Below, one piece after another: positions 1 through 64,000 of a DNA stretch of 64,000 nucleotides. The stretch comes from Marinobacter lutaoensis. Its GTDB lineage: Bacteria > Pseudomonadota > Gammaproteobacteria > Pseudomonadales > Oleiphilaceae. Within the stretch, counting starts at the first letter, position 1. Each line of letters starts with the position of its first letter. Position numbers and translations under genes: made by a program. The notes below the pieces were generated by a model. The model ran no database searches. It saw only the letters and a program-made list of their open reading frames with translations, and was not told the origin of the DNA. Location: positions 62,001 to 126,000 of the forward strand of contig NZ_MSCW01000008.1 in the NCBI RefSeq assembly GCF_001981305.1, given 5' to 3'.

Positions 1-87
1 TTGAACTATGGCCGCGTACTGGCCGAGGGCACCCCGGCGGAAATTCGCGAGAACCCGGACGTCATCGCCGCCTATCTGGGTGGCTGA
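1..87 (+). CDS. ABC transporter ATP-binding protein, C-terminal end only (LivG-like)
   Basis: An open frame enters from the left edge and ends at TGA 85-87. The 28 visible residues (LNYGRVLAEG, then TPAEIRENPDVIAAYLGG) match the closing segment of branched-chain-type ABC ATPases, where the last beta hairpin is followed by 'P..V..AYLG'. It stops 17 bp before the next ATPase gene, the usual livG-livF order, so LivG is the likely identity. The Walker motifs lie outside the window. Next to paa genes this transporter may import an aromatic acid, which is an inference from position. Confidence 0.7.
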   Translation: MNYGRVLAEGTPAEIRENPDVIAAYLGG

Positions 88-104
88 GCAAGGAGACCTT
101 TCCC

Positions 105-1469
105 ATGAGCGAGCAAGATACAGACATGGCACTTGCCCAGTCCCGCGGCGAACAGGCCATCCGCATCATTGTCCAGGAACATCAGGCGCTGTGGCGGATT
201 CTGGATCTGCTGGACCTGCTGCTGAGTGATATGAACGTCAACGAGCAGCGTCCGGACGAGCGTCTGTTCGTCAAGATCTTCGACTACATCGAGCATTTCT
301 CGCATCGCGTGCACAGCACGCCGACCGATATCGAGCTGTACAAACGCCTGGGCGCCCGGTCGCCGGAAACGGTTCCGCTGCTGGACAAGCTGTCGCGGGG
401 CTATCGGGTGGGGCACGAGCGCCTGCAGGAGCTGCGGCACCTGCTGGCGCAATGCATGACTCACTGGCCGGAAGCGCGGGAACCGTTCAGCCACGCCCTG
501 GCACGTTTCACCGAAGCGTTGCGCAAGCACATCCGGAAGGAGGAAGGGGTGGTGATTCCCCGTGCCCGCAAGCTGCTGAGCGAGGACGACTGGGCGCACA
601 TCATCGAGTCCCGGGACGTGGAGAACGACCCGCTGTTCGGAGAGCGGGTGCGGGAGGAGTTCCGCGAACTGCGCCACGAGATCATCAATTGCACGCCGGA
701 ACGCTTTGGCGGGCTGGGCCTGACCCCGAGCGCGCCGGTCCAGGCTCCGGGCGCCGGCGAAGGCATGCTGGTGGTGCAGGGGCTGGCCACCGCTTATGGC
801 CAGATCGAGGTGCTGCACGACATCGACCTGCGCATCAACCGGGGTGAAATCGTGTCCTTGGTGGGCGCCAACGGCGCGGGCAAGTCCACCTTGCTGATGA
901 CCCTGTCCGGCCTGCAGCCGGCCACCCGGGGCCGGCTGACGTTCGAGGGGCGTGATCTGACCCGGGTGCCCGCCGACCAGCGGGTGGCGGAGGGCATCGT
1001 GCAGGTGCCGGAGGGGCGCCAGGTGTTCAAGGATCTGAGCGTGCACGACAACCTGCTGCTCGGGGCCTACACCCGGGGTCGCAGCCAGGAGGTGATGGAC
1101 GACCTCGACCGCATGTACGCCAAGTTTCCAATCTTGCGCCAGAAGCGCCACAACCTGGCCGGGGAACTGTCCGGCGGCCAGCAGCAGATGCTGGCCATGG
1201 GGCGGGCCCTGATGGCGCGCCCGCGGCTGCTGCTGCTGGACGAGCCCAGTATGGGGCTGGCACCGCTGATCATCGAGGAAATCTTCGACATCATCCGGGA
1301 GCTGAAAAAGGAGGGCATCACCATTTTCCTGGTGGAGCAGAACGCCTCCCAGGCGCTGGCGCTGGCGGACCGGGGTTATGTGCTGGAAACCGGCCGGGTG
1401 GTGATCGAGGGCACGGGCCGGGAGTTGCTCAGCAACGAGAAGGTGCGGGAAGCCTATCTGGGCATGTGA
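105..1469 (+). CDS. Hemerythrin-like domain fused to a LivF-type ABC ATPase
   Basis: One frame of 454 residues joins two domains. Residues about 15-165 are helical and resemble an HHE hemerythrin domain: H26 in QEHQALW, H67/H70, H104 in GHERL, and KHIRKEE at 141-147. The family's usual HHPKED segment reads HSTPTD here, so one carboxylate ligand is changed. Residues about 221-454 form a LivF-like ATPase: Walker A GANGAGKS (254-261), signature LSGGQQQ (355-361), Walker B LLLLDE (375-380) and the ending REAYLGM. LivF alone is about 235 residues, so the first 220 are an addition. AAGGAGA at 90-96 supports the ATG at 105. An internal ATG at 765 could give LivF alone. It follows a LivG-like end and precedes the convergent paa cluster, suggesting aromatic-acid uptake; the hemerythrin role is unknown. 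Confidence 0.85.
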   Translation: MSEQDTDMALAQSRGEQAIRIIVQEHQALWRILDLLDLLLSDMNVNEQRPDERLFVKIFDYIEHFSHRVHSTPTDIELYKRLGARSPETVPLLDKLSRGYRVGHERLQELRHLLAQCMTHWPEAREPFSHALARFTEALRKHIRKEEGVVIPRARKLLSEDDWAHIIESRDVENDPLFGERVREEFRELRHEIINCTPERFGGLGLTPSAPVQAPGAGEGMLVVQGLATAYGQIEVLHDIDLRINRGEIVSLVGANGAGKSTLLMTLSGLQPATRGRLTFEGRDLTRVPADQRVAEGIVQVPEGRQVFKDLSVHDNLLLGAYTRGRSQEVMDDLDRMYAKFPILRQKRHNLAGELSGGQQQMLAMGRALMARPRLLLLDEPSMGLAPLIIEEIFDIIRELKKEGITIFLVEQNASQALALADRGYVLETGRVVIEGTGRELLSNEKVREAYLGM

Positions 1470-1491
1470 TCCGGTATCGGGAAACAGGAAA

Positions 1492-1522
1492 GGGGACGGG
1501 CAATCGCCCGTCCCCTTTTTTT
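1492..1522 (+). terminator. Intrinsic terminator after the LivF fusion gene
   Basis: Perfect 10-bp stem GGGGACGGGC / GCCCGTCCCC with a 4-nt loop, followed by seven T. It lies 22 bp after the stop codon of the hemerythrin-LivF gene and separates it from the convergent paaZ. Confidence 0.9.
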
Positions 1523-1578
1523 GCCTCCGGCCCACGCATCGGGTCCAACGGGTGGCGGGCCGGCTCGCCCGGGCAGGG

Positions 1579-3624
1579 TTACTGCGGGCGTTTGGCAACC
1601 AGTGTCAGGATGTCGTAGCTGGCCACCAGTTCGTCCTTCTGGTTGCGGACTTCGACATCCCAGACCACCACGCCCTGCGGGTGCCCGTCGGGGGAGGTGC
1701 GGCCCTGATCGATCTTGCGCTTGCAGGTCAGACGGGCCTGAATGGTGTCGCCGATCGGCACCGGCGTGATGAAACGCAGGTTGTCCAGGCCGTAGTTGGC
1801 CAGCACCGGGCCTTCACCCGGCGAAACGAACAGGCCGGCGGCGGCGGACAGCACGAAGTAGCCGTGCGCGATGCGCTCGCGGAACTGGGAGTTGCGGGCG
1901 GCGATTTCATCAAAGTGCATGTAAAAGTGGTCGCCGGACAGACAGCCGAAGTTGACGATGTCGGCCTCGGTGACGGTCCGCCGGTGGGTCAGCAGGGACT
2001 CGTTGATCTGAAGATCCTCGAAGTAGCGGCGGAATGGGTGCACCTCGGTCTCGATGACCTTGGCGCCGCGCACATACTCGCCGGTGATGGCGGCCAGCAT
2101 GGTCGGGGAACCTTGCACTGCGGTCCGCTGCAGGTAGTGGCACACGGCACGGATTCCGCCCAGTTCCTCGCCGCCCCCGGCACGACCGGGGCCGCCGTGC
2201 TTGAGCATCGGCAGCGGTGAGCCGTGACCGGTGGACTCCTTCGCGGCCTGGGCATCCAGCACATGCAGGCGGCCGTGGTAGGCGGCCAGCATCGGCACCA
2301 GCTGGCCGGCGATGGCGGGGTCGCGGGTGCTCAGGGTGGTGACCAGCGAGCCTTTGCCCTTGGCGGCAATGGCGACGGCCTGTTCCAGCGTGTCATAGGG
2401 CATCAGGGTGGCCACCGGGCCGAACGCTTCGATGTCGTGGGCTCCGCCCTCCTGTTCCGGGTTGCGGCACAGCAGCAGGTGCGGTTCCAGGAAGGCACCG
2501 CGGTCGCAGCCGTCGCCCAGGGGCTGGAAGTCGCCGGTACCGCCCAGCAGGCATTCGCAGGACTCCTTGAGCCGGTCGATGGCGGCCTTCACATCCGCGC
2601 ACTGGTCCAGGGACGCCAGGGCGCCCATGCGCACGCCGTCCACCGCCGGGTCGCCGGCCACCACCTTCGACAGCTGCTGTTTGAGCCGGTCGGCGACCGC
2701 CTCGAGCTGGGCGGTGGGCACCAGAATCCGGCGCACGGCGGTGCACTTCTGGCCCGCCTTCACCGTCATCTCGCGGACCACTTCCTTGATGAACAGATCG
2801 AACTCCTCGTGGTCCGGGGTCACGTCCGGTGCCAGGATGGCGCAGTTGAGGGAGTCCGCCTCGGCGTTGAAGGGGATGGAACGGGCCAGGATGTTCGGGT
2901 GGCTGCGCAGCTTGAGGGCGGTGCTGGCCGAGCCGGTGAAGGTGACGACGTCCTGTTCACGCAGGTGGTCCAGCAGGTCGCCGGTACCGCCGATGATCAG
3001 TTGCAGGGCCCCCTCGGGCAGAGCGCCGGATGCCTGCATCAGGCGTACGGCAGCCTCGGTGACGTAGCTGGTGGCGGTCGCCGGCTTGACGATGCAGGGC
3101 ATGCCCGCCAGGAAGGTCGGGGCGAATTTTTCCAGCATGCCCCAGACCGGGAAGTTGAAGGCGTTGATGTGGACCGCCACGCCGCCCCGGGGCACCAGGA
3201 TGTGGGTCCCCGCGAAGTGGTTTTCCTTGCCCAGCGGCATCACCGGGCCTTCGTGCACCACATTGCCGGACGGCAGTTCGCGCCGGCCCATGCTGGCGTA
3301 GGAGAACAGGGTGCCGAAGCCGCCGTCGATGTCGATGGCGCTGTCCCGCTTGGTGGCACCGGTGTGATGGGACAGGGCATACAGTTCCTGTTTGTGTTCC
3401 TGCAGATACAGTGCCATGGCCTTGAGCGCCAGCGCGCGCTCCTGGAAGTCCATGGCCAGCAGGTTCTTGACGCCGGTGGTGCGGCCGTACTCGACGGCTT
3501 TGGCGAAATCGATGGGCTCCTGGTGGGTGTGGGCCACGATGTCGCCGTTGATGGCGCTGGGCAGCGGCCGGGCCGGGGTTTCACCCAGCCACTCGCCGGC
3601 AATGAAGCTCTTGAGCACTGACAT
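1579..3624 (-). CDS. paaZ: Bifunctional oxepin-CoA hydrolase / semialdehyde dehydrogenase PaaZ
   Basis: 681 residues, the normal PaaZ size. The N-terminal aldehyde dehydrogenase domain (about 1-520) has the general-base Glu in PFNAEADS (E255) and the nucleophile in AGQKCTA (C294). The C-terminal MaoC hot-dog domain (about 540-675) has GDHFYMHFDE with the hydratase Asp/His pair. By family knowledge it hydrolyses the oxepin ring of oxepin-CoA and oxidises the resulting semialdehyde with NADP+ to 3-oxo-5,6-dehydrosuberyl-CoA. It is the last gene of the leftward paa run, 42 bp after paaE. AAGGGAG upstream of the ATG supports the start. Confidence 0.96.
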   Translation of the reverse strand: MSVLKSFIAGEWLGETPARPLPSAINGDIVAHTHQEPIDFAKAVEYGRTTGVKNLLAMDFQERALALKAMALYLQEHKQELYALSHHTGATKRDSAIDIDGGFGTLFSYASMGRRELPSGNVVHEGPVMPLGKENHFAGTHILVPRGGVAVHINAFNFPVWGMLEKFAPTFLAGMPCIVKPATATSYVTEAAVRLMQASGALPEGALQLIIGGTGDLLDHLREQDVVTFTGSASTALKLRSHPNILARSIPFNAEADSLNCAILAPDVTPDHEEFDLFIKEVVREMTVKAGQKCTAVRRILVPTAQLEAVADRLKQQLSKVVAGDPAVDGVRMGALASLDQCADVKAAIDRLKESCECLLGGTGDFQPLGDGCDRGAFLEPHLLLCRNPEQEGGAHDIEAFGPVATLMPYDTLEQAVAIAAKGKGSLVTTLSTRDPAIAGQLVPMLAAYHGRLHVLDAQAAKESTGHGSPLPMLKHGGPGRAGGGEELGGIRAVCHYLQRTAVQGSPTMLAAITGEYVRGAKVIETEVHPFRRYFEDLQINESLLTHRRTVTEADIVNFGCLSGDHFYMHFDEIAARNSQFRERIAHGYFVLSAAAGLFVSPGEGPVLANYGLDNLRFITPVPIGDTIQARLTCKRKIDQGRTSPDGHPQGVVVWDVEVRNQKDELVASYDILTLVAKRPQ

Positions 3625-3666
3625 TGGAATGGGGCTCCCTTTGTTGTCGTTGGAACGTTGGGGTGA

Positions 3667-4746
3667 TCAGATCTGGTCGAAATCCAGGGTGACCTTGTCG
3701 CTGACCGGGTAGCACTGGCAGGACAGCACGTAACCGGCCTCGACTTCGTAGTCCTCCAGGGCAAAGTTGGCGTCCATCTCGACCTCGCCTTCCACCACCC
3801 GGGCCTTGCAGGTGGAACACACACCCGCCTTGCAGGAGTAAGGCAGATCGGCGCCTTCGTCGTTGCCTGCGTCGAGGATGCTCTTGGTGTTGCGGGTCAG
3901 GCCGAAGGTCATCGAGCGGCCATCGGAGATCACCGTGACCTCGCTGATCGCGGCCGGGTCGACGGTGTTGTTTTCCCGGTCCTTGCGGGGCCGGGGCGCG
4001 CCGCCAGCGGGGGTGAACAGTTCAAAGTGCACGCGCTCTTTCGGCGTACCGTGGCGGTACAGGGAGTCACGGACGTTTTCCGTCATCTCCTGGGGGCCAC
4101 AGATGAAGGCTGCGGTCAGGCTGTCCACATCCACCCAGCGATCGAACAGGGCGTCGCACTTGGCATGGTCGATCCGCCCGTTGTACAGGTCGATGTCCTG
4201 CTGCTCCCGGCTGAAGATGTACACCAGGTTGAAGCGTTCCATGTCGCGGTTCTTCAAGTCCTCCAGCTGATCCCGGAACAGAGTGCTGGCGGTGGAGCGG
4301 TTGCCGTAGAACAGGGTGAACCGGCTTTTGGGCTCGGTTTCCAGGGTGGTCTTGAGGATCGACAGAATCGGCGTGATGCCGCTGCCGGCGGCGACCGCCA
4401 GGTAGTTGCCCTCGCGCTCGGGATCCAGTTCGACCGAGAAGTGCCCCTGTGGCGGCATCACTTCCAGGGTGTCGCCCGCTTTCAGCGTGTCATTGGCGAA
4501 GGTGGAGAAGCGGCCGCCGGGAATCTTCTTGACCGCGATGCGCAGCTCATTGTCCCGGACACTGGTGCAGATCGAATAGGAGCGGCGCACTTCCTCGCCG
4601 TCCAGCCAGGTACGCACCACCAGGTGCTGGCCCTGTGTGTAGCGGAACGTGTCTGCAAGGTCTTGCGGCAGATCGAAGCACAGGGATACGGCGTCTCTTG
4701 TTTCAGGCCTGACCTCTTTGAGGGTCAGTGGATGGAATTTTGTCAT
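3667..4746 (-). CDS. paaE: Phenylacetyl-CoA 1,2-epoxidase reductase subunit PaaE
   Basis: 359 residues from the ATG at 4746, giving the PaaE N-terminus MTKFHPLTLKEV. The frame stays open farther upstream, but that part overlaps paaD and does not look like PaaE. It has a ferredoxin-NADP reductase-like FAD domain (RRSYSICTSV about 58-67), an NAD(P) domain (AAGSGITPILS) and a C-terminal plant-type 2Fe-2S domain with PYSCKAGVCSTC and a later LSCQ cysteine. It passes electrons from NADPH to the PaaABC di-iron oxygenase. It lies 13 bp after the paaD stop, within the run paaA-B-C-D-E-Z. Confidence 0.95.
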   Translation of the reverse strand: MTKFHPLTLKEVRPETRDAVSLCFDLPQDLADTFRYTQGQHLVVRTWLDGEEVRRSYSICTSVRDNELRIAVKKIPGGRFSTFANDTLKAGDTLEVMPPQGHFSVELDPEREGNYLAVAAGSGITPILSILKTTLETEPKSRFTLFYGNRSTASTLFRDQLEDLKNRDMERFNLVYIFSREQQDIDLYNGRIDHAKCDALFDRWVDVDSLTAAFICGPQEMTENVRDSLYRHGTPKERVHFELFTPAGGAPRPRKDRENNTVDPAAISEVTVISDGRSMTFGLTRNTKSILDAGNDEGADLPYSCKAGVCSTCKARVVEGEVEMDANFALEDYEVEAGYVLSCQCYPVSDKVTLDFDQI

Positions 4747-4759
4747 GGTCGTATCGGCT

Positions 4760-5326
4760 CTAGATGCATTTGAAGTAATCGAAGGGTTCGAGGCAGTCCT
4801 TGCACCGGTACAGGGCCTTGCAAGCGGTGGAACCGAATTCGCTGACCCGCTCGGTGTGATGGCTGCCGCAATGCGGGCAGACAATGACCTCCTCCTGACC
4901 CAGCAGACTGCGTTTGCTGGCGGAGCCCTGAGGGGGCGCGATGCCAAATGCGCGCAGCTTTTCTTTCCCTTCGGGGGTAATCCAGTCGGTGGTCCAGGCC
5001 GGGGTCAGGACGCGCCGGATGTGCGGATCGCGGATGCCGGCGGCCCGCAGGGCCTCGGCGATCAATTCCTCGATCAGCTCGGTGGCGGGACAGCCGGAGT
5101 AGGTGGGCGTGACGTCCACCGACACGGTCCGGCCGTCCCAGTGGACCGCCCGGACGATGCCGAGCTCGACCACGCTGACCGCCGGAACCTCCGGGTCCTT
5201 GACCTCGTTGAGCAGTGTCCAGATCGCCTCTTCCGTCAGCCGCTCGGGGTGGGCGTTGCCCGGTACCCGATCGCTGGCGATGAGGGTGTCCACTGCCGAC
5301 CTTTCGGAATCACCAGACTTTTGCAT
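4760..5326 (-). CDS. paaD: Phenylacetate-CoA oxygenase assembly protein PaaD
   Basis: 188 residues from the ATG at 5326 (MQKSGDSERS). The frame continues upstream but that segment overlaps paaC. It contains a MIP18/DUF59 domain (VKDPEVPAVSVVELGIV and TYSGCPATELI) and a C-terminal zinc-ribbon-like part with CPHCGSHHT and YRCKDC. PaaD is thought to help mature the iron centre of the phenylacetyl-CoA epoxidase. The chosen start overlaps the paaC end by 17 bp, typical of coupled genes in this cluster. A later start is possible because the first 30 residues are poorly conserved in style. Confidence 0.92.
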   Translation of the reverse strand: MQKSGDSERSAVDTLIASDRVPGNAHPERLTEEAIWTLLNEVKDPEVPAVSVVELGIVRAVHWDGRTVSVDVTPTYSGCPATELIEELIAEALRAAGIRDPHIRRVLTPAWTTDWITPEGKEKLRAFGIAPPQGSASKRSLLGQEEVIVCPHCGSHHTERVSEFGSTACKALYRCKDCLEPFDYFKCI

Positions 5327-6074
5327 CGGGGTACGCTCGCTGGAGAAACTGCATTTCCGCCAGGATGAAACCCAGGTGTTCGGTGTGTTCACCGCGCTTG
5401 CCGCCCAGATACATCCAGGCATCGTCCGGTTGCGGGGTCAGGGTGGCTTCCTGAAGCACCGCCTTGACCATGCCACGCCAGTCGTCCCGCAGCTGCTCCG
5501 GGTCCGGGCCAATGCCGGCCTTGGCGATCTGCTGGTCAACCTCGTCCGGCTGGATCAGTTCACCGGTGAATCGCCAGAGCAGGTCCACGGCGTCCTGCAT
5601 GCGGCGGTGGCTCTCCTCGGTGCCGTCGCCCAGGCGCTTGATCCACTCGGAGGAACGGCGCAGGTGATAGGTCACTTCCTTGAGGGCCTTGGCCGCGATG
5701 CCGGCAATTCGCTCATCCGGGGCGTTCACCAGGCTCTGCAGGGTGTGGTAGTGCCACACGTCGAAGAAGAACTGGCGGGCCATGGTGACGGCGTAGTCAC
5801 CATTGGGCTGCTCGGTCAGGAGCAGGTTGCGGTATTCGTGGGCGTCCCGGCGGAAGGCCAGCATGTCGGCGTCGCGGCCCTGGTCTTCCAGCTCGGCGAC
5901 GTACTCATACCAGTTGCGGGCCTGCCCCACCAGGTCAAGCGCCACGTTCATCAGCGCCATTTCCTCCTCGAGCGCGGGTGCCTTGCCACACAGCTCGCAC
6001 AGGCGTTGCCCGAGGATCATGTCGGAGTCAGCCAGACGCAGCAGGTAGCTTTGCAGAAGTTGTGTATCGGTCAT
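5310..6074 (-). CDS. paaC: Phenylacetyl-CoA 1,2-epoxidase structural subunit PaaC
   Basis: 254 residues, a helical ferritin-like fold protein of the usual PaaC length. Recognisable segments are RLADSDMILGQRL near the start, the helix with DLVGQARNWYEY, and LQEATLTPQPDD toward the C-terminus. PaaC pairs with PaaA in the di-iron oxygenase that epoxidises the aromatic ring of phenylacetyl-CoA. PaaC itself is the structural, non-catalytic partner. It lies 11 bp after paaB and overlaps paaD. Confidence 0.95.
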   Translation of the reverse strand: MTDTQLLQSYLLRLADSDMILGQRLCELCGKAPALEEEMALMNVALDLVGQARNWYEYVAELEDQGRDADMLAFRRDAHEYRNLLLTEQPNGDYAVTMARQFFFDVWHYHTLQSLVNAPDERIAGIAAKALKEVTYHLRRSSEWIKRLGDGTEESHRRMQDAVDLLWRFTGELIQPDEVDQQIAKAGIGPDPEQLRDDWRGMVKAVLQEATLTPQPDDAWMYLGGKRGEHTEHLGFILAEMQFLQRAYPDAKVW

Positions 6075-6085
6075 CGGGAGCCCCC

Positions 6086-6367
6086 TTACATGTGGCCAAC
6101 TTCGTCGGGCAGCTGGTAGAAGGAGGCGTGCCGGTACACTTTGTCCTCGGACGGATCGAACAGGGCTTCTTTTTCATCCCCGGTGGAGGCGGTGATGGCG
6201 CTGGACGGCACCACCCAGATGCTGACGCCTTCATTCCGTCGGGTGTACAGGTCGCGGGCGTTTTCCATGGCCATCGCCGCGTCGGCGGCGTGAACGCTGC
6301 CGACGTGCTTGTGGTTCAGGCCGTGCTTGCTACGCACGAAAACTTCGTAAAGGCTCCATTCAGCCAT
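6086..6367 (-). CDS. paaB: Phenylacetyl-CoA 1,2-epoxidase subunit PaaB
   Basis: 93 residues from the ATG at 6367, preceded by GGAGGA at normal spacing. The start MAEWSLYEVFVRSK and the motif HKHVGSVHAADA are typical of PaaB, the small subunit bridging PaaAC heterodimers. Length agrees with the family (about 95). It is 17 bp after paaA and 11 bp before paaC, in the usual A-B-C order. Confidence 0.95.
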   Translation of the reverse strand: MAEWSLYEVFVRSKHGLNHKHVGSVHAADAAMAMENARDLYTRRNEGVSIWVVPSSAITASTGDEKEALFDPSEDKVYRHASFYQLPDEVGHM

Positions 6368-6384
6368 TGTCTTGTCCTCCGGAA

Positions 6385-7374
<990 letters not shown>

Positions 7375-7446
7375 AACATACCTCCGGTTCGGGCTTGTTG
7401 TTCTGAGCGCGGAGGCGCTCGGAAATCATGTTGGGATTATGGTTTG

Positions 7447-7474
7447 ATGTTAAATGATACTGAATAAAAGTCAA
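7447..7474 (-). promoter_or_regulatory. Candidate sigma70 promoter for paaA
   Basis: On the minus strand TTGACT (7474-7469) is followed after 16 bp by TAACAT (7452-7447), about 75 bp upstream of the paaA ATG. The surrounding 150 bp are clearly AT-rich compared with the coding DNA. A TGATAC element (7455-7460) lies inside the spacer, where a repressor would block RNA polymerase. Prediction from consensus only. Confidence 0.5.
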
Positions 7475-7565
7475 TAAATCACTTTACGTGTCATGTTTGT
7501 GTGTTGGTGTTCGATTATTTTGGCTAACCAATTGATTTAAAATATGTAAAAAATGATACGTAAAG
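7454..7565. promoter_or_regulatory. Operator-like repeats upstream of paaA
   Basis: Three related elements: ATGATAC at 7454-7460 (plus), CTTTACGTGTCAT at 7482-7494, and ATGATACGTAAAG at 7553-7565. The last two are inverted copies matching at 12 of 13 positions. The first overlaps the predicted paaA promoter. The core resembles the TGATTC core I recall for the PaaX operator of E. coli but is not identical. No regulator gene is in the window, so the binding protein is unknown. Confidence 0.45.
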
Positions 7566-7610
7566 AAAAGCTATTGCGGGTATTGAGAGAAAAGTAAATT
7601 TAAATGTTGA

Positions 7611-7631
7611 CGGGGGCCGGTTCGGCCCCCG
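7611..7631 (-). terminator. Possible terminator hairpin after paaK
   Basis: GGGGGCC and GGCCCCC flank a short GGTTC-type loop, ending about 10 bp downstream of the paaK stop on the minus strand. It is followed by AT-rich sequence without a continuous T run, so termination may be partial and allow read-through into paaA. Confidence 0.5.
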
Positions 7632-7640
7632 CCGCGGACG

Positions 7641-8948
7641 TCAGGTGCGCCGGTCGATGACCCGTTTGGCCTTGCCTTCTGAGCGGGGCAGCCGGTTGGG
7701 CTCCACCACCGTGACGCGGGTGCTGATGCCGATGTAGGACTTGATGTGATGCGCCAGGTCCTTCGCCGCCTGGGCCCGCACCTCGTCGCCGGCGCCGGCT
7801 TCCGGCTTGAGCTCGGCTCGGACCTCCACGCAATCCAGGTTGCCTTCCTTGTACACCTCGATCTCGTAGTGGGGGGCCAGGGCCTCGCATTTCAGGACCT
7901 GTTCCTCGATCTGGCTCGGAAACACGTTGACGCCGCGGATGATCAGCATGTCGTCGCTGCGACCGGTGATCTTGTCGATGCGGCGCATCGGTCGGGCGGT
8001 GCCGGGCAACAGTCGGGTCAGGTCGCGGGTCCGGTAGCGCAGGATCGGCAGCGCGACTTTGGTCAGCGAGGTGAAGTCGAGTTCGCCGTATTCGCCGTCC
8101 GGCAGCACCTCGCCGGTGTTGGGGTCGATGATCTCCGGGTAGAAGTGGTCTTCCCAGATGGTCGGGCCGTCCTTGGTTTCGATGCACTCCATGCCGACCC
8201 CCGGCCCCATGACTTCCGACAGGCCGTAGATGTCCAGGGCTTCGATCCCCAGGCGCTGTTCCAGCTCGGTGCGCATGCTGTTGGTCCAGGGTTCGGCGCC
8301 GAAGATGCCCAGGCGCAGGGGCAGGGCGTGGGGGTCGATGCCCTGGCGCTCCATTTCATCGGCGATGTTGAGCATGTAGGAGGGCGTCACCATGATGATG
8401 TCCGGCTCGAAGTCCTTGATCAGCTGGACCTGTTTTTCGGTCTGGCCGCCGGACATGGGGATGACGGTGCAGCCCAGGCGCTCGGCACCGTAATGGGCGC
8501 CGAGACCGCCGGTGAACAGACCGTAGCCGTAGGCCACGTGGACCTTGTCGCCGCGGTGCCCGCCGGCGGCCCGGATGCAGCGGGCGACAATGTTCGCCCA
8601 GTTGTCGATGTCTTTCTGGGTGTAGCCCACCACCGTGGGCTTACCGGTGGTGCCGCTGGAGGCGTGAATCCGGACCACGTCCGACATCGGCGTGGCGAAC
8701 ATGCCGAACGGGTAGTTGTCACGCAGGTCGGCCTTGGTGGTGAACGGAATTTTCGCCAGATCTTCCAGCGAACGGATGTCCATGGGTTTCAGGCCGATGT
8801 CATCGAACGCTTTCCGGTAGAAGGGGACGTTGGTGTAGGCATGGGTCACGCTCCAGCGCAGGCGTTGGAGTTGCTCGTGGCGCAGCTCGTCGATGCTGGC
8901 GGTTTCCATGCGGTCGAGTTTGCCGATTTTTTGGAGTGGTAAGCTCAT
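7641..8948 (-). CDS. paaK: Phenylacetate-CoA ligase PaaK
   Basis: 435 residues, matching the roughly 440 of PaaK. The adenylate-forming signature SSGTTGKPT lies near residue 97, followed by GYGLFTGGLGAHYG and the acceptor segment YGLSEVMGPGV. The C-terminal lid begins around ITGRSDDMLIIRGVNVFPSQIE. It activates phenylacetate with ATP and CoA to phenylacetyl-CoA, the committing step. It is 57 bp after paaJ on the same strand, and a promoter-containing gap separates it from paaA. Confidence 0.97.
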   Translation of the reverse strand: MSLPLQKIGKLDRMETASIDELRHEQLQRLRWSVTHAYTNVPFYRKAFDDIGLKPMDIRSLEDLAKIPFTTKADLRDNYPFGMFATPMSDVVRIHASSGTTGKPTVVGYTQKDIDNWANIVARCIRAAGGHRGDKVHVAYGYGLFTGGLGAHYGAERLGCTVIPMSGGQTEKQVQLIKDFEPDIIMVTPSYMLNIADEMERQGIDPHALPLRLGIFGAEPWTNSMRTELEQRLGIEALDIYGLSEVMGPGVGMECIETKDGPTIWEDHFYPEIIDPNTGEVLPDGEYGELDFTSLTKVALPILRYRTRDLTRLLPGTARPMRRIDKITGRSDDMLIIRGVNVFPSQIEEQVLKCEALAPHYEIEVYKEGNLDCVEVRAELKPEAGAGDEVRAQAAKDLAHHIKSYIGISTRVTVVEPNRLPRSEGKAKRVIDRRT

Positions 8949-9005
8949 GGTCGTATTCCTGCGTTGTTCTTGTGCGGAAAACCGGCCCCGGAAACGGGCG
9001 GTGTC

Positions 9006-10253
9006 TCAATCGGTGCCGTCGGTACGCTCGATGATCAGCGCGATGCCCTGGCCGACGCCGATGCACATGGTGCACAGGGCGTAGCGGGCCCGTTTGCCGA
9101 TCCGGTGGCGGCGCTCCAGTTCGTGCAGTGCCGTGGTCACCAGCCGGGCGCCGCTCATGCCCAGCGGATGGCCCAGGGCAATGGCACCGCCATTGGGGTT
9201 GACGTGGGCGGCGTTGTCCGCGAGTCCCAGTTCACGGAGAACGGCCAGCGCTTGGGCGGCAAAGGCTTCGTTCAGCTCGATGACATCCATGTCGTCCAGT
9301 GTCAGACCCGCCAGTTTCAGAACTTTGCGCGTGGCCGGAACCGGTCCGATGCCCATGATGCGGGGCTCGACGCCGGCCGTGGCCATGGCGACCACCCGGG
9401 CCCGGGGCTTGAGACCGTGGGCCTTGACGGCGTCGGCACCGGCAAGCAGCAGGGCGCAGGCACCGTCGTTGACGCCGGAGGCGTTGCCGGCCGTCACGGT
9501 GCCGTTTTCCCGGAACGGCGTGGGCAGCTGGGCGAGTTTTTCCAGGCTGGTCTGGCGCGGGTGTTCATCGGTATCGACCACCAGCGGCTCCTGTTTGCGG
9601 CGCGGGAGGGTGACCGGCGTGATTTCCTCGGCGAAGATGCCGGCGGCCTGGGCGGTCGCGGCGCGCTGCTGGCTGCGCAGGGCGAAGGCGTCCTGGTCCT
9701 GCCGGGAGATCTTGAACTGTTCGGCCACGTTCTCGGCGGTTTCCGGCATGGAGTCGATGCCGTACTGCTTCTTCAGCAGCGGGTTGACGAAGCGCCAGCC
9801 GATGGTGGTGTCGAAGATCTCGGCGTTGCGGCTGAACGGCGTTTCGGCTTTGCCCATCACGAAGGGCGCCCGGGACATGGACTCGACGCCACCGGCAATG
9901 GCCAGTTGTGCCTCGCCGGTGCGAATGGCCCGGGCCGCGCTGCCGATCGCATCCATGCCGGAGCCGCACAGGCGGTTGATGGTGCTGCCGGGAATGCTCA
10001 CCGGCAGCCCCGCCAGCAGCGACGCCATCCGGGCCACGTTGCGGTTGTCCTCACCGGCCTGGTTGGCGCAGCCGTAGAGGACGTCGTCCACCTGGGACCA
10101 GTCCAGCTCAGGGTGGCGTTCCATCAGGGCCTTGATGGGGATGGCGCCCAGGTCGTCGGCGCGTACCGCAGACAGGGCGCCGCCATAGCGGCCGATGGGG
10201 GTACGGATGGCGTCAACGATGTAGGCGTCGGCCAGACGCGTGTCGGTGCTCAT
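9006..10253 (-). CDS. paaJ: 3-oxoadipyl-CoA / 3-oxo-5,6-dehydrosuberyl-CoA thiolase PaaJ
   Basis: 415 residues, thiolase superfamily. It shows the acyl-enzyme Cys in [10 protein letters not shown], the His in [11 protein letters not shown] and the second Cys in [10 protein letters not shown]. It is close in style to PcaF/PaaJ, which cut 3-oxoadipyl-CoA to succinyl-CoA and acetyl-CoA and the dehydrosuberyl intermediate one step earlier. The ATG overlaps the paaI stop by 4 bp (10250-10253), so the two are translationally coupled. PcaF of the beta-ketoadipate pathway cannot be excluded from sequence alone; context favours PaaJ. Confidence 0.93.
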
Positions 10254-10696
10254 GAGTTGTCCTCCGGATTGCGAACGGTGCCGCGCACCTCGTAGGAGCG
10301 GCCCCGGAACAGGGCCACGGTGCGGCCGTCCTGGTTGGTCAGGGTGATGTCGTAGACACCGGTGCGGCCGCCGCGGGCGCGTTCCTCCGCCGTGGCGGTC
10401 AGCAGGTCACCCTCCCTGGCGCCGTACATGTAGTCGATGGTGCAGCCCGAGGCCACGGTGGCCCGGTCGTAGCTGTTGCAGGCGAAGGCGAAGGCCGAGT
10501 CCGCCAGGGTGAACAGGTAGCCGCCGTGGCAGGAGCCGTGCCCCTGAATCATGTCGGCGGTGACCTTCATGGTCAGGACTGCCCGGCCTGGACCGACGGA
10601 TTCGATGCGCATGCCCAGTTTCTGGCTGGCCCGGTCGCGGGCGAACATGGCGGCGGCGCAGGCTTCGGCCAGTGCCTGTGGATCGTGATCACTCAT
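10250..10696 (-). CDS. paaI: Hydroxyphenylacetyl-CoA thioesterase PaaI
   Basis: 148 residues forming a single hot-dog fold. The motif [18 protein letters not shown] holds the catalytic Asp of the PaaI family, and [15 protein letters not shown] closes the fold. PaaI hydrolyses ring-hydroxylated phenylacetyl-CoA and similar dead-end esters, releasing trapped CoA. It overlaps paaH by 8 bp and paaJ by 4 bp. Confidence 0.94.
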
Positions 10697-12212
10697 GGTG
10701 AAGCCCCTTGTTGGCGAAAACGTTCTTGCGCAGCAGCAGGGAGGGCCGGTAGCGGTCCTCGCCGTAGCTGCGCTGGAGATGGCTCAGTACCGTGAACACG
10801 CGATGGCTGCCCAGCCGGTCGCTCCAGCGCAGGGGGCCGTCGGGATAGTTCAGGCCGGCCTGCATGGCCAGGTCGATGTCGGCGGCGGTGGCCACACCGT
10901 GCAGGTGGGCATCGGCGGCCTCGTTCGCCAGCATGGCTACGGTCCGCATGACCACCAGGCCCGGTCGGTCGGCGACCCGGCTGACCGCGAAACCGGCCCG
11001 CTGTAGTAGCGCACAGGCGTCATCAATGGCTTCGGGCGAGGCTTGGTCGGCCGCGGCGATGGCCAGCCGGGTGGCGCTGGCGTAGTCGAAGGCGAGGTCG
11101 AACAGCACCAGGTTGTGGCAACCTTCGGTCGCGGCCCGCTCGGTGGCCATGCGGCCGTCGGTCAGGGCCAGCACCGCCTGGCCAAAGCGGATCTGGCCCT
11201 TGCCGGCCCGCTCGATCACCGTGAGGCCGGCGGCGCGCAGGCGCTCCGTCAGGGCGCCGGCCGGGCCCAGGTCGCCCTCCACGATCACCGTGCTTGCGCG
11301 GCTTTCCCGCATGGCTTCGGTCTGTGGCTGCGGTCGCTCATCGTCCTCGCCGTAGCGGTAGAAGCCCTGACCGCTCTTGCGCCCGAGCCGGCCGGCGGCC
11401 ACCAGTTCCTGCTGAATCAGGGACGGCAGGAATCTCGGGTCCTGATAGTAGGCGTTGAACACCGAACAGGTGACGGCGTAGTTGACGTCATGGCCGATCA
11501 GGTCGGTCAGTTCGAAGGCGCCCATGCGGAACTGGCCGGCCTCCCGCATCAGGGCGTCCAGAGTGGCGGCATCGGCGGCCTGTTCCTGCAGCAGGCGCAG
11601 GCTTTCGGCATAGAACGGCCGGGCCACGCGGTTGACGATGAAGCCCGGTGTCGAGGTGGCGTAGACCGGTTTCTTGCCCCAGCGGCTGGCGGTGGCGTGC
11701 ACTGTTTCCGCGACCGTGGGGTCGGTGGCCAGTCCGCGCACCACCTCGACCAGCGCCATCAGGGGGGCCGGATTAAAAAAGTGCATGCCCACCAACCGCT
11801 CCGGGTGCTTCATGCCCGCGCCCAGGGCGGTGACGGAGAGCGACGAGGTGTTGGTGGCGAGGATGGTGTCGTCGGTGCACAGCGCTTCCAGACGGGACAG
11901 CAGGGCGCGTTTGATGTCCAGATCTTCGACAATGGCCTCGATCACCAGGCCCGCCTCGGCCACCTCTTCGAGGGCGGCGACGGGATGGATCCGGCCGACG
12001 ATGTCGTCCAGTGCCTGCTGGCTCATCTTGCCCTTGTCGACCCGGCGCTGCAGCTGACGGGCGATGCCGGCCCGGCCCGCTTCGGCGGCGCCTTCACGCT
12101 GGTCGTGCAGGAACACCGGGTGTCCGGCCTGGGCGGCCACCTGGGCGATGCCGGAGCCCATGGCGCCCGCGCCGATGACGGCGATCCGGGTGTTGCTTTC
12201 CAGTGCCGGCAT
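10689..12212 (-). CDS. paaH: 3-hydroxyadipyl-CoA dehydrogenase PaaH
   Basis: 507 residues, the long form of 3-hydroxyacyl-CoA dehydrogenase. An NAD-binding motif GAGAMGSGIA lies at the N-terminus, and MHFFNPAPLMALVEVV and STPGFIVNRVARP are the catalytic-domain hallmarks. A second C-terminal dehydrogenase-like repeat (LVVMRTVAMLANEAADA and LNYPDGPLRW) is typical of PaaH. It oxidises 3-hydroxyadipyl-CoA to 3-oxoadipyl-CoA with NAD+. It lies 3 bp after paaG. Confidence 0.95.
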   Translation of the reverse strand: MPALESNTRIAVIGAGAMGSGIAQVAAQAGHPVFLHDQREGAAEAGRAGIARQLQRRVDKGKMSQQALDDIVGRIHPVAALEEVAEAGLVIEAIVEDLDIKRALLSRLEALCTDDTILATNTSSLSVTALGAGMKHPERLVGMHFFNPAPLMALVEVVRGLATDPTVAETVHATASRWGKKPVYATSTPGFIVNRVARPFYAESLRLLQEQAADAATLDALMREAGQFRMGAFELTDLIGHDVNYAVTCSVFNAYYQDPRFLPSLIQQELVAAGRLGRKSGQGFYRYGEDDERPQPQTEAMRESRASTVIVEGDLGPAGALTERLRAAGLTVIERAGKGQIRFGQAVLALTDGRMATERAATEGCHNLVLFDLAFDYASATRLAIAAADQASPEAIDDACALLQRAGFAVSRVADRPGLVVMRTVAMLANEAADAHLHGVATAADIDLAMQAGLNYPDGPLRWSDRLGSHRVFTVLSHLQRSYGEDRYRPSLLLRKNVFANKGLHHE

Positions 12213-12215
12213 GGC

Positions 12216-13007
12216 TCATTTCCCCTTGAATGACGGTGTGCGTTTTTCCATGAAGGCGGCCACGCCTTCCCGGTAGTCCTCGGTGTGGCCGGCTTCCCGC
12301 TGGAGGTCGCGTTCGAGGTTCAGCTGTTGCTCGAAGGTGTTGTCGGCGCTGGCGTGCAGTGCCTGCTTGATCAGCGCCAGACCCCGGGTCGGCTGGGTGG
12401 CGAAGTGGCGGGCCAGTGCCAGGGTCTCGTCCATCAGCCGGTCATCGTCCACGCAGCGCCAGATCAGGCCCCAGGCTTCGGCCTGCTCAGCGCTGACTTT
12501 CTCACCCAGCAGGGCCATGCCCTTGGCGCGGGCCATGCCGGCCAGTCGCGGCAGAGTCCAGGTGCCGCCGGAATCGGGAACCAGCCCAAGCTTGCAGAAA
12601 GCCTGGACGAAACTGGCGGAACGGGCGGCCAGGGTGATGTCGCAGGCCAGAGCAATGTTGGCGCCGGCACCGGCCGCCACGCCATTGACGGCACACACCA
12701 CCGGCATCGGCAGGTCCCGGAGGCTGCGCATCAGTGGGTTGTAGTAGTGCTCTAGGGAAGCGCCCAGATCCGGCCGCTCCTGACCGGGCGACACCGTGCG
12801 GTCGTTGAGATCCTGGCCGGCGCAGAAGCCGCGGCCGGCGCCGGTGATAACCAGCACCCGGGCGCTGTCGTCCGCGCGAACGGTGTCGATGGCCTCGCGC
12901 AGTCGCTCATGCATTTCCACGTTGAAACTGTTGAGGCTGTCGGGGCGATTCAGGGTAACCAGGGCGATCCCCTGGTCGATTTCGAGAAGGATGCTCGGCT
13001 GGGTCAT
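12216..13007 (-). CDS. paaG: 1,2-epoxyphenylacetyl-CoA isomerase PaaG
   Basis: 263 residues, crotonase fold. The segments LNRPDSLNSFNVEMH, GAGRGFCAGQDLNDR, NGVAAGAGANIALACD and GLVPDSGGTW match PaaG rather than PaaF, which lacks the CAGQDLNDR form. The ending REGVAAFMEKRTPSFKGK is also PaaG-like. It isomerises the ring epoxide of phenylacetyl-CoA to the oxepin and shifts double bonds later in the pathway. It is the first gene of the leftward paa run and is preceded by a long leader with a promoter at 13289-13316. Confidence 0.94.
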   Translation of the reverse strand: MTQPSILLEIDQGIALVTLNRPDSLNSFNVEMHERLREAIDTVRADDSARVLVITGAGRGFCAGQDLNDRTVSPGQERPDLGASLEHYYNPLMRSLRDLPMPVVCAVNGVAAGAGANIALACDITLAARSASFVQAFCKLGLVPDSGGTWTLPRLAGMARAKGMALLGEKVSAEQAEAWGLIWRCVDDDRLMDETLALARHFATQPTRGLALIKQALHASADNTFEQQLNLERDLQREAGHTEDYREGVAAFMEKRTPSFKGK

Positions 13008-13047
13008 GGTGTTGTCCCGTTGCTGTTATCGAGTGGGTGGTGCGCGG

Positions 13048-13182
13048 TCAGCGGCCGGTGACGAGACGTCCGGCAAGGTCCGGGTCCAACGGCGGGGCCG
13101 GGCGGCGTCGTGCGGGCGTGGTGCTGATCGCGGACGGATCGGTGATGTCGTCGGTAAGACGGGTGTGCAGATCGTTTGGCAT
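13048..13182 (-). CDS. Possible 44-residue ORF in the paaG leader
   Basis: Between the predicted paaG transcription start (about 13283) and the paaG ATG (13007) lies an ATG-initiated frame of 44 codons (MPNDLHTRLTDDITDPS...LAGRLVTGR). Its third codon positions are mostly G or C as in real genes here. It has no convincing ribosome binding site and no family I recognise. It could be a leader peptide, a remnant of a longer gene, or chance. Confidence 0.2.
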   Translation of the reverse strand: MPNDLHTRLTDDITDPSAISTTPARRRPAPPLDPDLAGRLVTGR

Positions 13183-13549
13183 AAGCGGTCCGGTCTGGCT
13201 TTGTTGTTGTTTCCGTGGCCGCCCGAGGCGGCCGGTTCCGGGTGCCGGGAGCCCTGCTCTGAAGGTCCGACAGGGGTGTTTGAGCATGAGTATATCTTAG
13301 AATTGATACCCGTCAATACTTGTGATCTCAATCTTCTGTATCACGTTTTGTTTTGCTGTTTTTTTCTTATTTCATTGATATACCAATAAATTTATCTTTT
13401 TTGTCTTGGCGGTTGCTGCCATTTTTCGAAAAAATTGATCCTTCAGTTCTGTCATTTTCAATGAAATTGTGAACGAAAAAAGCTACTGTGATACGGAGCT
13501 TTGTCACAACAACAATCTGGGGGGCCGCCCCCGTCACGAGGAGAACGCT
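13183..13549. promoter_or_regulatory. Divergent paaG/paaY control region
   Basis: About 370 bp, sharply AT-rich from 13290 to 13500. Besides the paaG promoter it holds further TGATAC-type elements: GTATCACG at 13338-13345 (inverted) and GTGATACG at 13488-13495. It also holds the 12-bp palindrome TTTTTCGAAAAA at 13422-13433. TGATAC at 13304 and GTATCA at 13338 form an inverted pair 28 bp apart, like the TGATAC/GTGTCA pair 27 bp apart upstream of paaA. I could not fix a clear paaY promoter. Confidence 0.5.
13289..13316 (-). promoter_or_regulatory. Candidate sigma70 promoter for paaG
   Basis: On the minus strand TTGACG (13316-13311) and TATACT (13294-13289) are separated by 16 bp. This predicts a transcript start near 13283 and an approximately 275-nt leader before paaG. 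TGATAC (13304-13309) lies inside the spacer, as in the paaA promoter, suggesting common repression of both operons. Confidence 0.6.
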
Positions 13550-14143
13550 ATGCCGGTTTACAGCATTGAAGGTGTCATTCCCGTTGTCCATCCATCCGCC
13601 TACGTCCATCCCAGCGCCGTGTTGATCGGCGATGTCTGGATCGGCCCGAACTGCTACGTTGGGCCGGCGGCGTCGCTACGGGGCGACTTTGGCCGGGTTG
13701 TCCTCAAGGAGGGATCGAACATCCAGGACACCTGTGTGATGCACGCCTTTCCGGGCATGGACACGGTGATCGAGCGGAATGGCCACGTCGGCCATGGCGC
13801 CATCCTGCACGGCTGCATCGTCGGCGAGGATGCGATGGTCGGTATGAATGCGGTGGTGATGGATGAGGCCCATATCGCGCCCCGTTCCATTGTCGGCGCG
13901 GGGGCCTTGGTCAAGGCTGGCTTCCAGTGCGAGCCGGGGTCGCTGATCGTGGGGGCGCCAGCCAAGGTGCTGCGCATGCTCAGCGACAAGGAAATTGCCT
14001 GGAAGAGGCGGGGGACGGAGGAGTACCAGCGGCTTACCCGCCGCTCTCTCGCCTCTCTGGTGGAGTGCCCGCCGTTGGCGGAGGCGGAGCCGGACCGCCC
14101 CCGGGTTGACGCCGGCAGCTACCAGCCCAAGCACCAGTCCTGA
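13550..14143 (+). CDS. paaY: PaaY, hexapeptide-repeat thioesterase / gamma-carbonic-anhydrase-like protein
   Basis: 197 residues from the ATG at 13550, preceded by GAGGAGA. The frame opens earlier but has no ribosome site there. It is a left-handed beta-helix of the gamma-carbonic anhydrase type: repeats such as VLIGDVWIGPNCYVG and zinc-ligand histidines in CVMHAFPG, NGHVGHGAILHGC. PaaY proteins hydrolyse the 2-hydroxycyclohepta-1,4,6-triene-1-formyl-CoA dead-end product and so protect the paa pathway. It is divergent from paaG and shares the control region 13183-13549. Confidence 0.92.
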   Translation: MPVYSIEGVIPVVHPSAYVHPSAVLIGDVWIGPNCYVGPAASLRGDFGRVVLKEGSNIQDTCVMHAFPGMDTVIERNGHVGHGAILHGCIVGEDAMVGMNAVVMDEAHIAPRSIVGAGALVKAGFQCEPGSLIVGAPAKVLRMLSDKEIAWKRRGTEEYQRLTRRSLASLVECPPLAEAEPDRPRVDAGSYQPKHQS

Positions 14144-14174
14144 GGATCGGCTGCGGGGGGCTTTGCATGGCGGC

Positions 14175-15074
14175 TCAGGCCGCCATTTCGGATTTCAGGG
14201 CGTCGATGATGATGCGGGCGAAATGCTCGGGGCTGTCTTCCTGGAGGAAATGCCCTCCCCGCAGGGTGACGTGGGGCTGACCGTGGGCCCCCGGGATGCG
14301 CCGCTGCATGTGCCGGTCGCTGCCCCGGGTCAGGGTATCGCCACTGCTGAAACAGGTGATGAACGGCTTGCGCCACTTCTCCAGAGCTTTCCAGACATCC
14401 CGGTTGGCCCGGCTGTTGGGGTCGTCCGGCGACACCGGGATCAGATGGGGGAAAGCCCGGGCCCCAGCTTTGTATTCGGATGACGGGAAGGGGGCCTCGT
14501 AGGCGGCCAGTTCGTCCTTGCTCAGGGTGCGTTCGGTACCCAGCTGGACAATGCGGCCGATGGGGAACCAGGGGCTGTGGGAGGCAAAGGCCTTCCAGAG
14601 CGTGAAAATAGCCGGTAACCGCGTCTCTCCCGTGGGCAGCATGCCGTTGCCGACGATGATCCGGCTGAACCGATCCGCGTGCTCGGTGGCCAGGCGCAGC
14701 CCCAGCAGCGAGCCCCAGTTCTGGCACACCAGGGTCACGTCCCGAAGGTCCAGGGTTTTGAGCCAATGGGTGAGCCACGCCGTGTGCCGGTCGTAGCTGT
14801 AGTCCGACAGGTGCGCCGGCTTGTCCGATTTGCCGAAACCGATCAGGTCCGGAGCCAGCACCCGATGGCCGGCCGCCGCCACCAGCGGAATCATGTGGCG
14901 ATACAGGTAGGACCAGGAGGGCTCACCGTGCAGCATCAGAACCGGTGAGGCGCTCCTGGGGCCTTCATCCACATAGTGCATCCGGAGCCCGGGTGCGACG
15001 TCGACATAGTTGGCTTGGAACGGGTAGTCCGGAAGGCCCTGGAAACGGGCTTCATCGGTTCTCAAGATACGCAT
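14175..15074 (-). CDS. Haloalkane-dehalogenase-like alpha/beta hydrolase with Asn at the nucleophile position
   Basis: 299 residues, closest in style to subfamily I haloalkane dehalogenases such as DhlA. The oxyanion motif HGEPSW is at 49-54, halide-binding Trp candidates are W120 and W160, the acid is probably D246 in SGDTLTRGSD, and the base is H275 in GGHFLQED. The nucleophile elbow reads CQNWGS (117-122), where the family has CQDWGG. The codon is AAC, so the Asp nucleophile is Asn119. The rest of the triad is present. It may be inactive, self-activating by deamidation as reported for a DhlA Asp-to-Asn mutant, or changed in function. It is convergent with paaY and appears monocistronic. 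Confidence 0.85.
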   Translation of the reverse strand: MRILRTDEARFQGLPDYPFQANYVDVAPGLRMHYVDEGPRSASPVLMLHGEPSWSYLYRHMIPLVAAAGHRVLAPDLIGFGKSDKPAHLSDYSYDRHTAWLTHWLKTLDLRDVTLVCQNWGSLLGLRLATEHADRFSRIIVGNGMLPTGETRLPAIFTLWKAFASHSPWFPIGRIVQLGTERTLSKDELAAYEAPFPSSEYKAGARAFPHLIPVSPDDPNSRANRDVWKALEKWRKPFITCFSSGDTLTRGSDRHMQRRIPGAHGQPHVTLRGGHFLQEDSPEHFARIIIDALKSEMAA

Positions 15075-15196
15075 GCCATCGACTGTCCTGACTGATAGGG
15101 TGCGCGACTGCCGTGACGACAGTCATCGAACTTCAGGATAAATCAGATGGCACGGCGGTGTGTTTGAGTTGCGTAACAGAGCGTTGCCCGTTTGAA

Positions 15197-15445
15197 TCAG
15201 CAAGCGAGGCCGAACAGCCGTTCCGGGTCGTCGATTCCGGCCATGGCCTCGTCGCAGCAGTTGACCGCGCCGCAGTCGTCGGCCGAGCACAGGCCGATGG
15301 TCTGGCAGTCGATGTCCTGATAACTGCCACCCTCGTTGAGGAATATCCGGGCCCGGGGCAGGATGGAGCCGCAGTGTCCACACAGCAGCGTGGGTACGGC
15401 GCTGCCTTCGGCCAGGCGTGCCTTGTAGTGTCGTTGTTGGGTCAT
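15197..15445 (-). CDS. Small cysteine-rich protein, function unknown
   Basis: 82 residues from the ATG at 15445, which has an excellent AAGGAGG 7 bp upstream. Cysteines occur as CGHCG, then DCQTIGLCSADDCGAVNCCDE, and a final C-terminal Cys, so eight of 82 residues are Cys. This suggests a zinc ribbon or other metal site, but I recognise no family. A weak promoter (TTGAAT, 16 bp, TATGTT) lies upstream. It is probably a single-gene unit between the dehalogenase-like gene and the next small gene. Confidence 0.75.
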   Translation of the reverse strand: MTQQRHYKARLAEGSAVPTLLCGHCGSILPRARIFLNEGGSYQDIDCQTIGLCSADDCGAVNCCDEAMAGIDDPERLFGLAC

Positions 15446-15532
15446 ATGCTTCCTCCTTGTTGACCAAACATAGGGGTCTTTCATGACAATTCAAAGTCGG
15501 GGCGGGGCAGAGGGCCTCGCCGGGACCTGCGG

Positions 15533-15886
15533 TCAGACGGAGCTGTTGTCAGAGTCCACCAGGGGCCGACGGTTGGAGCGTTTGTCGTCCCAGGCCAGTG
15601 CCTTGGGGTCGTACCAGCCGATGGCGTCCAGCACCTTCTGGCGGGTTTGCCGTGACAGTGTTGGCCACAGCTCCTGAAAGTCCTCCAGCCCTTGTTCCTT
15701 CAGCCGTCGCTGCTTGCTGCGCAGGCTGCGGATGATTCGGGGGAGCTGCAGGGCGTCACCGAGCTGCCCGGGCACCAGCACCGGTTGTCCCATGACCTTG
15801 CGGCGATGGGTTCTGGCGGCCAGCACCCGCTCCAGTTCCTCGGCGGCCTCCAGAGCCGTTTCGGTGGTAAAGGCTTGCAGGTCCAA
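15533..15886 (-). CDS. Conserved-looking hypothetical protein, 117 residues
   Basis: A charged, largely helical soluble protein with no signal peptide (ALEAAEELERVLAARTHRRK at the N-terminus, then SLRSKQRRLKEQGLEDFQ). The frame can start only at TTG 15886, because a stop lies directly upstream. AGGTGA sits about 6 bp before this TTG. A later ATG would remove about 30 residues. I do not recognise a family. It lies 87 bp upstream of the Cys-rich gene on the same strand. Confidence 0.6.
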   Translation of the reverse strand: MDLQAFTTETALEAAEELERVLAARTHRRKVMGQPVLVPGQLGDALQLPRIIRSLRSKQRRLKEQGLEDFQELWPTLSRQTRQKVLDAIGWYDPKALAWDDKRSNRRPLVDSDNSSV

Positions 15887-16035
15887 TCACATCACCTGTT
15901 CAGTCTCTGATCAATAACCCATCACTATAACCCGAACCGGGCTACAGTGGCCATGCTGTCGTGGTAGGCTATCTGCCGTCGCGCCCGGCCCGGTTGGCGG
16001 GCCATTGGTTGCTGGATAGGTAGGAAGCGTTTGCC

Positions 16036-17121
16036 ATGTATGCAAAACTCGAGACACGGACTTTTCTGGCCCTGCTGGTCGGGGTCACTCTGGCGTTTGT
16101 GTTGTTGATGAAGCCGTTCCTGGGCCCGATCTTCTGGGCCGTGGCCATTGCGCTGATCTTCCACCCGTTCCAGCAGTGGCTGGTGCGCCGGTTGGGGCCC
16201 CGGCCCAACCTCAACGCCCTGATCACCCTCGCCGTGTGCTTGATCATCGTGGTGATTCCGGTGCTGGTGCTGGTCACCTCCCTGGTGGCGGAAGGAGCCG
16301 GGCTGGTCCAGCAGATCCAGGCGGGCAAGATCCGTCCGGGCGAGTACATTGACCGGGTGAGCCAGTCGTTTCCGGCGATTCAGTCGTTCCTGGCGCAGTT
16401 TGACATCCAGTTCTCCGAATGGCGGGACCGGGCGGTCAGCGCGGTGGCCAGCGGCGGCCAGTTTCTGGCCAAGCAGGCGCTGGGGGTGGGGCAGAACACC
16501 TTCCAGTTCTTCCTCGGTCTGGCATTGATGGTGTACCTGGCGTTTTTCCTGTTGCGGGACGGCCATCAGTTGGTGGAGCTGCTGATCCGCGCGCTGCCCC
16601 TGGGTGACGAACGGGAGCGGCTGCTGTTTGCCAAGTTCGCCGAGGTGACCCGCGCGACGGTCAAGGGCAACCTGCTCATCGCCATTATTCAGGGCGCGCT
16701 GGGTGGACTCATTTTTTGGGTACTCGGTATCGACGGCGCCCTGCTGTGGGGGGTGGTGATGGCGGTGGTGTCGCTGCTGCCGGCGGTGGGGGCCGCTCTG
16801 GTCTGGGTACCGGCGGCCATTTACCTGGCGGCCATTGGCCAGTATGTGTCGGCCACGGTGCTGACCCTGTTCGGTGTTCTGGTGATCGGGCTGGCGGATA
16901 ACCTGTTGCGTCCGGTCCTGGTGGGGCGCGATACCAAACTGCCCGATTACATTGTGCTGCTGTCGACCCTGGGGGGGATTGCCATGTTCGGCGTCAACGG
17001 CTTTGTGATGGGGCCGCTGGTGGCCGCGCTGTTCATGGCGTTCTGGGAAATTTTCATTCGAGAGTTCGGGCACGGTGCCCAGACCGGGGCGGAAGGCAGC
17101 CCGCCACCGGAGGATGTATGA
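16036..17121 (+). CDS. AI-2E family transporter (PerM/YdiK-like permease)
   Basis: 361 residues with about eight hydrophobic segments. Two N-terminal helices (LALLVGVTLAFVLLMKPFLG and FWAVAIALIF) are followed by an amphipathic soluble region (about 95-155), then helices with LPLGDERERL between them. The C-terminal signature GLADNLLRPVLVGRDTKLP near residue 300 identifies the AI-2E/PerM family. Members export diverse small molecules; substrate here is unknown. It lies upstream of the peptidoglycan-binding protein gene, 110 bp apart. Confidence 0.9.
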   Translation: MYAKLETRTFLALLVGVTLAFVLLMKPFLGPIFWAVAIALIFHPFQQWLVRRLGPRPNLNALITLAVCLIIVVIPVLVLVTSLVAEGAGLVQQIQAGKIRPGEYIDRVSQSFPAIQSFLAQFDIQFSEWRDRAVSAVASGGQFLAKQALGVGQNTFQFFLGLALMVYLAFFLLRDGHQLVELLIRALPLGDERERLLFAKFAEVTRATVKGNLLIAIIQGALGGLIFWVLGIDGALLWGVVMAVVSLLPAVGAALVWVPAAIYLAAIGQYVSATVLTLFGVLVIGLADNLLRPVLVGRDTKLPDYIVLLSTLGGIAMFGVNGFVMGPLVAALFMAFWEIFIREFGHGAQTGAEGSPPPEDV

Positions 17122-17231
17122 TAGGCTGGGGCCTGGCTGGACGATCCGGCCCCTTCGGTACCCATGGACGCGGTACCCCATAACAACAACGAGGATGCCG
17201 GCGGCATCCGCTGCACGAAGTGGAGTGTACC

Positions 17232-17636
17232 ATGAGCAATATTCGCAACCGTTTACGACCCGCCCTGGGAATCGCCGGCCTGGCGGCCCTGCTGGCCCTG
17301 GCCCCCCTGGCTCACGCCGACGAAGTGGTGGCGCTGAAGAATGCCCTCTATGGCGCCGGTTACCCGATCACCAATGTGTCATCCGAGATGGACGACGCTA
17401 CCCGTTCCGCCCTGACCCGGTTCCAGAAGGATCACGGTCTGCAGGCCACCGGTATCCTGAACGAGGAAACCAAGAAAGCGCTGGGTATGGTGCCGCTTCA
17501 AGTGGTGGCCGCGTCGGCGCCCAAGCCCACGGTTCCAGCGGAGACGGCTGCAGCCCAGGTCCCGGCGGCAGCCGACGCCGGCGATCAGCAGGGTGCCATT
17601 GAAGAGAAGGACGACGGCGGCTGGTCGCTCTGGTAG
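17232..17636 (+). CDS. Small exported protein with a peptidoglycan-binding domain
   Basis: 134 residues from the ATG at 17232 (GGAG 6 bp upstream). A signal peptide with core LGIAGLAALLALAPLAHA is followed by one PG_binding_1 domain (EVVALKNALYGAGYPI, then SALTRFQKDHGLQATG and LNEETKKALG). An Ala/Pro-rich tail ends in an acidic segment and GWSLW. No catalytic domain is present, so it may only anchor to or sense the wall. It is convergent with ilvD. Confidence 0.85.
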   Translation: MSNIRNRLRPALGIAGLAALLALAPLAHADEVVALKNALYGAGYPITNVSSEMDDATRSALTRFQKDHGLQATGILNEETKKALGMVPLQVVAASAPKPTVPAETAAAQVPAAADAGDQQGAIEEKDDGGWSLW

Positions 17637-17650
17637 GTTGGGGGCGTCGC

Positions 17651-17673
17651 GCGGGCCCGATTGGGCCCTGCGC
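17651..17673. terminator. G+C-rich hairpin between convergent genes
   Basis: GGGCCC (17653-17658), loop GATT, GGGCCC (17663-17668), extended by GC/GC pairs on the outside. It lies between the peptidoglycan-binding-domain gene and ilvD, which converge. There is no T tract, so intrinsic termination is uncertain. Confidence 0.35.
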
Positions 17674-17684
17674 GGGCGCTCGCG

Positions 17685-19520
17685 TCAGTCCAGCTTGCTG
17701 AGATCCCGCACCGCGCCCTTGTCGGCGCTGGTGGCGAGCAGGGCGTAGGCCTTGAGGGCTGCGGATACCTTCCGCTTGCGCGGCTGTTCGGGTTTCCAGC
17801 CCTTGGCCTCACGTTCCTGGCGCCGACGGTCCAGCTCACCCTGATCGAGCAGGACGTTGATGGCCCGATTGGGAATGTCGATGCGAATGAGGTCGCCATT
17901 CTCGATCAGGCCGATTTCCCCGCCCGCCGCGGCTTCGGGGGAAACGTGGCCGATGGACAGGCCGGACGTGCCGCCGGAAAAACGGCCGTCGGTCAGCAGG
18001 GCGCAGGCCTTGCCCAGACCCTTGGACTTGAGATAGCTGGTCGGGTAGAGCATTTCTTGCATGCCGGGCCCGCCCCGGGGGCCTTCATAACGGATCACCA
18101 CCACCTCGCCGGGTTGTACCTCGTCGCCGAGAATGCCCGCAACGGCGGAGTCTTGGCTCTCGTAGACCCGGGCCTTTCCTTCGAACACATAGATACTTTC
18201 GTCCACCCCGGCGGTTTTCACCACGCAGCCGTTCCGGGCAATGTTGCCGTACAGCACCGCCAATCCCCCTTCGGAGGAGTACGCGTTGTCGAGGGAACGG
18301 ATGCAGCCGTTCTCCCGGTCGCCGTCCAGGCTCGGCCAGCGGGTGTTCTGGCTGAAGGCCGTCTGGGTCGGAATGCCGGCCGGGCCGGCCTTGTAGAACT
18401 CCACCACCTCCGGTGCCGGCGAACGCATGATGTCCCAGGCGTCCAGTGCCTCCTTCAGGGTGCTGCTGTGAACCGTGGGGACGTCGGTGTGCAGCAGGCC
18501 GGCGCGATCCAGCTCGCCGAGGATGCCCATGATGCCGCCTGCCCGGTGCACGTCTTCCATATGATATTTGGGGGAGTTGGGTGCCACCTTGCAGAGCTGG
18601 GGTACCCGGCGCGACAGATGGTCGATGTCGGCCAGGGTGAAGTCGACGCCGGCCTCCTGGGCCGCGGCCAGCAGGTGCAGGATGGTGTTGGTGGAGCCGC
18701 CCATGGCGATGTCCAGCGTCATGGCGTTCTCGAAGGCCCGTATCGAGGCAATGCTGCGGGGCAGGACGCGGGTGTCGTCTTGTTCGTAGTAGCGCCGCGC
18801 GTTTTCCACGATCTGGCGGCCGGCCCGGAGGAACAGCTGTTCCCGGTCGGCGTGGGTGGCCAGCAGCGAGCCGTTGCCGGGCAGCGACAGGCCGATGGCC
18901 TCGGTCAGGCAGTTCATCGAGTTGGCAGTGAACATCCCGGAGCAGGAGCCGCAGGTGGGGCAGGCACTGCGTTCATATTCCGCCACCTGCTCGTCGCTGG
19001 CGTTCGGGTCAGCGGCAATCACCATGGCGTCCACCAGGTCGAGCTTGTGCTCGGACAGCTTGGTCTTGCCCGCTTCCATCGGACCGCCGGATACGAATAC
19101 CGTTGGAATGTTCAGGCGCAGAGCCGCCATTAGCATGCCCGGCGTGATCTTGTCGCAGTTGGAGATGCACACCAGGGCGTCGGCACAGTGGGCATTCACC
19201 ATGTACTCCACCGAGTCGGCGATGATCTCGCGGGACGGCAGGGAGTACAGCATGCCGTCGTGTCCCATGGCGATGCCGTCGTCCACGGCAATGGTGTTGA
19301 ATTCCTTGGCCACGCCGCCGGCGGCCTCGATTTCGCGGCAGACCAGTTGCCCCAGGTCCTTTAGATGGACATGACCGGGTACGAACTGGGTAAAGGAGTT
19401 GGCCACCGCGATAATGGGCTTGCCGAAATCCTCGTTCTTCATACCGGTAGCGCGCCAGAGGGCGCGGGCACCAGCCATATTCCGGCCGGCAGTCGAAGTC
19501 CGCGAGCGATACTGAGGCAT
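17685..19520 (-). CDS. ilvD: Dihydroxy-acid dehydratase IlvD
   Basis: 611 residues, the usual enterobacterial-type IlvD length. Signatures are the Fe-S ligand regions [13 protein letters not shown] and [17 protein letters not shown], and the C-terminal [18 protein letters not shown]. It converts dihydroxy-isovalerate and dihydroxy-methylvalerate to the 2-keto acids in valine and isoleucine synthesis. It stands alone, divergent from the HDOD gene. Confidence 0.98.
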
Positions 19521-19689
19521 GGTCTTCGGTTCTCTCTCTTGCTGCTTGGGGGTTTCCTGACATCGGATGCAGGGAAGAGCATACCAGATTCGACTGCCGG
19601 CGCATGGTGTTTTCGCGGTCGGCCGTTACAATGACTAACAGAGGCATCCCGTGTGTTGCCGACCTGCCCACGTGTGAAGGAGTGTGCCC

Positions 19690-20940
19690 ATGTCTGGCCA
19701 GGAAAGTCTGTCCCTCCGTCGGTTGCGACAGTTCCAGCCACTCAATCGGTTGACGGACGAGCAGCTGGTGGTCCTGGCCAGTCGCGCCGAGCGCCGGACC
19801 CATGGGCCCGGCCAGCGGGTGGTGGAGAAAGGGGTGCGGGACGGTCTGGACTTCTTTCTGGTCAGTGGCGCCGTCGAGCTGCAGGCCCCGGACGGTCGCA
19901 AATCCGTGATCGAGGCCGACAGCGACAAGGCCCTGAACCCCATCGCCCGGCTGCAACCCAGAATGTACGATGTGGTGGCGATCCGGCCCTCGGAGTTTCT
20001 CGTGGTGGAGCAGGATGTGCTGAACCAGCTGCTGCGGGCTGCGCCGGTAACTCAGGAGGACGTGCATTCGGCTGACGGTCCGGCGGGTGACGAGGAGCAC
20101 CAGCTGCTGATGGAGTTCTACGCGGAGCTGCGTTCCAATCAGGTCAAGCTGCCAAGCATCCCCGACGTGGCCTGGAAGGTGCGGCGCGCCGTCGACCGGG
20201 AGGACTCCACCGCGGAGCAGGTGGCGACGGTGGTCTCCGCCGATCCGGCGATGGCCGCGAAACTGGTCCGCGCCTGCAACAGCCCCCTGTACCGGGGCTT
20301 CAGCGATGTCCGGAACGTGCAGGAGGCGGTGGTTCGTCTGGGCATGCGCACCACCCGGCAGCTGGTCGCGGTGTTTGCCATGCGGGAGATTTTCAAGACC
20401 CGCCAGGCGCTGCTGCAGTCGGAAATGGAGCGGTTGTGGCGTCACTCCCGTGAGGTCGCGGCGCTGTGCTGGGTGTTGGCGGACCAGGCCACCCGCATCA
20501 ATCCGGAGGAGGCGCTGCTGGCCGGCCTGCTGCACGACATTGGCGTGGTGCCGGTGCTGGTTCAGGCGGAGTACCACGGTGCCCTGTTTGCCAACGAGGC
20601 CAATCTCCAGCACGCCATTCGTGAGCTGCGGGCGGATGTGGGAACCGCCGTCCTGCAGAACTGGGCCTTCCCCGACGCCTTCGTGGATGCCGTCCGTCAT
20701 GCCGAGGACTGGCATTACGACAGCGGCGATACCGAGCCTGGCCTGGTGGATCTTGTCATTCTGGCGCAGATGCACGCCATGATCGGCTCGGGCCAGAACG
20801 GCGACCTGCCGCCGTTCGACCAGGTCCCCGCCTACCGCCGGCTGGGCGAGCTGGAGCTGAGCGCCTCGCGCAGTCTTCAGATACTCACGGAAGCTCGCGC
20901 CAAAGTGGATGAAGTCCAACAATTGCTGTCGATACGATGA
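19690..20940 (+). CDS. Cyclic-nucleotide-fold / HDOD domain protein
   Basis: 416 residues from the ATG at 19690, 7 bp after AAGGAG; an in-frame GTG two codons upstream is less well placed. Residues about 10-115 resemble a cNMP-binding fold (FQPLNRLTDEQLVVLA, GQRVVEKGVRDG, FFLVSGAVELQ). Residues about 150-340 are an HDOD domain (LPSIPDVAWKVRRAV, LVRACNSPLYRG, AVVRLGMRTTRQLV, LLAGLLHDIGVVPVL). HDOD proteins are signalling outputs lacking the HD phosphohydrolase set. It is coupled by a 4-bp overlap to the LON-domain gene. Confidence 0.88.
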   Translation: MSGQESLSLRRLRQFQPLNRLTDEQLVVLASRAERRTHGPGQRVVEKGVRDGLDFFLVSGAVELQAPDGRKSVIEADSDKALNPIARLQPRMYDVVAIRPSEFLVVEQDVLNQLLRAAPVTQEDVHSADGPAGDEEHQLLMEFYAELRSNQVKLPSIPDVAWKVRRAVDREDSTAEQVATVVSADPAMAAKLVRACNSPLYRGFSDVRNVQEAVVRLGMRTTRQLVAVFAMREIFKTRQALLQSEMERLWRHSREVAALCWVLADQATRINPEEALLAGLLHDIGVVPVLVQAEYHGALFANEANLQHAIRELRADVGTAVLQNWAFPDAFVDAVRHAEDWHYDSGDTEPGLVDLVILAQMHAMIGSGQNGDLPPFDQVPAYRRLGELELSASRSLQILTEARAKVDEVQQLLSIR

Positions 20941-21533
20941 TCTCCATTCCCGACCACGGCATTCCCCTGTTCCCCCTCAATTCCGTCATCCTTCCCCGGG
21001 GCCGGATTCCGCTGCAGCTGTTCGAGCCCCGTTACATTGACATGCTGTCCCGTTGTCTCAAGGCGTGCCACGGGTTCGTGGTGGTGTTGTTGCGGGAAGG
21101 TGAGGAAACCGGACGTCACGTTCATTTCCACGACCTGGGCACGTATGTCCACATCGTCGATTTCCAGCAACTGAACACCGGCCTGCTAGGCATTACCGTG
21201 GAAGGCGAGGCTAAGGTCCAGGTGATTCGCCACTGGCAGCAGCCGGATGGACTCTATGTCGGTGACCTGCAACGGTTGGCGGAGGAAACCCGCAGCGAGG
21301 TGCCGGAACAGTTCGGCGAGCTGCCGTCGGTGTTGCATTCCCTGTGCCGGCACCCGGTGGTGCGCGAACTGGATATGGATGTGGACTACGACGATGCCCG
21401 GGAGGTGGGATGGCGGCTGGTGGAGCTGCTGCCCCTGGATAAACAGGAAAAACTGAGGTTGATGGCTCTGCAGGATCCGCTGGAGCGTCTCGGTCGCCTG
21501 CAGGCGCTGATCACGACTCTGGAAGGGGGATGA
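20937..21533 (+). CDS. LON substrate-binding domain protein (no protease domain)
   Basis: 198 residues, a stand-alone LON N-terminal domain: IPLFPLNSVILPRGRIPLQLFEPRY at the start, GFVVVLLREGEE, then TGLLGITVEGEAKVQV. There is no AAA or Ser-Lys protease domain. It starts in the ATGA overlap with the HDOD gene, implying coupled translation and perhaps related function. Its last 23 bp overlap the convergent DedA-PAP2 gene. Confidence 0.9.
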   Translation: MISIPDHGIPLFPLNSVILPRGRIPLQLFEPRYIDMLSRCLKACHGFVVVLLREGEETGRHVHFHDLGTYVHIVDFQQLNTGLLGITVEGEAKVQVIRHWQQPDGLYVGDLQRLAEETRSEVPEQFGELPSVLHSLCRHPVVRELDMDVDYDDAREVGWRLVELLPLDKQEKLRLMALQDPLERLGRLQALITTLEGG

Positions 21534-22992
21534 CCTTGCCCGCCGGCGTCAGCGAATAAGCCGCCCGGGCATCCGGCCACTGCTGGTGGAGGTAGGCCGT
21601 GGTGAACGTCAGCCACAGCAGGAAGGCCAGCCAGGTCAGGCTGTCGACCGAGAGCGGCACCCGGTCGTAGCGGCTGAAGCTGGCGCGTACCAAACCCGTG
21701 ATGGCGAGTCCGAGCAGGACGCCTCCCGCGACATCGGTGAACCAGTGCACCCCGAGGTACAGACGGCTGACGGCCACCGGCACCAGGGGCAGCGACAGCG
21801 CGACATAGGTTTGCCACCGCCGCCGGTGCCGGGTTTCGGCGGCGATGAACGCGGCCAGCAGGGTGGTGAAGACGGTGATGCCGGCGGCATGGCCGCTGGG
21901 AAAGGCGCCGGAGGCGGGAGGCTGGAATACAAGGTCGGGGCGGGCAACCCCGAGGGTCGATTTCAGCAGTGACACCAGGCCCAGGGTAAGCAGGGTCGCC
22001 AGCAGGATGTGAACGGCGGCCGCGTAGTACCCCCGGAACGCCAGCACCAGGATGGCCAGCCCGGCGGCACAGACCAGAACGGGCGGGTCACCCAGCAGGG
22101 TGAAGGCGATCGCCGGACCGTCCAGCAGCGGTTGGCGGAGTTGCTGGAACCAGGACAGCACCGCCTGGTTGAATTCGTCCAGAATGCCGTTGACGGCCAG
22201 CTGCCCCCAAATCAGGAACAGACCGGACGCGGTTGCCGCCAGCAGCAGCGAGGCCAACGGGAACTCCCCCGCCCGTGCCGGCCGGTCGTTGGTGTACAGT
22301 CGCCAGAACCGGTGCCCGGCCCCGTAGCGTGCCATCCGCTGCTCGAACCAGCGGTAGACCCGGCTGCCTTCGCCCAGCCCCAGCTGGATGCGGGACAAGA
22401 TGAAATAGACGACACCCAGGCCCGCCAGGCTGATGCCTATGACTGCGTAAAAGTGCGCCGGTGGCCTAAGCCCGCTGTCCAGGGCACTGCCCACCATGAA
22501 TCCCGGCACAACGTAGACCGGTGCCCAGGCCACGGCCGAACTGATGTTGAAAGCCAGGAATCGGCGCCAGGGCATCCACAGGGCTCCGGCCACCAGAGGG
22601 ATCACCGGTCGCACCGGACCGACGAAACGGCCGATAACCACGCTCTTGCCACCGTGGCGATGGAAAAAGCGTTCACCCTTGGCGATTAGGGTGGGGTATC
22701 GGCTCAGGGGCCAGACCGAGGTCAGCCGGCCCTGCAGCAGGCGGCCGAGGGCAAAACTGAGGGTGTCGCCGGCCACTGCACCCAGGCCGGCCCAGACCAA
22801 AGCCTCGGACAACGGCATGCCGGTTTTGCCCGCCAGGGCCGCCACCGCGAACAGGATCGCCACGCCCGGCACCAGGATGCCGGCGATCGCCAGGGACTCG
22901 ACGAAGGCCGTGGCGAACAGCGCGGCCGCCAGCCATCCAGGGGCGCCGGACAGCCAGGCAATAAGGTTTGTCAGCCAGGGACTGCCAGTCAT
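21511..22992 (-). CDS. DedA (VTT) domain fused to a PAP2 phosphatase
   Basis: 493 residues. The N-terminal half (about 15-200) is a DedA/VTT membrane domain: E32 in the first helix region and the GRFVGPVR motif (121-128) followed by PLVAG. The C-terminal half is a PAP2 lipid phosphatase with all three motifs: KSTLGVARP (344-352), PSGHA (365-369) and SRLYLGVHWFTD (409-420). DedA proteins of the UptA type flip undecaprenyl phosphate and PAP2 enzymes such as PgpB dephosphorylate undecaprenyl pyrophosphate, so the fusion could do both recycling steps. That role is inferred. It is third in a leftward operon, overlapping the GGSEF gene by 4 bp. Confidence 0.92.
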   Translation of the reverse strand: MTGSPWLTNLIAWLSGAPGWLAAALFATAFVESLAIAGILVPGVAILFAVAALAGKTGMPLSEALVWAGLGAVAGDTLSFALGRLLQGRLTSVWPLSRYPTLIAKGERFFHRHGGKSVVIGRFVGPVRPVIPLVAGALWMPWRRFLAFNISSAVAWAPVYVVPGFMVGSALDSGLRPPAHFYAVIGISLAGLGVVYFILSRIQLGLGEGSRVYRWFEQRMARYGAGHRFWRLYTNDRPARAGEFPLASLLLAATASGLFLIWGQLAVNGILDEFNQAVLSWFQQLRQPLLDGPAIAFTLLGDPPVLVCAAGLAILVLAFRGYYAAAVHILLATLLTLGLVSLLKSTLGVARPDLVFQPPASGAFPSGHAAGITVFTTLLAAFIAAETRHRRRWQTYVALSLPLVPVAVSRLYLGVHWFTDVAGGVLLGLAITGLVRASFSRYDRVPLSVDSLTWLAFLLWLTFTTAYLHQQWPDARAAYSLTPAGKVIPLPES

Positions 22993-23987
22993 GCCTCGAC
23001 GGATGCTCCCGGGCTGAACCAGACCGAGTTGCCGCCGTGTTTGCGGGCCTCGAGCATGGCCTGGAGCGCGCGCTTGCGCAGGGTATCGGTTCGGGTGTCG
23101 CCGTTGCCCCGGGTGGTGCAGCCGAGGCTGACACTGACCTTGTTAACCACCGGCCAGTCATGTTCGGCGATGGTCCGGCGGATGCGTTCGGCAATGACCC
23201 GGACCCCTTCCTCCGGGGTAAAGGGCAGGATGAGAAAGAACTCCGAGCCCCCCAGCGCATAGAGGGTATCGCCGGCACGGATCACGCCGAACAGGTGCCG
23301 GGTCATGGCTTGCACCAATCCCTGCAGGCCGGGTTCGCCGTGCAGGCCCTTGACTTCTTCCACGTAGTCGATGCCCAGGTGAATCACCGACAGCGGATGG
23401 CCGGTGGCGATGGAGCGGCTGATTTCCTTCTGCAGGGTTTCGTCCAAAAACCGGGCATTGTGGGCGCCCGTGACCGGGTCGGTGATCGCCAGGTCCTCGG
23501 CGGACTGGGCCATGTGGTCATAATGCCACGTGTAGAGCGCGGTAACTGCCAGCAGCGCAATCAGGCCGGACAGGGTGATCAGGGCGTCGGTGCTGTCGAG
23601 CTGCAGAAACAGGGTGACGGCGAGGGCGGCCAGCAGCAGGCAGGAGAGGGCGAGCCCCTGGCGCAGGGGCAGGATCAGCAGGTTCAGCACCAGCAGGGGC
23701 ATGGTCCAGTGGCTGATGCCGGGGCCATGCATGGTGATCTGGGCGGTCAGCAGGCCGCTGCTGAGTCCGGTGAGGATCACCAGATGCCCCGGGGCGGACA
23801 GCTGGTGCCGGCGGCACGCCACCGTGTAGGCAATGCCGGCCAGGGTCAGGACCGCCATGCCGGCCGCCAGATAGAACAGGTCGTAGAAGCCGTATCTCAG
23901 GTTCTGCACCGCCAGAGCGGCAATGAACAGGGTCGCCAGCAGGTAGCCGATGCCATGGGTCCAGGTTCGCAGGCGCGTTTCAGTCAT
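22989..23987 (-). CDS. Membrane GGDEF-domain protein with altered active site (GGSEF)
   Basis: 332 residues. About five or six N-terminal membrane helices (residues 12-155) lead to a GGDEF domain starting at LAITDPVTGAHNARFLDE (166-183). The signature reads GGSEF (246-250), replacing the metal-binding third acidic residue by Ser, so cyclase activity is doubtful. The I-site RAGD (237-240) sits the standard five residues upstream, so c-di-GMP binding is likely kept. It overlaps the next degenerate GGDEF gene upstream by 4 bp and the DedA-PAP2 gene downstream by 4 bp. Confidence 0.9.
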   Translation of the reverse strand: MTETRLRTWTHGIGYLLATLFIAALAVQNLRYGFYDLFYLAAGMAVLTLAGIAYTVACRRHQLSAPGHLVILTGLSSGLLTAQITMHGPGISHWTMPLLVLNLLILPLRQGLALSCLLLAALAVTLFLQLDSTDALITLSGLIALLAVTALYTWHYDHMAQSAEDLAITDPVTGAHNARFLDETLQKEISRSIATGHPLSVIHLGIDYVEEVKGLHGEPGLQGLVQAMTRHLFGVIRAGDTLYALGGSEFFLILPFTPEEGVRVIAERIRRTIAEHDWPVVNKVSVSLGCTTRGNGDTRTDTLRKRALQAMLEARKHGGNSVWFSPGASVEA

Positions 23988-24997
23988 GGCGAGGGTGTCT
24001 CCGGCTGCGGCGGCGTTTTGGTGGGATGAGTCCAGGCGCTGTAGGACTGGGTACGGTTGCCTCCCTGTTGCTGGGCCCGGCGCAGGGCGTGCGCCGCGCT
24101 TTGCTGGAGGCTGTTGGCGTCGTCGCCGATGTTGAGCCCGGCGACTCCGGCGCTGACCGTCAGCTTGAGGTCATGGGAGGCCAGCAGGGTCATCAGCCCG
24201 GTCCGGATGCCTTCCGCCCGGACCACGGCCTCACTGGTGGCGATGCCGGGGAGAATCACCAGAAACTGGAGGTCCGCCACCCGGTAATAGGTGTCGAAGT
24301 CCCGGAGCTGAGAATGCAGGTAGCGGCCCACCCGGGGCAGAATGGAGCGGATGTCCTCGTCCGGCTCCTGGTCGCTGAGGTGGGCGTCCAGGCCGATCAT
24401 CAGGACCGACATGTCCGTACCTTCCCGCTCGCTGCGCTGGATTTCCTTGTGCAGGTCGGCGGACAGGTACTCGCGGCTGGCGGCCTGGGTCAGCTCGTCG
24501 GTGCGACGCAGGGGGGCCAGTTGCCGGCTTTTGTATTCCCGCAGGAACACCAGCAGCCCGGACAGCAGCAGGGTCAGCAGGAAGGCACTGGTGATCTGGT
24601 GCCGTTCCGGCAGCGGTCCGGACCACTGGATACCGGTCAGCGCCAGGACACAGAGAGCCAGGGACAACAGTGATGCGACGGCGAGGGGGAACAGGGCAAA
24701 GGCCACCAGCGGCAGCGCGTACAGCCAGTGTCCCAAGGCCCAGGGGCCGAGCCGGAGGCTGGCAATCACCAGCAACGCCAGGACCAAGAAGAACAACCTC
24801 TGGACCAGGGGCCACGGCGGCTGTTGCCGGCGCTGGTGGAAGGCCGGGTCACAGAGAATCAGGCCCGCGCCCGCGGCGGCCGCGGCCGAAGCCATGGGCT
24901 GACCGAACAGGGCGCTGAGCACGGTGATGGCAAGCAGCGCCAGGAAACCGACGCGTGACAGTTTGTTCAACAGGAACTTCTCGGCCGTCTGGGCCAT
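23984..24997 (-). CDS. Membrane protein with strongly degenerate GGDEF domain
   Basis: 337 residues from the ATG at 24997 (GGAAGGA just upstream); the frame is open farther but without a ribosome site. Hydrophobic helices occupy about 15-152. A GGDEF-like domain begins at RRTDELTQAASREYLSADL (164-182). At the signature position it reads ADLQF (241-245), so it should be unable to make c-di-GMP. The I-site motif RDFD (232-235) is at the normal five-residue spacing. A proline-rich tail ends the protein. It is first of a three-gene operon with the GGSEF protein and DedA-PAP2. Confidence 0.88.
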   Translation of the reverse strand: MAQTAEKFLLNKLSRVGFLALLAITVLSALFGQPMASAAAAAGAGLILCDPAFHQRRQQPPWPLVQRLFFLVLALLVIASLRLGPWALGHWLYALPLVAFALFPLAVASLLSLALCVLALTGIQWSGPLPERHQITSAFLLTLLLSGLLVFLREYKSRQLAPLRRTDELTQAASREYLSADLHKEIQRSEREGTDMSVLMIGLDAHLSDQEPDEDIRSILPRVGRYLHSQLRDFDTYYRVADLQFLVILPGIATSEAVVRAEGIRTGLMTLLASHDLKLTVSAGVAGLNIGDDANSLQQSAAHALRRAQQQGGNRTQSYSAWTHPTKTPPQPETPSP

Positions 24998-25027
24998 GGC
25001 GTGTCCTTCCTTTCCCGGCGCATCCGT

Positions 25028-25058
25028 TTGAGTATGACCTATCGCGCAGCGGTATAAT
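25028..25058 (+). promoter_or_regulatory. Candidate promoter for proA
   Basis: A perfect TATAAT (25053-25058) lies about 85 bp before the proA ATG. TTGAGT (25028-25033) is the best -35 but gives a long 19-bp spacer. The 145-bp gap separates proA from the divergent GGDEF-like operon. Confidence 0.4.
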
Positions 25059-25142
25059 AATCGTTTGGGGTGCGTACTTGAAACGGGAAGGGTAAAGTGA
25101 GCACCCTGCACGTGACGACATCAGCATGAACAAGGTAACCGG

Positions 25143-26402
25143 ATGGACGATATAGCAGCTTACATGGCCGACGTCGGCCAACAGGCCCGCCGGGCCGCGG
25201 CCCAGGTGGCGCGCTCGACCACCGCCACGCGCAACCGGGCGCTGCTGGCGACGGCGGAGGTCCTGGATGCCAGTCGCAAGGAGCTGGCGATGGCCAACGC
25301 CAAGGACCTGGAAAAAGGACGCGAGAATGGCCTGGACGCAGCCATGCTGGACCGCCTGGAACTGACCCCCGCCCGCATCGACACCATGATCGAGGGGTTG
25401 CGCCAGGTGGCCGCCCTGCCGGACCCGATCGGCGAGATCACCGACATGACCTACCGCCCCTCCGGCATTCAGGTCGGTAAGATGCGGGTACCGCTGGGGG
25501 TCATCGGCATCATTTACGAGTCCCGCCCGAACGTGACCGTGGAGGCGGCCAGCCTGTGTCTGAAGGCGGGGAATGCCACCATCCTGAGGGGCGGTTCGGA
25601 GGCCATCCACTCGAACCAGGCGATTGCCCGTTGCTTGGTGCAGGGGCTGGCCGAGGCGGGCCTGCCCGAGACCGCGGTGCAGGTGGTGAAAACCACCGAT
25701 CGTGCCGCCGTGGGGGCTCTGATCGCCATGCCGGAGTATGTGGACGTCATCGTGCCCCGGGGTGGCAAGGGGTTGATCGAGCGCATCAGCCGGGAGGCGC
25801 GGGTGCCGGTGATCAAACATCTGGACGGTGTCTGCCACGTCTACATCGACAGTCACGCCGACCCGGAAAAAGCACTGAAGGTGGCGGTCAACGCCAAGAC
25901 CCAGCGCTACGGTACCTGTAACACCATGGAGACCCTGCTGGTGGACCGGGACATCGCCGAGGATATCCTGCCGCTGCTGGCGTCCGCGTTCGAGGAAAAA
26001 GGCGTGGAGCTGCGCGGCTGCCCCGCCACCCGGGCCATCGTGCCCTCGGCTCTGGAAGCGACCGAGGCGGACTGGCACGCCGAGTACCTGGCGCCGATCC
26101 TGGCGGTGCGGGTGGTGGATGGACTGGACGGTGCCATCGAGCACATCAACCGCTACAGCTCCCGGCATACCGACAGCATCATCACGGAGAACTACACCCG
26201 GGCCCGGCGTTTCCTGACCGAGGTGGATTCCAGTTCGGTGATGGTCAACGCCTCCACCCGGTTCGCGGACGGCTTCGAGTACGGCCTCGGGGCCGAGATC
26301 GGTATTTCCACCGACAAGATCCACGCACGGGGGCCGGTGGGCCTGGAAGGGCTCACCTCCCAGAAGTACGTGGTGTTTGGTGACGGCCACATCCGTACCT
26401 GA
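25143..26402 (+). CDS. proA: Glutamate-5-semialdehyde dehydrogenase ProA
   Basis: 419 residues, normal ProA length. Typical segments are [16 protein letters not shown] near residue 120, [15 protein letters not shown], and the catalytic Cys in [13 protein letters not shown]. The C-terminus has [18 protein letters not shown] and [13 protein letters not shown]. It reduces gamma-glutamyl phosphate to glutamate-5-semialdehyde in proline synthesis. It begins the run proA-nadD-rsfS-rlmH, a conserved order in Pseudomonas relatives. An upstream ATG at 25125 region has no ribosome site; 25143 is the natural start. Confidence 0.98.
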
Positions 26403-26407
26403 CCACC

Positions 26408-27058
26408 ATGCATGTGATTTACGGCGGTACCTTCGACCCGGTGCACCATGGCCATCTGCGGCTGGCCATCGAGCTGTGTGACCGCCTCGGTGTGGATCGG
26501 GTCCATTTGCTGCCCTGCCACATCCCGCCGCATCGGGGGGACACCGGCGCCAGCGCCGCGCAGCGGTTGCGGCTGCTGTCGCTGGCGGTGGCGGGAGAGC
26601 CCCGGTTGGTGGTCGACGACCGCGAGCTGCGGCGTGGTGGCGCCTCCTACACCGCCGACACGCTGCGGCATCTGCGTCGGGAACTGGGGCCCGAGACGCC
26701 GCTGGCCATGGTGGTGGGAACCGACGCTTTCGCCGGTTTCTACCGCTGGCGGGAGTGGGTCGAGATTCCGGCGCTGGCGCACATTGTGGTGGTGCGTCGG
26801 CCCGGCCCCGGGCTGACGCCGGATTCGGCTCCGGCTCGCCTGCTGGCCGAACGCCGGGTCGGCAGCCCGCAGGCGTTGCACGAGGTGCCTGCGGGCCGCA
26901 TTCTGGAACTGAACCCACCCTGGCTGGACATCTCGGCGACCGGTATCCGGGAGCGGATCGCCGCGGGCCGCTCACCCCGCTACCTGCTGCCGGACGCAGT
27001 CTGGTCGGAAATTCGTCAACTGGGATTGTACGGTGCCTGCCCCGAGGGGAACTTTTAA
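26408..27058 (+). CDS. nadD: Nicotinate-nucleotide adenylyltransferase NadD
   Basis: 216 residues, nucleotidyltransferase fold: GGTFDPVHHGHLRLA at the start with the (H/T)xGH catalytic site, VGTDAFAGFYRWREW, and the late ISATGIRERIAAG motif (family ISSTxIR). It adenylates nicotinate mononucleotide to deamido-NAD. It lies 5 bp after proA. Confidence 0.97.
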   Translation: MHVIYGGTFDPVHHGHLRLAIELCDRLGVDRVHLLPCHIPPHRGDTGASAAQRLRLLSLAVAGEPRLVVDDRELRRGGASYTADTLRHLRRELGPETPLAMVVGTDAFAGFYRWREWVEIPALAHIVVVRRPGPGLTPDSAPARLLAERRVGSPQALHEVPAGRILELNPPWLDISATGIRERIAAGRSPRYLLPDAVWSEIRQLGLYGACPEGNF

Positions 27059-27126
27059 GGTACAATCGCGTCTTGTTATCACTCATCGGGCGGCCATCGG
27101 GCCAGGGCCCGGTCAACAGGGGCACT

Positions 27127-27477
27127 ATGCAGGCAGAAGAGCTTAGAGATATCGTTGTGAGGGCGTTGGAGGACGTCAAGGCGGAGGACGTCAGCGTGAT
27201 CGATGTCCGGGAACGTACCAGTGTCACCGACTTCATGGTCTTGGCGTCCGGCACGTCCAATCGTCACGTCAAATCCCTGGCCGACTCGGTGGTGGAGGAA
27301 GCCAAGGAGAAAGGGGTGCGCGCCGCCAACGTCGAGGGCGCCAATGCCAGTGACTGGATCCTGGTCGACCTTGGTGACGTCGTGGTGCATGTCATGATGC
27401 CCGCCACCCGTGAATTTTATGATCTGGAGCGTTTCTGGCGAGACGCCCCGGATCTTGGTGTTGCGGGCAGCGAATAA
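27127..27477 (+). CDS. rsfS: Ribosome silencing factor RsfS
   Basis: 116 residues from the ATG at 27127 ([16 protein letters not shown]), with CAGGGG upstream; the same frame is open into nadD but unrelated there. The Iojap/RsfS motifs [17 protein letters not shown] and [16 protein letters not shown] are clear. It binds ribosomal protein L14 and blocks subunit joining in starvation. It is 2 bp before rlmH. Confidence 0.97.
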
Positions 27478-27479
27478 AC

Positions 27480-27950
27480 ATGCGGTTGCGTCTGATCTGC
27501 GTGGGGCAGAAAATGCCCGACTGGGTCAGCGCCGGGTTCAGTGACTACGCCCGACGCATGCCTCCGGAACTCCCCCTCGAACTGGTTGAAATCCCCATGG
27601 CACACCGGGGCAAGAACCCGGACATCCCCAGGCTGGTACAGAAGGAAAGCGATGCCATCCTCGCCGCCACCGCGCCGGGCGACCGGGTGGTGGCGCTGGA
27701 GGTGGGTGGTCGGGCCTGGTCTACCGAAACGCTGGCCCGCCAGCTGGAAAGCTGGCAGATGGATGGCCGGGATGTGTGCTTCCTGGTCGGCGGCCCGGAC
27801 GGGCTGGGGGATGCCTGCCGGCAGCGGGCGGACCAGCAGTGGTCATTGTCCCCCCTGACGCTGCCCCATCCCCTGGTGCGCATCATCCTGGCGGAGCAGC
27901 TGTACCGGGCTTGGTCCATCACCCGCAACCATCCATATCACCGGGCGTAG
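27480..27950 (+). CDS. rlmH: 23S rRNA pseudouridine(1915) N3-methyltransferase RlmH
   Basis: 156 residues, SPOUT fold. The SAM-binding knot segment [12 protein letters not shown] and the C-terminal [19 protein letters not shown], ending with NHPYHR, are diagnostic. It methylates the pseudouridine at position 1915 in helix 69 of 23S rRNA. It is tightly placed between rsfS and mrdA, matching the conserved order. Confidence 0.98.
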
Positions 27951-27959
27951 GAGACGGCT

Positions 27960-29852
27960 GTGCCGTGGGGTGAACTGAAAGACGTCGCGGCCGAGCGCAG
28001 GCTGTTCCAGCGTCGCGCGCTGGTGATGGTGATCTTCATCATCGTCATGCTGGGCGTGCTGGTGGCGCGCATGTACCAGCTCCAGATCGTCGAGCATGAC
28101 ATCTACACCACCCTGTCCGACAAGAACCGGGTCCAGGTTCAGTCGGTGCCGCCTCCCCGGGGCCTGATCTACGACCGCAATCACGAACTGCTGGCGGAGA
28201 ACCGGCCGGTGTTCAGCGTCACCCTGGTGCCTGAGCGGGTCGAGGGCATGGAGGAAACGCTGACGCGCCTTGAGAGCCTTCTGGAAATCTCCGAGCAGGA
28301 CCTGACCCGCTTTCAACGCCGGTTGCGCGAGCCCCGGCGACCGTTTCAGGAAATTCCCCTGCGCTACGACCTGACGGAAGAGGAAATCGCCCGCCTGGCG
28401 GTGCATCGCCACGAACTGCCCGGCGTCGAGGTCAAGGCGGAGCTGGTGCGCTACTACCCCCACAGCGAGCTGACATCCCATGTCCTGGGCTACGTTGGGC
28501 GTATCAACCGGGACGAGCTCAAGCGCATTGACCCGGTCAACTACGCGGGCACCAACTACATTGGCAAGTCTGGGATCGAACGCTTCTACGAGAACGTGCT
28601 GCACGGCAAGGTGGGTTACCAGCACGTCGAAACCAACGCGCGCGGTCGCACCCTGAGGGTCCTGGAGCGGAAGAACCCGGTGCCGGGAGAGGACCTGCAG
28701 TTGCACTTGGACCTGCGCCTGCAGAAGCGGGCCTACGAACTGCTGGACGGTCGCCGGGGGGCGGTGGTGGCAATCGAGCCCAAGACCGGGGGAATCCTGG
28801 CGCTGGCCAGCGTGCCGGGGTTCGACACCAACAAATTCGTGACCGGCATCAGTGTCGATGACTATCGGGCGCTGAGCGAAAGCAAGGACAAGCCCCTGTT
28901 CAACCGGGCCCTGCGTGGCCAGTACCCACCGGGCTCGACGCTTAAGCCGATGCTGGCGGTGGCGGCCCTGGACAGCGGCGCCACCACCCGGGATTACACC
29001 ATCTGGGACCCGGGCTACTTCCAGCTCAAGGAAGGCGGTCGCCGCTACCGGGACTGGAAGCGGGGCGGCCATGGCTGGGTCGATCTCAAGGACGCGGTGG
29101 CCGAATCCTGTGACGTCTATTTCTATGAGGTGGCGGTGAAGATGGGGGTGGACACTATGTCCAACTACCTGTCGAGTTTCGGTTTCGGAGAAGACGCCAC
29201 CCTGGACGTGGCCGGGGCTCTCAGTGGTCTGCTGCCGTCCCGGGAATGGAAGCAGGCGGTTCGCAACGAGCCCTGGTATCCGGGCGACTCGGTTAACCTG
29301 GGTATCGGCCAGGGCTTCATGCTGGCGACGCCGTTGCAGCTGGCTACCGCCACCGCTCTGATCGCCAACCGTGGCCGCTGGGTGGAGCCCCGCCTGCTGC
29401 AGGACGTCGTCGGTGACGAGCCCCTGGAGGAGGTCCTGCCCCCGGAAACCCACGAACCGCTGAAACTGAAGAATCCGGACGACTGGGAATACGTGGTGGA
29501 GAGCATGGCCGAAGTCATGCACGGCCGGAAGGGGACCGCCCGGGGGGCCGGCCGGGGCGCGCCCTACCGGATGGCGGGCAAGACCGGTACGGCCCAGGTG
29601 TTCAGCCTGGAGGAAGATGAGGAATACGATGCCGACGAGGTGCGGGAGCGCCTTCGGGACCACGCCTTGTTTGTCGGCTTCGCGCCCGTGGACGATCCCA
29701 AGATCGTGGTGTCGGTGATCGTCGAGAACGGCGGCAGCGGCAGTGGCACCGCCGCGCCGGTGGCCCGGGCGCTGTTTGACGCCTGGCTGCTGGAGTTCTC
29801 GAAGGACGAGGACGGACAGAACCTGGTGAGCCAGACGGAGGCAGCCCACTAA
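27960..29852 (+). CDS. mrdA: Penicillin-binding protein 2, MrdA
   Basis: 630 residues from a GTG at 27960 with AGGAG 6 bp upstream. One N-terminal membrane anchor (about 20-38) is followed by the PBP dimerisation region and a transpeptidase domain with SxxK (S326-T-L-K329), SCD as the SxN-type motif (383-385) and KTG (541-543). It cross-links peptidoglycan during cell elongation with RodA, whose ATG overlaps its stop by one base. Confidence 0.98.
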   Translation: MPWGELKDVAAERRLFQRRALVMVIFIIVMLGVLVARMYQLQIVEHDIYTTLSDKNRVQVQSVPPPRGLIYDRNHELLAENRPVFSVTLVPERVEGMEETLTRLESLLEISEQDLTRFQRRLREPRRPFQEIPLRYDLTEEEIARLAVHRHELPGVEVKAELVRYYPHSELTSHVLGYVGRINRDELKRIDPVNYAGTNYIGKSGIERFYENVLHGKVGYQHVETNARGRTLRVLERKNPVPGEDLQLHLDLRLQKRAYELLDGRRGAVVAIEPKTGGILALASVPGFDTNKFVTGISVDDYRALSESKDKPLFNRALRGQYPPGSTLKPMLAVAALDSGATTRDYTIWDPGYFQLKEGGRRYRDWKRGGHGWVDLKDAVAESCDVYFYEVAVKMGVDTMSNYLSSFGFGEDATLDVAGALSGLLPSREWKQAVRNEPWYPGDSVNLGIGQGFMLATPLQLATATALIANRGRWVEPRLLQDVVGDEPLEEVLPPETHEPLKLKNPDDWEYVVESMAEVMHGRKGTARGAGRGAPYRMAGKTGTAQVFSLEEDEEYDADEVRERLRDHALFVGFAPVDDPKIVVSVIVENGGSGSGTAAPVARALFDAWLLEFSKDEDGQNLVSQTEAAH

Positions 29853-30994
29853 TGGCACTGAAAGATCTGCTGGATACGCCATCCTCCGGCTCCCTGGGCC
29901 GGCCCCGCAACCTGTGGTCGATGCTGCACCTGGACCCGGTGCTGATGGTCCTGATCCTGGTGCTGGTGTGTGCAGGCCTGTTTGTCCTGTACAGCGGCGC
30001 GGACCGCAACATCGACGTGGTCAAGGCCCAGGGCGTGCGCCTGGCGGTGGCCTTCGTGGTCATGCTGGTGTTCGCCCAGCTGGACCCGGCGGTGTTTCGC
30101 CGCTGGGCGCCCTGGCTGTACGGTGTCGGCATCGTGGCCCTGGCGGCGGTGCTGGTGGTGGGGGTCGGTGCCAAGGGTGCGCAGCGCTGGCTGGCGCTGC
30201 CGGGGCTGCCCCGTTTCCAGCCGTCCGAGCTGATGAAACTGGTGGTGCCGATGATGGCCGCCTGGTATCTGTCCCGGCACTACATCCCACCCCGTCTGCC
30301 GCAGGTGGCGGTGGGGCTGGCCATTGTGCTGGTGCCCATGGTGATGATCATAGAGCAGCCGGACCTGGGAACGTCCCTGCTGGTGGGCATGGCCGGGATC
30401 TTCGTGGTGTTTTTCGCCGGTATCAGCTGGAAACTGATTTCCGCCTGTCTGGCGATGGTGTCGGTGTCGGCGCCGCTGATGTGGTTTTTCGTCATGCGGG
30501 ATTACCAGAAACAGCGGGTGCTGACACTGCTGGATCCGCAAAGTGACCCGCTGGGCGCCGGCTGGAACATCATCCAGTCCAAAACCGCCATTGGCTCGGG
30601 GGGGCTCGAGGGCAAAGGCTGGCTGCTGGGGACCCAGTCGCACCTGGAATTCCTCCCGGAGAGTCATACCGACTTCATCGTGGCCGTCCTGGCCGAGGAG
30701 TTTGGCTTTGTCGGCATGATGCTGTTGCTGACCCTGTATCTGCTGATCATCCTGCGTTGCCTGTACATCGCGGTGACGGCCCAGGACTCGTTCAGCCGGC
30801 TGGTGGCCGGTGCCCTGACCATGACCTTCTTCATCTACGTTTTCGTCAACATCGGCATGGTCAGCGGTCTGCTGCCGGTGGTGGGGGTGCCGCTGCCACT
30901 GGTCAGCTATGGTGGTACCTCCAGCGTCACCCTGATGGCGGCGTTCGGGGTGCTGATGTCGATCCATACCCACCGGAGAATGATCACGGCGTGA
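29852..30994 (+). CDS. rodA: Rod-shape peptidoglycan glycosyltransferase RodA
   Basis: 380 residues with about ten membrane helices, SEDS family. Landmarks are PGLPRFQPSELMKL near residue 120, IIEQPDLGTSLL, QSKTAIGSGGLEGKGW with the catalytic-loop character, ESHTDFIVAVLAEEFG and VSYGGTSSVTLM at the end. It polymerises lipid II in the elongasome with PBP2. Translation start overlaps the mrdA stop (TAATG). Confidence 0.98.
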   Translation: MALKDLLDTPSSGSLGRPRNLWSMLHLDPVLMVLILVLVCAGLFVLYSGADRNIDVVKAQGVRLAVAFVVMLVFAQLDPAVFRRWAPWLYGVGIVALAAVLVVGVGAKGAQRWLALPGLPRFQPSELMKLVVPMMAAWYLSRHYIPPRLPQVAVGLAIVLVPMVMIIEQPDLGTSLLVGMAGIFVVFFAGISWKLISACLAMVSVSAPLMWFFVMRDYQKQRVLTLLDPQSDPLGAGWNIIQSKTAIGSGGLEGKGWLLGTQSHLEFLPESHTDFIVAVLAEEFGFVGMMLLLTLYLLIILRCLYIAVTAQDSFSRLVAGALTMTFFIYVFVNIGMVSGLLPVVGVPLPLVSYGGTSSVTLMAAFGVLMSIHTHRRMITA

Positions 30995-31106
30995 TCAACC
31001 ATGGCCGGTGGGTAATGGTGAAGGCCGGTGTGATACCGTTACAATGTTGCGGGGCCGTCTGCTCTGGGCGGGAAGGAGCAATGCGCGAGGTGTCCGAAGC
31101 GTGAAC

Positions 31107-31997
31107 ATGAACGTGCCGTTTTCCTGGCTGCTGGCCGCGCTGGCGGCCCTGATGCTGGCGGGATGTGCTTCGTCCCCGGAGACCGGTGTCTCCTCCCGCT
31201 ATGCCCTGGCCCAGGACCGGGCGCCGGCCGGGAACTTCGACGTGTCATCCCTGTCCGATGCCCAGCCGCGGTACGAGGAGCCGCGCCAGGCCGGGAACAA
31301 GTCGCCCTACACCGTGTGGGGCAAGACCTACCGGGTGCTGGCCAGCAATGACGGCTATGTTGCCCGGGGTACGGCGAGCTGGTATGGCGAGAAGTTCCAT
31401 GGTCACAAGACCTCCAATGGCGAGATCTTTGACATGTACCAGATGTCCGCGGCGCACAAGTCGCTGCGGATTCCCAGTTACGCGCGGGTAACCAATCTGG
31501 AGAACGGACGCTCCGTGATCGTTCGGGTGAACGACCGGGGACCGTTTCACAGTGACCGGCTGATCGACCTGTCGTACGCGGCCGCCAAGAAGCTGGGGTT
31601 CCAGGGGCGGGGAACGGCACCGGTGGAAGTTGCCGCCATCACGGTGCGACCGGACGGTTCCATGTTCCTGGCCGGTGAGCCGTTCCAGCCCGGCGAGTCC
31701 CATTCCCCGGCGGCGTCCGCTCCGGTGGTCGCTGAAGCCTCGACCGGGGGGGCGGAACAGGCGCTGTTCGTGCAGCTGGGCTCGTTCAGCAGCCGGGATC
31801 CGGCGGAAGCTCTGGTGAGCCGGGTTCGGGCGCTGTTGGACAATCCCGCGCGTATCCGGGCGTTCCAGACGGGCTCGGGCCTGTTCCACCGGGTTCAGGT
31901 GGGCCCGTTCGAAACCGAAGAAGATGCCCGGCAGACCCAGGCGTTGCTGGAGTCGCACGGTTTTTCCCAGACGATTCTGTTGACCGATTCGCACTGA
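31107..31997 (+). CDS. rlpA: Septal-ring lytic transglycosylase-like lipoprotein RlpA
   Basis: 296 residues from the ATG at 31107; a GTG at 31101 is an equal alternative. A lipoprotein signal ends in LAGC (Cys20). The double-psi beta-barrel domain shows GTASWYGEKFHGHKTSNGE, SVIVRVNDRGPF with the catalytic Asp region, and IDLSYAAAKKLG. A C-terminal SPOR domain (ALFVQLGSFSSRDPA, VQVGPFETEEDA) binds denuded glycan at the septum. It follows rodA directly, without the mltB gene common at this point in Pseudomonas. Confidence 0.95.
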   Translation: MNVPFSWLLAALAALMLAGCASSPETGVSSRYALAQDRAPAGNFDVSSLSDAQPRYEEPRQAGNKSPYTVWGKTYRVLASNDGYVARGTASWYGEKFHGHKTSNGEIFDMYQMSAAHKSLRIPSYARVTNLENGRSVIVRVNDRGPFHSDRLIDLSYAAAKKLGFQGRGTAPVEVAAITVRPDGSMFLAGEPFQPGESHSPAASAPVVAEASTGGAEQALFVQLGSFSSRDPAEALVSRVRALLDNPARIRAFQTGSGLFHRVQVGPFETEEDARQTQALLESHGFSQTILLTDSH

Positions 31998-32025
31998 CGA
32001 CCATAACCCGAAACAAACCTGACGA

Positions 32026-33204
32026 ATGAATGGACCCATGGCCATACAAACCAAGCTGCGTTTCCTCTCTGTCTTTCTCGTTTTTGCCCTGGCCCTGGCG
32101 GGCAAGGCCTTTGCCCAGTCCGTCCTGATTCCCTCGCCGCCCCAGATCGCCGGCAGCTCCTACGTGCTGATGGATCCCAAGAGCGGCCAGGTGATCATGG
32201 AGGAGAACAGTCACGAACGGCTGCCGCCGGCGAGCCTGACGAAAATGATGACGGCCTATATCGTCGAGCGTGAGCTGGCCGAGGGCCGGATCACCCTGAC
32301 CGACATGGTTCCTATCAGCGTCAAGGCCTGGAAGACGGAAGGGTCCCGGACCTTCGTGCGGGAGGGCACCACGGTGTCGGTGGAGAACCTGCTCAAGGGT
32401 GTGATCATCCAGTCCGGCAACGACGCCACGGTGGCGCTCGCCGAGTACATTGCCGGTAGCGAGGGGGCCTTCGTCGACATCATGAACCAGCAGGCCCAGC
32501 TGCTGGGTATGAAAGACACCCATTTCGAGAATGCCACCGGGCTGCCGGCGCCGGAGCACTACTCCACGGCCTACGACCTGGCTCTGCTGGCGCGCGCGAT
32601 CATCAACGACTATCCGGAAAACTACTCGATCTACGCCCAGAAACATTTCACCTACAACAACATCCGTCAGCCGAACCGGAACAGCCTGCTGTGGCGTGAC
32701 CCCAGCGTCGACGGTCTCAAGACCGGACACACCGAGGAGGCCGGATACTGCCTGGTGGCGTCGGCGAAGCGGGAGAACACCCGGTTCATCGCCGTGGTGA
32801 TGGGCACCAGCAGCTCCGAAGCCCGGGCACAGGAGGTGCAGAAAATGCTCAACTATGGTTTCCGCTACTACGAAAGCGAACGCCTGTTCGGTGCCGGCCA
32901 GGAGCTGATGGAAGCCCGGGTCTGGGGTGGCCAGAGCGACCAGCTGTCCGTTGGCCTGCCCGAGGACGTCTTCGTGACCATCCCCCGGGGTACCCGCAAT
33001 CAGCTGGAGTCTGTGGTGGATCTTGATTCCGTCATCAAAGCCCCCATACAAGCGGGGGACGAGCTGGGCCGGGTCAAGGTGAGCCTGAACGGCACGGTAC
33101 TGGTGGACCGGCCGGTGCTGGCCCTGGACGATGTCCCGGAAGGTGGCTTCTTCAAGCGGATCTGGGATGCCATCAAGCTCTTTTTCGTGCAGTTGTTCCA
33201 ATAA
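32026..33204 (+). CDS. dacA: D-alanyl-D-alanine carboxypeptidase DacA (PBP5-type)
   Basis: 392 residues with a signal peptide ending in GKAFA-QS. The penicillin-binding motifs are SLTK (70-73), SGN in IQSGNDATVAL, and KTG in GLKTGHTEEAG. A C-terminal beta domain ends in an amphipathic membrane anchor (GFFKRIWDAIKLFFVQLF). It trims the terminal D-Ala from peptidoglycan stem peptides. ATG 32026 or 32038 could both be used; neither has a strong ribosome site. Confidence 0.97.
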   Translation: MNGPMAIQTKLRFLSVFLVFALALAGKAFAQSVLIPSPPQIAGSSYVLMDPKSGQVIMEENSHERLPPASLTKMMTAYIVERELAEGRITLTDMVPISVKAWKTEGSRTFVREGTTVSVENLLKGVIIQSGNDATVALAEYIAGSEGAFVDIMNQQAQLLGMKDTHFENATGLPAPEHYSTAYDLALLARAIINDYPENYSIYAQKHFTYNNIRQPNRNSLLWRDPSVDGLKTGHTEEAGYCLVASAKRENTRFIAVVMGTSSSEARAQEVQKMLNYGFRYYESERLFGAGQELMEARVWGGQSDQLSVGLPEDVFVTIPRGTRNQLESVVDLDSVIKAPIQAGDELGRVKVSLNGTVLVDRPVLALDDVPEGGFFKRIWDAIKLFFVQLFQ

Positions 33205-33233
33205 CGGGGGCCGGCCTCCGGGAGTGAAGACAC

Positions 33234-33503
33234 ATGGGCGAACCGAACGCGCCAAAAATCGAATTTCCCTGTGAGTACGTCATCAAGGTGATAGGGGACT
33301 CGGCCCCGGATTTCCGTGATTTCGTGGTGACGGTGGTCGAGACTCACGCTCCGGGTCTCCGGGAAACCGACATCTCCGTGACCGAAAGCAGCCGGGGGCG
33401 ATTTTCGTCGGTTCAGTTGCGGATCGTCGCGACCGGCGAGGCGCAGCTCAAGGCCCTGTTCGCCGAACTTAAGGCCAGTGGCCGGGTGCGCATGGTGCTG
33501 TGA
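33234..33503 (+). CDS. ybeD: YbeD/DUF493 family protein
   Basis: 89 residues with an ACT-like ferredoxin fold: [20 protein letters not shown] at the start and [18 protein letters not shown] at the end, the family's normal limits. Its molecular role is not settled. Position between dacA and lipB is conserved in gammaproteobacteria. The stop overlaps the lipB ATG (TGATG). Confidence 0.93.
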
Positions 33504-34147
33504 TGGCCGAACCTGAACTGGTGGTTCGCTCCCTCGGCGAACAGCCATACCTGGATACCTGGGAAGCCATGAAACGCTTCACCGCGACCCGGGACGAGCA
33601 GAGCGCGGACGAACTCTGGTGTCTGGAGCATCCCCGGGTGTTTACCCAGGGCCAGGCGGGCAAGGCGGAGCATGTCCTGATGCCGGGCGATATTCCGGTG
33701 ATCCAGGTGGACCGGGGCGGCCAGGTGACCTACCACGGTCCTGGCCAGCTGGTGGTGTACCTGTTGCTGGATCTGCCCCGCAAAGGCCTGGGGGTTCGGG
33801 CTCTGGTGGACCAGATCGAACAGGCCATCGTCCGCACCCTGGCTGACCTCGGGGTGTCGGCGGCGCCCCGGGCGGATGCTCCGGGGGTCTACGTCGACGG
33901 CGCCAAGATTGCCTCGCTGGGGCTGCGGGTGCGGCGGGGCTGTTCCTTTCACGGCTTGGCCCTGAACGTCGACATGGACCTGGAGCCGTTCAGCCGGATC
34001 AACCCCTGTGGTCATGCGGGCATGCCCATGTGCCAAGTGCGGGACTTCGTGCCTGGAGCGACGGTGGCGGATCTGGAAGCCCGCTTGGTCCGGCATCTGG
34101 GCGAAGGCCTCGGCTACGTCAATCCCCGGTTCCTGAACGGCTGGTGA
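33503..34147 (+). CDS. lipB: Octanoyl-[ACP]:protein N-octanoyltransferase LipB
   Basis: 214 residues starting in the TGATG overlap with ybeD. Key segments are [16 protein letters not shown] (71-86), K135 in GAKIAS, and the catalytic Cys169 in NPCGHAG. It moves octanoate from acyl carrier protein to lipoyl domains. lipA, usually next, is instead at 60502-61551. The last 29 bp overlap the convergent diguanylate cyclase gene. Confidence 0.97.
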
Positions 34148-35240
34148 CATCATTCGCCACCGGGGTCGATTCATGGACTTGGTTGCGCCCGGCATGCTTG
34201 GCCAGATACAGGGCTTCGTCCGCCCGTTGCAGCAGGCGGTCCACGGACTCCCCCTCAAGGAGGGTTGCCACGCCGATGCTGACAGTGACCCTCAGCACCT
34301 GACCTCCCTCCTCGACCGTCGCGGCCTCGATGGCCGCCCGGACACGGTTGCCGGTTTGCCAGGCTTCGCCGGCGTTGGTTTCCGGCAATAGCACCAAGTA
34401 CTCTTCTCCGCCCCAGCGGGCCGGGGTGTCCACCTTCCGGCACGCCTGCTGCAGGGTCCGGGCCACCTGCCGGATGACCTGGTCGCCGGCGTGATGGCCG
34501 TAGCGGTCGTTGATGGCCTTGAACAGGTCGATGTCGATCAGCAGCACCGAGAACGGCCGCCGGTTGCGTAGGAAACGTTGGTACTCGCCATCCAGCTGCG
34601 CCAGGGCCTCGCGCCGGTTGGCCAGTTGCGTCAGGCTGTCGTGCTTGGCGGCGTGGTCCAGGTCGGCGGCCAACCTCAGGAGGCTCAGCTTGCTGCGCCG
34701 ACGGCTCTGATCCAAGACGTAACAGGTTGCCATCTCGAAGGCCAGCGCCAGCACCATCGACAGCCGGAAGCTGGCGCTGTGCGGGGGCTGGAACAGCAGA
34801 TCGCCGACCGGACTGAACAGCAGAATCAATCCGGCCAGCCCGCCCGCACAGGCAGTGATGCCGGTGCGGGCCTCGCTGATGTAGAAAATGACCGGGGGGT
34901 AGGCGAACAGCCAGATGATCGCGGAACCGTCCTCAACCGCCTGCACCGCCAGGTAGACGAACAAACCGGTGATCAGCGTGATGAAGGTGCGCCGATGCAG
35001 GGTCGGGTACCCCAGCAGGAGGTACACCAGACTGTTGAGTGCCAGCACCACCGCGAATGCCAGGAGTAGGGGTGCGGTAATCGGATCGGCGCCGGCCCGG
35101 GCGGCGCGGAGTGCGAAGAACAGCAGCAGCGGCACCGCGGTCAGGGTCAGCCCGTTGATCAGTGTGGGCACCGGGAGCTCGCCCCGGATCCGGAATCTGG
35201 ACAGGGTCGCCGGCTGGGGCCGGCGTGCGGTTTCGTTCAT
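34119..35240 (-). CDS. Membrane diguanylate cyclase with intact GGEEY site
   Basis: 373 residues. About six hydrophobic helices (35-175) form an N-terminal membrane sensor, then a full GGDEF domain: [14 protein letters not shown] (200-213), [16 protein letters not shown] with metal ligands, GGEEY (277-281), and the I-site RKVD (268-271). All elements needed for c-di-GMP synthesis and product inhibition are present, unlike the two degenerate relatives near 23-25 kb. It is convergent with lipB. Confidence 0.95.
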
Positions 35241-35494
35241 GGGGTTGGCGTATTGTTGTGATTATTGGGAATCGGCCCGAATCCAAAGGGTAGACGGGAA
35301 TGCGTCACCGGACGGTGTCAAAACGTAAACGCAGCTATACCCCGGGCGCAGCGCCCAGGCATTGGCCGTCAGGCCGGCATTTGGGGGTCGAAACGGTGAC
35401 GATGCCCCGGTACAGTAACCGTATAATGATGGGAGGGGCCGCGCGCCGGCCGACATTTGCCCGACATCCATTCCCTGACAACCACGGGTTGCCC

Positions 35495-36937
35495 ATGTCC
35501 TCAAGACGTTCCGGAACAACCGTATCCCGCATCAAGACCGGCAGCTTCGAGCGCAAGCTCAGCCTGACCCGGGCCGGCCTGTTTGCCGGCACCCGTATGG
35601 CTTCGCACATGGCCACCAACTGGTGGGGCAGCAAGGACCGGCGCGAGGCGCGCCGGCGGGCCATGCTGTCTAACCAGGCCCGCTTTCTGGTGGAGGAGCT
35701 GGGGCGGCTGAAGGGCAGCGTCGTCAAGATCGGCCAGGTCATGGCCCTGTACGGCGAGCATTTCCTACCGGAAGAGGTGACCGAGGCACTGCACACCCTG
35801 GAAGACCAGACCACCTCGCTGGCCTGGCCCTCCATCGAGCGGGTGTTGACGGAAGAACTGGGCGCCGGCCGCTTGGCGGAACTGGAAATTGATCCGGAGC
35901 CCATTGGGGCCGCCTCCCTGGGCCAGGTGCACCGGGCAGTGCGGCGCCGCGACGGCCTGGAGCTGGTGCTGAAGGTTCAATACCCGGGCGTGGCGGATGC
36001 CGTGGACAGCGACCTCAACGCCGTGGCCCAGCTGCTGAAAGTGGCCCGTCTGGTGAACTTCGGCCCGGAATTTGACGACTGGCTGGAAGAAGTTCGGGAC
36101 ATGATGCACCGCGAGGTGGACTATCGTCTCGAGGCCCGTACCACCGAGAAGTTTCGGGCCATGCTGGCGTCGGATCCCCGTTTCATCGTTCCCCGGGTGC
36201 TGCCGGAGTACTCGTCCCGGCAGGTGATCGCTTCCACCTACGAGCACGGCCACTCGGTGGCGTCTCCGGAGGTGCGGGCGCTGCCGCTGCACCGGCGCAG
36301 CGCCTTGGGGCGTGCGGCCCTGGAGCTGTTCTTCCGCGAGCTGTTTGTCTGGGGGGAAATCCAGACCGATCCGAACTTCGGCAACTATCGCATCCGCATC
36401 GCCGGCGAGGCGGGCGAGGACCCCGGCCACGACCGCATCGTGCTGCTGGATTTCGGCGCCGTCCAGTCCTACTCGGATGCTTTCCTGGCCCCAGTGATCC
36501 AGATGATCCGGGCGTCCTACGAGCAGGACCTGGAGGCGGTGATCGACGGCGGCGTGAAGCTGCGCTTCATGAGCCCGGAGTGGCCCCGGGAGGTACTGGA
36601 AACGTTTGGCCGGGTCTGCATGTCGGTGCTCGAGCCCCTGGCGCGGGACCGCGGCCAGTGGCCGGCGCATGCCGTCAATGCCCGGGGTGAGTACCGATGG
36701 AAGCAGAGCGATCTGCCCTCCCGGGTGGCCCGGGACGCCGCCCGGTCCGCCATCAGTCGGTACTTCCGGGTGCCACCCAAGGAATTCGTGTTTCTCAACC
36801 GCAAGCTGATCGGGGTCTACACCTTCATCGCGGTGCTGCAGGCGGAATTTAACGGCGAGGACCTGCTGCGCCGCTACCTCTATAGCGAGAGTCAGGCCCC
36901 GGACATCGCCAGCACCACCCAGAGCACGAAGGCGTAG
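35495..36937 (+). CDS. ABC1/ADCK (UbiB-like) atypical kinase family protein
   Basis: 480 residues from the ATG at 35495; the frame is open upstream but reads as non-coding. Family hallmarks are KIGQ in SVVKIGQVMAL, the Ala-rich loop IGAASLGQVHRA, the lysine in LVLKVQYPG, QTDPNFGNY and the DFG-like LLDFGAVQ. No obvious C-terminal membrane pair as in UbiB is seen, so it is nearer to cytosolic ABC1 ATPases. Members support quinone biosynthesis or lipid handling; substrate unknown. The last 46 bp overlap the convergent yqaA-like gene. Confidence 0.9.
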   Translation: MSSRRSGTTVSRIKTGSFERKLSLTRAGLFAGTRMASHMATNWWGSKDRREARRRAMLSNQARFLVEELGRLKGSVVKIGQVMALYGEHFLPEEVTEALHTLEDQTTSLAWPSIERVLTEELGAGRLAELEIDPEPIGAASLGQVHRAVRRRDGLELVLKVQYPGVADAVDSDLNAVAQLLKVARLVNFGPEFDDWLEEVRDMMHREVDYRLEARTTEKFRAMLASDPRFIVPRVLPEYSSRQVIASTYEHGHSVASPEVRALPLHRRSALGRAALELFFRELFVWGEIQTDPNFGNYRIRIAGEAGEDPGHDRIVLLDFGAVQSYSDAFLAPVIQMIRASYEQDLEAVIDGGVKLRFMSPEWPREVLETFGRVCMSVLEPLARDRGQWPAHAVNARGEYRWKQSDLPSRVARDAARSAISRYFRVPPKEFVFLNRKLIGVYTFIAVLQAEFNGEDLLRRYLYSESQAPDIASTTQSTKA

Positions 36938-37332
36938 CGCAGACCCTTGCCGATTGCCACCAGCACAATGAAGTTGAGCCAGGGCACGCGCATGATGCCG
37001 CCGACCAGGGTCAGCGCATCGCCGCCAAGCGGCAGCCACGACAGCAGCAGGGACCACTGGCCATAGCGGTTGAAGCGGTTGCGTGCCCGGTGCAGCTGCA
37101 TCTCGCTGATCGGAAACCAGCGTTTGTGCTTAAAGCGATCCACCTGCCGGCCGATAACCCCATTGACCACTGACCCCAACGTATTGCCAAGGGTCGCCCA
37201 GAACCACAGCCAGCCGTAGGCGTACCCCTGGGTGACCATGCCTCCGAGCAGAACCTCCGAATAGGCGGGGAGCAGGGTGGCGGCGGCAAAAGCCGTCAGG
37301 AACAGCGTCAGGTAAGCCACTTGAGTCTCCAT
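36892..37332 (-). CDS. YqaA-type small VTT-domain membrane protein
   Basis: 146 residues from the ATG at 37332 ([15 protein letters not shown]). Four or five hydrophobic segments, with [34 protein letters not shown] and [20 protein letters not shown], match the YqaA branch of the DedA/VTT superfamily. Function is not known; the superfamily includes lipid scramblases and flippases. It converges on the ABC1 gene and is divergent from the chemoreceptor gene with about 60 bp between. Confidence 0.85.
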
Positions 37333-37392
37333 GCCTCGGGTTGTCGGGTTATAGTGGGCCTTGAACTCCCAGCGAATAGGTTGCCCCACACG

Positions 37393-39519
37393 ATGAAACA
37401 GCTTTCTCTCCGTTTCAAGCTTTACGCACTGGTGATTTCGTTGCTGCTGGTTCTGGGAATCAGCATTGTACTGACGGCACAGTTGTCGCTCGACAGCATG
37501 GAAGAGAAGTTGACCAAGGAAGCCCGTGCCACCGTTCAGGATGTGGTCATGCGGCAGCTCAGCGCCACCGCGGGCAAATACGGCGAGGTGGTCAGTGGCC
37601 AGTTCGCCGCCGCGTTCAGGGTGCCGGAGGTGGTGCGCAACGTCATTCATCGCAACATCCAGGCGGACAGCTCCGGCCGCATCAGCCGTACCGCCCTTCA
37701 GGAAACCATCGGCGGCATCCTCAGGGAACAGCCGAACCTCAGCTCCATCTACGCCCAGTTCGAGCCCGATGCCTACGATGGCCAGGACCGCTACTTCACC
37801 GGTGGCGTCGAGGAACACAGCAGTGACGAGGGCACGCTGGAAATCTATTACTACCGGGCGCCGGACGGAACGGTGCACTTCAGCCGGACCCCGGACCCCG
37901 CGACCAAGTACGTGGAGACCCGCAACGAGTTCGGCATCCGCGAGGCGGAGTGGTACCTGTGTTCACGGGACACCCTGGCGCCCTGCATCATGGAGCCTTA
38001 TGAATACGAGATCGAGGAGGGGTATTCCGAGCTGATGACCAGCCTGGTGGTGCCGCTTCTGAAAGACGGCGAGTTCGCCGGTGTCGCCGGCGTGGACATC
38101 AATCTGTCCACCCTGCAGGACACCATCGCCAGGGTCAGCCGGGACCTGTTCGACGGCCAGTCGCGGGTCACCCTACTCAGTGCCAAGGGACTCATCGCGG
38201 CTTCCAGCCAGTACAGTGACAAGCTTGGGCGGCCGCTGGCCGAAGCACTGCCGGAGCTGGCCTCCGAGCTGGTCGAACTGCATCGCAACGGGGGCCGTTA
38301 CGACGATGGAAAAACCCTGGCGGTGTCCTATCCGGTGGAGATCGGGCAGGCCAATACCCAGTGGTCGCTGCTGATCGAACTGCCGAGGGAGGCCGCCCTG
38401 GCCAGTGTTGGCGAGATCACCGGGCTGGTGTCCGAGGAAATTGCCGCGACCGCCAGTTGGCAGGCCCTGGTCGGTGTGATCGTCATCGCCGTGGCGCTGC
38501 TGGCCCTGATTGTTCTGGTCCGTTCGGTGACTCGTCCGCTGGACCTGATCCGCGACCGGATGAAGAACCTGGCCAGTGCCGAAGGGGACCTGACCCGCGA
38601 ACTGGCCATCGATACCCACGCCGAACTGATTGAGCTGGCGGGCGGCTTCAATGCCTTCCTGCGCCGGCTGCGGGAGATGATCAATGACCTCAAAGGGGTC
38701 AATGCCCGGGTCCGTGAACAGGCGGCGGACGTGGGCGGCATTGCCCGGGAGACCGACGAGCAGACCGCGCGCCAGCAGCAGGACATCGACAGCGTGGTGA
38801 CCGCCATGAACGAGATGTCCGCAGCTGCCAGCGAGGTGGCGGGATTCGCCGGCGAGGCGGCGGAAAACGCCCGCATGGCCCAAGACGGTATCCGCTTTAC
38901 CCAGGACACCCTGCGTGCCGCCGTGGACGGTGTCAGCGCCCTGGCCGAGGACATGGGCCAGGCCAGCACCGCGATTGGCCAGGTATCCAGCCGCAGCGAG
39001 GACATCAACCGTATCCTGGAGGTGATCCGGGGCATTGCTGAGCAGACCAACCTGCTGGCACTGAACGCCGCCATTGAGGCGGCCCGCGCGGGCGAGCAGG
39101 GCCGCGGCTTCGCTGTGGTGGCGGATGAGGTGCGCCAGCTGGCGTCTCGGACCCGGAGCTCCACCGACGAGATCAGCGAGATGATCGACGGTCTCAAGCA
39201 GGACGTGGGCAGCGCCGTGACGGTAATCGAGAGCGGCGTGGAACGGGCGACGACCGCGGTCGACGGCACCCGCGAGGCCGATCACTCCCTGGCCACCGTG
39301 GTGGAACGCATCGGCACCATCGTTGAGCACGTGACCCAGGTGGCCACCGCCGCCGAGGAGCAGAGCTCGGTGAGTGAGGAAATCAACCGCAACCTGACGC
39401 AGATTGGCGATGCCGCTCACGATCTGCTGGAACTGGCCCGCCGGGTCAAGGCCAGTGGCGAGACTCTGGACGAGCAGGTCCAGGTGTTGGAGCGGGAGCT
39501 GGGCCGGCTCAGGAGCTGA
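37393..39519 (+). CDS. Methyl-accepting chemotaxis protein with periplasmic Cache-type domain
   Basis: 708 residues from the ATG at 37393; an in-frame start 24 codons earlier looks non-coding. One membrane helix (about 10-30), a periplasmic double-Cache-like domain to about 350 ([33 protein letters not shown]), a second helix, a HAMP domain ([16 protein letters not shown]), and a full signalling hairpin with [19 protein letters not shown]. No CheR-tether pentapeptide is present at the C-terminus. Ligand unknown. No clear ribosome site precedes the ATG. Confidence 0.94.
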
Positions 39520-39646
39520 GCCGGTCGACAGCCGGGGGATCGGGGCTGGCTATGGGCGTTATCCAAACAGTCAATTTTTGAATTTCGCCGGGACGTGTCA
39601 TGATGGCGCCAGTTTTCCACATTGGCGCACGCCAGCAGGAGGTTTT

Positions 39647-39901
39647 ATGGAGCAGGTCACCATCTACGGTCGTTCAAGCTGCGGCTTTTGCATCATGGCC
39701 AAGCAGTTGTGCGAGCGCCTGCAATTGCCCTACACCTGGGTCGACATGGTGGAACGGGGCATATCCAAGGCCGATCTCGCCGCCCAAATCGGCAAGCCGG
39801 TCTATACCGTACCCCAGATTTTCGTGGGGAGCCGCCACATCGGCGGTTACGACGACTTCTCGGCGTTTGTTCGCGAGAACCTGTCGGAGGCCGCCCGGTA
39901 G
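39647..39901 (+). CDS. grxC: Glutaredoxin 3 (GrxC)
   Basis: 84 residues from the ATG at 39647, preceded by a perfect AGGAGG (39637-39642). The redox site is CGFC (12-15), and VYTVPQIFVGSRHIGGYDD contains the cis-Pro and GG motifs that bind glutathione. A dithiol glutaredoxin of normal length. It is followed by a bidirectional terminator. Confidence 0.96.
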   Translation: MEQVTIYGRSSCGFCIMAKQLCERLQLPYTWVDMVERGISKADLAAQIGKPVYTVPQIFVGSRHIGGYDDFSAFVRENLSEAAR

Positions 39902-39923
39902 CCCGACTTGCTGGCACAAAAAA

Positions 39924-39948
39924 ACCGCCCCATCCGGGCGGTTTTTTT
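39924..39948. terminator. Bidirectional terminator between grxC and the phosphofructokinase gene
   Basis: ACCGCCC and GGGCGGT form a 7-bp stem around CATCC, with an A run on the left and seven T on the right. It therefore works as an intrinsic terminator for grxC on the plus strand and for the convergent kinase gene on the minus strand. Confidence 0.93.
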
Positions 39949-39963
39949 GTGGTGGCTGGAAGC

Positions 39964-41226
39964 TCAGATCTCGAATTCGGTCTTGAGCTTCTTCGGCACC
40001 AGCTGGTTCAGCAGTTTCGCGACCTTGGGCAGGCCGTTTTCGAACGGCGGGAAACTCTCGCCGGCGATCAGCGGTTGCAGGTACTCGCGGCATTCGCTGG
40101 TGATACCGAAGCCATCGTCGCGGATGAAGTGAATCGGCATCTTCTTCTCCTGGTTGGCCACCTCGCTGAGGTTGGCCTCGCCGATGCTCCAGCGGTAGGG
40201 GCTGGACTGCTCGCGCACGATGGTCGGCATCTTCGCCTGCTTGCCGGCAATGGCCATTTCCACCGCGGCCTGGCCCACCGCGTAGGCTTGTTCCACGTCC
40301 GTAGCCGAAGCGATGTGGCGGGCCGCCCGTTGCAGATAGTCGGCGACCGCCCAGTGATACTTGTAGCCCAGCGCCTGCTTGACCATGTTGGCCAGGGCCG
40401 GGGCCACGCCACCGAGCTGGGTATGGCCAAAGGCATCCTTGACGCCGGCGTCGGCCAGGAAACGGCCGTCCTCGTACTGGGCGCCCTCGGAGGCGACCAC
40501 CACACAGTAGCCGTAGTCCTTGACGCACCGATCGACCCGGGCCAGGAAGGCATCACGGTTGAACGGCACTTCCGGGAACAGAATGATGTGCGGTGGTTCG
40601 CCCTCGCCCTGACCGGCCAGCCCACCGGCGGCGGCGATCCAACCCGCGTGGCGGCCCATCACCTCGAGAATGAAGACCTTGGTGGAGCTTTCGCACATGG
40701 AACGGATGTCCAGGCTGGCTTCCAAGGTGGAGGTGGCAATGTACTTAGCCACCGAGCCGAAGCCCGGACAGCAGTCGGTGAAGGGCAGGTCGTTGTCCAC
40801 CGTCTTGGGAATGCCGATGCAGGTGATCGGATAGCCCATCCGGTCAGCGAGCTGGGACACCTTGTAGGCGGTGTCCTGGGAATCGCCGCCGCCGTTGTAG
40901 AAGAAATAGCCGATGTCGTGGGCGCGGAAGACCTCGATCAGACGCTCGTACTCGCGCGGGTTCTCGGAAATGTTCTTCAGCTTGTGACGGCAGGAACCGA
41001 AGGCGCCGCCGGGGGTGTGAATCAGCGCCTGGATGGCCTCGTCACTCTCCAGGCTGGTGTCGATCAGCTCTTCGCGCAGCGCGCCGATGATGCCGTTGCG
41101 ACCGGCGAACACCTTGCCGATTTTGTCCGGGTGCTTGCGGGCGGTCTGGATCACGCCGCAGGCGCTGGCGTTGATGACGGCGGTCACCCCGCCGGACTGG
41201 GCATAGAATGCGTTTTTGATGGCCAT
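39964..41226 (-). CDS. 6-phosphofructokinase, probably pyrophosphate-dependent
   Basis: 420 residues from the ATG at 41226; AGGAGG lies 12 bp upstream inside the longer open frame, so the TTG at 41256 is not the start. The fold is clear from SGGVTAVINASACGV, PKTVDNDLPFTDCCPGFGS and EVMGRHAGWIAAAGG. Two residues decide the phosphoryl donor: D115 in GGGDS (112-116) and K141 in PKTVDND both match the PPi-dependent type, not ATP enzymes. The third G of GGGDS replaces a usual Asp or Asn. It would interconvert fructose-6-P and fructose-1,6-bisP reversibly. Confidence 0.93.
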   Translation of the reverse strand: MAIKNAFYAQSGGVTAVINASACGVIQTARKHPDKIGKVFAGRNGIIGALREELIDTSLESDEAIQALIHTPGGAFGSCRHKLKNISENPREYERLIEVFRAHDIGYFFYNGGGDSQDTAYKVSQLADRMGYPITCIGIPKTVDNDLPFTDCCPGFGSVAKYIATSTLEASLDIRSMCESSTKVFILEVMGRHAGWIAAAGGLAGQGEGEPPHIILFPEVPFNRDAFLARVDRCVKDYGYCVVVASEGAQYEDGRFLADAGVKDAFGHTQLGGVAPALANMVKQALGYKYHWAVADYLQRAARHIASATDVEQAYAVGQAAVEMAIAGKQAKMPTIVREQSSPYRWSIGEANLSEVANQEKKMPIHFIRDDGFGITSECREYLQPLIAGESFPPFENGLPKVAKLLNQLVPKKLKTEFEI

Positions 41227-41378
41227 CTCGGGCTGAAGCCTCCTGTGGTTCGACAATGGCGCAGATGATACGTGAATCGCCCTGCTTTTTCATGGGCACC
41301 ATTGCGGATTCCCGCCCCCTTGACGCACCCGGAGCGATGAGGGAGGCTTGGCAGGTTTTCTTGGAGAGGTTTTTCCTG

Positions 41379-42785
41379 ATGCACATACACATCCTTGGAA
41401 TCTGCGGCACCTTCATGGGGAGCCTGGCGGTGCTGGCCCGGGAGCTGGGTCATACGGTGACAGGCTCGGACCAGGGTGTGTACCCGCCGATGAGTACCCA
41501 GCTGGAGAACCAGGGAATCGCCCTGCTGGAGGGGTACCGGCCCGAGAATCTGGAACCGAAACCGGACCTGGTGCTGATAGGCAACGCCCTGTCCCGGGGC
41601 AACCCGGAGGTGGAAGCGGTGCTCAACCGCAACATTGACTATATGTCCGGCCCGGAATGGCTGGCCCGGGAAGTCCTGAAGGATCGCTGGGTGATGGCGG
41701 TGGCCGGAACCCATGGCAAAACCACCACCACCGCGATGCTGCTGTGGATTCTGGAGCAGGCCGGGTTCGACGCCGGCTACCTGGTGGGCGGCGTACCCCG
41801 GGATTTTCCGGTGTCCGCCCGTCTTGGCCGCAGCGACTTTTTCGTGATCGAGGCCGACGAATATGACAGCGCGTTCTTCGACAAGCGCTCCAAGTTCATC
41901 CATTACCGTCCGCGTACGCTGATTCTGAACAACCTGGAGTTTGACCACGCCGACATTTTCGACAGCGTGGAAGCGATCGAGCGGCAGGTTCACCACCTGG
42001 TCCGCACGGTACCGTCCCAGGGGCTGATCATACGCCCGGCGCTGGATCCCCACCTGGACAATGCCTTGGCCCTGGGCCGCTGGACTCCGATTCAGGACAC
42101 GGCGGTCGGCAGCGAGATTTCACGGACCGCCGACTGGCGGGCGGAGTTGCTGGCAGAGGACGGCAGCCGCTTCATGGTGATTCACCACGAGCAGCCGGTG
42201 GCCACCCTGAGCTGGTCCCTGACCGGCCAGCACAATGTCCGCAACGCCCTGGCAGCCATTGCCGCCGCCCGCCACGTCGGTGTCACGCCCGACCACGCCG
42301 TTGCCGCCCTGTGCCGGTTCTCCGGGGTCAAACGCCGGATGGAACTGCTGGCGGACATCGACGGGGTCCGGGTCTATGATGACTTCGCCCACCACCCGAC
42401 CGCCATCGCCACCACTCTGGAGGGGCTGCGCCGCCGGGTTGGCGACGAGCCTATCCTGGCTCTGATCGAGCCTCGCTCGAACACCATGAAACAGGGGGTG
42501 CACCGGGACCGCTTGCTGGCCAGCGCCGAACGGGCGGACCGGGTGTTCTGGGCCAACCTCAATGGCATGGACTGGCTCGACACCCTGGTGGCCGGGGCGG
42601 GCGCCAACGGGCGGCACTGGATCGGCCGGTCGGTGGACGAGCTGATCGGGCTGGTCCGGGACAACCTGAGTCGGCCCTGCCATATTGTTATCATGAGCAA
42701 CGGCGGCTTTGCCGGTATCCACGGTCAGCTGGTGGCCGAGCTGCAACGCCGGTCGGGTCAAGAACCCGGTCCTCTGGAGCCTTGA
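41379..42785 (+). CDS. mpl: UDP-MurNAc:L-Ala-gamma-D-Glu-meso-DAP ligase Mpl
   Basis: 468 residues from the ATG at 41379 (MHIHILGICGTFMG) with GGAGAGG about 10 bp upstream; the frame opens earlier but lacks homology in style. The P-loop VAGTHGKTTTTAML, EADEYDSAFFDKRSKF, and the C-terminal YDDFAHHPTAIATTL are typical Mur ligase features. It reattaches recycled murein tripeptide to UDP-MurNAc. ubiX follows after one base. Confidence 0.97.
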   Translation: MHIHILGICGTFMGSLAVLARELGHTVTGSDQGVYPPMSTQLENQGIALLEGYRPENLEPKPDLVLIGNALSRGNPEVEAVLNRNIDYMSGPEWLAREVLKDRWVMAVAGTHGKTTTTAMLLWILEQAGFDAGYLVGGVPRDFPVSARLGRSDFFVIEADEYDSAFFDKRSKFIHYRPRTLILNNLEFDHADIFDSVEAIERQVHHLVRTVPSQGLIIRPALDPHLDNALALGRWTPIQDTAVGSEISRTADWRAELLAEDGSRFMVIHHEQPVATLSWSLTGQHNVRNALAAIAAARHVGVTPDHAVAALCRFSGVKRRMELLADIDGVRVYDDFAHHPTAIATTLEGLRRRVGDEPILALIEPRSNTMKQGVHRDRLLASAERADRVFWANLNGMDWLDTLVAGAGANGRHWIGRSVDELIGLVRDNLSRPCHIVIMSNGGFAGIHGQLVAELQRRSGQEPGPLEP

Positions 42786-42786
42786 C

Positions 42787-43434
42787 ATGACGTCTGCGCA
42801 ACCGGTACCAACCACCGTCAACCTGGCGATCACCGGCGCCTCGGGTGCCCAGTACGGGCTGCGTCTGCTGCAATGCCTGGTGGCCGCAGGTTGTTCGGTG
42901 AACGTCATGGTGAGCCGGGCCGCCCAGGTGGTGATCGCCACCGAAACCGAGCTGTCCCTGCCGGGCTCGGTGTCCGGTATGCAGGAGGTCCTGGGCCGCT
43001 ACGCCGCCGCCAAGCCGGGGCAGGTCCGGGTGTTCGGCCGGGAGGACTGGTTCGCGCCACCGGCGTCGGGTTCCGGTGAAAAGGCCCCTCTGGTGATCTG
43101 TCCCTGCAGCACCGGCACGCTGTCGGCACTGGCCACCGGCGCCAGCAACAACCTGATCGAACGGGCCGGCGACGTAGCCCTGAAGGAACGCCGGCCATTG
43201 ATTCTGGTGACCCGGGAGATGCCGCTCTCCGAGGTACACCTGGACAACATGCTGCGCCTGACCCGGATGGGGGCGGTGGTGATGCCCGCCAGCCCGGGCT
43301 TCTATCACCGGCCGGTGTCGGTGTCGGACCTGGTGGACTTCGTGGTGGCCCGTATTCTCGATCATCTCAACCTGCCCCAGACCCTGGTGCCCCGTTGGGG
43401 GCGCAACCGGGACGACGACCCCGCCGGCACCTGA
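42787..43434 (+). CDS. ubiX: Flavin prenyltransferase UbiX
   Basis: 215 residues from the ATG at 42787, one base after the mpl stop. The flavoprotein motif LAITGASGAQYGLRLL, the core LVICPCSTGTLSALATGASNN, and LILVTREMPLSEVHLDNM are diagnostic. It makes prenylated FMN, the cofactor of UbiD decarboxylases in ubiquinone synthesis. mpl-ubiX pairing is common in gammaproteobacteria. Confidence 0.97.
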   Translation: MTSAQPVPTTVNLAITGASGAQYGLRLLQCLVAAGCSVNVMVSRAAQVVIATETELSLPGSVSGMQEVLGRYAAAKPGQVRVFGREDWFAPPASGSGEKAPLVICPCSTGTLSALATGASNNLIERAGDVALKERRPLILVTREMPLSEVHLDNMLRLTRMGAVVMPASPGFYHRPVSVSDLVDFVVARILDHLNLPQTLVPRWGRNRDDDPAGT

Positions 43435-43545
43435 ACCGGTGCTTTTGGCCAGCCCGATTGATGGTTTTCATCATTGAGCGTCGGGCGCCTCCGGCCGAGA
43501 CTGGCTGAACCTCCATACCCACAACGTCATTCACCGAGGTTCACC

Positions 43546-44685
43546 ATGATTCCACGTACCCTGTTCGATGCCGACCTGGAAGGCTTCCGCGACGCCGTGC
43601 GCAAGTTCCTGGAGCAGGAAGCCGCGCCTTACCATGATCAGTGGGAAAAAGACGGTCAGGTCAGCCGGGAGCTTTGGCGCAAGGCCGGAGAGCTGGGCTT
43701 TTTGTGTCCCACCATACCCGAGGCCTATGGCGGTGCCGGTGCCGACTTCCGGTACAGCGCGGTGGTCATCGAGGAAATCTCCCGGGCCGGGTTGTCCGGC
43801 ATCGGCTGGGGCCTGCACTCCGACATTGTGGCCCCGTACATTCTTCATTACGGTTCAGAGGCACAGAAGGCTGAGTACCTGCCCAAGCTGGTGTCCGGCG
43901 AGATGATCGGCGCCATTGCCATGACCGAGCCCGGTGCCGGTTCGGACCTGCAGGGTGTCAAGACCACCGCTGTGCGACAGGGCGACCACTACCTGCTGAA
44001 CGGCTCCAAGACCTTCATCACCAACGGCCAGCTGGCGGACTTGGTGATCGTTGTGGCCAAGACCGATCCCCGGGAGGGCGCCAAGGGGATCAGTCTGATG
44101 CTGGTGGAGTCCGCCTGGGACGGCTTCGAAAAGGGCAAGAATCTGAACAAGGTGGGCATGAAGGCGCAGGATACCTCGGAACTGTTCTTCCAGGATGTGA
44201 ACGTACCGGCGGACCGGCTGCTGGGCGAGCGGGAAGGGCAGGGCTTCGTGCAGCTGATGCAGGAGTTGCCGGCGGAGCGCCTGCAAGTGGCGCTGGCCGC
44301 CGTGGCGGCCTCGGAGGCCGCCTGGCAATGGACCCTGGACTACGTGCGCGAGCGTAAGGCGTTCGGCAAGCCGGTGCTGGCGTTCCAGAATACCCGTTTC
44401 AAGCTGGCGGAACTCAAAGCCGATATCACCGCGGCCCGGGTGTTCTGCGACCGCTGCCTGGAACTGCACCTGGAGAACAAGCTCGATGTGCCGACCGCCG
44501 CCATGCTCAAACAGTGGACCACCGATCTGCAGTGCAAGGTCATGGACGAGTGCGTGCAGCTGCACGGGGGCTACGGCTACATGTGGGAATACCCGATTGC
44601 CCGGGCCTGGGCCGATTCTCGGGTGCAGCGCATCTACGCCGGCACCAACGAGATCATGAAGGAAATCGTGGCCCGTTCGTTCTGA
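43546..44685 (+). CDS. Acyl-CoA dehydrogenase, long-chain/isovaleryl-type
   Basis: 379 residues from the ATG at 43546 with GAGG upstream. The FAD motifs AMTEPGAGSDLQG (125-137) and CVQLHGGYGYMWEYP are present. The usual medium-chain base in 'YEGT' is YAGT here, while Glu240 in MQELPAERL fits the helix-G base of long-chain and isovaleryl enzymes. It oxidises an acyl-CoA to the trans-2-enoyl-CoA. Exact substrate cannot be read. It appears to be a single-gene unit. Confidence 0.93.
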   Translation: MIPRTLFDADLEGFRDAVRKFLEQEAAPYHDQWEKDGQVSRELWRKAGELGFLCPTIPEAYGGAGADFRYSAVVIEEISRAGLSGIGWGLHSDIVAPYILHYGSEAQKAEYLPKLVSGEMIGAIAMTEPGAGSDLQGVKTTAVRQGDHYLLNGSKTFITNGQLADLVIVVAKTDPREGAKGISLMLVESAWDGFEKGKNLNKVGMKAQDTSELFFQDVNVPADRLLGEREGQGFVQLMQELPAERLQVALAAVAASEAAWQWTLDYVRERKAFGKPVLAFQNTRFKLAELKADITAARVFCDRCLELHLENKLDVPTAAMLKQWTTDLQCKVMDECVQLHGGYGYMWEYPIARAWADSRVQRIYAGTNEIMKEIVARSF

Positions 44686-44818
44686 GGCGCATCCGCCCCG
44701 CCGGATCCGGCGGCGGGGTGGTTACCAAACTTTACAAATTGCCAAACCTATCAAGGTCTCCCGAGGCGACATCCCCTACAGTAGCGGCACAACCTCCAAC
44801 AAGGATAAGACGGTTGCC

Positions 44819-46711
44819 GTGATGAGACGCCTGCGCTCCCTCTCTCTGAGCCTGTTGATGCTCGCCCTGGCCGGTTGTGGCGGGGAATCGGACACCCCGC
44901 CGGTGGACGGCCGGGATTTTGACGGTGTCTCCTACAGCCTCTCCGCGCCCTATGGCGGTCGTGTGATTGACGGCTACCTGGAGCAGGCCCGGGTCTGGCT
45001 CGATTTGGACGGCGATAGCCAGTACACCGGCGGTCCCTTGACCCTGACCCTCGACAACGGCAATCTGGCGACGCTGCCGTCCGGTGAGCCCACCGCTCTG
45101 TCCGGGCCCGACGGAGTGTTCGAGCTGGACGTCTCGGAACTGGCGTTGCCGTCCCGTCTCGGGCCGGATCTGGATCCGCGGGACTACCCCCTCTACGCCT
45201 TGGCCATGCCCGGCAAGACATGGATGCAGACCCACGCCGGCCTGGCCCCGGTCAGTCGCGCCTTCCTAATGTCCGCCGGTCCGGGTGTGCGCAATGTCAC
45301 ACCGCTGACCACCCTGGCCCGGTATCGAGCCCTGGCCGGGCTGGGCCCCTATTTCGGCGTTGCCGATAACCTGTCCGCGAACCTGGGGGCGGTCAACCTG
45401 TTGCGGGATTATGTGCTGGCGGGAGACGAGCGGGCCCATGCCTACGCCCGGGCTCTGGCACGCTTCATGGCCAGCCAGGTCCCCGAAGGCTACAACGCGC
45501 TGCTGGCGCAACCGGACAGTGATGGTCGGGAGCGCTACCTGAGTGACGAGGCTGCGTATCTGCTGGGGGTATCGCTGGTACAGAATGCCCCGGAGGTACT
45601 GGCGCGGGTGGATGATGCGGCCCAGGGCAACTACGCCAATGTCGACACTGAGAACCTGGTGTTGCCGGACGTGCCGGTGGCGCTCGACAATCCTGTCCTG
45701 CTGACGCACCTGACGGTCCGAGCGGAATCCGAACATGGCCATGATCTGCCCGTGAACCGCTCCGATTTGCTGGTATCCGCAGAGCTCACCTTCGATTACA
45801 CGGAAGATGGCCGGCTGCTGGCCATTTCCGCCCATGGTTGCCTGGCACCGGATATGGCCGAGATGGCGCGACTGATCCGGGTGGACGGTTACATGGCGCG
45901 TCTGGACAGCCAGTGGCGGCCCTCGGCGGTGTTGTCCCGGCAAAGCCGTGTCGCCTACGACACCGAGGGGGTGGATGAACGGTTGCTGTTCGACTGGGAC
46001 GCGGGGAGGGCCTATTTCGAGACCCGTACCGCCTGCCATGATCATCAGGGCATACCGGCGGGCAGCTCTGAACTTGGTGGAGAGCCGGAGGCCCGTTACC
46101 AGTGGCAGGTAACCGAGGCCGGCGACGTGTCGTTGCAGGCCAGCCTGCCCGGCGGGACGGTGACGTATGTGGCCCATCCGGCTGACCCGCCCGCCGATGC
46201 GGACGGTTTTACCCTGAGCCAGGACGGCATCGACCTGGCAACCGTTGTCTTCACGGGGGAGGGTCGCCAGTGTCAGCCCCTGGACGCGGACATCGCCAGC
46301 CGGCCTCTGGTGGTAACCACCCAGTACGGTTACGATGTGACGGGGTACGATCCTCAGCCGACGTCCTTTTCCGGTCTGGCGTTGGAGTACGATGATCGCC
46401 CGCTGTCGGGCCTGGCAGCCACCGCGCGGCCGCTACACCGGCTGTTGCGCTACGGCTTCCTGGATCCGGCCCTGTCGGAGCTGGACAACGTCAGTGGCGA
46501 CGGCAGTTTCGAGTGGCTGATGTACTACCCCGGTGCGGAGGCCCTGGCCGACCCGGATAACCCCAACCTGATCCGCGAAGCCTACCTGCAGCGCTACACG
46601 GGCGCGCGCGCCTGCGGTCGGGCCTTCGAGAACGCACCGATCGGTGCCTACGCGAAGCTGGAATACGGCTATCAGCGGCTGTCGGAATATCTGGTGGAAC
46701 GATTGGAATAG
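44819..46711 (+). CDS. Large lipoprotein of unknown function
   Basis: 630 residues (GTG 44819, or ATG 44822). A lipoprotein signal ends in LALAGC, followed by Gly-Gly-Glu-Ser. The segment VIDGYLEQARVWLDLDGDSQ (about 50-69) resembles the Ca-binding-like 'DGYL..A.V.LD.NGD' start seen in several marine gammaproteobacterial surface lipoproteins, and NVTPLTTLARYRAL follows the same pattern. The second half is beta-rich with paired Cys (CLAPDM, TACHDH, RQCQPL, ARACGR). I do not recognise an enzyme domain. It stands alone upstream of the convergent tRNA-Leu. Confidence 0.85.
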   Translation: MMRRLRSLSLSLLMLALAGCGGESDTPPVDGRDFDGVSYSLSAPYGGRVIDGYLEQARVWLDLDGDSQYTGGPLTLTLDNGNLATLPSGEPTALSGPDGVFELDVSELALPSRLGPDLDPRDYPLYALAMPGKTWMQTHAGLAPVSRAFLMSAGPGVRNVTPLTTLARYRALAGLGPYFGVADNLSANLGAVNLLRDYVLAGDERAHAYARALARFMASQVPEGYNALLAQPDSDGRERYLSDEAAYLLGVSLVQNAPEVLARVDDAAQGNYANVDTENLVLPDVPVALDNPVLLTHLTVRAESEHGHDLPVNRSDLLVSAELTFDYTEDGRLLAISAHGCLAPDMAEMARLIRVDGYMARLDSQWRPSAVLSRQSRVAYDTEGVDERLLFDWDAGRAYFETRTACHDHQGIPAGSSELGGEPEARYQWQVTEAGDVSLQASLPGGTVTYVAHPADPPADADGFTLSQDGIDLATVVFTGEGRQCQPLDADIASRPLVVTTQYGYDVTGYDPQPTSFSGLALEYDDRPLSGLAATARPLHRLLRYGFLDPALSELDNVSGDGSFEWLMYYPGAEALADPDNPNLIREAYLQRYTGARACGRAFENAPIGAYAKLEYGYQRLSEYLVERLE

Positions 46712-46777
46712 GAAACGGAAACAGCGATCTTACCTGATCGTGGTAGGGGATATTGCATCGTCGGCTTTGGTTTTCGA

Positions 46778-46800
46778 CCACTTCCTGGGGGAGGAAGTGG
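46778..46800 (-). repeat. Inverted repeat at the tRNA-Leu 3' end
   Basis: CCACTTCC (46778-46785) and GGAAGTGG (46793-46800) flank a 7-nt loop. The right arm includes the encoded CCA of the tRNA, so the precursor could form a hairpin just at the processing site. There is no T run, so a terminator role is doubtful. Confidence 0.45.
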
Positions 46801-46884
46801 TGCCGAGGAGAGGACTTGAACCTCCACGGGGTTGCCCCCACTAGCACCTGAAGCTAGCGCGTCTACCAATTTCGCCACCTCGGC
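46798..46884 (-). tRNA. leuV-type: tRNA-Leu (CAG anticodon)
   Basis: 87 nt on the minus strand with encoded CCA. The acceptor GCCGAGG pairs with CCTCGGC. The D-arm TGGCGAAATTGGTAGACGC, anticodon loop TTCAGGT between GCTAGC and GCTAGT, a long class II variable arm (GGGG/CCCC), and the T-arm GAGGTTCAAGTCCTC are all present. The CAG anticodon reads CUG, the dominant Leu codon in this G+C-rich DNA. Confidence 0.97.
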
Positions 46885-46960
46885 AGATGACTTGCAGTGT
46901 TTCGCTATCTTACTGAATTCTTTCCGAATATCAAGTCTTTCTCGCGACTTTTCACTGCTT

Positions 46961-46980
46961 GTTGAGGTGTGCCCCTCAAC
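46961..46980 (-). other. Hairpin in the tRNA-Leu leader
   Basis: A perfect 7-bp stem GTTGAGG / CCTCAAC with a 6-nt loop begins a few bases after the predicted transcription start of the tRNA precursor. The predicted leader is about 100 nt, long for a single tRNA. Confidence 0.5.
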
Positions 46981-46991
46981 CGATGGCGCGT

Positions 46992-47020
46992 ACTTTAATG
47001 ATTCCCTTCGGGGCTGTCAA
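46992..47020 (-). promoter_or_regulatory. Strong sigma70 promoter for tRNA-Leu
   Basis: On the minus strand a perfect TTGACA (47020-47015) and TAAAGT (46997-46992) are separated by 17 bp. The -35 is preceded by an A/T-tract like an UP element (47021-47045). The discriminator is followed by GCGCC, typical of stringently controlled stable-RNA promoters. Confidence 0.8.
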
Positions 47021-47158
47021 ACATTTTTTTCAAAAAAATTTCGGTGGTATTTTCGCGTATGCGGGTAGGCCTTGTTAGGCAGACTTGGCATCCCAACGTT
47101 ATACTGCCAACAACACATCATTTTCGCCGCGTGGTGCGGCTCAAGAACAAGGATCCGA

Positions 47159-49645
47159 ATGGTTTCCAGGAAGAAAAACGTCCAAGACCCTCACGCTGAC
47201 CGTGAGGCCCGGAAGTACGACAATCCCATCCCGAGTCGGGAATTCATCCTCCAGCATCTCAAGGACCGGGGCGCTCCGGCGACTCACGATACCCTGTGTG
47301 GGGAGCTGGCGCTGACCTCCGCCGATGACGTCGAGGCGTTGCGGCGGCGTCTGATTGCCATGTGCCGTGACGGCCAGCTGATCTGCAACCGGCGGGGGGC
47401 TTACCTGCCTATAGAGGAAGCGGACCTGGTGACGGGCCGGGTGGTCGGCCATAAGGATGGCTTCGGCTTCCTGATTCCGGACGATGGCAGTGCCGACCTG
47501 TTCCTCACCGCGCGGCAGATGCGCCAGGTGTTTCACGGTGACCGTGTGGCGGTGCGGGTTGATCGCATCGACGACCGGGGGCGCCGGGAAGGTAAGATCG
47601 TGGAAGTGCTCGAACGCAACACCGACCAGGTCGTCGGTCGCTTTTTCCGCGAGAGTGGCATCGGTTTCGTGGTCCCGGAAAACGCCCGGATCAGTCACGA
47701 GATCCTGGTGCCGGAGGAGCACACCGGCCCGGCCCGCCATGGCCAGTACGTGGTGGTGGAAATCCTGCGGCAGCCTGCCAGTCGGACTCAGCCCATGGGG
47801 CGGGTGATCGAGGTGCTGGGCGAGCATATGGCGCCGGGCATGGAAATCGATGTCGCCATCCGTTCCTACGAGATCCCCCATACCTGGCCGTCCGAGGTGG
47901 GGCGCCAGGTGGCGGCGATTCCCGACGAGGTCCCGGACCAGGACAAACAGCACCGTGTCGACATCCGGCACCTGCCGCTGGTGACCATCGATGGCGAGGA
48001 TGCCCGGGACTTCGATGATGCGCTGTACTGCGAGCCCCGCAAGCGCGGTGGCTATCGCCTGGTGGTGGCCATCGCCGACGTTTCCCATTACGTGCGCCCC
48101 GGGACACCCCTGGACGAGGAAGCCCGCAAGCGCGGCAACTCGGTCTATTTCCCGGACCACGTGGTGCCGATGCTGCCGGAGAAGCTTTCCAACGGTCTGT
48201 GTTCGCTGAACCCCGGCGTCGATCGCCTGTGCATGGTGGCGGACATCACCATCAGCGCCAACGGCCGGATCAGCGGCTATACCTTCTATCAGGCGGTGAT
48301 GCACAGTCATGCGCGGCTTACCTACACCAAGGTGAGCGACATGCTGGAGCGTCCGGATTCCGAGCCGGGCATCCGTCTGTGCCGGCAGTACGCCGAGCTG
48401 TTGCCGCACCTGCACAACCTGTACGCCCTCTACAAGGTGCTGCGTCAGGCCCGTACCGAGCGGGGCGCGATCGATTTCGAGACGACCGAAACCCGTATCA
48501 TCTTCGATGCCCATCGCAAGATTCAGGAAATCGTGCCGGTTCACCGCAACGACGCCCACAAGATCGTCGAGGAGTGCATGCTGTGTGCTAACGTGGCGAC
48601 GGCGCGGTTCCTGAAAAAGCACAAGATCCCGGCGCTGTATCGGGTCCACGAGGGGCCCTCCGAGGAACGGCTGGCGGCGCTGCGGCTGTTCCTGGGTGAG
48701 TTGGGGTTGCAGTTGGGCGGCGGTGATCGGCCCGATTCCGCCGATTACCAGAAGCTGCTGGCCCAGATCGCCGACAGGCCGGACGCCGACGTGATCCAGA
48801 CCGTGATGCTGCGGTCCCTGAGCCAGGCGGTGTACAGCCCCGAGGAGAGCGGCCATTTCGGGCTCGGGTATTCCAGTTACACCCACTTCACCTCGCCGAT
48901 CCGGCGGTATCCGGATCTCATTGTGCACCGGGCCATCAAGTCCCAGATTCACAGTCCCAGATTCAAGATCCTGAAACGGGACGTGGTCACCCCGAAAGTG
49001 ACCGATCCGGAGCTGGCCAACTACCCCTATGACCTGCCTCAGCTCGAACAGCTGGGCGAGCACGCCTCCATGACCGAGCGCCGGGCCGACGACGCGACCC
49101 GTGATGTTATGGCTTGGCTGAAGTGCGAGTTCCTGCAGGATCGCGTCGGCGAAGAGTTCGAAGGTGTGATTTCGGCGGTTGTGCCTTTCGGCTTTTTTGT
49201 GGCGTTGTCGGGCATTTACATCGAGGGGCTGGTGCATGTGTCCACCCTCAATGGCGACTATTTCCATCATGACCCGGTCAAGCATCGTCTGATCGGTGAA
49301 CGCACAGCCGTCAGTTTCCGGCTGGGCGACGATGTTCGGGTCCGGGTGGTCCGGGTTGGTCTGGAGGATCGCAAAATCGACCTGGAACTGGTCAGTCAGC
49401 CCCGTCGCCGTAAAGCGGATCGCGAGGCCCTGGCTGAGGCCCGCCGGGAAACCGGCGACAAGGGCCGGGGGGGCTCCCGGGGCCGGCAGGGCCGGTCTTC
49501 GGCCGGGGGCAAGTCCGGTGGGGGCCGTTCCGGCAGTGCCAAGGAACGGCTGGTGGCCGAAGCGGCCCGGGCGGCGAAGGGACGCGATGGCGGCCGCAGC
49601 TCGGCAGGCGCCGGTGGCAAGAAGAAGCGTAAGGTAAAACGATAG
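47159..49645 (+). CDS. rnr: Ribonuclease R
   Basis: 828 residues from the ATG at 47159 (MVSRKKNVQDPHAD) with AAGGA upstream; the longer open frame is not protein-like. Domains in order: N-terminal winged-helix, two cold-shock domains (GFGFLIPDDGSADLF), RNB catalytic domain with DGEDARDFDDALYC carrying the metal Asp cluster, S1 domain (EFEGVISAVVPFGFFVAL), and a basic Gly/Lys/Arg tail of about 75 residues. It degrades structured RNA 3' to 5'. It forms an operon with rlmB. Confidence 0.98.
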   Translation: MVSRKKNVQDPHADREARKYDNPIPSREFILQHLKDRGAPATHDTLCGELALTSADDVEALRRRLIAMCRDGQLICNRRGAYLPIEEADLVTGRVVGHKDGFGFLIPDDGSADLFLTARQMRQVFHGDRVAVRVDRIDDRGRREGKIVEVLERNTDQVVGRFFRESGIGFVVPENARISHEILVPEEHTGPARHGQYVVVEILRQPASRTQPMGRVIEVLGEHMAPGMEIDVAIRSYEIPHTWPSEVGRQVAAIPDEVPDQDKQHRVDIRHLPLVTIDGEDARDFDDALYCEPRKRGGYRLVVAIADVSHYVRPGTPLDEEARKRGNSVYFPDHVVPMLPEKLSNGLCSLNPGVDRLCMVADITISANGRISGYTFYQAVMHSHARLTYTKVSDMLERPDSEPGIRLCRQYAELLPHLHNLYALYKVLRQARTERGAIDFETTETRIIFDAHRKIQEIVPVHRNDAHKIVEECMLCANVATARFLKKHKIPALYRVHEGPSEERLAALRLFLGELGLQLGGGDRPDSADYQKLLAQIADRPDADVIQTVMLRSLSQAVYSPEESGHFGLGYSSYTHFTSPIRRYPDLIVHRAIKSQIHSPRFKILKRDVVTPKVTDPELANYPYDLPQLEQLGEHASMTERRADDATRDVMAWLKCEFLQDRVGEEFEGVISAVVPFGFFVALSGIYIEGLVHVSTLNGDYFHHDPVKHRLIGERTAVSFRLGDDVRVRVVRVGLEDRKIDLELVSQPRRRKADREALAEARRETGDKGRGGSRGRQGRSSAGGKSGGGRSGSAKERLVAEAARAAKGRDGGRSSAGAGGKKKRKVKR

Positions 49646-49668
49646 ATTCTGACAGGTCAGGGTAGCCA

Positions 49669-50406
49669 GTGTCCCAGGAATATGTGTTTGGCTGGCACGC
49701 GGTCGAGGCAATTCTCAAGCGCGAGCCGGAACGGTTGCAGCAGGTCTGGATTCAAAGCGGGCGCCAGGATCGGCGCGTTCGCGTCATCACCGATGCGCTG
49801 GATGGCCTCGGTGTGCGTTGGCAGGTGGTGCATCGCCGGGAGCTGGACGACCGGGTGGCCGGGGTGCACCAGGGCGTCGTCGCGGCGGTTTCGGAAAGTC
49901 GGGAGTGGTCGGAAGGCGATCTCGCGGCGTTGATCGAGGGTCTGGACCGGCCGCCGTTCCTGCTGGTGCTGGACGGCGTGACCGACCCCCATAACCTGGG
50001 GGCCTGCCTGCGCACCGCCGATGCCGCCGGCGTTCACGCCGTGATTGTGCCGAAAGACAAATCGGCCTCGCTGACTCCGGTGGCCCGAAAAGTGGCCTGC
50101 GGGGCCGCGGAAACGGTGCCCCTGGTGCGAGTGACCAATCTGGCCCGCTGCCTGCGGGGGCTGCAGGAGCTGGGCGTCTGGCTGGTCGGTACGGCTGGCG
50201 AAGCGACCACGTCGCTGTATCAGGCCGACCTGAAAGGGCCACTGGCGCTGGTTATGGGGGCCGAGGGCAAGGGTATGCGGCGGCTGACCCGGGAGCATTG
50301 CGACCTGCTGGTGACCATTCCCATGCATGGCCACGTCGACAGTCTCAATGTGTCCGTGGCCACCGGCGTCTGCCTGTACGAGGCCGTCCGCCAGCGCCTT
50401 GGTTAG
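49669..50406 (+). CDS. rlmB: 23S rRNA (guanosine2251-2'-O)-methyltransferase RlmB
   Basis: 245 residues from a GTG at 49669 ([16 protein letters not shown]), 23 bp after rnr. N-terminal substrate-binding domain, then a SpoU-type SPOUT domain: [32 protein letters not shown] and [20 protein letters not shown]. It methylates G2251 in the peptidyl-transferase P loop. The rnr-rlmB pair is conserved. A strong terminator follows. Confidence 0.97.
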
Positions 50407-50409
50407 TAC

Positions 50410-50438
50410 TTGCGCAACCGGCCCCGGCCGCCTAGAAT
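50410..50438 (+). promoter_or_regulatory. Candidate promoter for the rpsF operon
   Basis: TTGCGC (50410-50415), 17 bp, TAGAAT (50433-50438), directly after the rlmB stop. The predicted start (about 50444) falls inside the 5' arm of the terminator hairpin 50443-50462. Consensus-based only. Confidence 0.4.
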
Positions 50439-50442
50439 ACGT

Positions 50443-50470
50443 CACCCCTTTTTTAAGGGGTGGTTTTTTA
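50443..50470 (+). terminator. Intrinsic terminator after rlmB
   Basis: A perfect 8-bp stem CACCCCTT / AAGGGGTG around TTTT, followed by GTTTTTTATT. It ends rnr-rlmB transcription and overlaps the predicted start site of the rpsF operon. Confidence 0.9.
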
Positions 50471-50576
50471 TTGCCTGAACCCGGGCGAAGAAACCGCGCT
50501 TTTGATCAAGCCTTTCTTTGTAAAGTCTTATTGAGAAAGCAGAACCGAAACCGGCAGCCCAGGCTGTCAACTCCTT

Positions 50577-50607
50577 GCTTCCATGCCTGCCCGTGCGGGA
50601 AGGAAGC
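50577..50607 (+). promoter_or_regulatory. Structured rpsF leader, possible S6:S18 autoregulatory element
   Basis: GCTTCC (50577-50582) pairs with GGAAGC (50602-50607) around an asymmetric internal loop and a small inner stem CCC-GTGC-GGG. It ends 23 bp before the rpsF ATG. A two-stem structure with a CC-rich bulge just upstream of rpsF is what the known S6:S18 mRNA motif looks like; exact match to that consensus is not proven by eye. Confidence 0.4.
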
Positions 50608-50630
50608 TGCTTAAACCGTAGGGAGAACTC

Positions 50631-51047
50631 ATGCGTCACTACGAAATCGTATTCATGGTCCACCCGGATCAGAGCGAGCAGGTGCCCGCGATGATCGAGC
50701 GTTATACCAGCCTCATCACCGAAGATGGCGGCAAGGTACATCGCCTGGAGGATTGGGGCCGTCGCCACCTGGCGTACCCGATCAACAAGATCCACAAGGC
50801 TCACTACGTCCTGATGAACATCGAGTGTTCCCAGGCCGTTCTCGACGAGCTGACCCACAACTTCCGGTTCAACGACGCCATCATTCGTGACCTGATCCTG
50901 CGTCGCGACGAGGCCGTGACCGAGATGTCTCCGATGAAGGCCGCCGAGTCCCGCGAGGAACGTCGTTCCGGTGGTGAGGATCGTCCGCGTCGTGCTGCTG
51001 AAACTGAGTCCGCTCAGAAGGCAGATGCCCAGGACGAAGAAGAGTAA
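50631..51047 (+). CDS. rpsF: 30S ribosomal protein S6
   Basis: 138 residues: [18 protein letters not shown] and [21 protein letters not shown] are classic S6. A charged, disordered C-terminal tail (from about 105) ends in glutamates, typical substrate of RimK-type glutamylation. It begins the operon rpsF-rpsR-DUF2232-rplI. GGGAG precedes the ATG. Confidence 0.98.
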
Positions 51048-51072
51048 TTAACCGGAGTTGAGGAGTTACGCA

Positions 51073-51303
51073 ATGGCTCGTTTTTTCAGACGTCGCAAGT
51101 TCTGCCGCTTCACGGCGGAAGGTGTCAAAGAGATCGATTACAAGGATCTGGATACCCTGAAAGGCTACATCACTGAAACCGGCAAAATCGTGCCCAGCCG
51201 CATCACCGGCACCAAAGCACGTTATCAGCGTCAGCTGGCTACCGCGATCAAGCGTGCCCGCTACCTGGCACTGCTGCCGTATACGGACAGCCACGACCAC
51301 TAA
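51073..51303 (+). CDS. rpsR: 30S ribosomal protein S18
   Basis: 76 residues from the ATG at 51073 ([13 protein letters not shown]) with GAGGAG upstream; five codons of open frame before it are not used. Segments [25 protein letters not shown] and [18 protein letters not shown] are diagnostic. S18 pairs with S6 on the 30S platform. Confidence 0.98.
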
Positions 51304-51327
51304 GCACTAGACACAGGGTTTGGGACC

Positions 51328-52194
51328 ATGCGTGCACTGGCACGGTACGTAATGCGCGGTCCCCTGCAGGCTGGCGGGGTTGCGGCAGTTACCACTGCGG
51401 TGCCTCTGCTGTTCTGGATAGGCGCGGCGGTTGTCGGCCTGGTGACACTCAGGCTTGGCATCCAGCAGGGGCTGAACATCGGCCTCTGGGCGTTGCTTCC
51501 AGCCTTGGGCTGGAGCTGGCTGGGGCAGGACCCCACCGCCTTGGCGGTGTTGCTCCAGACCATGCTGATGGCGGCTATCCTGAGAACCACGCTGTCCTGG
51601 GAGAGAGCCCTTCTCGGAGGGAGCTTTCTGGCAATCGTGACGGGCCTGATGCTGCCCGTGCTGTATCCCGGGTTGCTGGACGATCTGGTCCGGGCCGGGG
51701 TGAGCTTTTACGAACAATACAACGCCGATGTGGCCCGGGCGCTCGGGGATGACCTCGACACCATGATCCGGGACACCATGAACGCCAGCATGGCGGGCTC
51801 CTATCTGGCCACCGCGGTGGCCATGACCATGCTGGCCCGCGCCTGGCAGGCGGGGCTGTACAACCCGGGCGGTTTTCGTCGGGAGTTCCATGCCCTGCGG
51901 CTGTCGCCCACCGTGGCCGTGCTGTGCACGGTGACCATGGTGATCGGGCCGGTGCTGGGGCTGAACTCCATGCTGCTGGCCTGGGCGGCGGGCACGCCCC
52001 TGTTCCTGGCGAGCCTGGGATTGGTGCATGGCGTTGTTGGGCGTAAACAGCTGAGCAGCAACTGGCTGGTGATGTTCTATATCGCCCTGGTTGTGCTGGG
52101 TCCAACCCTGATGTTTTTGTTGGTGGTTCTGGCTTTTGTGGATAGCTGGCTGGATTTCCGGGGGCGAATCAAACCTGCCGGTCCGGCTGAATAA
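51328..52194 (+). CDS. DUF2232 membrane protein (YybS-like)
   Basis: 288 residues with about eight hydrophobic helices, rich in Ala, Leu and Gly. [16 protein letters not shown] at the N-terminus and [24 protein letters not shown] later in the chain fit the DUF2232 family found between rpsR and rplI in Pseudomonas and Marinobacter. Function unknown. Co-transcribed with ribosomal proteins, 24 bp after rpsR and 20 bp before rplI. Confidence 0.9.
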
Positions 52195-52214
52195 AGCACG
52201 AAGAGGTTAACGAG

Positions 52215-52661
52215 ATGGAAGTTATTCTGCTCGAGAAAGTTGCAAACCTTGGCTCCCTGGGTGACAAGGTGAAGGTCAAGGCCGGCTATGGCCGGAACTA
52301 TCTGCTTCCGTACGGCAAGGCTGTGCCGGCCACGGAAGAAAACCTGAAGGCGTTCGAAGAGCGTCGCGCCGAGCTGGAGAAAGCCGCTGCCGAGAAACTG
52401 GCCGCCGCTCAGGCTCGCGCCGAGGCCCTGGAGGGTGCGTCTTTCACCATCACCGCCAAGGCGGGTGAGGAAGGCAAGCTGTTCGGCTCCATCGGTGTTC
52501 GCGACATCGCCGAAGCCATTACCGCTGCCGGTACCGACGTCGAGAAAAGCGAAGTGCGTCTGCCGGAGGGTCCGATCCGCGCCATCGGCGAGTACGAGAT
52601 CGACCTGCAGCTGCACTCCGACGTTGAAGTCGCCATCAAACTGGCGGTGGTCGCGGAGTAA
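52215..52661 (+). CDS. rplI: 50S ribosomal protein L9
   Basis: 148 residues: [39 protein letters not shown], a long connecting helix rich in Ala and Glu (about 40-75), and the C-terminal domain with [16 protein letters not shown]. Standard L9 length. Last gene of the rpsF operon, followed by two hairpins including a terminator. Confidence 0.98.
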
Positions 52662-52683
52662 TCCGCCGCCGCCAGACTCAGGT

Positions 52684-52704
52684 GGCGCCGGCCCGTCCGG
52701 CGCC
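52684..52704 (+). repeat. G+C hairpin after rplI
   Basis: GGCGCCGG (52684-52691), loop CCCGT, CCGGCGCC (52697-52704): a perfect 8-bp stem without T tract. It may protect the 3' end of the mRNA ahead of the terminator that follows. Confidence 0.5.
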
Positions 52705-52714
52705 CCTGGCTTGA

Positions 52715-52753
52715 ACGGGCCCGAGCCGTTGACGGTTTCGGGCCCGTTTCTTT
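52715..52753 (+). terminator. Terminator between rplI and dnaB
   Basis: ACGGGCCCGA (52715-52724) and TCGGGCCCGT (52738-52747) form a perfect 10-bp stem, with a smaller hairpin in its 13-nt loop. TTTCTTTC follows. dnaB begins 35 bp later, so a dnaB promoter must lie within or after it; TTTCTT...TATTCT is possible but weak. Confidence 0.8.
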
Positions 52754-52787
52754 CTGGTATTCTTAGCTCTTCATCCGCCTCTCTTCC

Positions 52788-54212
52788 ATGAGCGAAACCT
52801 TGTCTATGGCCAAGCCGAATTTCAAATCCGCCAGTGCGGACCTCGAAACCAGCCGGATCAAGGTCCCTCCCCACTCGGTCGAGGCCGAGCAGGCCGTTCT
52901 CGGCGGTTTGATGCTGGATAACCGACGTTTTGACGAAATCTCGGAGATCATCTCCGCCGCCGATTTTTACCGCCAGGAGCATCGCCTGATCTTCGCCGCG
53001 GTGGAACGCCTGGCCAGCGAGAGTGAACCCCTGGATGTGGTGACGCTGGCCGAGTTTCTGGAGCGGACCGGAGACATCGAGGATGCGGGTGGTCTGTCCT
53101 ATCTCGCTGAACTGGCCGAGAAGACGCCTGGCGCCGCCAACATCCGGGCCTATGCGGAAATCGTTCGTGAGCGCTCGATCCTGCGGCAGCTGGTGGAGGT
53201 GTCCGGCAAGATCGCCGATTCCGCCTTCAATCCCCAGGGGCGTACCAGCAACGAAATCCTGGACGAGGCCGAGCGCAGCGTTTTCCAGATCGCCGAGTCC
53301 CGTACCAAGGAGGGTTCCGGTCCCAAGAATATCAACCCGATCCTGGCCCAGACCCTGAGCCGGATCGAGGAACTGTTCGAGTCCGGCGAGCAGACCACGG
53401 GCCTGACCACCGGCTTCCGGGATCTGGACGAGAAAACCTCCGGGATGCAGCCGTCGGATCTGATCATTGTCGCCGGCCGTCCGTCCATGGGTAAGACCAC
53501 CTTTGCCATGAACCTGGTGGAGAACGCGCTGATCAGCACCGGTACGCCGGTGCTGGTGTTCAGTATGGAAATGCCCGCCGACGCACTGGCAATGCGGATG
53601 ATTTCCTCGCTCGGGCGTATCGACCAGACCAAGGTCCGTAGCGGCAAGCTGGAGGAAGATGACTGGCCCCGGCTGACCTCTGCGGTCAGTCTGCTCAAGG
53701 ACAAGCCTCTGTATATCGACGACACCCCGGGGCTGAGCCCCACCGAAATGCGTTCCCGCGCCCGCCGGGTGGCTCGCGAGAACGGGGGCAAGCTGGGCCT
53801 GATTATGGTGGACTACCTGCAGTTGATGCGGGTGCCGGGCAACACCGAGGGCCGGACCGCGGAAATCTCCGAAATCTCCCGTTCCCTCAAGGGCATCGCC
53901 AAGGAGTTGAACTGCCCGGTGGTGGCGCTGTCCCAGCTCAACCGGAGCCTCGAGCAGCGTCCCAACAAACGGCCGGTGAACTCTGACCTGCGGGAATCCG
54001 GCGCGATCGAGCAGGACGCCGACGTGATCATGTTCGTGTACCGGGACGAGGTGTATAACGAGGATACCCCGGACAAGGGCATTGCCGAGATCATTATCGG
54101 CAAGCAGCGGAACGGTCCGATCGGCACGGTGCGCCTAGCGTTCATCGGCAAGTACACCAAGTTCGAGGACCTCGCCCACGGTGACTACAGCGACTACGGT
54201 GACGATTACTGA
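52788..54212 (+). CDS. dnaB: Replicative DNA helicase DnaB
   Basis: 474 residues (ATG 52788; MAKPNFKSA at 52806 is an alternative). The N-terminal domain begins at IKVPPHSVEAEQAVLGGLMLD. The RecA-like motor has Walker A GRPSMGKTTFAMN, IMVDYLQLMRVPG and QLNRSLEQRPNKRPVNSDLR. No intein is present. Ring helicase at the replication fork. alr starts in the TGATG at its stop. Confidence 0.98.
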   Translation: MSETLSMAKPNFKSASADLETSRIKVPPHSVEAEQAVLGGLMLDNRRFDEISEIISAADFYRQEHRLIFAAVERLASESEPLDVVTLAEFLERTGDIEDAGGLSYLAELAEKTPGAANIRAYAEIVRERSILRQLVEVSGKIADSAFNPQGRTSNEILDEAERSVFQIAESRTKEGSGPKNINPILAQTLSRIEELFESGEQTTGLTTGFRDLDEKTSGMQPSDLIIVAGRPSMGKTTFAMNLVENALISTGTPVLVFSMEMPADALAMRMISSLGRIDQTKVRSGKLEEDDWPRLTSAVSLLKDKPLYIDDTPGLSPTEMRSRARRVARENGGKLGLIMVDYLQLMRVPGNTEGRTAEISEISRSLKGIAKELNCPVVALSQLNRSLEQRPNKRPVNSDLRESGAIEQDADVIMFVYRDEVYNEDTPDKGIAEIIIGKQRNGPIGTVRLAFIGKYTKFEDLAHGDYSDYGDDY

Positions 54213-55309
54213 TGCCTCGTACCACCATTGCCCGGGTTGACCTGGACGCCCTCCGCCACAACTACACACTGGCGTGCCAGCGTGCCGGCACTGCCCGGGC
54301 GATGGCGGTGGTGAAGGCGGACGGCTATGGCCATGGCATCCGAGAGGTGGCCCGGGCCCTGGCCGATCTGGCGCCCAAGTACGCCGTGGCCTGCCTGGAA
54401 GAAGCCCTGGCCATCCGGGATGCGGGCCTGAACCAGCCGGTGGTGTTGTTGCAGGGGGTGCATCAAGCCGGGGATCTGGCCGAATGCCAGGCGTTGACAC
54501 TGGAGCCCGTGCTGCACAGCGACACGCAGCTGGCCTGGCTGACCGAGAGTCGTCACCGGCCCCGGTTCTGGCTGAAGGTGAACACCGGTATGAACCGACT
54601 GGGCTTTCGCCCCGGTGAGCTGGACGGCGTGATGGCCCGGCTGGCCGACGCCGGCGTTTTGCCTGGGCTGTTGGGGTTCGTCACCCATCTGGCCTGTGCC
54701 GACGATCCGGACAGCCCGATGACCGCCCGCCAGACGGACACCTTTGTGCGCGCGACCGCGCCTTGGCCTCGGCTGGCGCGCAGCCTTGGCAACTCCGCCG
54801 CGCATTTTCTTCCGGATCAGCCGTTGTTCGACTGGAGCCGCCCCGGCATCATGCTGTATGGGGGCTCGCCCCTGATCGACGCCACCGGCCCGGCGCTTGG
54901 TCTGAAACCGGTGATGACCCTGGAGGCGCCGCTGCTCAATACCCGGGTGGTCCGCGCGGGCGAGTCGGTTGGCTATGGGGCCGGCTGGGTGGCCAGTCAG
55001 GACGGCCGAATGGGGATGGTGGCGATCGGTTATGGTGACGGTTACCCCAGGCACGCCGGTACCGATACGCCAGCGGCCATTGGCGGGCGGCGGATTCGCC
55101 TGATCGGGCGGGTTTCCATGGACATGCTGGCGGTGGACCTGACCGGCGTGCCCGAGGCCAGGCCCGGTGACCGGGTGGAGCTCTGGGGGCCGACCGTCGG
55201 GGTTGATGAGGTTGCCGCCTGCGCCGGCACCATTGCCTACGAGCTGATGACCGGACTCACTGCGAGGGTCCCCCGGCAGTACCTGCGACGGGACGGCGGG
55301 GTGGATTAA
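54212..55309 (+). CDS. alr: Alanine racemase
   Basis: 365 residues, PLP fold type III. The PLP lysine is K35 in VVKADGYGHG, and the second catalytic Tyr is in ESVGYGAGWV. LGFVTHLACADDPD and GRVSMDMLAVDLTG are further landmarks. It makes D-alanine for peptidoglycan. It is coupled to dnaB by a one-base overlap, the order usual in gammaproteobacteria. Confidence 0.97.
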   Translation: MPRTTIARVDLDALRHNYTLACQRAGTARAMAVVKADGYGHGIREVARALADLAPKYAVACLEEALAIRDAGLNQPVVLLQGVHQAGDLAECQALTLEPVLHSDTQLAWLTESRHRPRFWLKVNTGMNRLGFRPGELDGVMARLADAGVLPGLLGFVTHLACADDPDSPMTARQTDTFVRATAPWPRLARSLGNSAAHFLPDQPLFDWSRPGIMLYGGSPLIDATGPALGLKPVMTLEAPLLNTRVVRAGESVGYGAGWVASQDGRMGMVAIGYGDGYPRHAGTDTPAAIGGRRIRLIGRVSMDMLAVDLTGVPEARPGDRVELWGPTVGVDEVAACAGTIAYELMTGLTARVPRQYLRRDGGVD

Positions 55310-55662
55310 CCGGGCTCCGGCTCGTGGATGATTTCCTCGATGAAGTCCAGGATCGCGGCCAGGCTGCGGTCATCCAGTTTCTTCAGGACCTTGTGGACCA
55401 CCATCTTGCTGCCCTTGAGCATGCTGCCGATGCCCATCCGGGCCATGCCCATGACCATGCTGCTGGCCCGCAGCCGGCGCAGGGGTTCCAGAAAGAAGAA
55501 ATCCAGGCCCTGTTCGGTCAGCTCCACGATCAGGCCGTAGAGGGTATCGATGGCCTCCCGGTCGGCTTTCCCCCGTTCCCTGAGTTCGCCCACGGTATAC
55601 AGGGCACGGGTGCGCAGTTCGTCCGGGATCGGTGCAACGATGTGGCTTTGTTGTTTCAGCAT
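55306..55662 (-). CDS. Conserved-looking small helical protein, function unknown
   Basis: 118 residues from the ATG at 55662 (MLKQQSHIVAPIPDELRTRA); the frame opens earlier but is unlikely to be used. Almost entirely helical, charged at both ends, with a Met/Gly-rich middle (SSMVMGMARMGIGSMLKG) and an acidic C-terminus. No signal peptide, no motif I recognise. It converges on alr with a 4-bp overlap. Confidence 0.7.
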   Translation of the reverse strand: MLKQQSHIVAPIPDELRTRALYTVGELRERGKADREAIDTLYGLIVELTEQGLDFFFLEPLRRLRASSMVMGMARMGIGSMLKGSKMVVHKVLKKLDDRSLAAILDFIEEIIHEPEPG

Positions 55663-55823
55663 GTGATGTCCTGTTGTTGTATGCTCGGGGCGGGGTAGCA
55701 GGTATTTCTGACAGCAGCCTGCCGGGCCGGGTGATATTCTAGAAGCGCCGGCATGCAAACCATTGGCCTGACGGTATCCGGCCCGCCGTCATAAATGTAA
55801 CAAGCTGGAGGCAGAGCTTTTTC

Positions 55824-56684
55824 GTGCACATACTGGTTGTCCATGACTACGGCCCCCTGGGGAAGGTGTTGCTGGAGCGCCTGCGGGAAACCCACCTGCT
55901 GGTCAGCGATCCCGCCAGCGCCGATCTCAGCGGCCTGGACCATTGGATTCCCGAGGATACGGACCTGATCGTCAACGCTCTCTGGCAGGCCGATCCGGAG
56001 CTGGCAGAAGGTGACCCGGACGGGACCAAAACGGCGGTGTTCTCTCTGCCGGTGGCCATGGCCGAGTATGCACGCGAGCACGGCATGGCGCTGTTCCAGC
56101 TGTCCTCCTGCTACGTTTTCGATGGCCGCAAGCAAAGCGGCTACATCACCTCCAACCCCGGCCAGCCGGTGAACGAACTGGGCAACTGGCAGTGGGAATG
56201 TGAACAGGCGCTGCGAGGCCTGCTGCCGCGGCACATCATTCTGCGGACCGGCTGGAGTCTGGGGCGCTTTATCCGCAAGGTGCACGAAAGCACCCGTGCC
56301 GGCGAGGTGCTGGCCCTGCCGGGGCGCTGGGTGGGACAGCCGGTGGCTGTTCGGGACCTGGCCCGGGTCATGACCGCGGTGATGCTGCAGCTGGACTGCG
56401 GCGCGGAGGTTTGGGGTACCTATCAATACGCCGGCGCGGAGGAGATCAGTTTGTACGAACTGGGGCTGGCGATTGCCGGCCTGCCCGGGATTCCGGAAGG
56501 AATGCGGGTGGTGGACCAAGTGCCGGCATGGGCCAATCTGGAGCCGATGAACACCACCATGATCTGCACCAAGATCCGGAACACCTTTGGCATCAAGCCG
56601 CTGCCATGGCGCTCCTGGCTGGTGGAGGAGCTGGATATGCTGAAGCAGGCGGAAGGGGAGGAGGCGGCGGTCCTGGTGCGCTGA
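55824..56684 (+). CDS. RmlD/MAT2B-like NAD(P)-fold protein lacking the catalytic Tyr and Lys
   Basis: 286 residues from a GTG at 55824. The Rossmann start HILVVHDYGPLGKVLLE and the SSCYVFDGRK segment (94-103) place it with dTDP-4-dehydrorhamnose reductases. The family YxxxK site reads LGNWQ (119-123), so both catalytic Tyr and Lys are replaced. It is therefore probably a binding or regulatory protein rather than a reductase. It stands alone, not in a rhamnose cluster, and converges on anr with 8 bp between. Confidence 0.8.
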   Translation: MHILVVHDYGPLGKVLLERLRETHLLVSDPASADLSGLDHWIPEDTDLIVNALWQADPELAEGDPDGTKTAVFSLPVAMAEYAREHGMALFQLSSCYVFDGRKQSGYITSNPGQPVNELGNWQWECEQALRGLLPRHIILRTGWSLGRFIRKVHESTRAGEVLALPGRWVGQPVAVRDLARVMTAVMLQLDCGAEVWGTYQYAGAEEISLYELGLAIAGLPGIPEGMRVVDQVPAWANLEPMNTTMICTKIRNTFGIKPLPWRSWLVEELDMLKQAEGEEAAVLVR

Positions 56685-56692
56685 CCCGCCGG

Positions 56693-57439
56693 TCAGCAGC
56701 CCTGTCGGGAAAACTCCCGGGTCACGGCCTGCAGGGCTTCGACGTCCAGCAGTTCCACCTCGCGACCTCGGGCACGGATCAGGCCCTGGTTCTGGAAGCG
56801 GGTGAACACCCGGCTGACGGTTTCGACCGCCAGTCCGAGGAAGTTGGCGATGTCGTTGCGGGCCATTGGCAGGCTGAAATTGGTCGGTGACAGCCGGCGC
56901 CGTTGGAAGCGGCTGGACAGGGACAGCAGCAGGGCGGCGATGCGTTCCTCGGCGGTGTTCTTGCTCAGCAGCATGGCCAGCTGGTGGCTGTTCTGAATCT
57001 CCTGGCTCATCATGTGGTACATGTGGTGCTGGAGTTCCGGCAGCTTGCCGGTCAGCTCTTCCAGCTTGTCCACCGGAAACTCGCACACGCTGGTACGCTC
57101 CAGGGCCTTGGCGGTGCGGGCATAGGTCTTGCTGCCCATGCTATCCAGTCCCACCAGTTCGCCCGGCATGAAGAAGCCGGTCACCTGTTCCTCGCCGCCT
57201 TCGGTAATGATTGAGGTCTTGATGGAGCCGCTCTTGACTGCAAAGCAGGAACGGAAGGGCGTGCTCTGATCGAAGATGTGCTCGCCACGGTTGAAGATCC
57301 GCCCCTGCTGAACGATGTCCTCCAGACGGTCCAGGTCATTTTCCTCGATCGCCAGCGGCAGGCAGAGGTTGCTCAGGCTGCATTGGTGACAGGAGGCCTT
57401 CAGGGGGGAATGCTTGCGGAGGGGGATTGCTTGCGCCAT
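56693..57439 (-). CDS. anr: Fnr/Anr-type oxygen-sensing transcription regulator
   Basis: 248 residues from the ATG at 57439; an earlier ATG at 57466 lies inside the Fnr box and is rejected. Fe-S ligands: C17, C20, C26 in SCHQCSLSNLC, plus C119 in TSVCEFP. The effector domain is a cNMP fold, and the recognition helix has ETVSRVF, the residues that read TTGAT. It switches on anaerobic or microaerobic genes when the 4Fe-4S cluster is intact. A perfect Fnr box overlaps its own start region. Confidence 0.95.
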   Translation of the reverse strand: MAQAIPLRKHSPLKASCHQCSLSNLCLPLAIEENDLDRLEDIVQQGRIFNRGEHIFDQSTPFRSCFAVKSGSIKTSIITEGGEEQVTGFFMPGELVGLDSMGSKTYARTAKALERTSVCEFPVDKLEELTGKLPELQHHMYHMMSQEIQNSHQLAMLLSKNTAEERIAALLLSLSSRFQRRRLSPTNFSLPMARNDIANFLGLAVETVSRVFTRFQNQGLIRARGREVELLDVEALQAVTREFSRQGC

Positions 57440-57457
57440 GGCGATGAACCGTCCAAC

Positions 57458-57471
57458 TTGATTCATATCAA
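57458..57471. promoter_or_regulatory. Perfect Fnr/Anr box in the anr leader
   Basis: TTGAT TCAT ATCAA matches the TTGAT-N4-ATCAA consensus on both arms. It is centred 25 bp before the anr ATG and begins about 7 bp downstream of the predicted -10, so bound Anr should block its own transcription. Confidence 0.85.
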
Positions 57472-57477
57472 AGCCGT

Positions 57478-57506
57478 ATCTTAATACGTCTCGTCCTGTT
57501 TGCCAA
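57478..57506 (-). promoter_or_regulatory. Candidate sigma70 promoter for anr
   Basis: On the minus strand TTGGCA (57506-57501), 17 bp, TAAGAT (57483-57478). The transcript would start near 57471, inside or at the edge of the Fnr box. Confidence 0.6.
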
Positions 57507-57537
57507 TGAGCAATTGCCGGCGGCCGCCCGAAAGGCA

Positions 57538-57566
57538 GGGCGCGGCGGCGGTCGCTCGCCGCGCCC
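57538..57566 (-). terminator. Hairpin after fabB
   Basis: GGGCGCGGCG (57538-57547) and CGCCGCGCCC (57557-57566) form a perfect 10-bp stem with a 9-nt loop, 6 bp after the fabB stop on the minus strand. No T tract follows, only CTTTC. Confidence 0.55.
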
Positions 57567-57571
57567 ATGGT

Positions 57572-58780
57572 TCAGAGTTTCTCGAACACCAGGGAGGCGT
57601 TGGTGCCGCCGAAGCCGAAGCTGTTGGACATGACGCAGTCCAGCTCGACCTCGCGGCTCTCGGGGCCGACCAGGGGCAGATCCTGCAGTGCCTCGTCGAT
57701 GTTGACCAAGTTGGCCGTGCCCGCCACAAAACCGTGTTGCAGCATCAGCAACGAGTAGATGGCCTCGTGCACGCCGGCGGCACCGAGAGAGTGGCCGGAC
57801 AGCGACTTGGTGGAGGAAATCAGGGGGATCTCGGCGCCAAAGGTGCTGCGAACCGCCTTCATCTCGGCCACGTCACCGACCGGTGTGCTGGTGCCATGGG
57901 CATTGATGTAGCCGACCGTGCCCCGGACGGTGGCCAGGGCCTGGCGCATGCAGCGCTGGGCACCCTCGCCGGAGGGCGCGACCATGTCGTAGCCGTCCGA
58001 AGTGGCGCCGTAGCCGGTGATCTCGGCGATGATGTTGGCGCCGCGCTTGCGGGCGTGCTCCAACTCCTCCAGCACCACCATGCCGCCGCCACCGGCGATC
58101 ACGAAGCCGTCACGGTCGCTGTCGAAGGGCCGGGAGGCGGTTTCCGGGGCGTCGTTGTACTTGGTGGAGAGAGCGCCCATGGCATCGAACATCATGGTCA
58201 GGCTCCAGTCTTCCTCCTCGCCGCCGCCGGCGAATACGATGTCCTGCTTGCCGGACTGGATCTGCTCCATGGCGTGGCCGATGCAATGGGCGCTGGTGGC
58301 GCAGGCCGAGGACATGGAGTAGTTGACGCCGCGGATCTTGAATGCGGTGGCCAGGCAGGCGGACACGGTGCTGGTCATGATGCGCGGAACCATGTACGGA
58401 CCGATGCGCTTGACGCCCCGTTCACGCATGGTGTCGGTGGCTTCGACCTGGCTGGAGCAGGAGGCGCCGCCGGAACCCGCGATCAAGCCGGTGCGGTCGT
58501 TGGAGACATCGGATTCGGTCAGCCCGGCCTGGGCGATGGCCTGCTCCATGGCCAGATAGGCGTACATCGCCGCCGGCCCCATGAAACGCCGGATCTTGCG
58601 ATCGATCACGGAAGTGTCCACATCCGGGGTTCCGGACACTTGGCTGCGAAAGCCCTTGTCCCGATAGGTTTCGTTGAAGCGGATGCCGGACTTGCCCTGC
58701 TGCAGGCTGTCCAGGACTTCGTCGATGGAATTGCCGAGGCAGGACACGATGCCCATGCCCGTGACGACGACGCGTCTCAT
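57572..58780 (-). CDS. fabB: Beta-ketoacyl-ACP synthase I (FabB)
   Basis: 402 residues starting [17 protein letters not shown], with AAGGAGG upstream of the ATG. The catalytic triad is C160 in [11 protein letters not shown]295 in [11 protein letters not shown] and H330 in [11 protein letters not shown]. The overall style ([18 protein letters not shown]) is FabB rather than FabF. It elongates acyl-ACP and is needed for unsaturated fatty acids. fabA, its usual partner in Pseudomonas, is not next to it. Confidence 0.94.
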
Positions 58781-58838
58781 GTTGTCCTCCTTTGCTGGCC
58801 CGGGAAACCGGAGCCGGGTGTTGATACCAGGAGCGGAC

Positions 58839-58873
58839 AGTGTAGGAGCTTTGCCGTCACGGTGGTATGTGAC
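58839..58873 (-). promoter_or_regulatory. Candidate fabB promoter with inverted repeat
   Basis: A -10-like TACACT (58844-58839, minus) lies about 60 bp before the fabB ATG with no good -35. In the -35 place stands an inverted repeat GTCAC (58856-58860), 8 bp, GTGAC (58869-58873). This could be the site of a fatty-acid regulator, but it does not match FadR or FabR consensus I know. Confidence 0.35.
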
Positions 58874-58894
58874 CTTGGTAAGGGGCCCGTGCCG

Positions 58895-59812
58895 CTAGGT
58901 GCCGGGGCGGGCCTGTTTACGGGCTGCCTGCTCGGCGGCCTTGCGGGCTTCCTCCTCCGCCGCTTCCCGTAGCTCCCGTTCCACCATCTCCGGGGTTTCC
59001 AGAGAGATGCGCCCCAGGGTGCCGGCCCGGAACTCGTTGAGCAGGACCTCGGACACCTTGTGCAGATCCGGCACCCCGCCCCGGCTGAAAAACCGGCGTT
59101 TTGCGGCGATGGCGTCCATCACGCCAAGGCCGGTGTCCGGTAGCGGATCCAGGCCGTAGCGGGCCCGCAGTCGGTCCGGGTAGGCCTGCAGCAGATACTC
59201 GGCCTCGAACAGGGCAACATCCTCGAAGTCCAGGACGGCGCTGCGGATGGCGCCGGTGACTGCGAGACGGTAGCCGCAGGCCTCCGGCGACAGTTTTGGC
59301 CAGAGAAATCCCGGGGTGTCGTACAGCAGGATGTTGTCCGGCAGTTTGATCGCCTGCTGGGCGCGGGTCACCGCCGGTTCGTTGCCGGTCTTGGCCACGG
59401 AGCGTCCGGCCAGGGTGTTGATCAGGGTGGACTTGCCGACGTTCGGGATGCCGAGAATCATCACCCTAAGGGCGCGTGTCCGTGGGTGCGGGCCGGCGGT
59501 CAATGTCTGGGCCAGTCTGAGGATGTCCAGCGCTTCCTGGCGCTGGTTGTGGCACAGTGTGATGGCGGTGACGCCCCGTTCCCGTTGCAGCCACGCCAGC
59601 CAGCGCTCGGTGATGGCGGGATCCGCCAGATCCCGTTTGTTCAGGACCTTGATCAGCGGTGTGTCGCCCCGCAGCCCCGGCACCAGGGGATTCTCGCTGC
59701 TGAACGGAATGCGGGCATCCAGGACCTCAATGATGAGATCCATCTGGGGCATGACGTTCTTGATCTCCTTGCGGGCCTTGTGCATGTGCCCCGGAAACCA
59801 GTTGATGGCCAT
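58895..59812 (-). CDS. RbgA/YlqF-type circularly permuted GTPase
   Basis: 305 residues from the ATG at 59812 (MAINWFPGHMHKA) with GGGAG 8 bp upstream; the longer open frame is not used. G motifs occur in permuted order: NKRD (58-61) first, then GIPNVGKST (121-129), then DTPG (165-168). The N-terminal FPGHM is the YlqF hallmark. These GTPases act in late 50S assembly. The C-terminus is a Glu/Ala/Arg-rich helix. Confidence 0.94.
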   Translation of the reverse strand: MAINWFPGHMHKARKEIKNVMPQMDLIIEVLDARIPFSSENPLVPGLRGDTPLIKVLNKRDLADPAITERWLAWLQRERGVTAITLCHNQRQEALDILRLAQTLTAGPHPRTRALRVMILGIPNVGKSTLINTLAGRSVAKTGNEPAVTRAQQAIKLPDNILLYDTPGFLWPKLSPEACGYRLAVTGAIRSAVLDFEDVALFEAEYLLQAYPDRLRARYGLDPLPDTGLGVMDAIAAKRRFFSRGGVPDLHKVSEVLLNEFRAGTLGRISLETPEMVERELREAAEEEARKAAEQAARKQARPGT

Positions 59813-60017
59813 TGTGCGTACTCCCGATGCGTCCAAATCCGCCATTATGCAGGGGAATGGATAAAGTTTCACATTTCCCGCAGGCCGCGCGCGGGGCGGT
59901 CTGGAGGCAAGCTGGGTGCGTTGCTGGCCGGCCATTGCGGATGTCCGGGATGAAATGCCGGCCCGGAATGTTTTAGGGTGTGGTCCGGAATCAAGCGTGA
60001 AACGACGGAGAGGTTCA

Positions 60018-60452
60018 ATGAAGCGTACAAGTATTCTGGGCGCCGCGTTCGTGGCACTGGTGCTTTCGGTATCGGCTCTGGCCCAGCAGGCCACGCAACG
60101 GCAGCCGGACCAGGTGGACCAGTTGGCGGAAATGGTGGGACTGACGGAGGATCAGCAGAGCGAAATCCGTGCGATCCTGGATGACATGCAGGGCAAGATC
60201 GGGGAACTGCGCCAGGAAGCCCGCCAGATTCAGCTCCAGATGCAGGCGGAAATCAAGGCCGATTACGACGAGGACGCGATTCGCGAGAGCGCCGAAAAAC
60301 TGGGGGATCTCACCGGTGAGATTGCCGCGCTCTCGACCCTCATGCAGGCTAAGGTCGACGGTGTGTTTACCCAGGAGCAGCGCGACGAGCTGGACAAGCG
60401 CATGCGCCAGATGCAACAGCAGATGCAGCAGCAGCGCCAGCCGGCCCAGTAA
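60018..60452 (+). CDS. Small periplasmic Spy/CpxP-like helical protein
   Basis: 144 residues from the ATG at 60018 (GGAGAGG upstream). A signal peptide ends at SALA-QQ. The mature part is helical: AEMVGLTEDQQSEIRAILDD, then LRQEARQIQLQMQAEIK, and FTQEQRDELDKRMRQMQ, with a Gln-rich end. The LTxxQ motif occurs twice in loose form (LTEDQ, FTQEQ), as in Spy/CpxP chaperones. It may respond to envelope stress; no regulatory site was found. Divergent from the ylqF-like gene, convergent with lipA. Confidence 0.75.
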   Translation: MKRTSILGAAFVALVLSVSALAQQATQRQPDQVDQLAEMVGLTEDQQSEIRAILDDMQGKIGELRQEARQIQLQMQAEIKADYDEDAIRESAEKLGDLTGEIAALSTLMQAKVDGVFTQEQRDELDKRMRQMQQQMQQQRQPAQ

Positions 60453-60462
60453 GGCGGCCACC

Positions 60463-60500
60463 CCGTCCCCCGGGGCCGGCCGAGAGCCGGCGGGGGATGG
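60463..60500. terminator. Long G+C hairpin between convergent genes
   Basis: Inner stem GCCGGC / GCCGGC around CGAGA continues after a 3-nt bulge into CCCCC / GGGGG and beyond. It lies between the Spy-like gene and lipA, which converge. There is no T tract on the plus side; TTAT occurs only at the lipA stop. Confidence 0.5.
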
Positions 60501-60501
60501 G

Positions 60502-61551
60502 TTATTCCACTGTTTTCACGGGAATGCGCATGGCGGACTGGCTGGCCGGCACTTCCGGCAGAGTCAGCCCCAGGTTGTTCCTGTCGAACACTTTGTCGGC
60601 CCGGTAGCTCGACCGCACCATCGGGCCGGACGGTACTTCCAGAAATCCTTTTTCCAACCCGATGTCCCGGAATCGCTTGAATTCGTCGGGGGTGACGTAA
60701 CGTTCCACCGGCAGGTGATTCGGGGTGGGGCGCAGGTACTGACCCAGGGTGAGGATGTCCACGCCAATGGCGCGCAGGTCGTCCATGGTCTCCAGCACTT
60801 CCTCGTCGGTTTCGCCGAGGCCAAGCATCAGGCTGGTCTTGGTGAGGATATCCGGCCGGTAGCGTTTGGCGTGAGCCAGCACCTTCAGGGTTTTGTCGTA
60901 ACCCGCGCGGGGGTCGCGTACCCGGCGGGTCAGGCGCCGTACCGTTTCCACGTTCTGGGCAAACACCTCGAGCCCGGAATCGACCACCGTTTCCACGTGT
61001 TCCAGCACGCCGTCGAAATCCGGGGTCAGGGCTTCCACCGTGACCTCCGGCGTGCGCCGCTTGATGGCCTGAACACAGGCTGCGTAGTGGCCGGCGCCAC
61101 CGTCGGGCAGGTCGTCCCGGTCCACGGAGGTGAGCACGATGTAACGCAGGCCCATCAGCTGCACGGACTTGGCGGTGTTCTCGGGTTCTTCCGGGTCGAG
61201 CCAGCCCCTGGGGTTGCCGGTGTCCACCGCGCAGAACTTGCAGGCGCGGGTACAGACCGACCCCATCACCATGATGGTGGCGGTGCCGTTGGCCCAGCAC
61301 TCACCGATGTTCGGGCAGTGGGATTCCTGGCAAACGGTGCTGAGACGGTGTTCGGACACGTTGCGGCGGACCGCCTCGTAGCGTTCGCCGCCCGGCATCC
61401 GGGCTCTCAGCCACTTGGGCTTGCGCTGCACCGGCGGCTGTTCCTGAACAACGGTCGAGGAACGCTTAACGCCGTCCTTGATGGCGGTGAATCCGTGCTC
61501 ACTGCGGAACTTGGTGCCACTGGCGATGCGTGGCTTGGCGTTTTCGCTCAT
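60502..61551 (-). CDS. lipA: Lipoyl synthase LipA
   Basis: 349 residues from the ATG at 61551 ([12 protein letters not shown]); an ATG nine codons upstream lacks a ribosome site. Auxiliary Fe-S cluster ligands C74, C79, C85 in [12 protein letters not shown]; radical-SAM cluster C100, C104, C107 in CTRACKFC; and the C-terminal RSSYRA that binds the auxiliary cluster. It inserts sulfur into octanoyl groups placed by LipB. Normally next to lipB, here about 26 kb away. Confidence 0.98.
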
Positions 61552-61645
61552 GAACCGGGAACTCTCATTTTGAGGCATGGAGGACCGTTAAGGTTAATGC
61601 GCGGTGGGCGCCGATACAAGGCAAGTAGGGGGTTTCACGGGGTGG

Positions 61646-61671
61646 CCGGGCACGACATTGGTCGTACCCGG
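61646..61671 (-). terminator. Hairpin after metY
   Basis: CCGGG-ACGAC / GTCGT-CCCGG, 10 pairs with one C/A mismatch and an ATTG loop, lies 9 bp after the metY stop on the minus strand. No T run follows, so it may be a weak or Rho-assisted terminator. Confidence 0.45.
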
Positions 61672-61679
61672 CGACTGCA

Positions 61680-62957
61680 TCAGGCCTGGGATTTATCCAG
61701 CGCCTGACGAATGTCGGCGATGATGTCGTCCACGTGCTCGATGCCGATGGACAGGCGCACCAGGTCTTCGCTCACCCCGGCGCTGCGCAGCTCCTCGGGA
61801 TTGAGCTGGCGGTGGGTGGTGGTGGCCGGATGACAGGCCAGGGACTTGGCGTCGCCGATGTTCACCAGGCGGTAGATCATTTCCAGGGCGTCGATGAACT
61901 TGGCGCCGGCGTCCCGACCGCCCTGGATACCGAAGCTCAGGATGCCGGACGCCCGGCCGCCGCAGATCTTGTCGCAGGTGGCCTTGTACGGGCTGTCGGG
62001 CAGGGCCGCGTAGTTGACCCAGGTGACCACCGGATGCTGCCGCAGGAAGCGGGCGACAGCCTCGGCGTTCTGGCAATGGCGCTCCATTCGCAGAGCCAGG
62101 GTTTCCAGCCCCTGCATAATCAGGAAGGCGTTGAACGGTGACAGTGCCGATCCGGTATTGCGCAACGGTACTACCCGGCAGCGGCCGATGAACGCCGCCG
62201 GCCCCAGGGCCTCGGTGTAGACCACGCCGTGGTAGGACGGGTCCGGTTCGTTGAGCATCGGGAACTTGTCGGCGCTGGCTTTCCAATCGAACCGGCCGGA
62301 GTCCACGACGATACCTGCGACGGTGGTGCCGTGACCGCCGATGTACTTGGTCAGGGAGTGCACCACGATATCTGCGCCGTGTTCGAACGGTCGGCACAGG
62401 AAGGGCGTGGCGACGGTGTTGTCCACGATCAGCGGGATGCCATGCCGGTGGGCGATCTCGGCCCAGCGCTGTAGGTCTACGACATTGCCGGCCGGGTTGC
62501 CGATCGATTCGCAGAACAGTGCCCGGGTCTGGTCGTCGATGGCCTTTTCCAGGGCCTCGTAGTCGTCGTGGGGCACCATGCGACACTCGATGCCCTGGTT
62601 GGGCAGGGAGTGGGCGAACAGATTGTAGGTGCCGCCATACAGCTGGCTGGTGCTGACGATGTTGTGACCGACCCGGCAGATGGTTTGGATGGCGTAGGTG
62701 ATCGCGGCCATGCCGGAGGCCACGGCCAGGGCGCCGATGCCCCCTTCCAGCGCGGCCATGCGCTCTTCGAGCACGGCGTTGGTCGGATTCATGATCCGGG
62801 TGTAGATGTTGCCCTGGACCTTCAGGTCGAACAGGTCCGCGCCATGCTGAGTGTCATCAAAGGTGTAGGAGGTGGTCTGGTAGATGGGGGTGGTGGCGGC
62901 CTTGGTGGTGGGGTCGCTCTTGAAGCCCGCGTGCAGCGCGAGGGTTTCCGGTTTCAT
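61680..62957 (-). CDS. metY: O-acetylhomoserine sulfhydrylase MetY
   Basis: 425 residues from the ATG at 62957 ([12 protein letters not shown]), 8 bp after AAGGAA; the longer frame is not needed. Cys/Met metabolism PLP family: [28 protein letters not shown], and the PLP lysine in [12 protein letters not shown]. Length and the YHGVVY and [13 protein letters not shown] segments fit MetY rather than MetB or MetC. It makes homocysteine directly from sulfide. No SAM or other riboswitch was recognised upstream. Confidence 0.95.
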
Positions 62958-63044
62958 GGCAGGATTCCTTGCAGTTGTGGGGTTGTTGTGGGTTATGGGC
63001 TCCGAGTATGCCACAGCGCGGGCCCGGGAACAGCGCCCGGCCGG

Positions 63045-64000
63045 CTAGACCAGGGCTCCGTACACCATGGCCCGTAATGCCTGGCGTAGAGGGTAGGCGG
63101 AGGACGGCATCAGCTGGGTCATGAAGATCAGCACCAAGGCTTCTTTCGGGTCCACCAGGAAGTGGGTGCTGGCCAGGCCGCCCCAGCCAAATTCCCCTTC
63201 GGAGCCGTTCACCTGGGACTGGGCGACATCCAGTTTGACCGAGAATCCAAGCCCGAAACCGGTGCCCTGATAGGGTGACTCGGCGAAACCGCCGGTGGCC
63301 AGCGCCGGCAGCATCCGGTTGCCGGGCAGGTGGTTGCGGCACATGAATTCCAGTGTCTTGCGACCGATGATTCGGTTGCCGGCGTAGGCGCCGCCCTGGC
63401 ACAGGGCCTGGGCGAAGCGGTGGTAGTCGTCGATGGTGGAAACCAGGCCGCCGCCTCCGGACAGGAAGTTCGGGGTGCGCAGATAGCGCGACCGCTCCGG
63501 GTCGTCTTGCAGTTTCATGGCGTCGCCAGGCTGGTGCAGGTAGCAGGCGGCAAAGCGGGATTTCTGGTCCTCCCGGACCTGGAAGCCGGTGTCGTCCATG
63601 CCCAGGGGGGCAAAGATGTACCGGCGGAAGTACTCATCCAGGGGCATGTCCGAGAGCTGCTGGATCAGGTAGCCCAGCACGTCGGTGGACACCGAGTAGT
63701 TCCAGGCGGTGCCGGGCGAGAACTCCAGCGGCAGCTCCGCCAACCGTGTCACCAGCTTGTCGAGGGTCAGGATGGCACTGCCGTCCAGTTTCAGTCTGCG
63801 GTAGGCCGCATCCACCGGGGTGCGTTCCATGAAACCGTAGGTCAGGCCGGAGGTGTGCGTGAGCAGGTCCCGGATGGTCATGGGCGTGGCGGCCGGTTCG
63901 GTCTCGAAGTTGGGGTACTCGCCACCCTTGTAGACCCGAAGCGAGCGCCAGGACGGAATGTACCGGTGCACCGGGTCGTCCAGCAGGAAGCGTCCCTGCT
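63045..64000 (-). CDS. Class C beta-lactamase-fold serine hydrolase, C-terminal part
   Basis: The frame runs off the right edge, so the N-terminus with the SxxK site is missing. Visible residues read [20 protein letters not shown], then [16 protein letters not shown], and the YxN-type motif [28 protein letters not shown] near the end occupies the KTG/HxG position as in esterase-type EstB relatives. Likely an esterase or beta-lactamase-like enzyme, not a resistance enzyme by any feature seen. It is upstream of metY on the same strand. Confidence 0.88.

Follow-up and report, generated by a model that had tools for sequence, protein, structure and literature searches.

Two predicted membrane proteins with GGDEF-type domains and altered active-site motifs are encoded next to a fused DedA-PAP2 enzyme in Marinobacter lutaoensis. 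To understand what such a pair might do there, the three genes (P1, P2 and P3) were compared with their counterparts in related genomes and with described c-di-GMP receptors. All positions refer to the window, the whole stretch of 64,000 nucleotides that was analysed.

Gene order and its recurrence in relatives

The locus is ordered proA-P1-P2-P3-LON (Table 1). P1, P2 and P3 are all leftward, and P1/P2 and P2/P3 are joined by 4-bp ATGA overlaps. The preliminary description had reported three leftward genes with two such overlaps, and coordinates, strand, overlaps and protein lengths all match. P1 and P2, with their hydrophobic predicted helices, are probably located in the membrane. The operon promoter would be expected in the gap between P1 and proA. 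A promoter scan gave a single weak promoter-like site on the + strand, i.e. opposite to P1-P3, and six terminator-like matches were detected on the gene strand, all within P1, P2 or P3 (shuffle mean 1.8).

Table 1. Positions of the genes and motifs discussed, in window coordinates.
Feature	Position	Strand	Remarks
P1	23984..24997	-	337 aa; hydrophobic predicted helices (about 1-165), then degenerate GGDEF domain with ADLQF
P1 RDFD (232-235)	24293..24304	-	primary I-site motif; from sequence and relatives' copies
P1 ADLQF (241-245)	24263..24277	-	replaces GG(D/E)EF; from sequence
P1 Arg188 to Arg191	24425..24436	-	candidate secondary-site arginines; from conservation
P2	22989..23987	-	332 aa; hydrophobic predicted helices, then degenerate GGDEF domain with GGSEF
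P2 RAGD (237-240)	23268..23279	-	primary I-site; Arg and Asp in 97/97 readable copies, four families
P2 GGSEF (246-250)	23238..23252	-	active-site motif, drifting among relatives' copies
P2 Arg268	23184..23186	-	third I-site arginine (PleD Arg390-type; PMC3838380); Arg in 95/97
P2 Arg191	23415..23417	-	secondary-site arginine position; Arg in 97/97
P3	21511..22992	-	493 aa; DedA (VTT) domain and PAP2 in one protein
P3 K344 to D420	21733..21963	-	PAP2 signature residues; Pfam and alignment
P3 Val44	22861..22863	-	at YghB Asp51 position; DedA-half alignment
P1-proA gap	24998..25142		145 bp; proA divergent from P1

A gene order unique to this strain had been named beforehand as an outcome that would refute the proposal; the order is conserved among relatives. 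Neighbouring P1 and P2 genes in this arrangement occur in four families of the taxonomic order, namely their own and three others (f36, f38 and f7). Within the Marinobacter family, P2 was found in 120 of 121 genomes, P1 in 119 and P3 in 115 (110 of the 114 high-quality ones). A chance or strain-specific cluster was rejected, since both the gene order and the motifs are found again throughout the family and in the three further families. The gene proA adjoins the pair in 92 of the 98 loci read and is divergent next to it in 64/70 own-family loci and in 28/28 loci of f36, f38 and f7; it was not seen next to the pair in the five loci read from one genus (g4) of the own family. The P1 and P2 frames overlap in 66/70 own-family loci, with starts set by a heuristic. 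The P1-P2 pair of Marinobacter and some relatives is old, and it usually adjoins a gene for a predicted lipid-handling enzyme.

The three genes are tightly coupled in Marinobacter. P3 was not found in the five sampled genomes of genus g10, four of which keep P1 and P2, while the fifth (68% complete) gave neither P1 nor P2. It was also not found in genome G013, though P1 and P2 are both present, and neither P3 nor DedA was found in 9 of the 28 pair loci of f36, f38 and f7. At loci where no pair was found, DedA or DedA-PAP2 genes lie at proA or LON, and P3-type genes stand by proA in several families. In the five f38 loci where no DedA was found, and in three where DedA lies further on, P2 is followed by a methyltransferase-type or DUF3549 gene.

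I-site and active-site motifs of P1 and P2

Both proteins contain a GGDEF domain (PF00990; P1 58.2 bits, P2 73.9 bits). Compared with c-di-GMP-bound PleD (2wb4), the predicted models gave Z 21.2 and rmsd 2.1 over 152 residues for P1 and Z 26.1 and rmsd 1.9 over 167 residues for P2, in a comparison that covered solved structures only and hardly tested the membrane halves. ADLQF with RDFD in P1 and GGSEF with RAGD in P2 had been described before, and motifs and residue positions proved correct. Canonical GG(D/E)EF occurs in 0/98 P1 copies and 0/97 readable P2 copies. Literal GGSEF is absent from 80 relatives compared, and among 70 own-family loci it is carried by the window's own copy only; relatives have NDSEF, NESEF, EDGEF, KDSEF and others. 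An active cyclase working through GGSEF was rejected on this conservation pattern.

In P2, the third-arginine position was identified by aligning the protein with cyclases of solved structure, and lysine in both f7 copies is the sole exception among 97. Seven of 154 columns are invariant in 50 sequences from four families (E188, R191, G217, R237, D240, P255 and G261), and the same seven were obtained with 30 sequences. R268 ranks 10th in conservation, whereas positions one to four of the GGDEF motif come in at ranks 104-124. The I-site is retained at loci without P3. P2 combines a GGDEF fold, a lost active-site motif and RxxD plus a further arginine of the PelD type (R367/D370/R402). Since four families retain the I-site despite a drifting active site, a degenerate-GGDEF receptor is well supported for P2 at the level of sequence.

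For P1 this support is partial. RxxD is present in 84/97 readable copies (69/69 in the own family, 11/12 in f38, 2/2 in f7 and 2/14 in f36), being missing from 12/14 f36 copies and one of the 12 f38 copies. The P1 copies of loci L093 and L097, which best match left unassigned and which were read directly as frames and included in the copy counts, have both lost RxxD, counting against a receptor reading for P1. The third arginine is found in 3/98 copies, and the window's P1 has Gly263 at this alignment-dependent position. The window's P1 keeps RxxD, and the PelD-type set of RxxD with a further arginine is incomplete in P1 alone. As the third arginine is absent from 95/98 copies and RxxD is repeatedly lost, P1 alone would be a poor receptor. 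Arg188 and Arg191, however, are arginines in 97/97 readable copies each, and E185, R188 and R191 are the only invariant domain columns in an alignment of 50 diverse sequences; P2 has an arginine at the P1-Arg191-type position in only 5/97 copies. The earlier proposal of PelD-type receptors is therefore well supported by sequence for P2, with RxxD in every readable copy, and partly supported for P1, where conserved helix arginines stand against losses of RxxD and of the third arginine.

Base rates were taken from 40 of the 41 other GGDEF domains of this genome. Fourteen are non-canonical; RxxD survives in four, of which three have near-canonical motifs (GGEEL, GGEEY and GGDEL). Among the clearly degenerate domains RxxD is kept by 1/11, hence it is unnecessary for the fold. 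The 26 canonical domains have RxxD in 23 cases and a P1-Arg191-type arginine likewise in 23, so the conservation of P1 Arg191 may be structural. Gene copies share descent, and conservation counts are accordingly not independent.

The DedA-PAP2 protein P3

P3 contains a VTT/DedA domain (41-164) and a PAP2 domain (326-439; PF01569, 60.2 bits). PAP2 enzymes share the signature K-x6-RP, PSGH, SR-x5-H-x3-D. This signature is complete in the C-terminal half of P3, a predicted phosphatase, and K344, R351, P352, P365, S366, H368, R410, H416 and D420 are invariant in 24 aligned sequences including the window's.

In the DedA half, the set Glu39/Asp51/Arg130/Arg136 of YghB reads E, V, R, R: Glu32, Arg122 and Arg128 are kept counterparts, and Val44 takes the place of Asp51, which is reported to be essential in YqjA/YghB-type proteins (PMC7818093, PMC10127716). 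Val, Ile or Ala occupies this position in all readable rows of P3-type proteins (the arginine region was left out for the row of relative L106). The flippase residue set is thus incomplete, and the statement that all motifs of P3 are intact is right for the PAP2 half and, owing to Val44, wrong for the DedA half; a DedA half with every motif intact was rejected. With the NCBIfam UptA model NF052604, a whole-protein model of 198 positions, P3 scores 28.4 bits against a cut-off of 250. The DedA half is 36% identical to E. coli YabI over 149 residues and 30% identical to E. coli YghB over 142 residues; YabI aligns a threonine at the Asp51 position, and both E. coli proteins lack the PAP2 domain that is fused on in P3.

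The same make-up (PF09335 and PF01569) is found in P. aeruginosa PA4011 (papP), which was compared with P3 at the level of domains. PA4011 has an orthologue in 235/236 other Pseudomonas genomes and a function termed elusive; it did not substitute for the undecaprenyl-phosphate flippase PA4029, its deletion left fosmidomycin sensitivity unchanged, and its loss made colistin-resistant mutants less frequent (PMC12893004). PA4011 and the DNA glycosylase gene PA4010 belong to one operon (PMC7916210), whereas P3 adjoins P2; no PA4010-like gene was present among six frames scanned in L106.

A candidate divided receptor, its rivals and known systems

The receptor idea gains from the comparison with relatives, and the link to P3 loses support. 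We give about even chances to an asymmetric P1-P2 receptor, in which two catalytically dead GGDEF membrane proteins would jointly bind c-di-GMP. P2 would be the ligand side, with Arg237 and Asp240 of RxxD and Arg268 holding an intercalated c-di-GMP dimer, and P1 the partner side, completing the site with Arg188/Arg191 of an early domain helix. c-di-GMP would then cross-link the two cytosolic domains and rearrange the membrane helices. In this operon the receptor would most likely act by modulating P3, the DedA-PAP2 protein encoded alongside it and a predicted envelope-lipid enzyme, as a non-obligatory target. A degenerate-GGDEF PelD binds c-di-GMP, and exchange of R363, D366 or R395 to Ala abolishes binding (PMC7112168). 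P1-P2 would be a receptor of the PelD type, with P3 as a candidate target. It appears doubtful that the pair is an ancient heteromeric receptor with a divided site (P2 primary, P1 secondary) that is mostly coupled to a DedA-PAP2 enzyme.

A realistic possibility is that the pair is a receptor with an output other than P3, its signal passing through the membrane domains of the pair or to a partner encoded elsewhere; P3 would here be a long-standing neighbour at the locus. DedA or DedA-PAP2 genes at pair-less loci, the P2 I-site surviving where P3 is missing and the f38 genes that follow P2 in place of P3 all point this way, against which stand the tight coupling in Marinobacter and the presence of P3 in nearly all high-quality family genomes. 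The narrower form of our preferred explanation, put forward in the preliminary description, is that c-di-GMP gates undecaprenyl carrier recycling, P1 and P2 switching P3 so that PAP2 dephosphorylates undecaprenyl pyrophosphate and DedA flips undecaprenyl phosphate inward. It agrees with the P2/P3 overlap in this genome, the frequency of P3 in the family, the complete PAP2 signature, the suggestion of Todor et al. that a DedA-fused PAP2 may dephosphorylate the carrier ahead of flipping (PMC10127716) and the colistin phenotype of PA4011. We nevertheless consider it quite unlikely, as pair and P3 are separable in both directions (pairs without P3 in four g10 genomes, G013 and the nine f36/f38/f7 loci; P3-type genes without a pair in several families), the Asp51 counterpart is missing in all readable P3-type rows, and PA4011 did not replace PA4029, nor did its deletion alter fosmidomycin sensitivity.

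Loss of c-di-GMP binding by the pair, with RxxD and the helix arginines retained for folding, P1-P2 packing or another nucleotide, is improbable on balance. RxxD is necessary and insufficient, as in YfiN, which fails to bind c-di-GMP despite its RxxD (PMC3838380); E185/R188/R191 of P1 could form a packing helix, and there are PleD structures in which ppGpp or pppGpp accompanies c-di-GMP (entry titles 9g85, 9g86). However, RxxD rarely survives in the clearly degenerate domains of this genome, and P2 retains the residues reported to hold the ligand in PelD and PleD.

Should the site truly be divided, a single second-messenger receptor would be built from two pseudo-enzymes in nearly every Marinobacter-family genome examined, offering a handle on DedA-PAP2 proteins such as PA4011. 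c-di-GMP would, if the proposal is true, act directly on lipid-carrier or phospholipid handling, a route not found in the literature searched. Neither the P1-P2 pair nor the trio is described in the matches listed from open-licence PMC literature (titles and abstract openings).

Among known systems, PelD joins RxxD and a further arginine to a catalytically dead GGDEF domain, a residue set of the same kind as in P2. PelD also has a GAF domain, which is absent from the Pfam matches of P1-P3 at E values of 1 or below, and it is one gene among pel genes, whereas P1-P2 are two genes by proA and DedA-PAP2; a PelD orthologue was rejected on both counts. The product-inhibited diguanylate cyclases PleD and WspR share the fold and pair a primary RxxD with an arginine from the partner domain. 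In P1 and P2 the active-site motif is lost in all readable copies, and each of the two proteins appears to supply one half of the site.

Gene order and conservation within the family

As the preliminary description had it, P1, P2 and P3 are leftward genes joined by two ATGA overlaps (Table). P1 and P2 share 28% identity in a local alignment of 196 columns. The genome measures 3.83 Mb, and its nearest named relatives among those scanned are Marinobacter species, with P2 identities of at most 78%. The trio is flanked by a divergent proA upstream and a convergent LON-domain gene downstream. HDOD and stand-alone LON genes adjoin the trio in many own-family loci as well.

Features of the window and of related loci (loci of family f38 and L106 in their own coordinates)
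Feature	Coordinates	Strand	Length	Remark
P1	23984-24997	-	337 aa	long hydrophobic predicted helices, then GGDEF-type domain
P2	22989-23987	-	332 aa	long hydrophobic predicted helices, then GGDEF-type domain
P3	21511-22992	-	493 aa	DedA (VTT) domain fused to PAP2
LON substrate-binding-domain gene	20937-21533	+		convergent with P3
Shared 3' ends of P3 and LON gene	21511-21533		23 bp	
HDOD + cyclic-nucleotide-binding-domain gene, then stand-alone LON gene	19684-21533			4 bp overlap
PF04072 gene, L071	5955-6863			convergent with P2
PF04072 gene, L073	4065-5057			convergent with P2
PF04072 gene, L074	6013-6975			convergent with P2
PF04072 gene, L244	4070-4954			convergent with P2
PF04072 gene, L245	5000-5926			convergent with P2
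PF04072 gene, L247	3109-4044			convergent with P2
PF04072 gene, L251	5166-6026			convergent with P2
DedA-PAP2 gene, L106	4237-6306			~2.7 kb from proA, alpha/beta hydrolase gene between; genome 6.2 Mb

Within the family, P2 was detected in 120 of 121 genomes (E<=1e-30), P1 in 119 (E<=1e-20) and P3 in 115 (E<=1e-40), the last including 110 of the 114 high-quality genomes. The six genomes in which P3 was not found at this threshold were the five sampled members of genus g10 and G013 (88% completeness). Four of the g10 genomes (G009, G021, G027, G033; 96-99% completeness) keep P1 and P2 without P3; in G039 (68% completeness) neither P1 nor P2 was found.

A neighbourhood search, as had been suggested, recovered the three-gene order widely. 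P2 was present in all 70 own-family loci read (in one broken off before the motif), with P3 adjoining it in 65 and proA beside the pair in 64. In the g10 locus L039, P2 runs straight into the convergent LON gene. All five loci of genus g4 (L033, L047, L052, L055, L060) keep the trio with LON and ilvD still downstream, but the fetched stretch shows no adjoining proA; a contig end truncates the sixth locus without proA, L036. In L064 (G075) the reading of P3 falls into two open frames, 180 and 387 aa long; the gene may be broken or frameshifted. A second, named set comprised the best 80 of 102 relatives; it shares species with the first set, and the counts were not summed. The complete trio was found in 77 of these 80 loci, L184 and L186 being without P3 and L172, which begins inside P2, without P1.

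Motif signature of P1 and P2

Motifs were counted in P1 and P2 copies from 70 own-family loci, the window's among them, and from 12 f38, 14 f36 and 2 f7 loci (the last three being other families of the order); a single P1 and a single P2 of the own-family loci are truncated, and since the copies share descent the counts are not independent trials. A non-canonical active site combined with a kept RxxD, the primary I-site motif, had been described for both proteins of the window and was confirmed there. No canonical GG(D/E)EF occurred in 98 P1 or 97 readable P2 copies, and the Arg and Asp of RxxD were present in P2 in 97/97 copies. In P1, RxxD was found in 69/69 own-family, 11/12 f38, 2/2 f7 and 2/14 f36 copies. 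The f36 copies of P1 (L093, L097, L232-L243) have lost RxxD in 12 of 14 cases, and Arg188 and Arg191 stay. These two arginines, at candidate secondary-site positions, were each present in 97/97 readable P1 copies, as was Arg191 in P2. The third I-site arginine, P2 Arg268, was kept in 95 of 97, with Lys in both f7 copies; its counterpart occurs in 3/98 P1 copies, and the position equivalent to P1 Arg191 carries Arg in 5/97 P2 copies. The named set was drawn with a pattern that includes Arg268 and excludes RxxD and therefore tests RxxD, not Arg268: among these best 80 of 102, RxxD was present in 80/80 P2 and 79/79 P1, and canonical GGDEF in none of either.

In alignments of 50 diverse sequences, only E185, R188 and R191 are invariant in the P1 domain, and E188, R191, G217, R237, D240, P255 and G261 in that of P2, where R268 ranks tenth. 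Conservation ranks of the four leading GGDEF positions are 88-143 of 150 in P1 and 104-124 of 154 in P2.

The base rate comes from the genome's other GGDEF matches, 41 in all, of which 40 were read; the remaining one falls below Pfam's cut-off. RxxD occurs in 23/26 canonical domains and is thus ordinary by itself. It occurs in 4/14 non-canonical domains, three of them near-canonical (GGEEL, GGEEY, GGDEL), and in 1/11 once these are set aside. Canonical domains carry Arg at the P2 Arg191 position in 9/26 cases, at that of P2 Arg268 in 11/26 and at the P1 Arg191-type position in 23/26, so that conservation of the last alone proves little.

The pair and P3 across the order

The own-family P2 profile matched 9 of 135 sampled order genomes at E<=1e-50. 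With a wider profile, A4, the top group comprised 14 genomes, all of families f1, f38, f7 and f36 (best E 5.5e-125 to 8.3e-47); its score boundary is narrow, since the next match, an ordinary GGEEF protein of G125, follows at 6.3e-45. Within f38, 38 of 44 genomes match. P1-P2 lies beside a divergent proA in all other-family loci read (12 f38, 14 f36, 2 f7), which were fetched because they match and thus give no rate for those families. Downstream of the pair, P3 or a DedA gene is present in 2/2 f7, 10/14 f36 and 7/12 f38 loci. In f38, DedA directly follows P2 only in L072 and L249, a methyltransferase-type gene on the opposite strand sits between them in L071, L073 and L074, and PAP2 was absent from the DedA genes of L071, L072 and L246 in a Pfam scan. 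The f38 loci of the Table carry a gene of this leucine carboxyl methyltransferase type (PF04072), either between pair and DedA or where DedA was not found.

The P3 profile matched 50/135 order genomes, and 20 more loci were fetched, 19 by P3 match and L099 by P1 match. In L090, L092, L096, L098, L103 and L105 a DedA or DedA-PAP2 gene lies directly beside proA and the pair was not found at E<=1e-4; L092 belongs to a sampled f36 genome (G155), and its gene is P3. Such a gene lies 2.9 kb from proA in L088 and adjoins LON, with proA not in view, in L091 and L095. Because each is found at loci without the other, the pair and P3 are separable neighbours at an old locus.

Proposed receptor pair and possible carrier gating

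The trio is a real and conserved arrangement, whose main interest lies in a putative receptor pair rather than in a gated flippase. At every c-di-GMP site position considered, P2 has the residue; P1 offers its helix arginines, which in the majority of f36 copies are all that it has of the site. P2 would accordingly form the ligand-holding half and P1 the cross-linking half of an asymmetric c-di-GMP receptor. In AlphaFold models (mean pLDDT 89.7 for P2, 81.1 for P1) both GGDEF domains resemble c-di-GMP-bound cyclases, which shows the fold, not binding. Among the open-licence literature matches listed, no title or abstract opening describes the pair or trio. That c-di-GMP gates undecaprenyl carrier recycling by P3 is a narrower form of this reading, and a receptor pair with an output other than P3 shares the receptor step, so that confidences in the three overlap.

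Carrier gating is possible, yet not the leading account. All motifs of P3 had been called intact, which holds for the PAP2 signature and fails for the DedA half. Glu39, Asp51, Arg130 and Arg136 are given as essential in YqjA/YghB-type proteins in two papers (PMC7818093; Todor et al., PMC10127716). P3 keeps the counterparts of YghB Glu39, Arg130 and Arg136, but that of Asp51 is missing, being Val, Ile or Ala in all readable rows: among 66 own-family rows, with the window and its duplicate counted, Val 62, Ile 3 and 1 unread; among 4 f38 rows, Val 3 and Ile 1; and among 19 other rows of the order, Val 16, Ala 2 and Ile 1. Another lipid phosphate substrate fits P3 as well as the undecaprenyl carrier.

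Among known systems, PelD illustrates that a degenerate GGDEF protein can be a receptor through such residues (PMC7112168). P3 is likened by domain make-up to the DedA-PAP2 protein PA4011 of P. aeruginosa. According to PMC12893004, PA4011 failed to act as a carrier flippase, which also argues against gating, its function is called elusive, and its deletion lowered the emergence of colistin resistance; PMC7916210 names it papP and places it in a PhoP-regulated operon.
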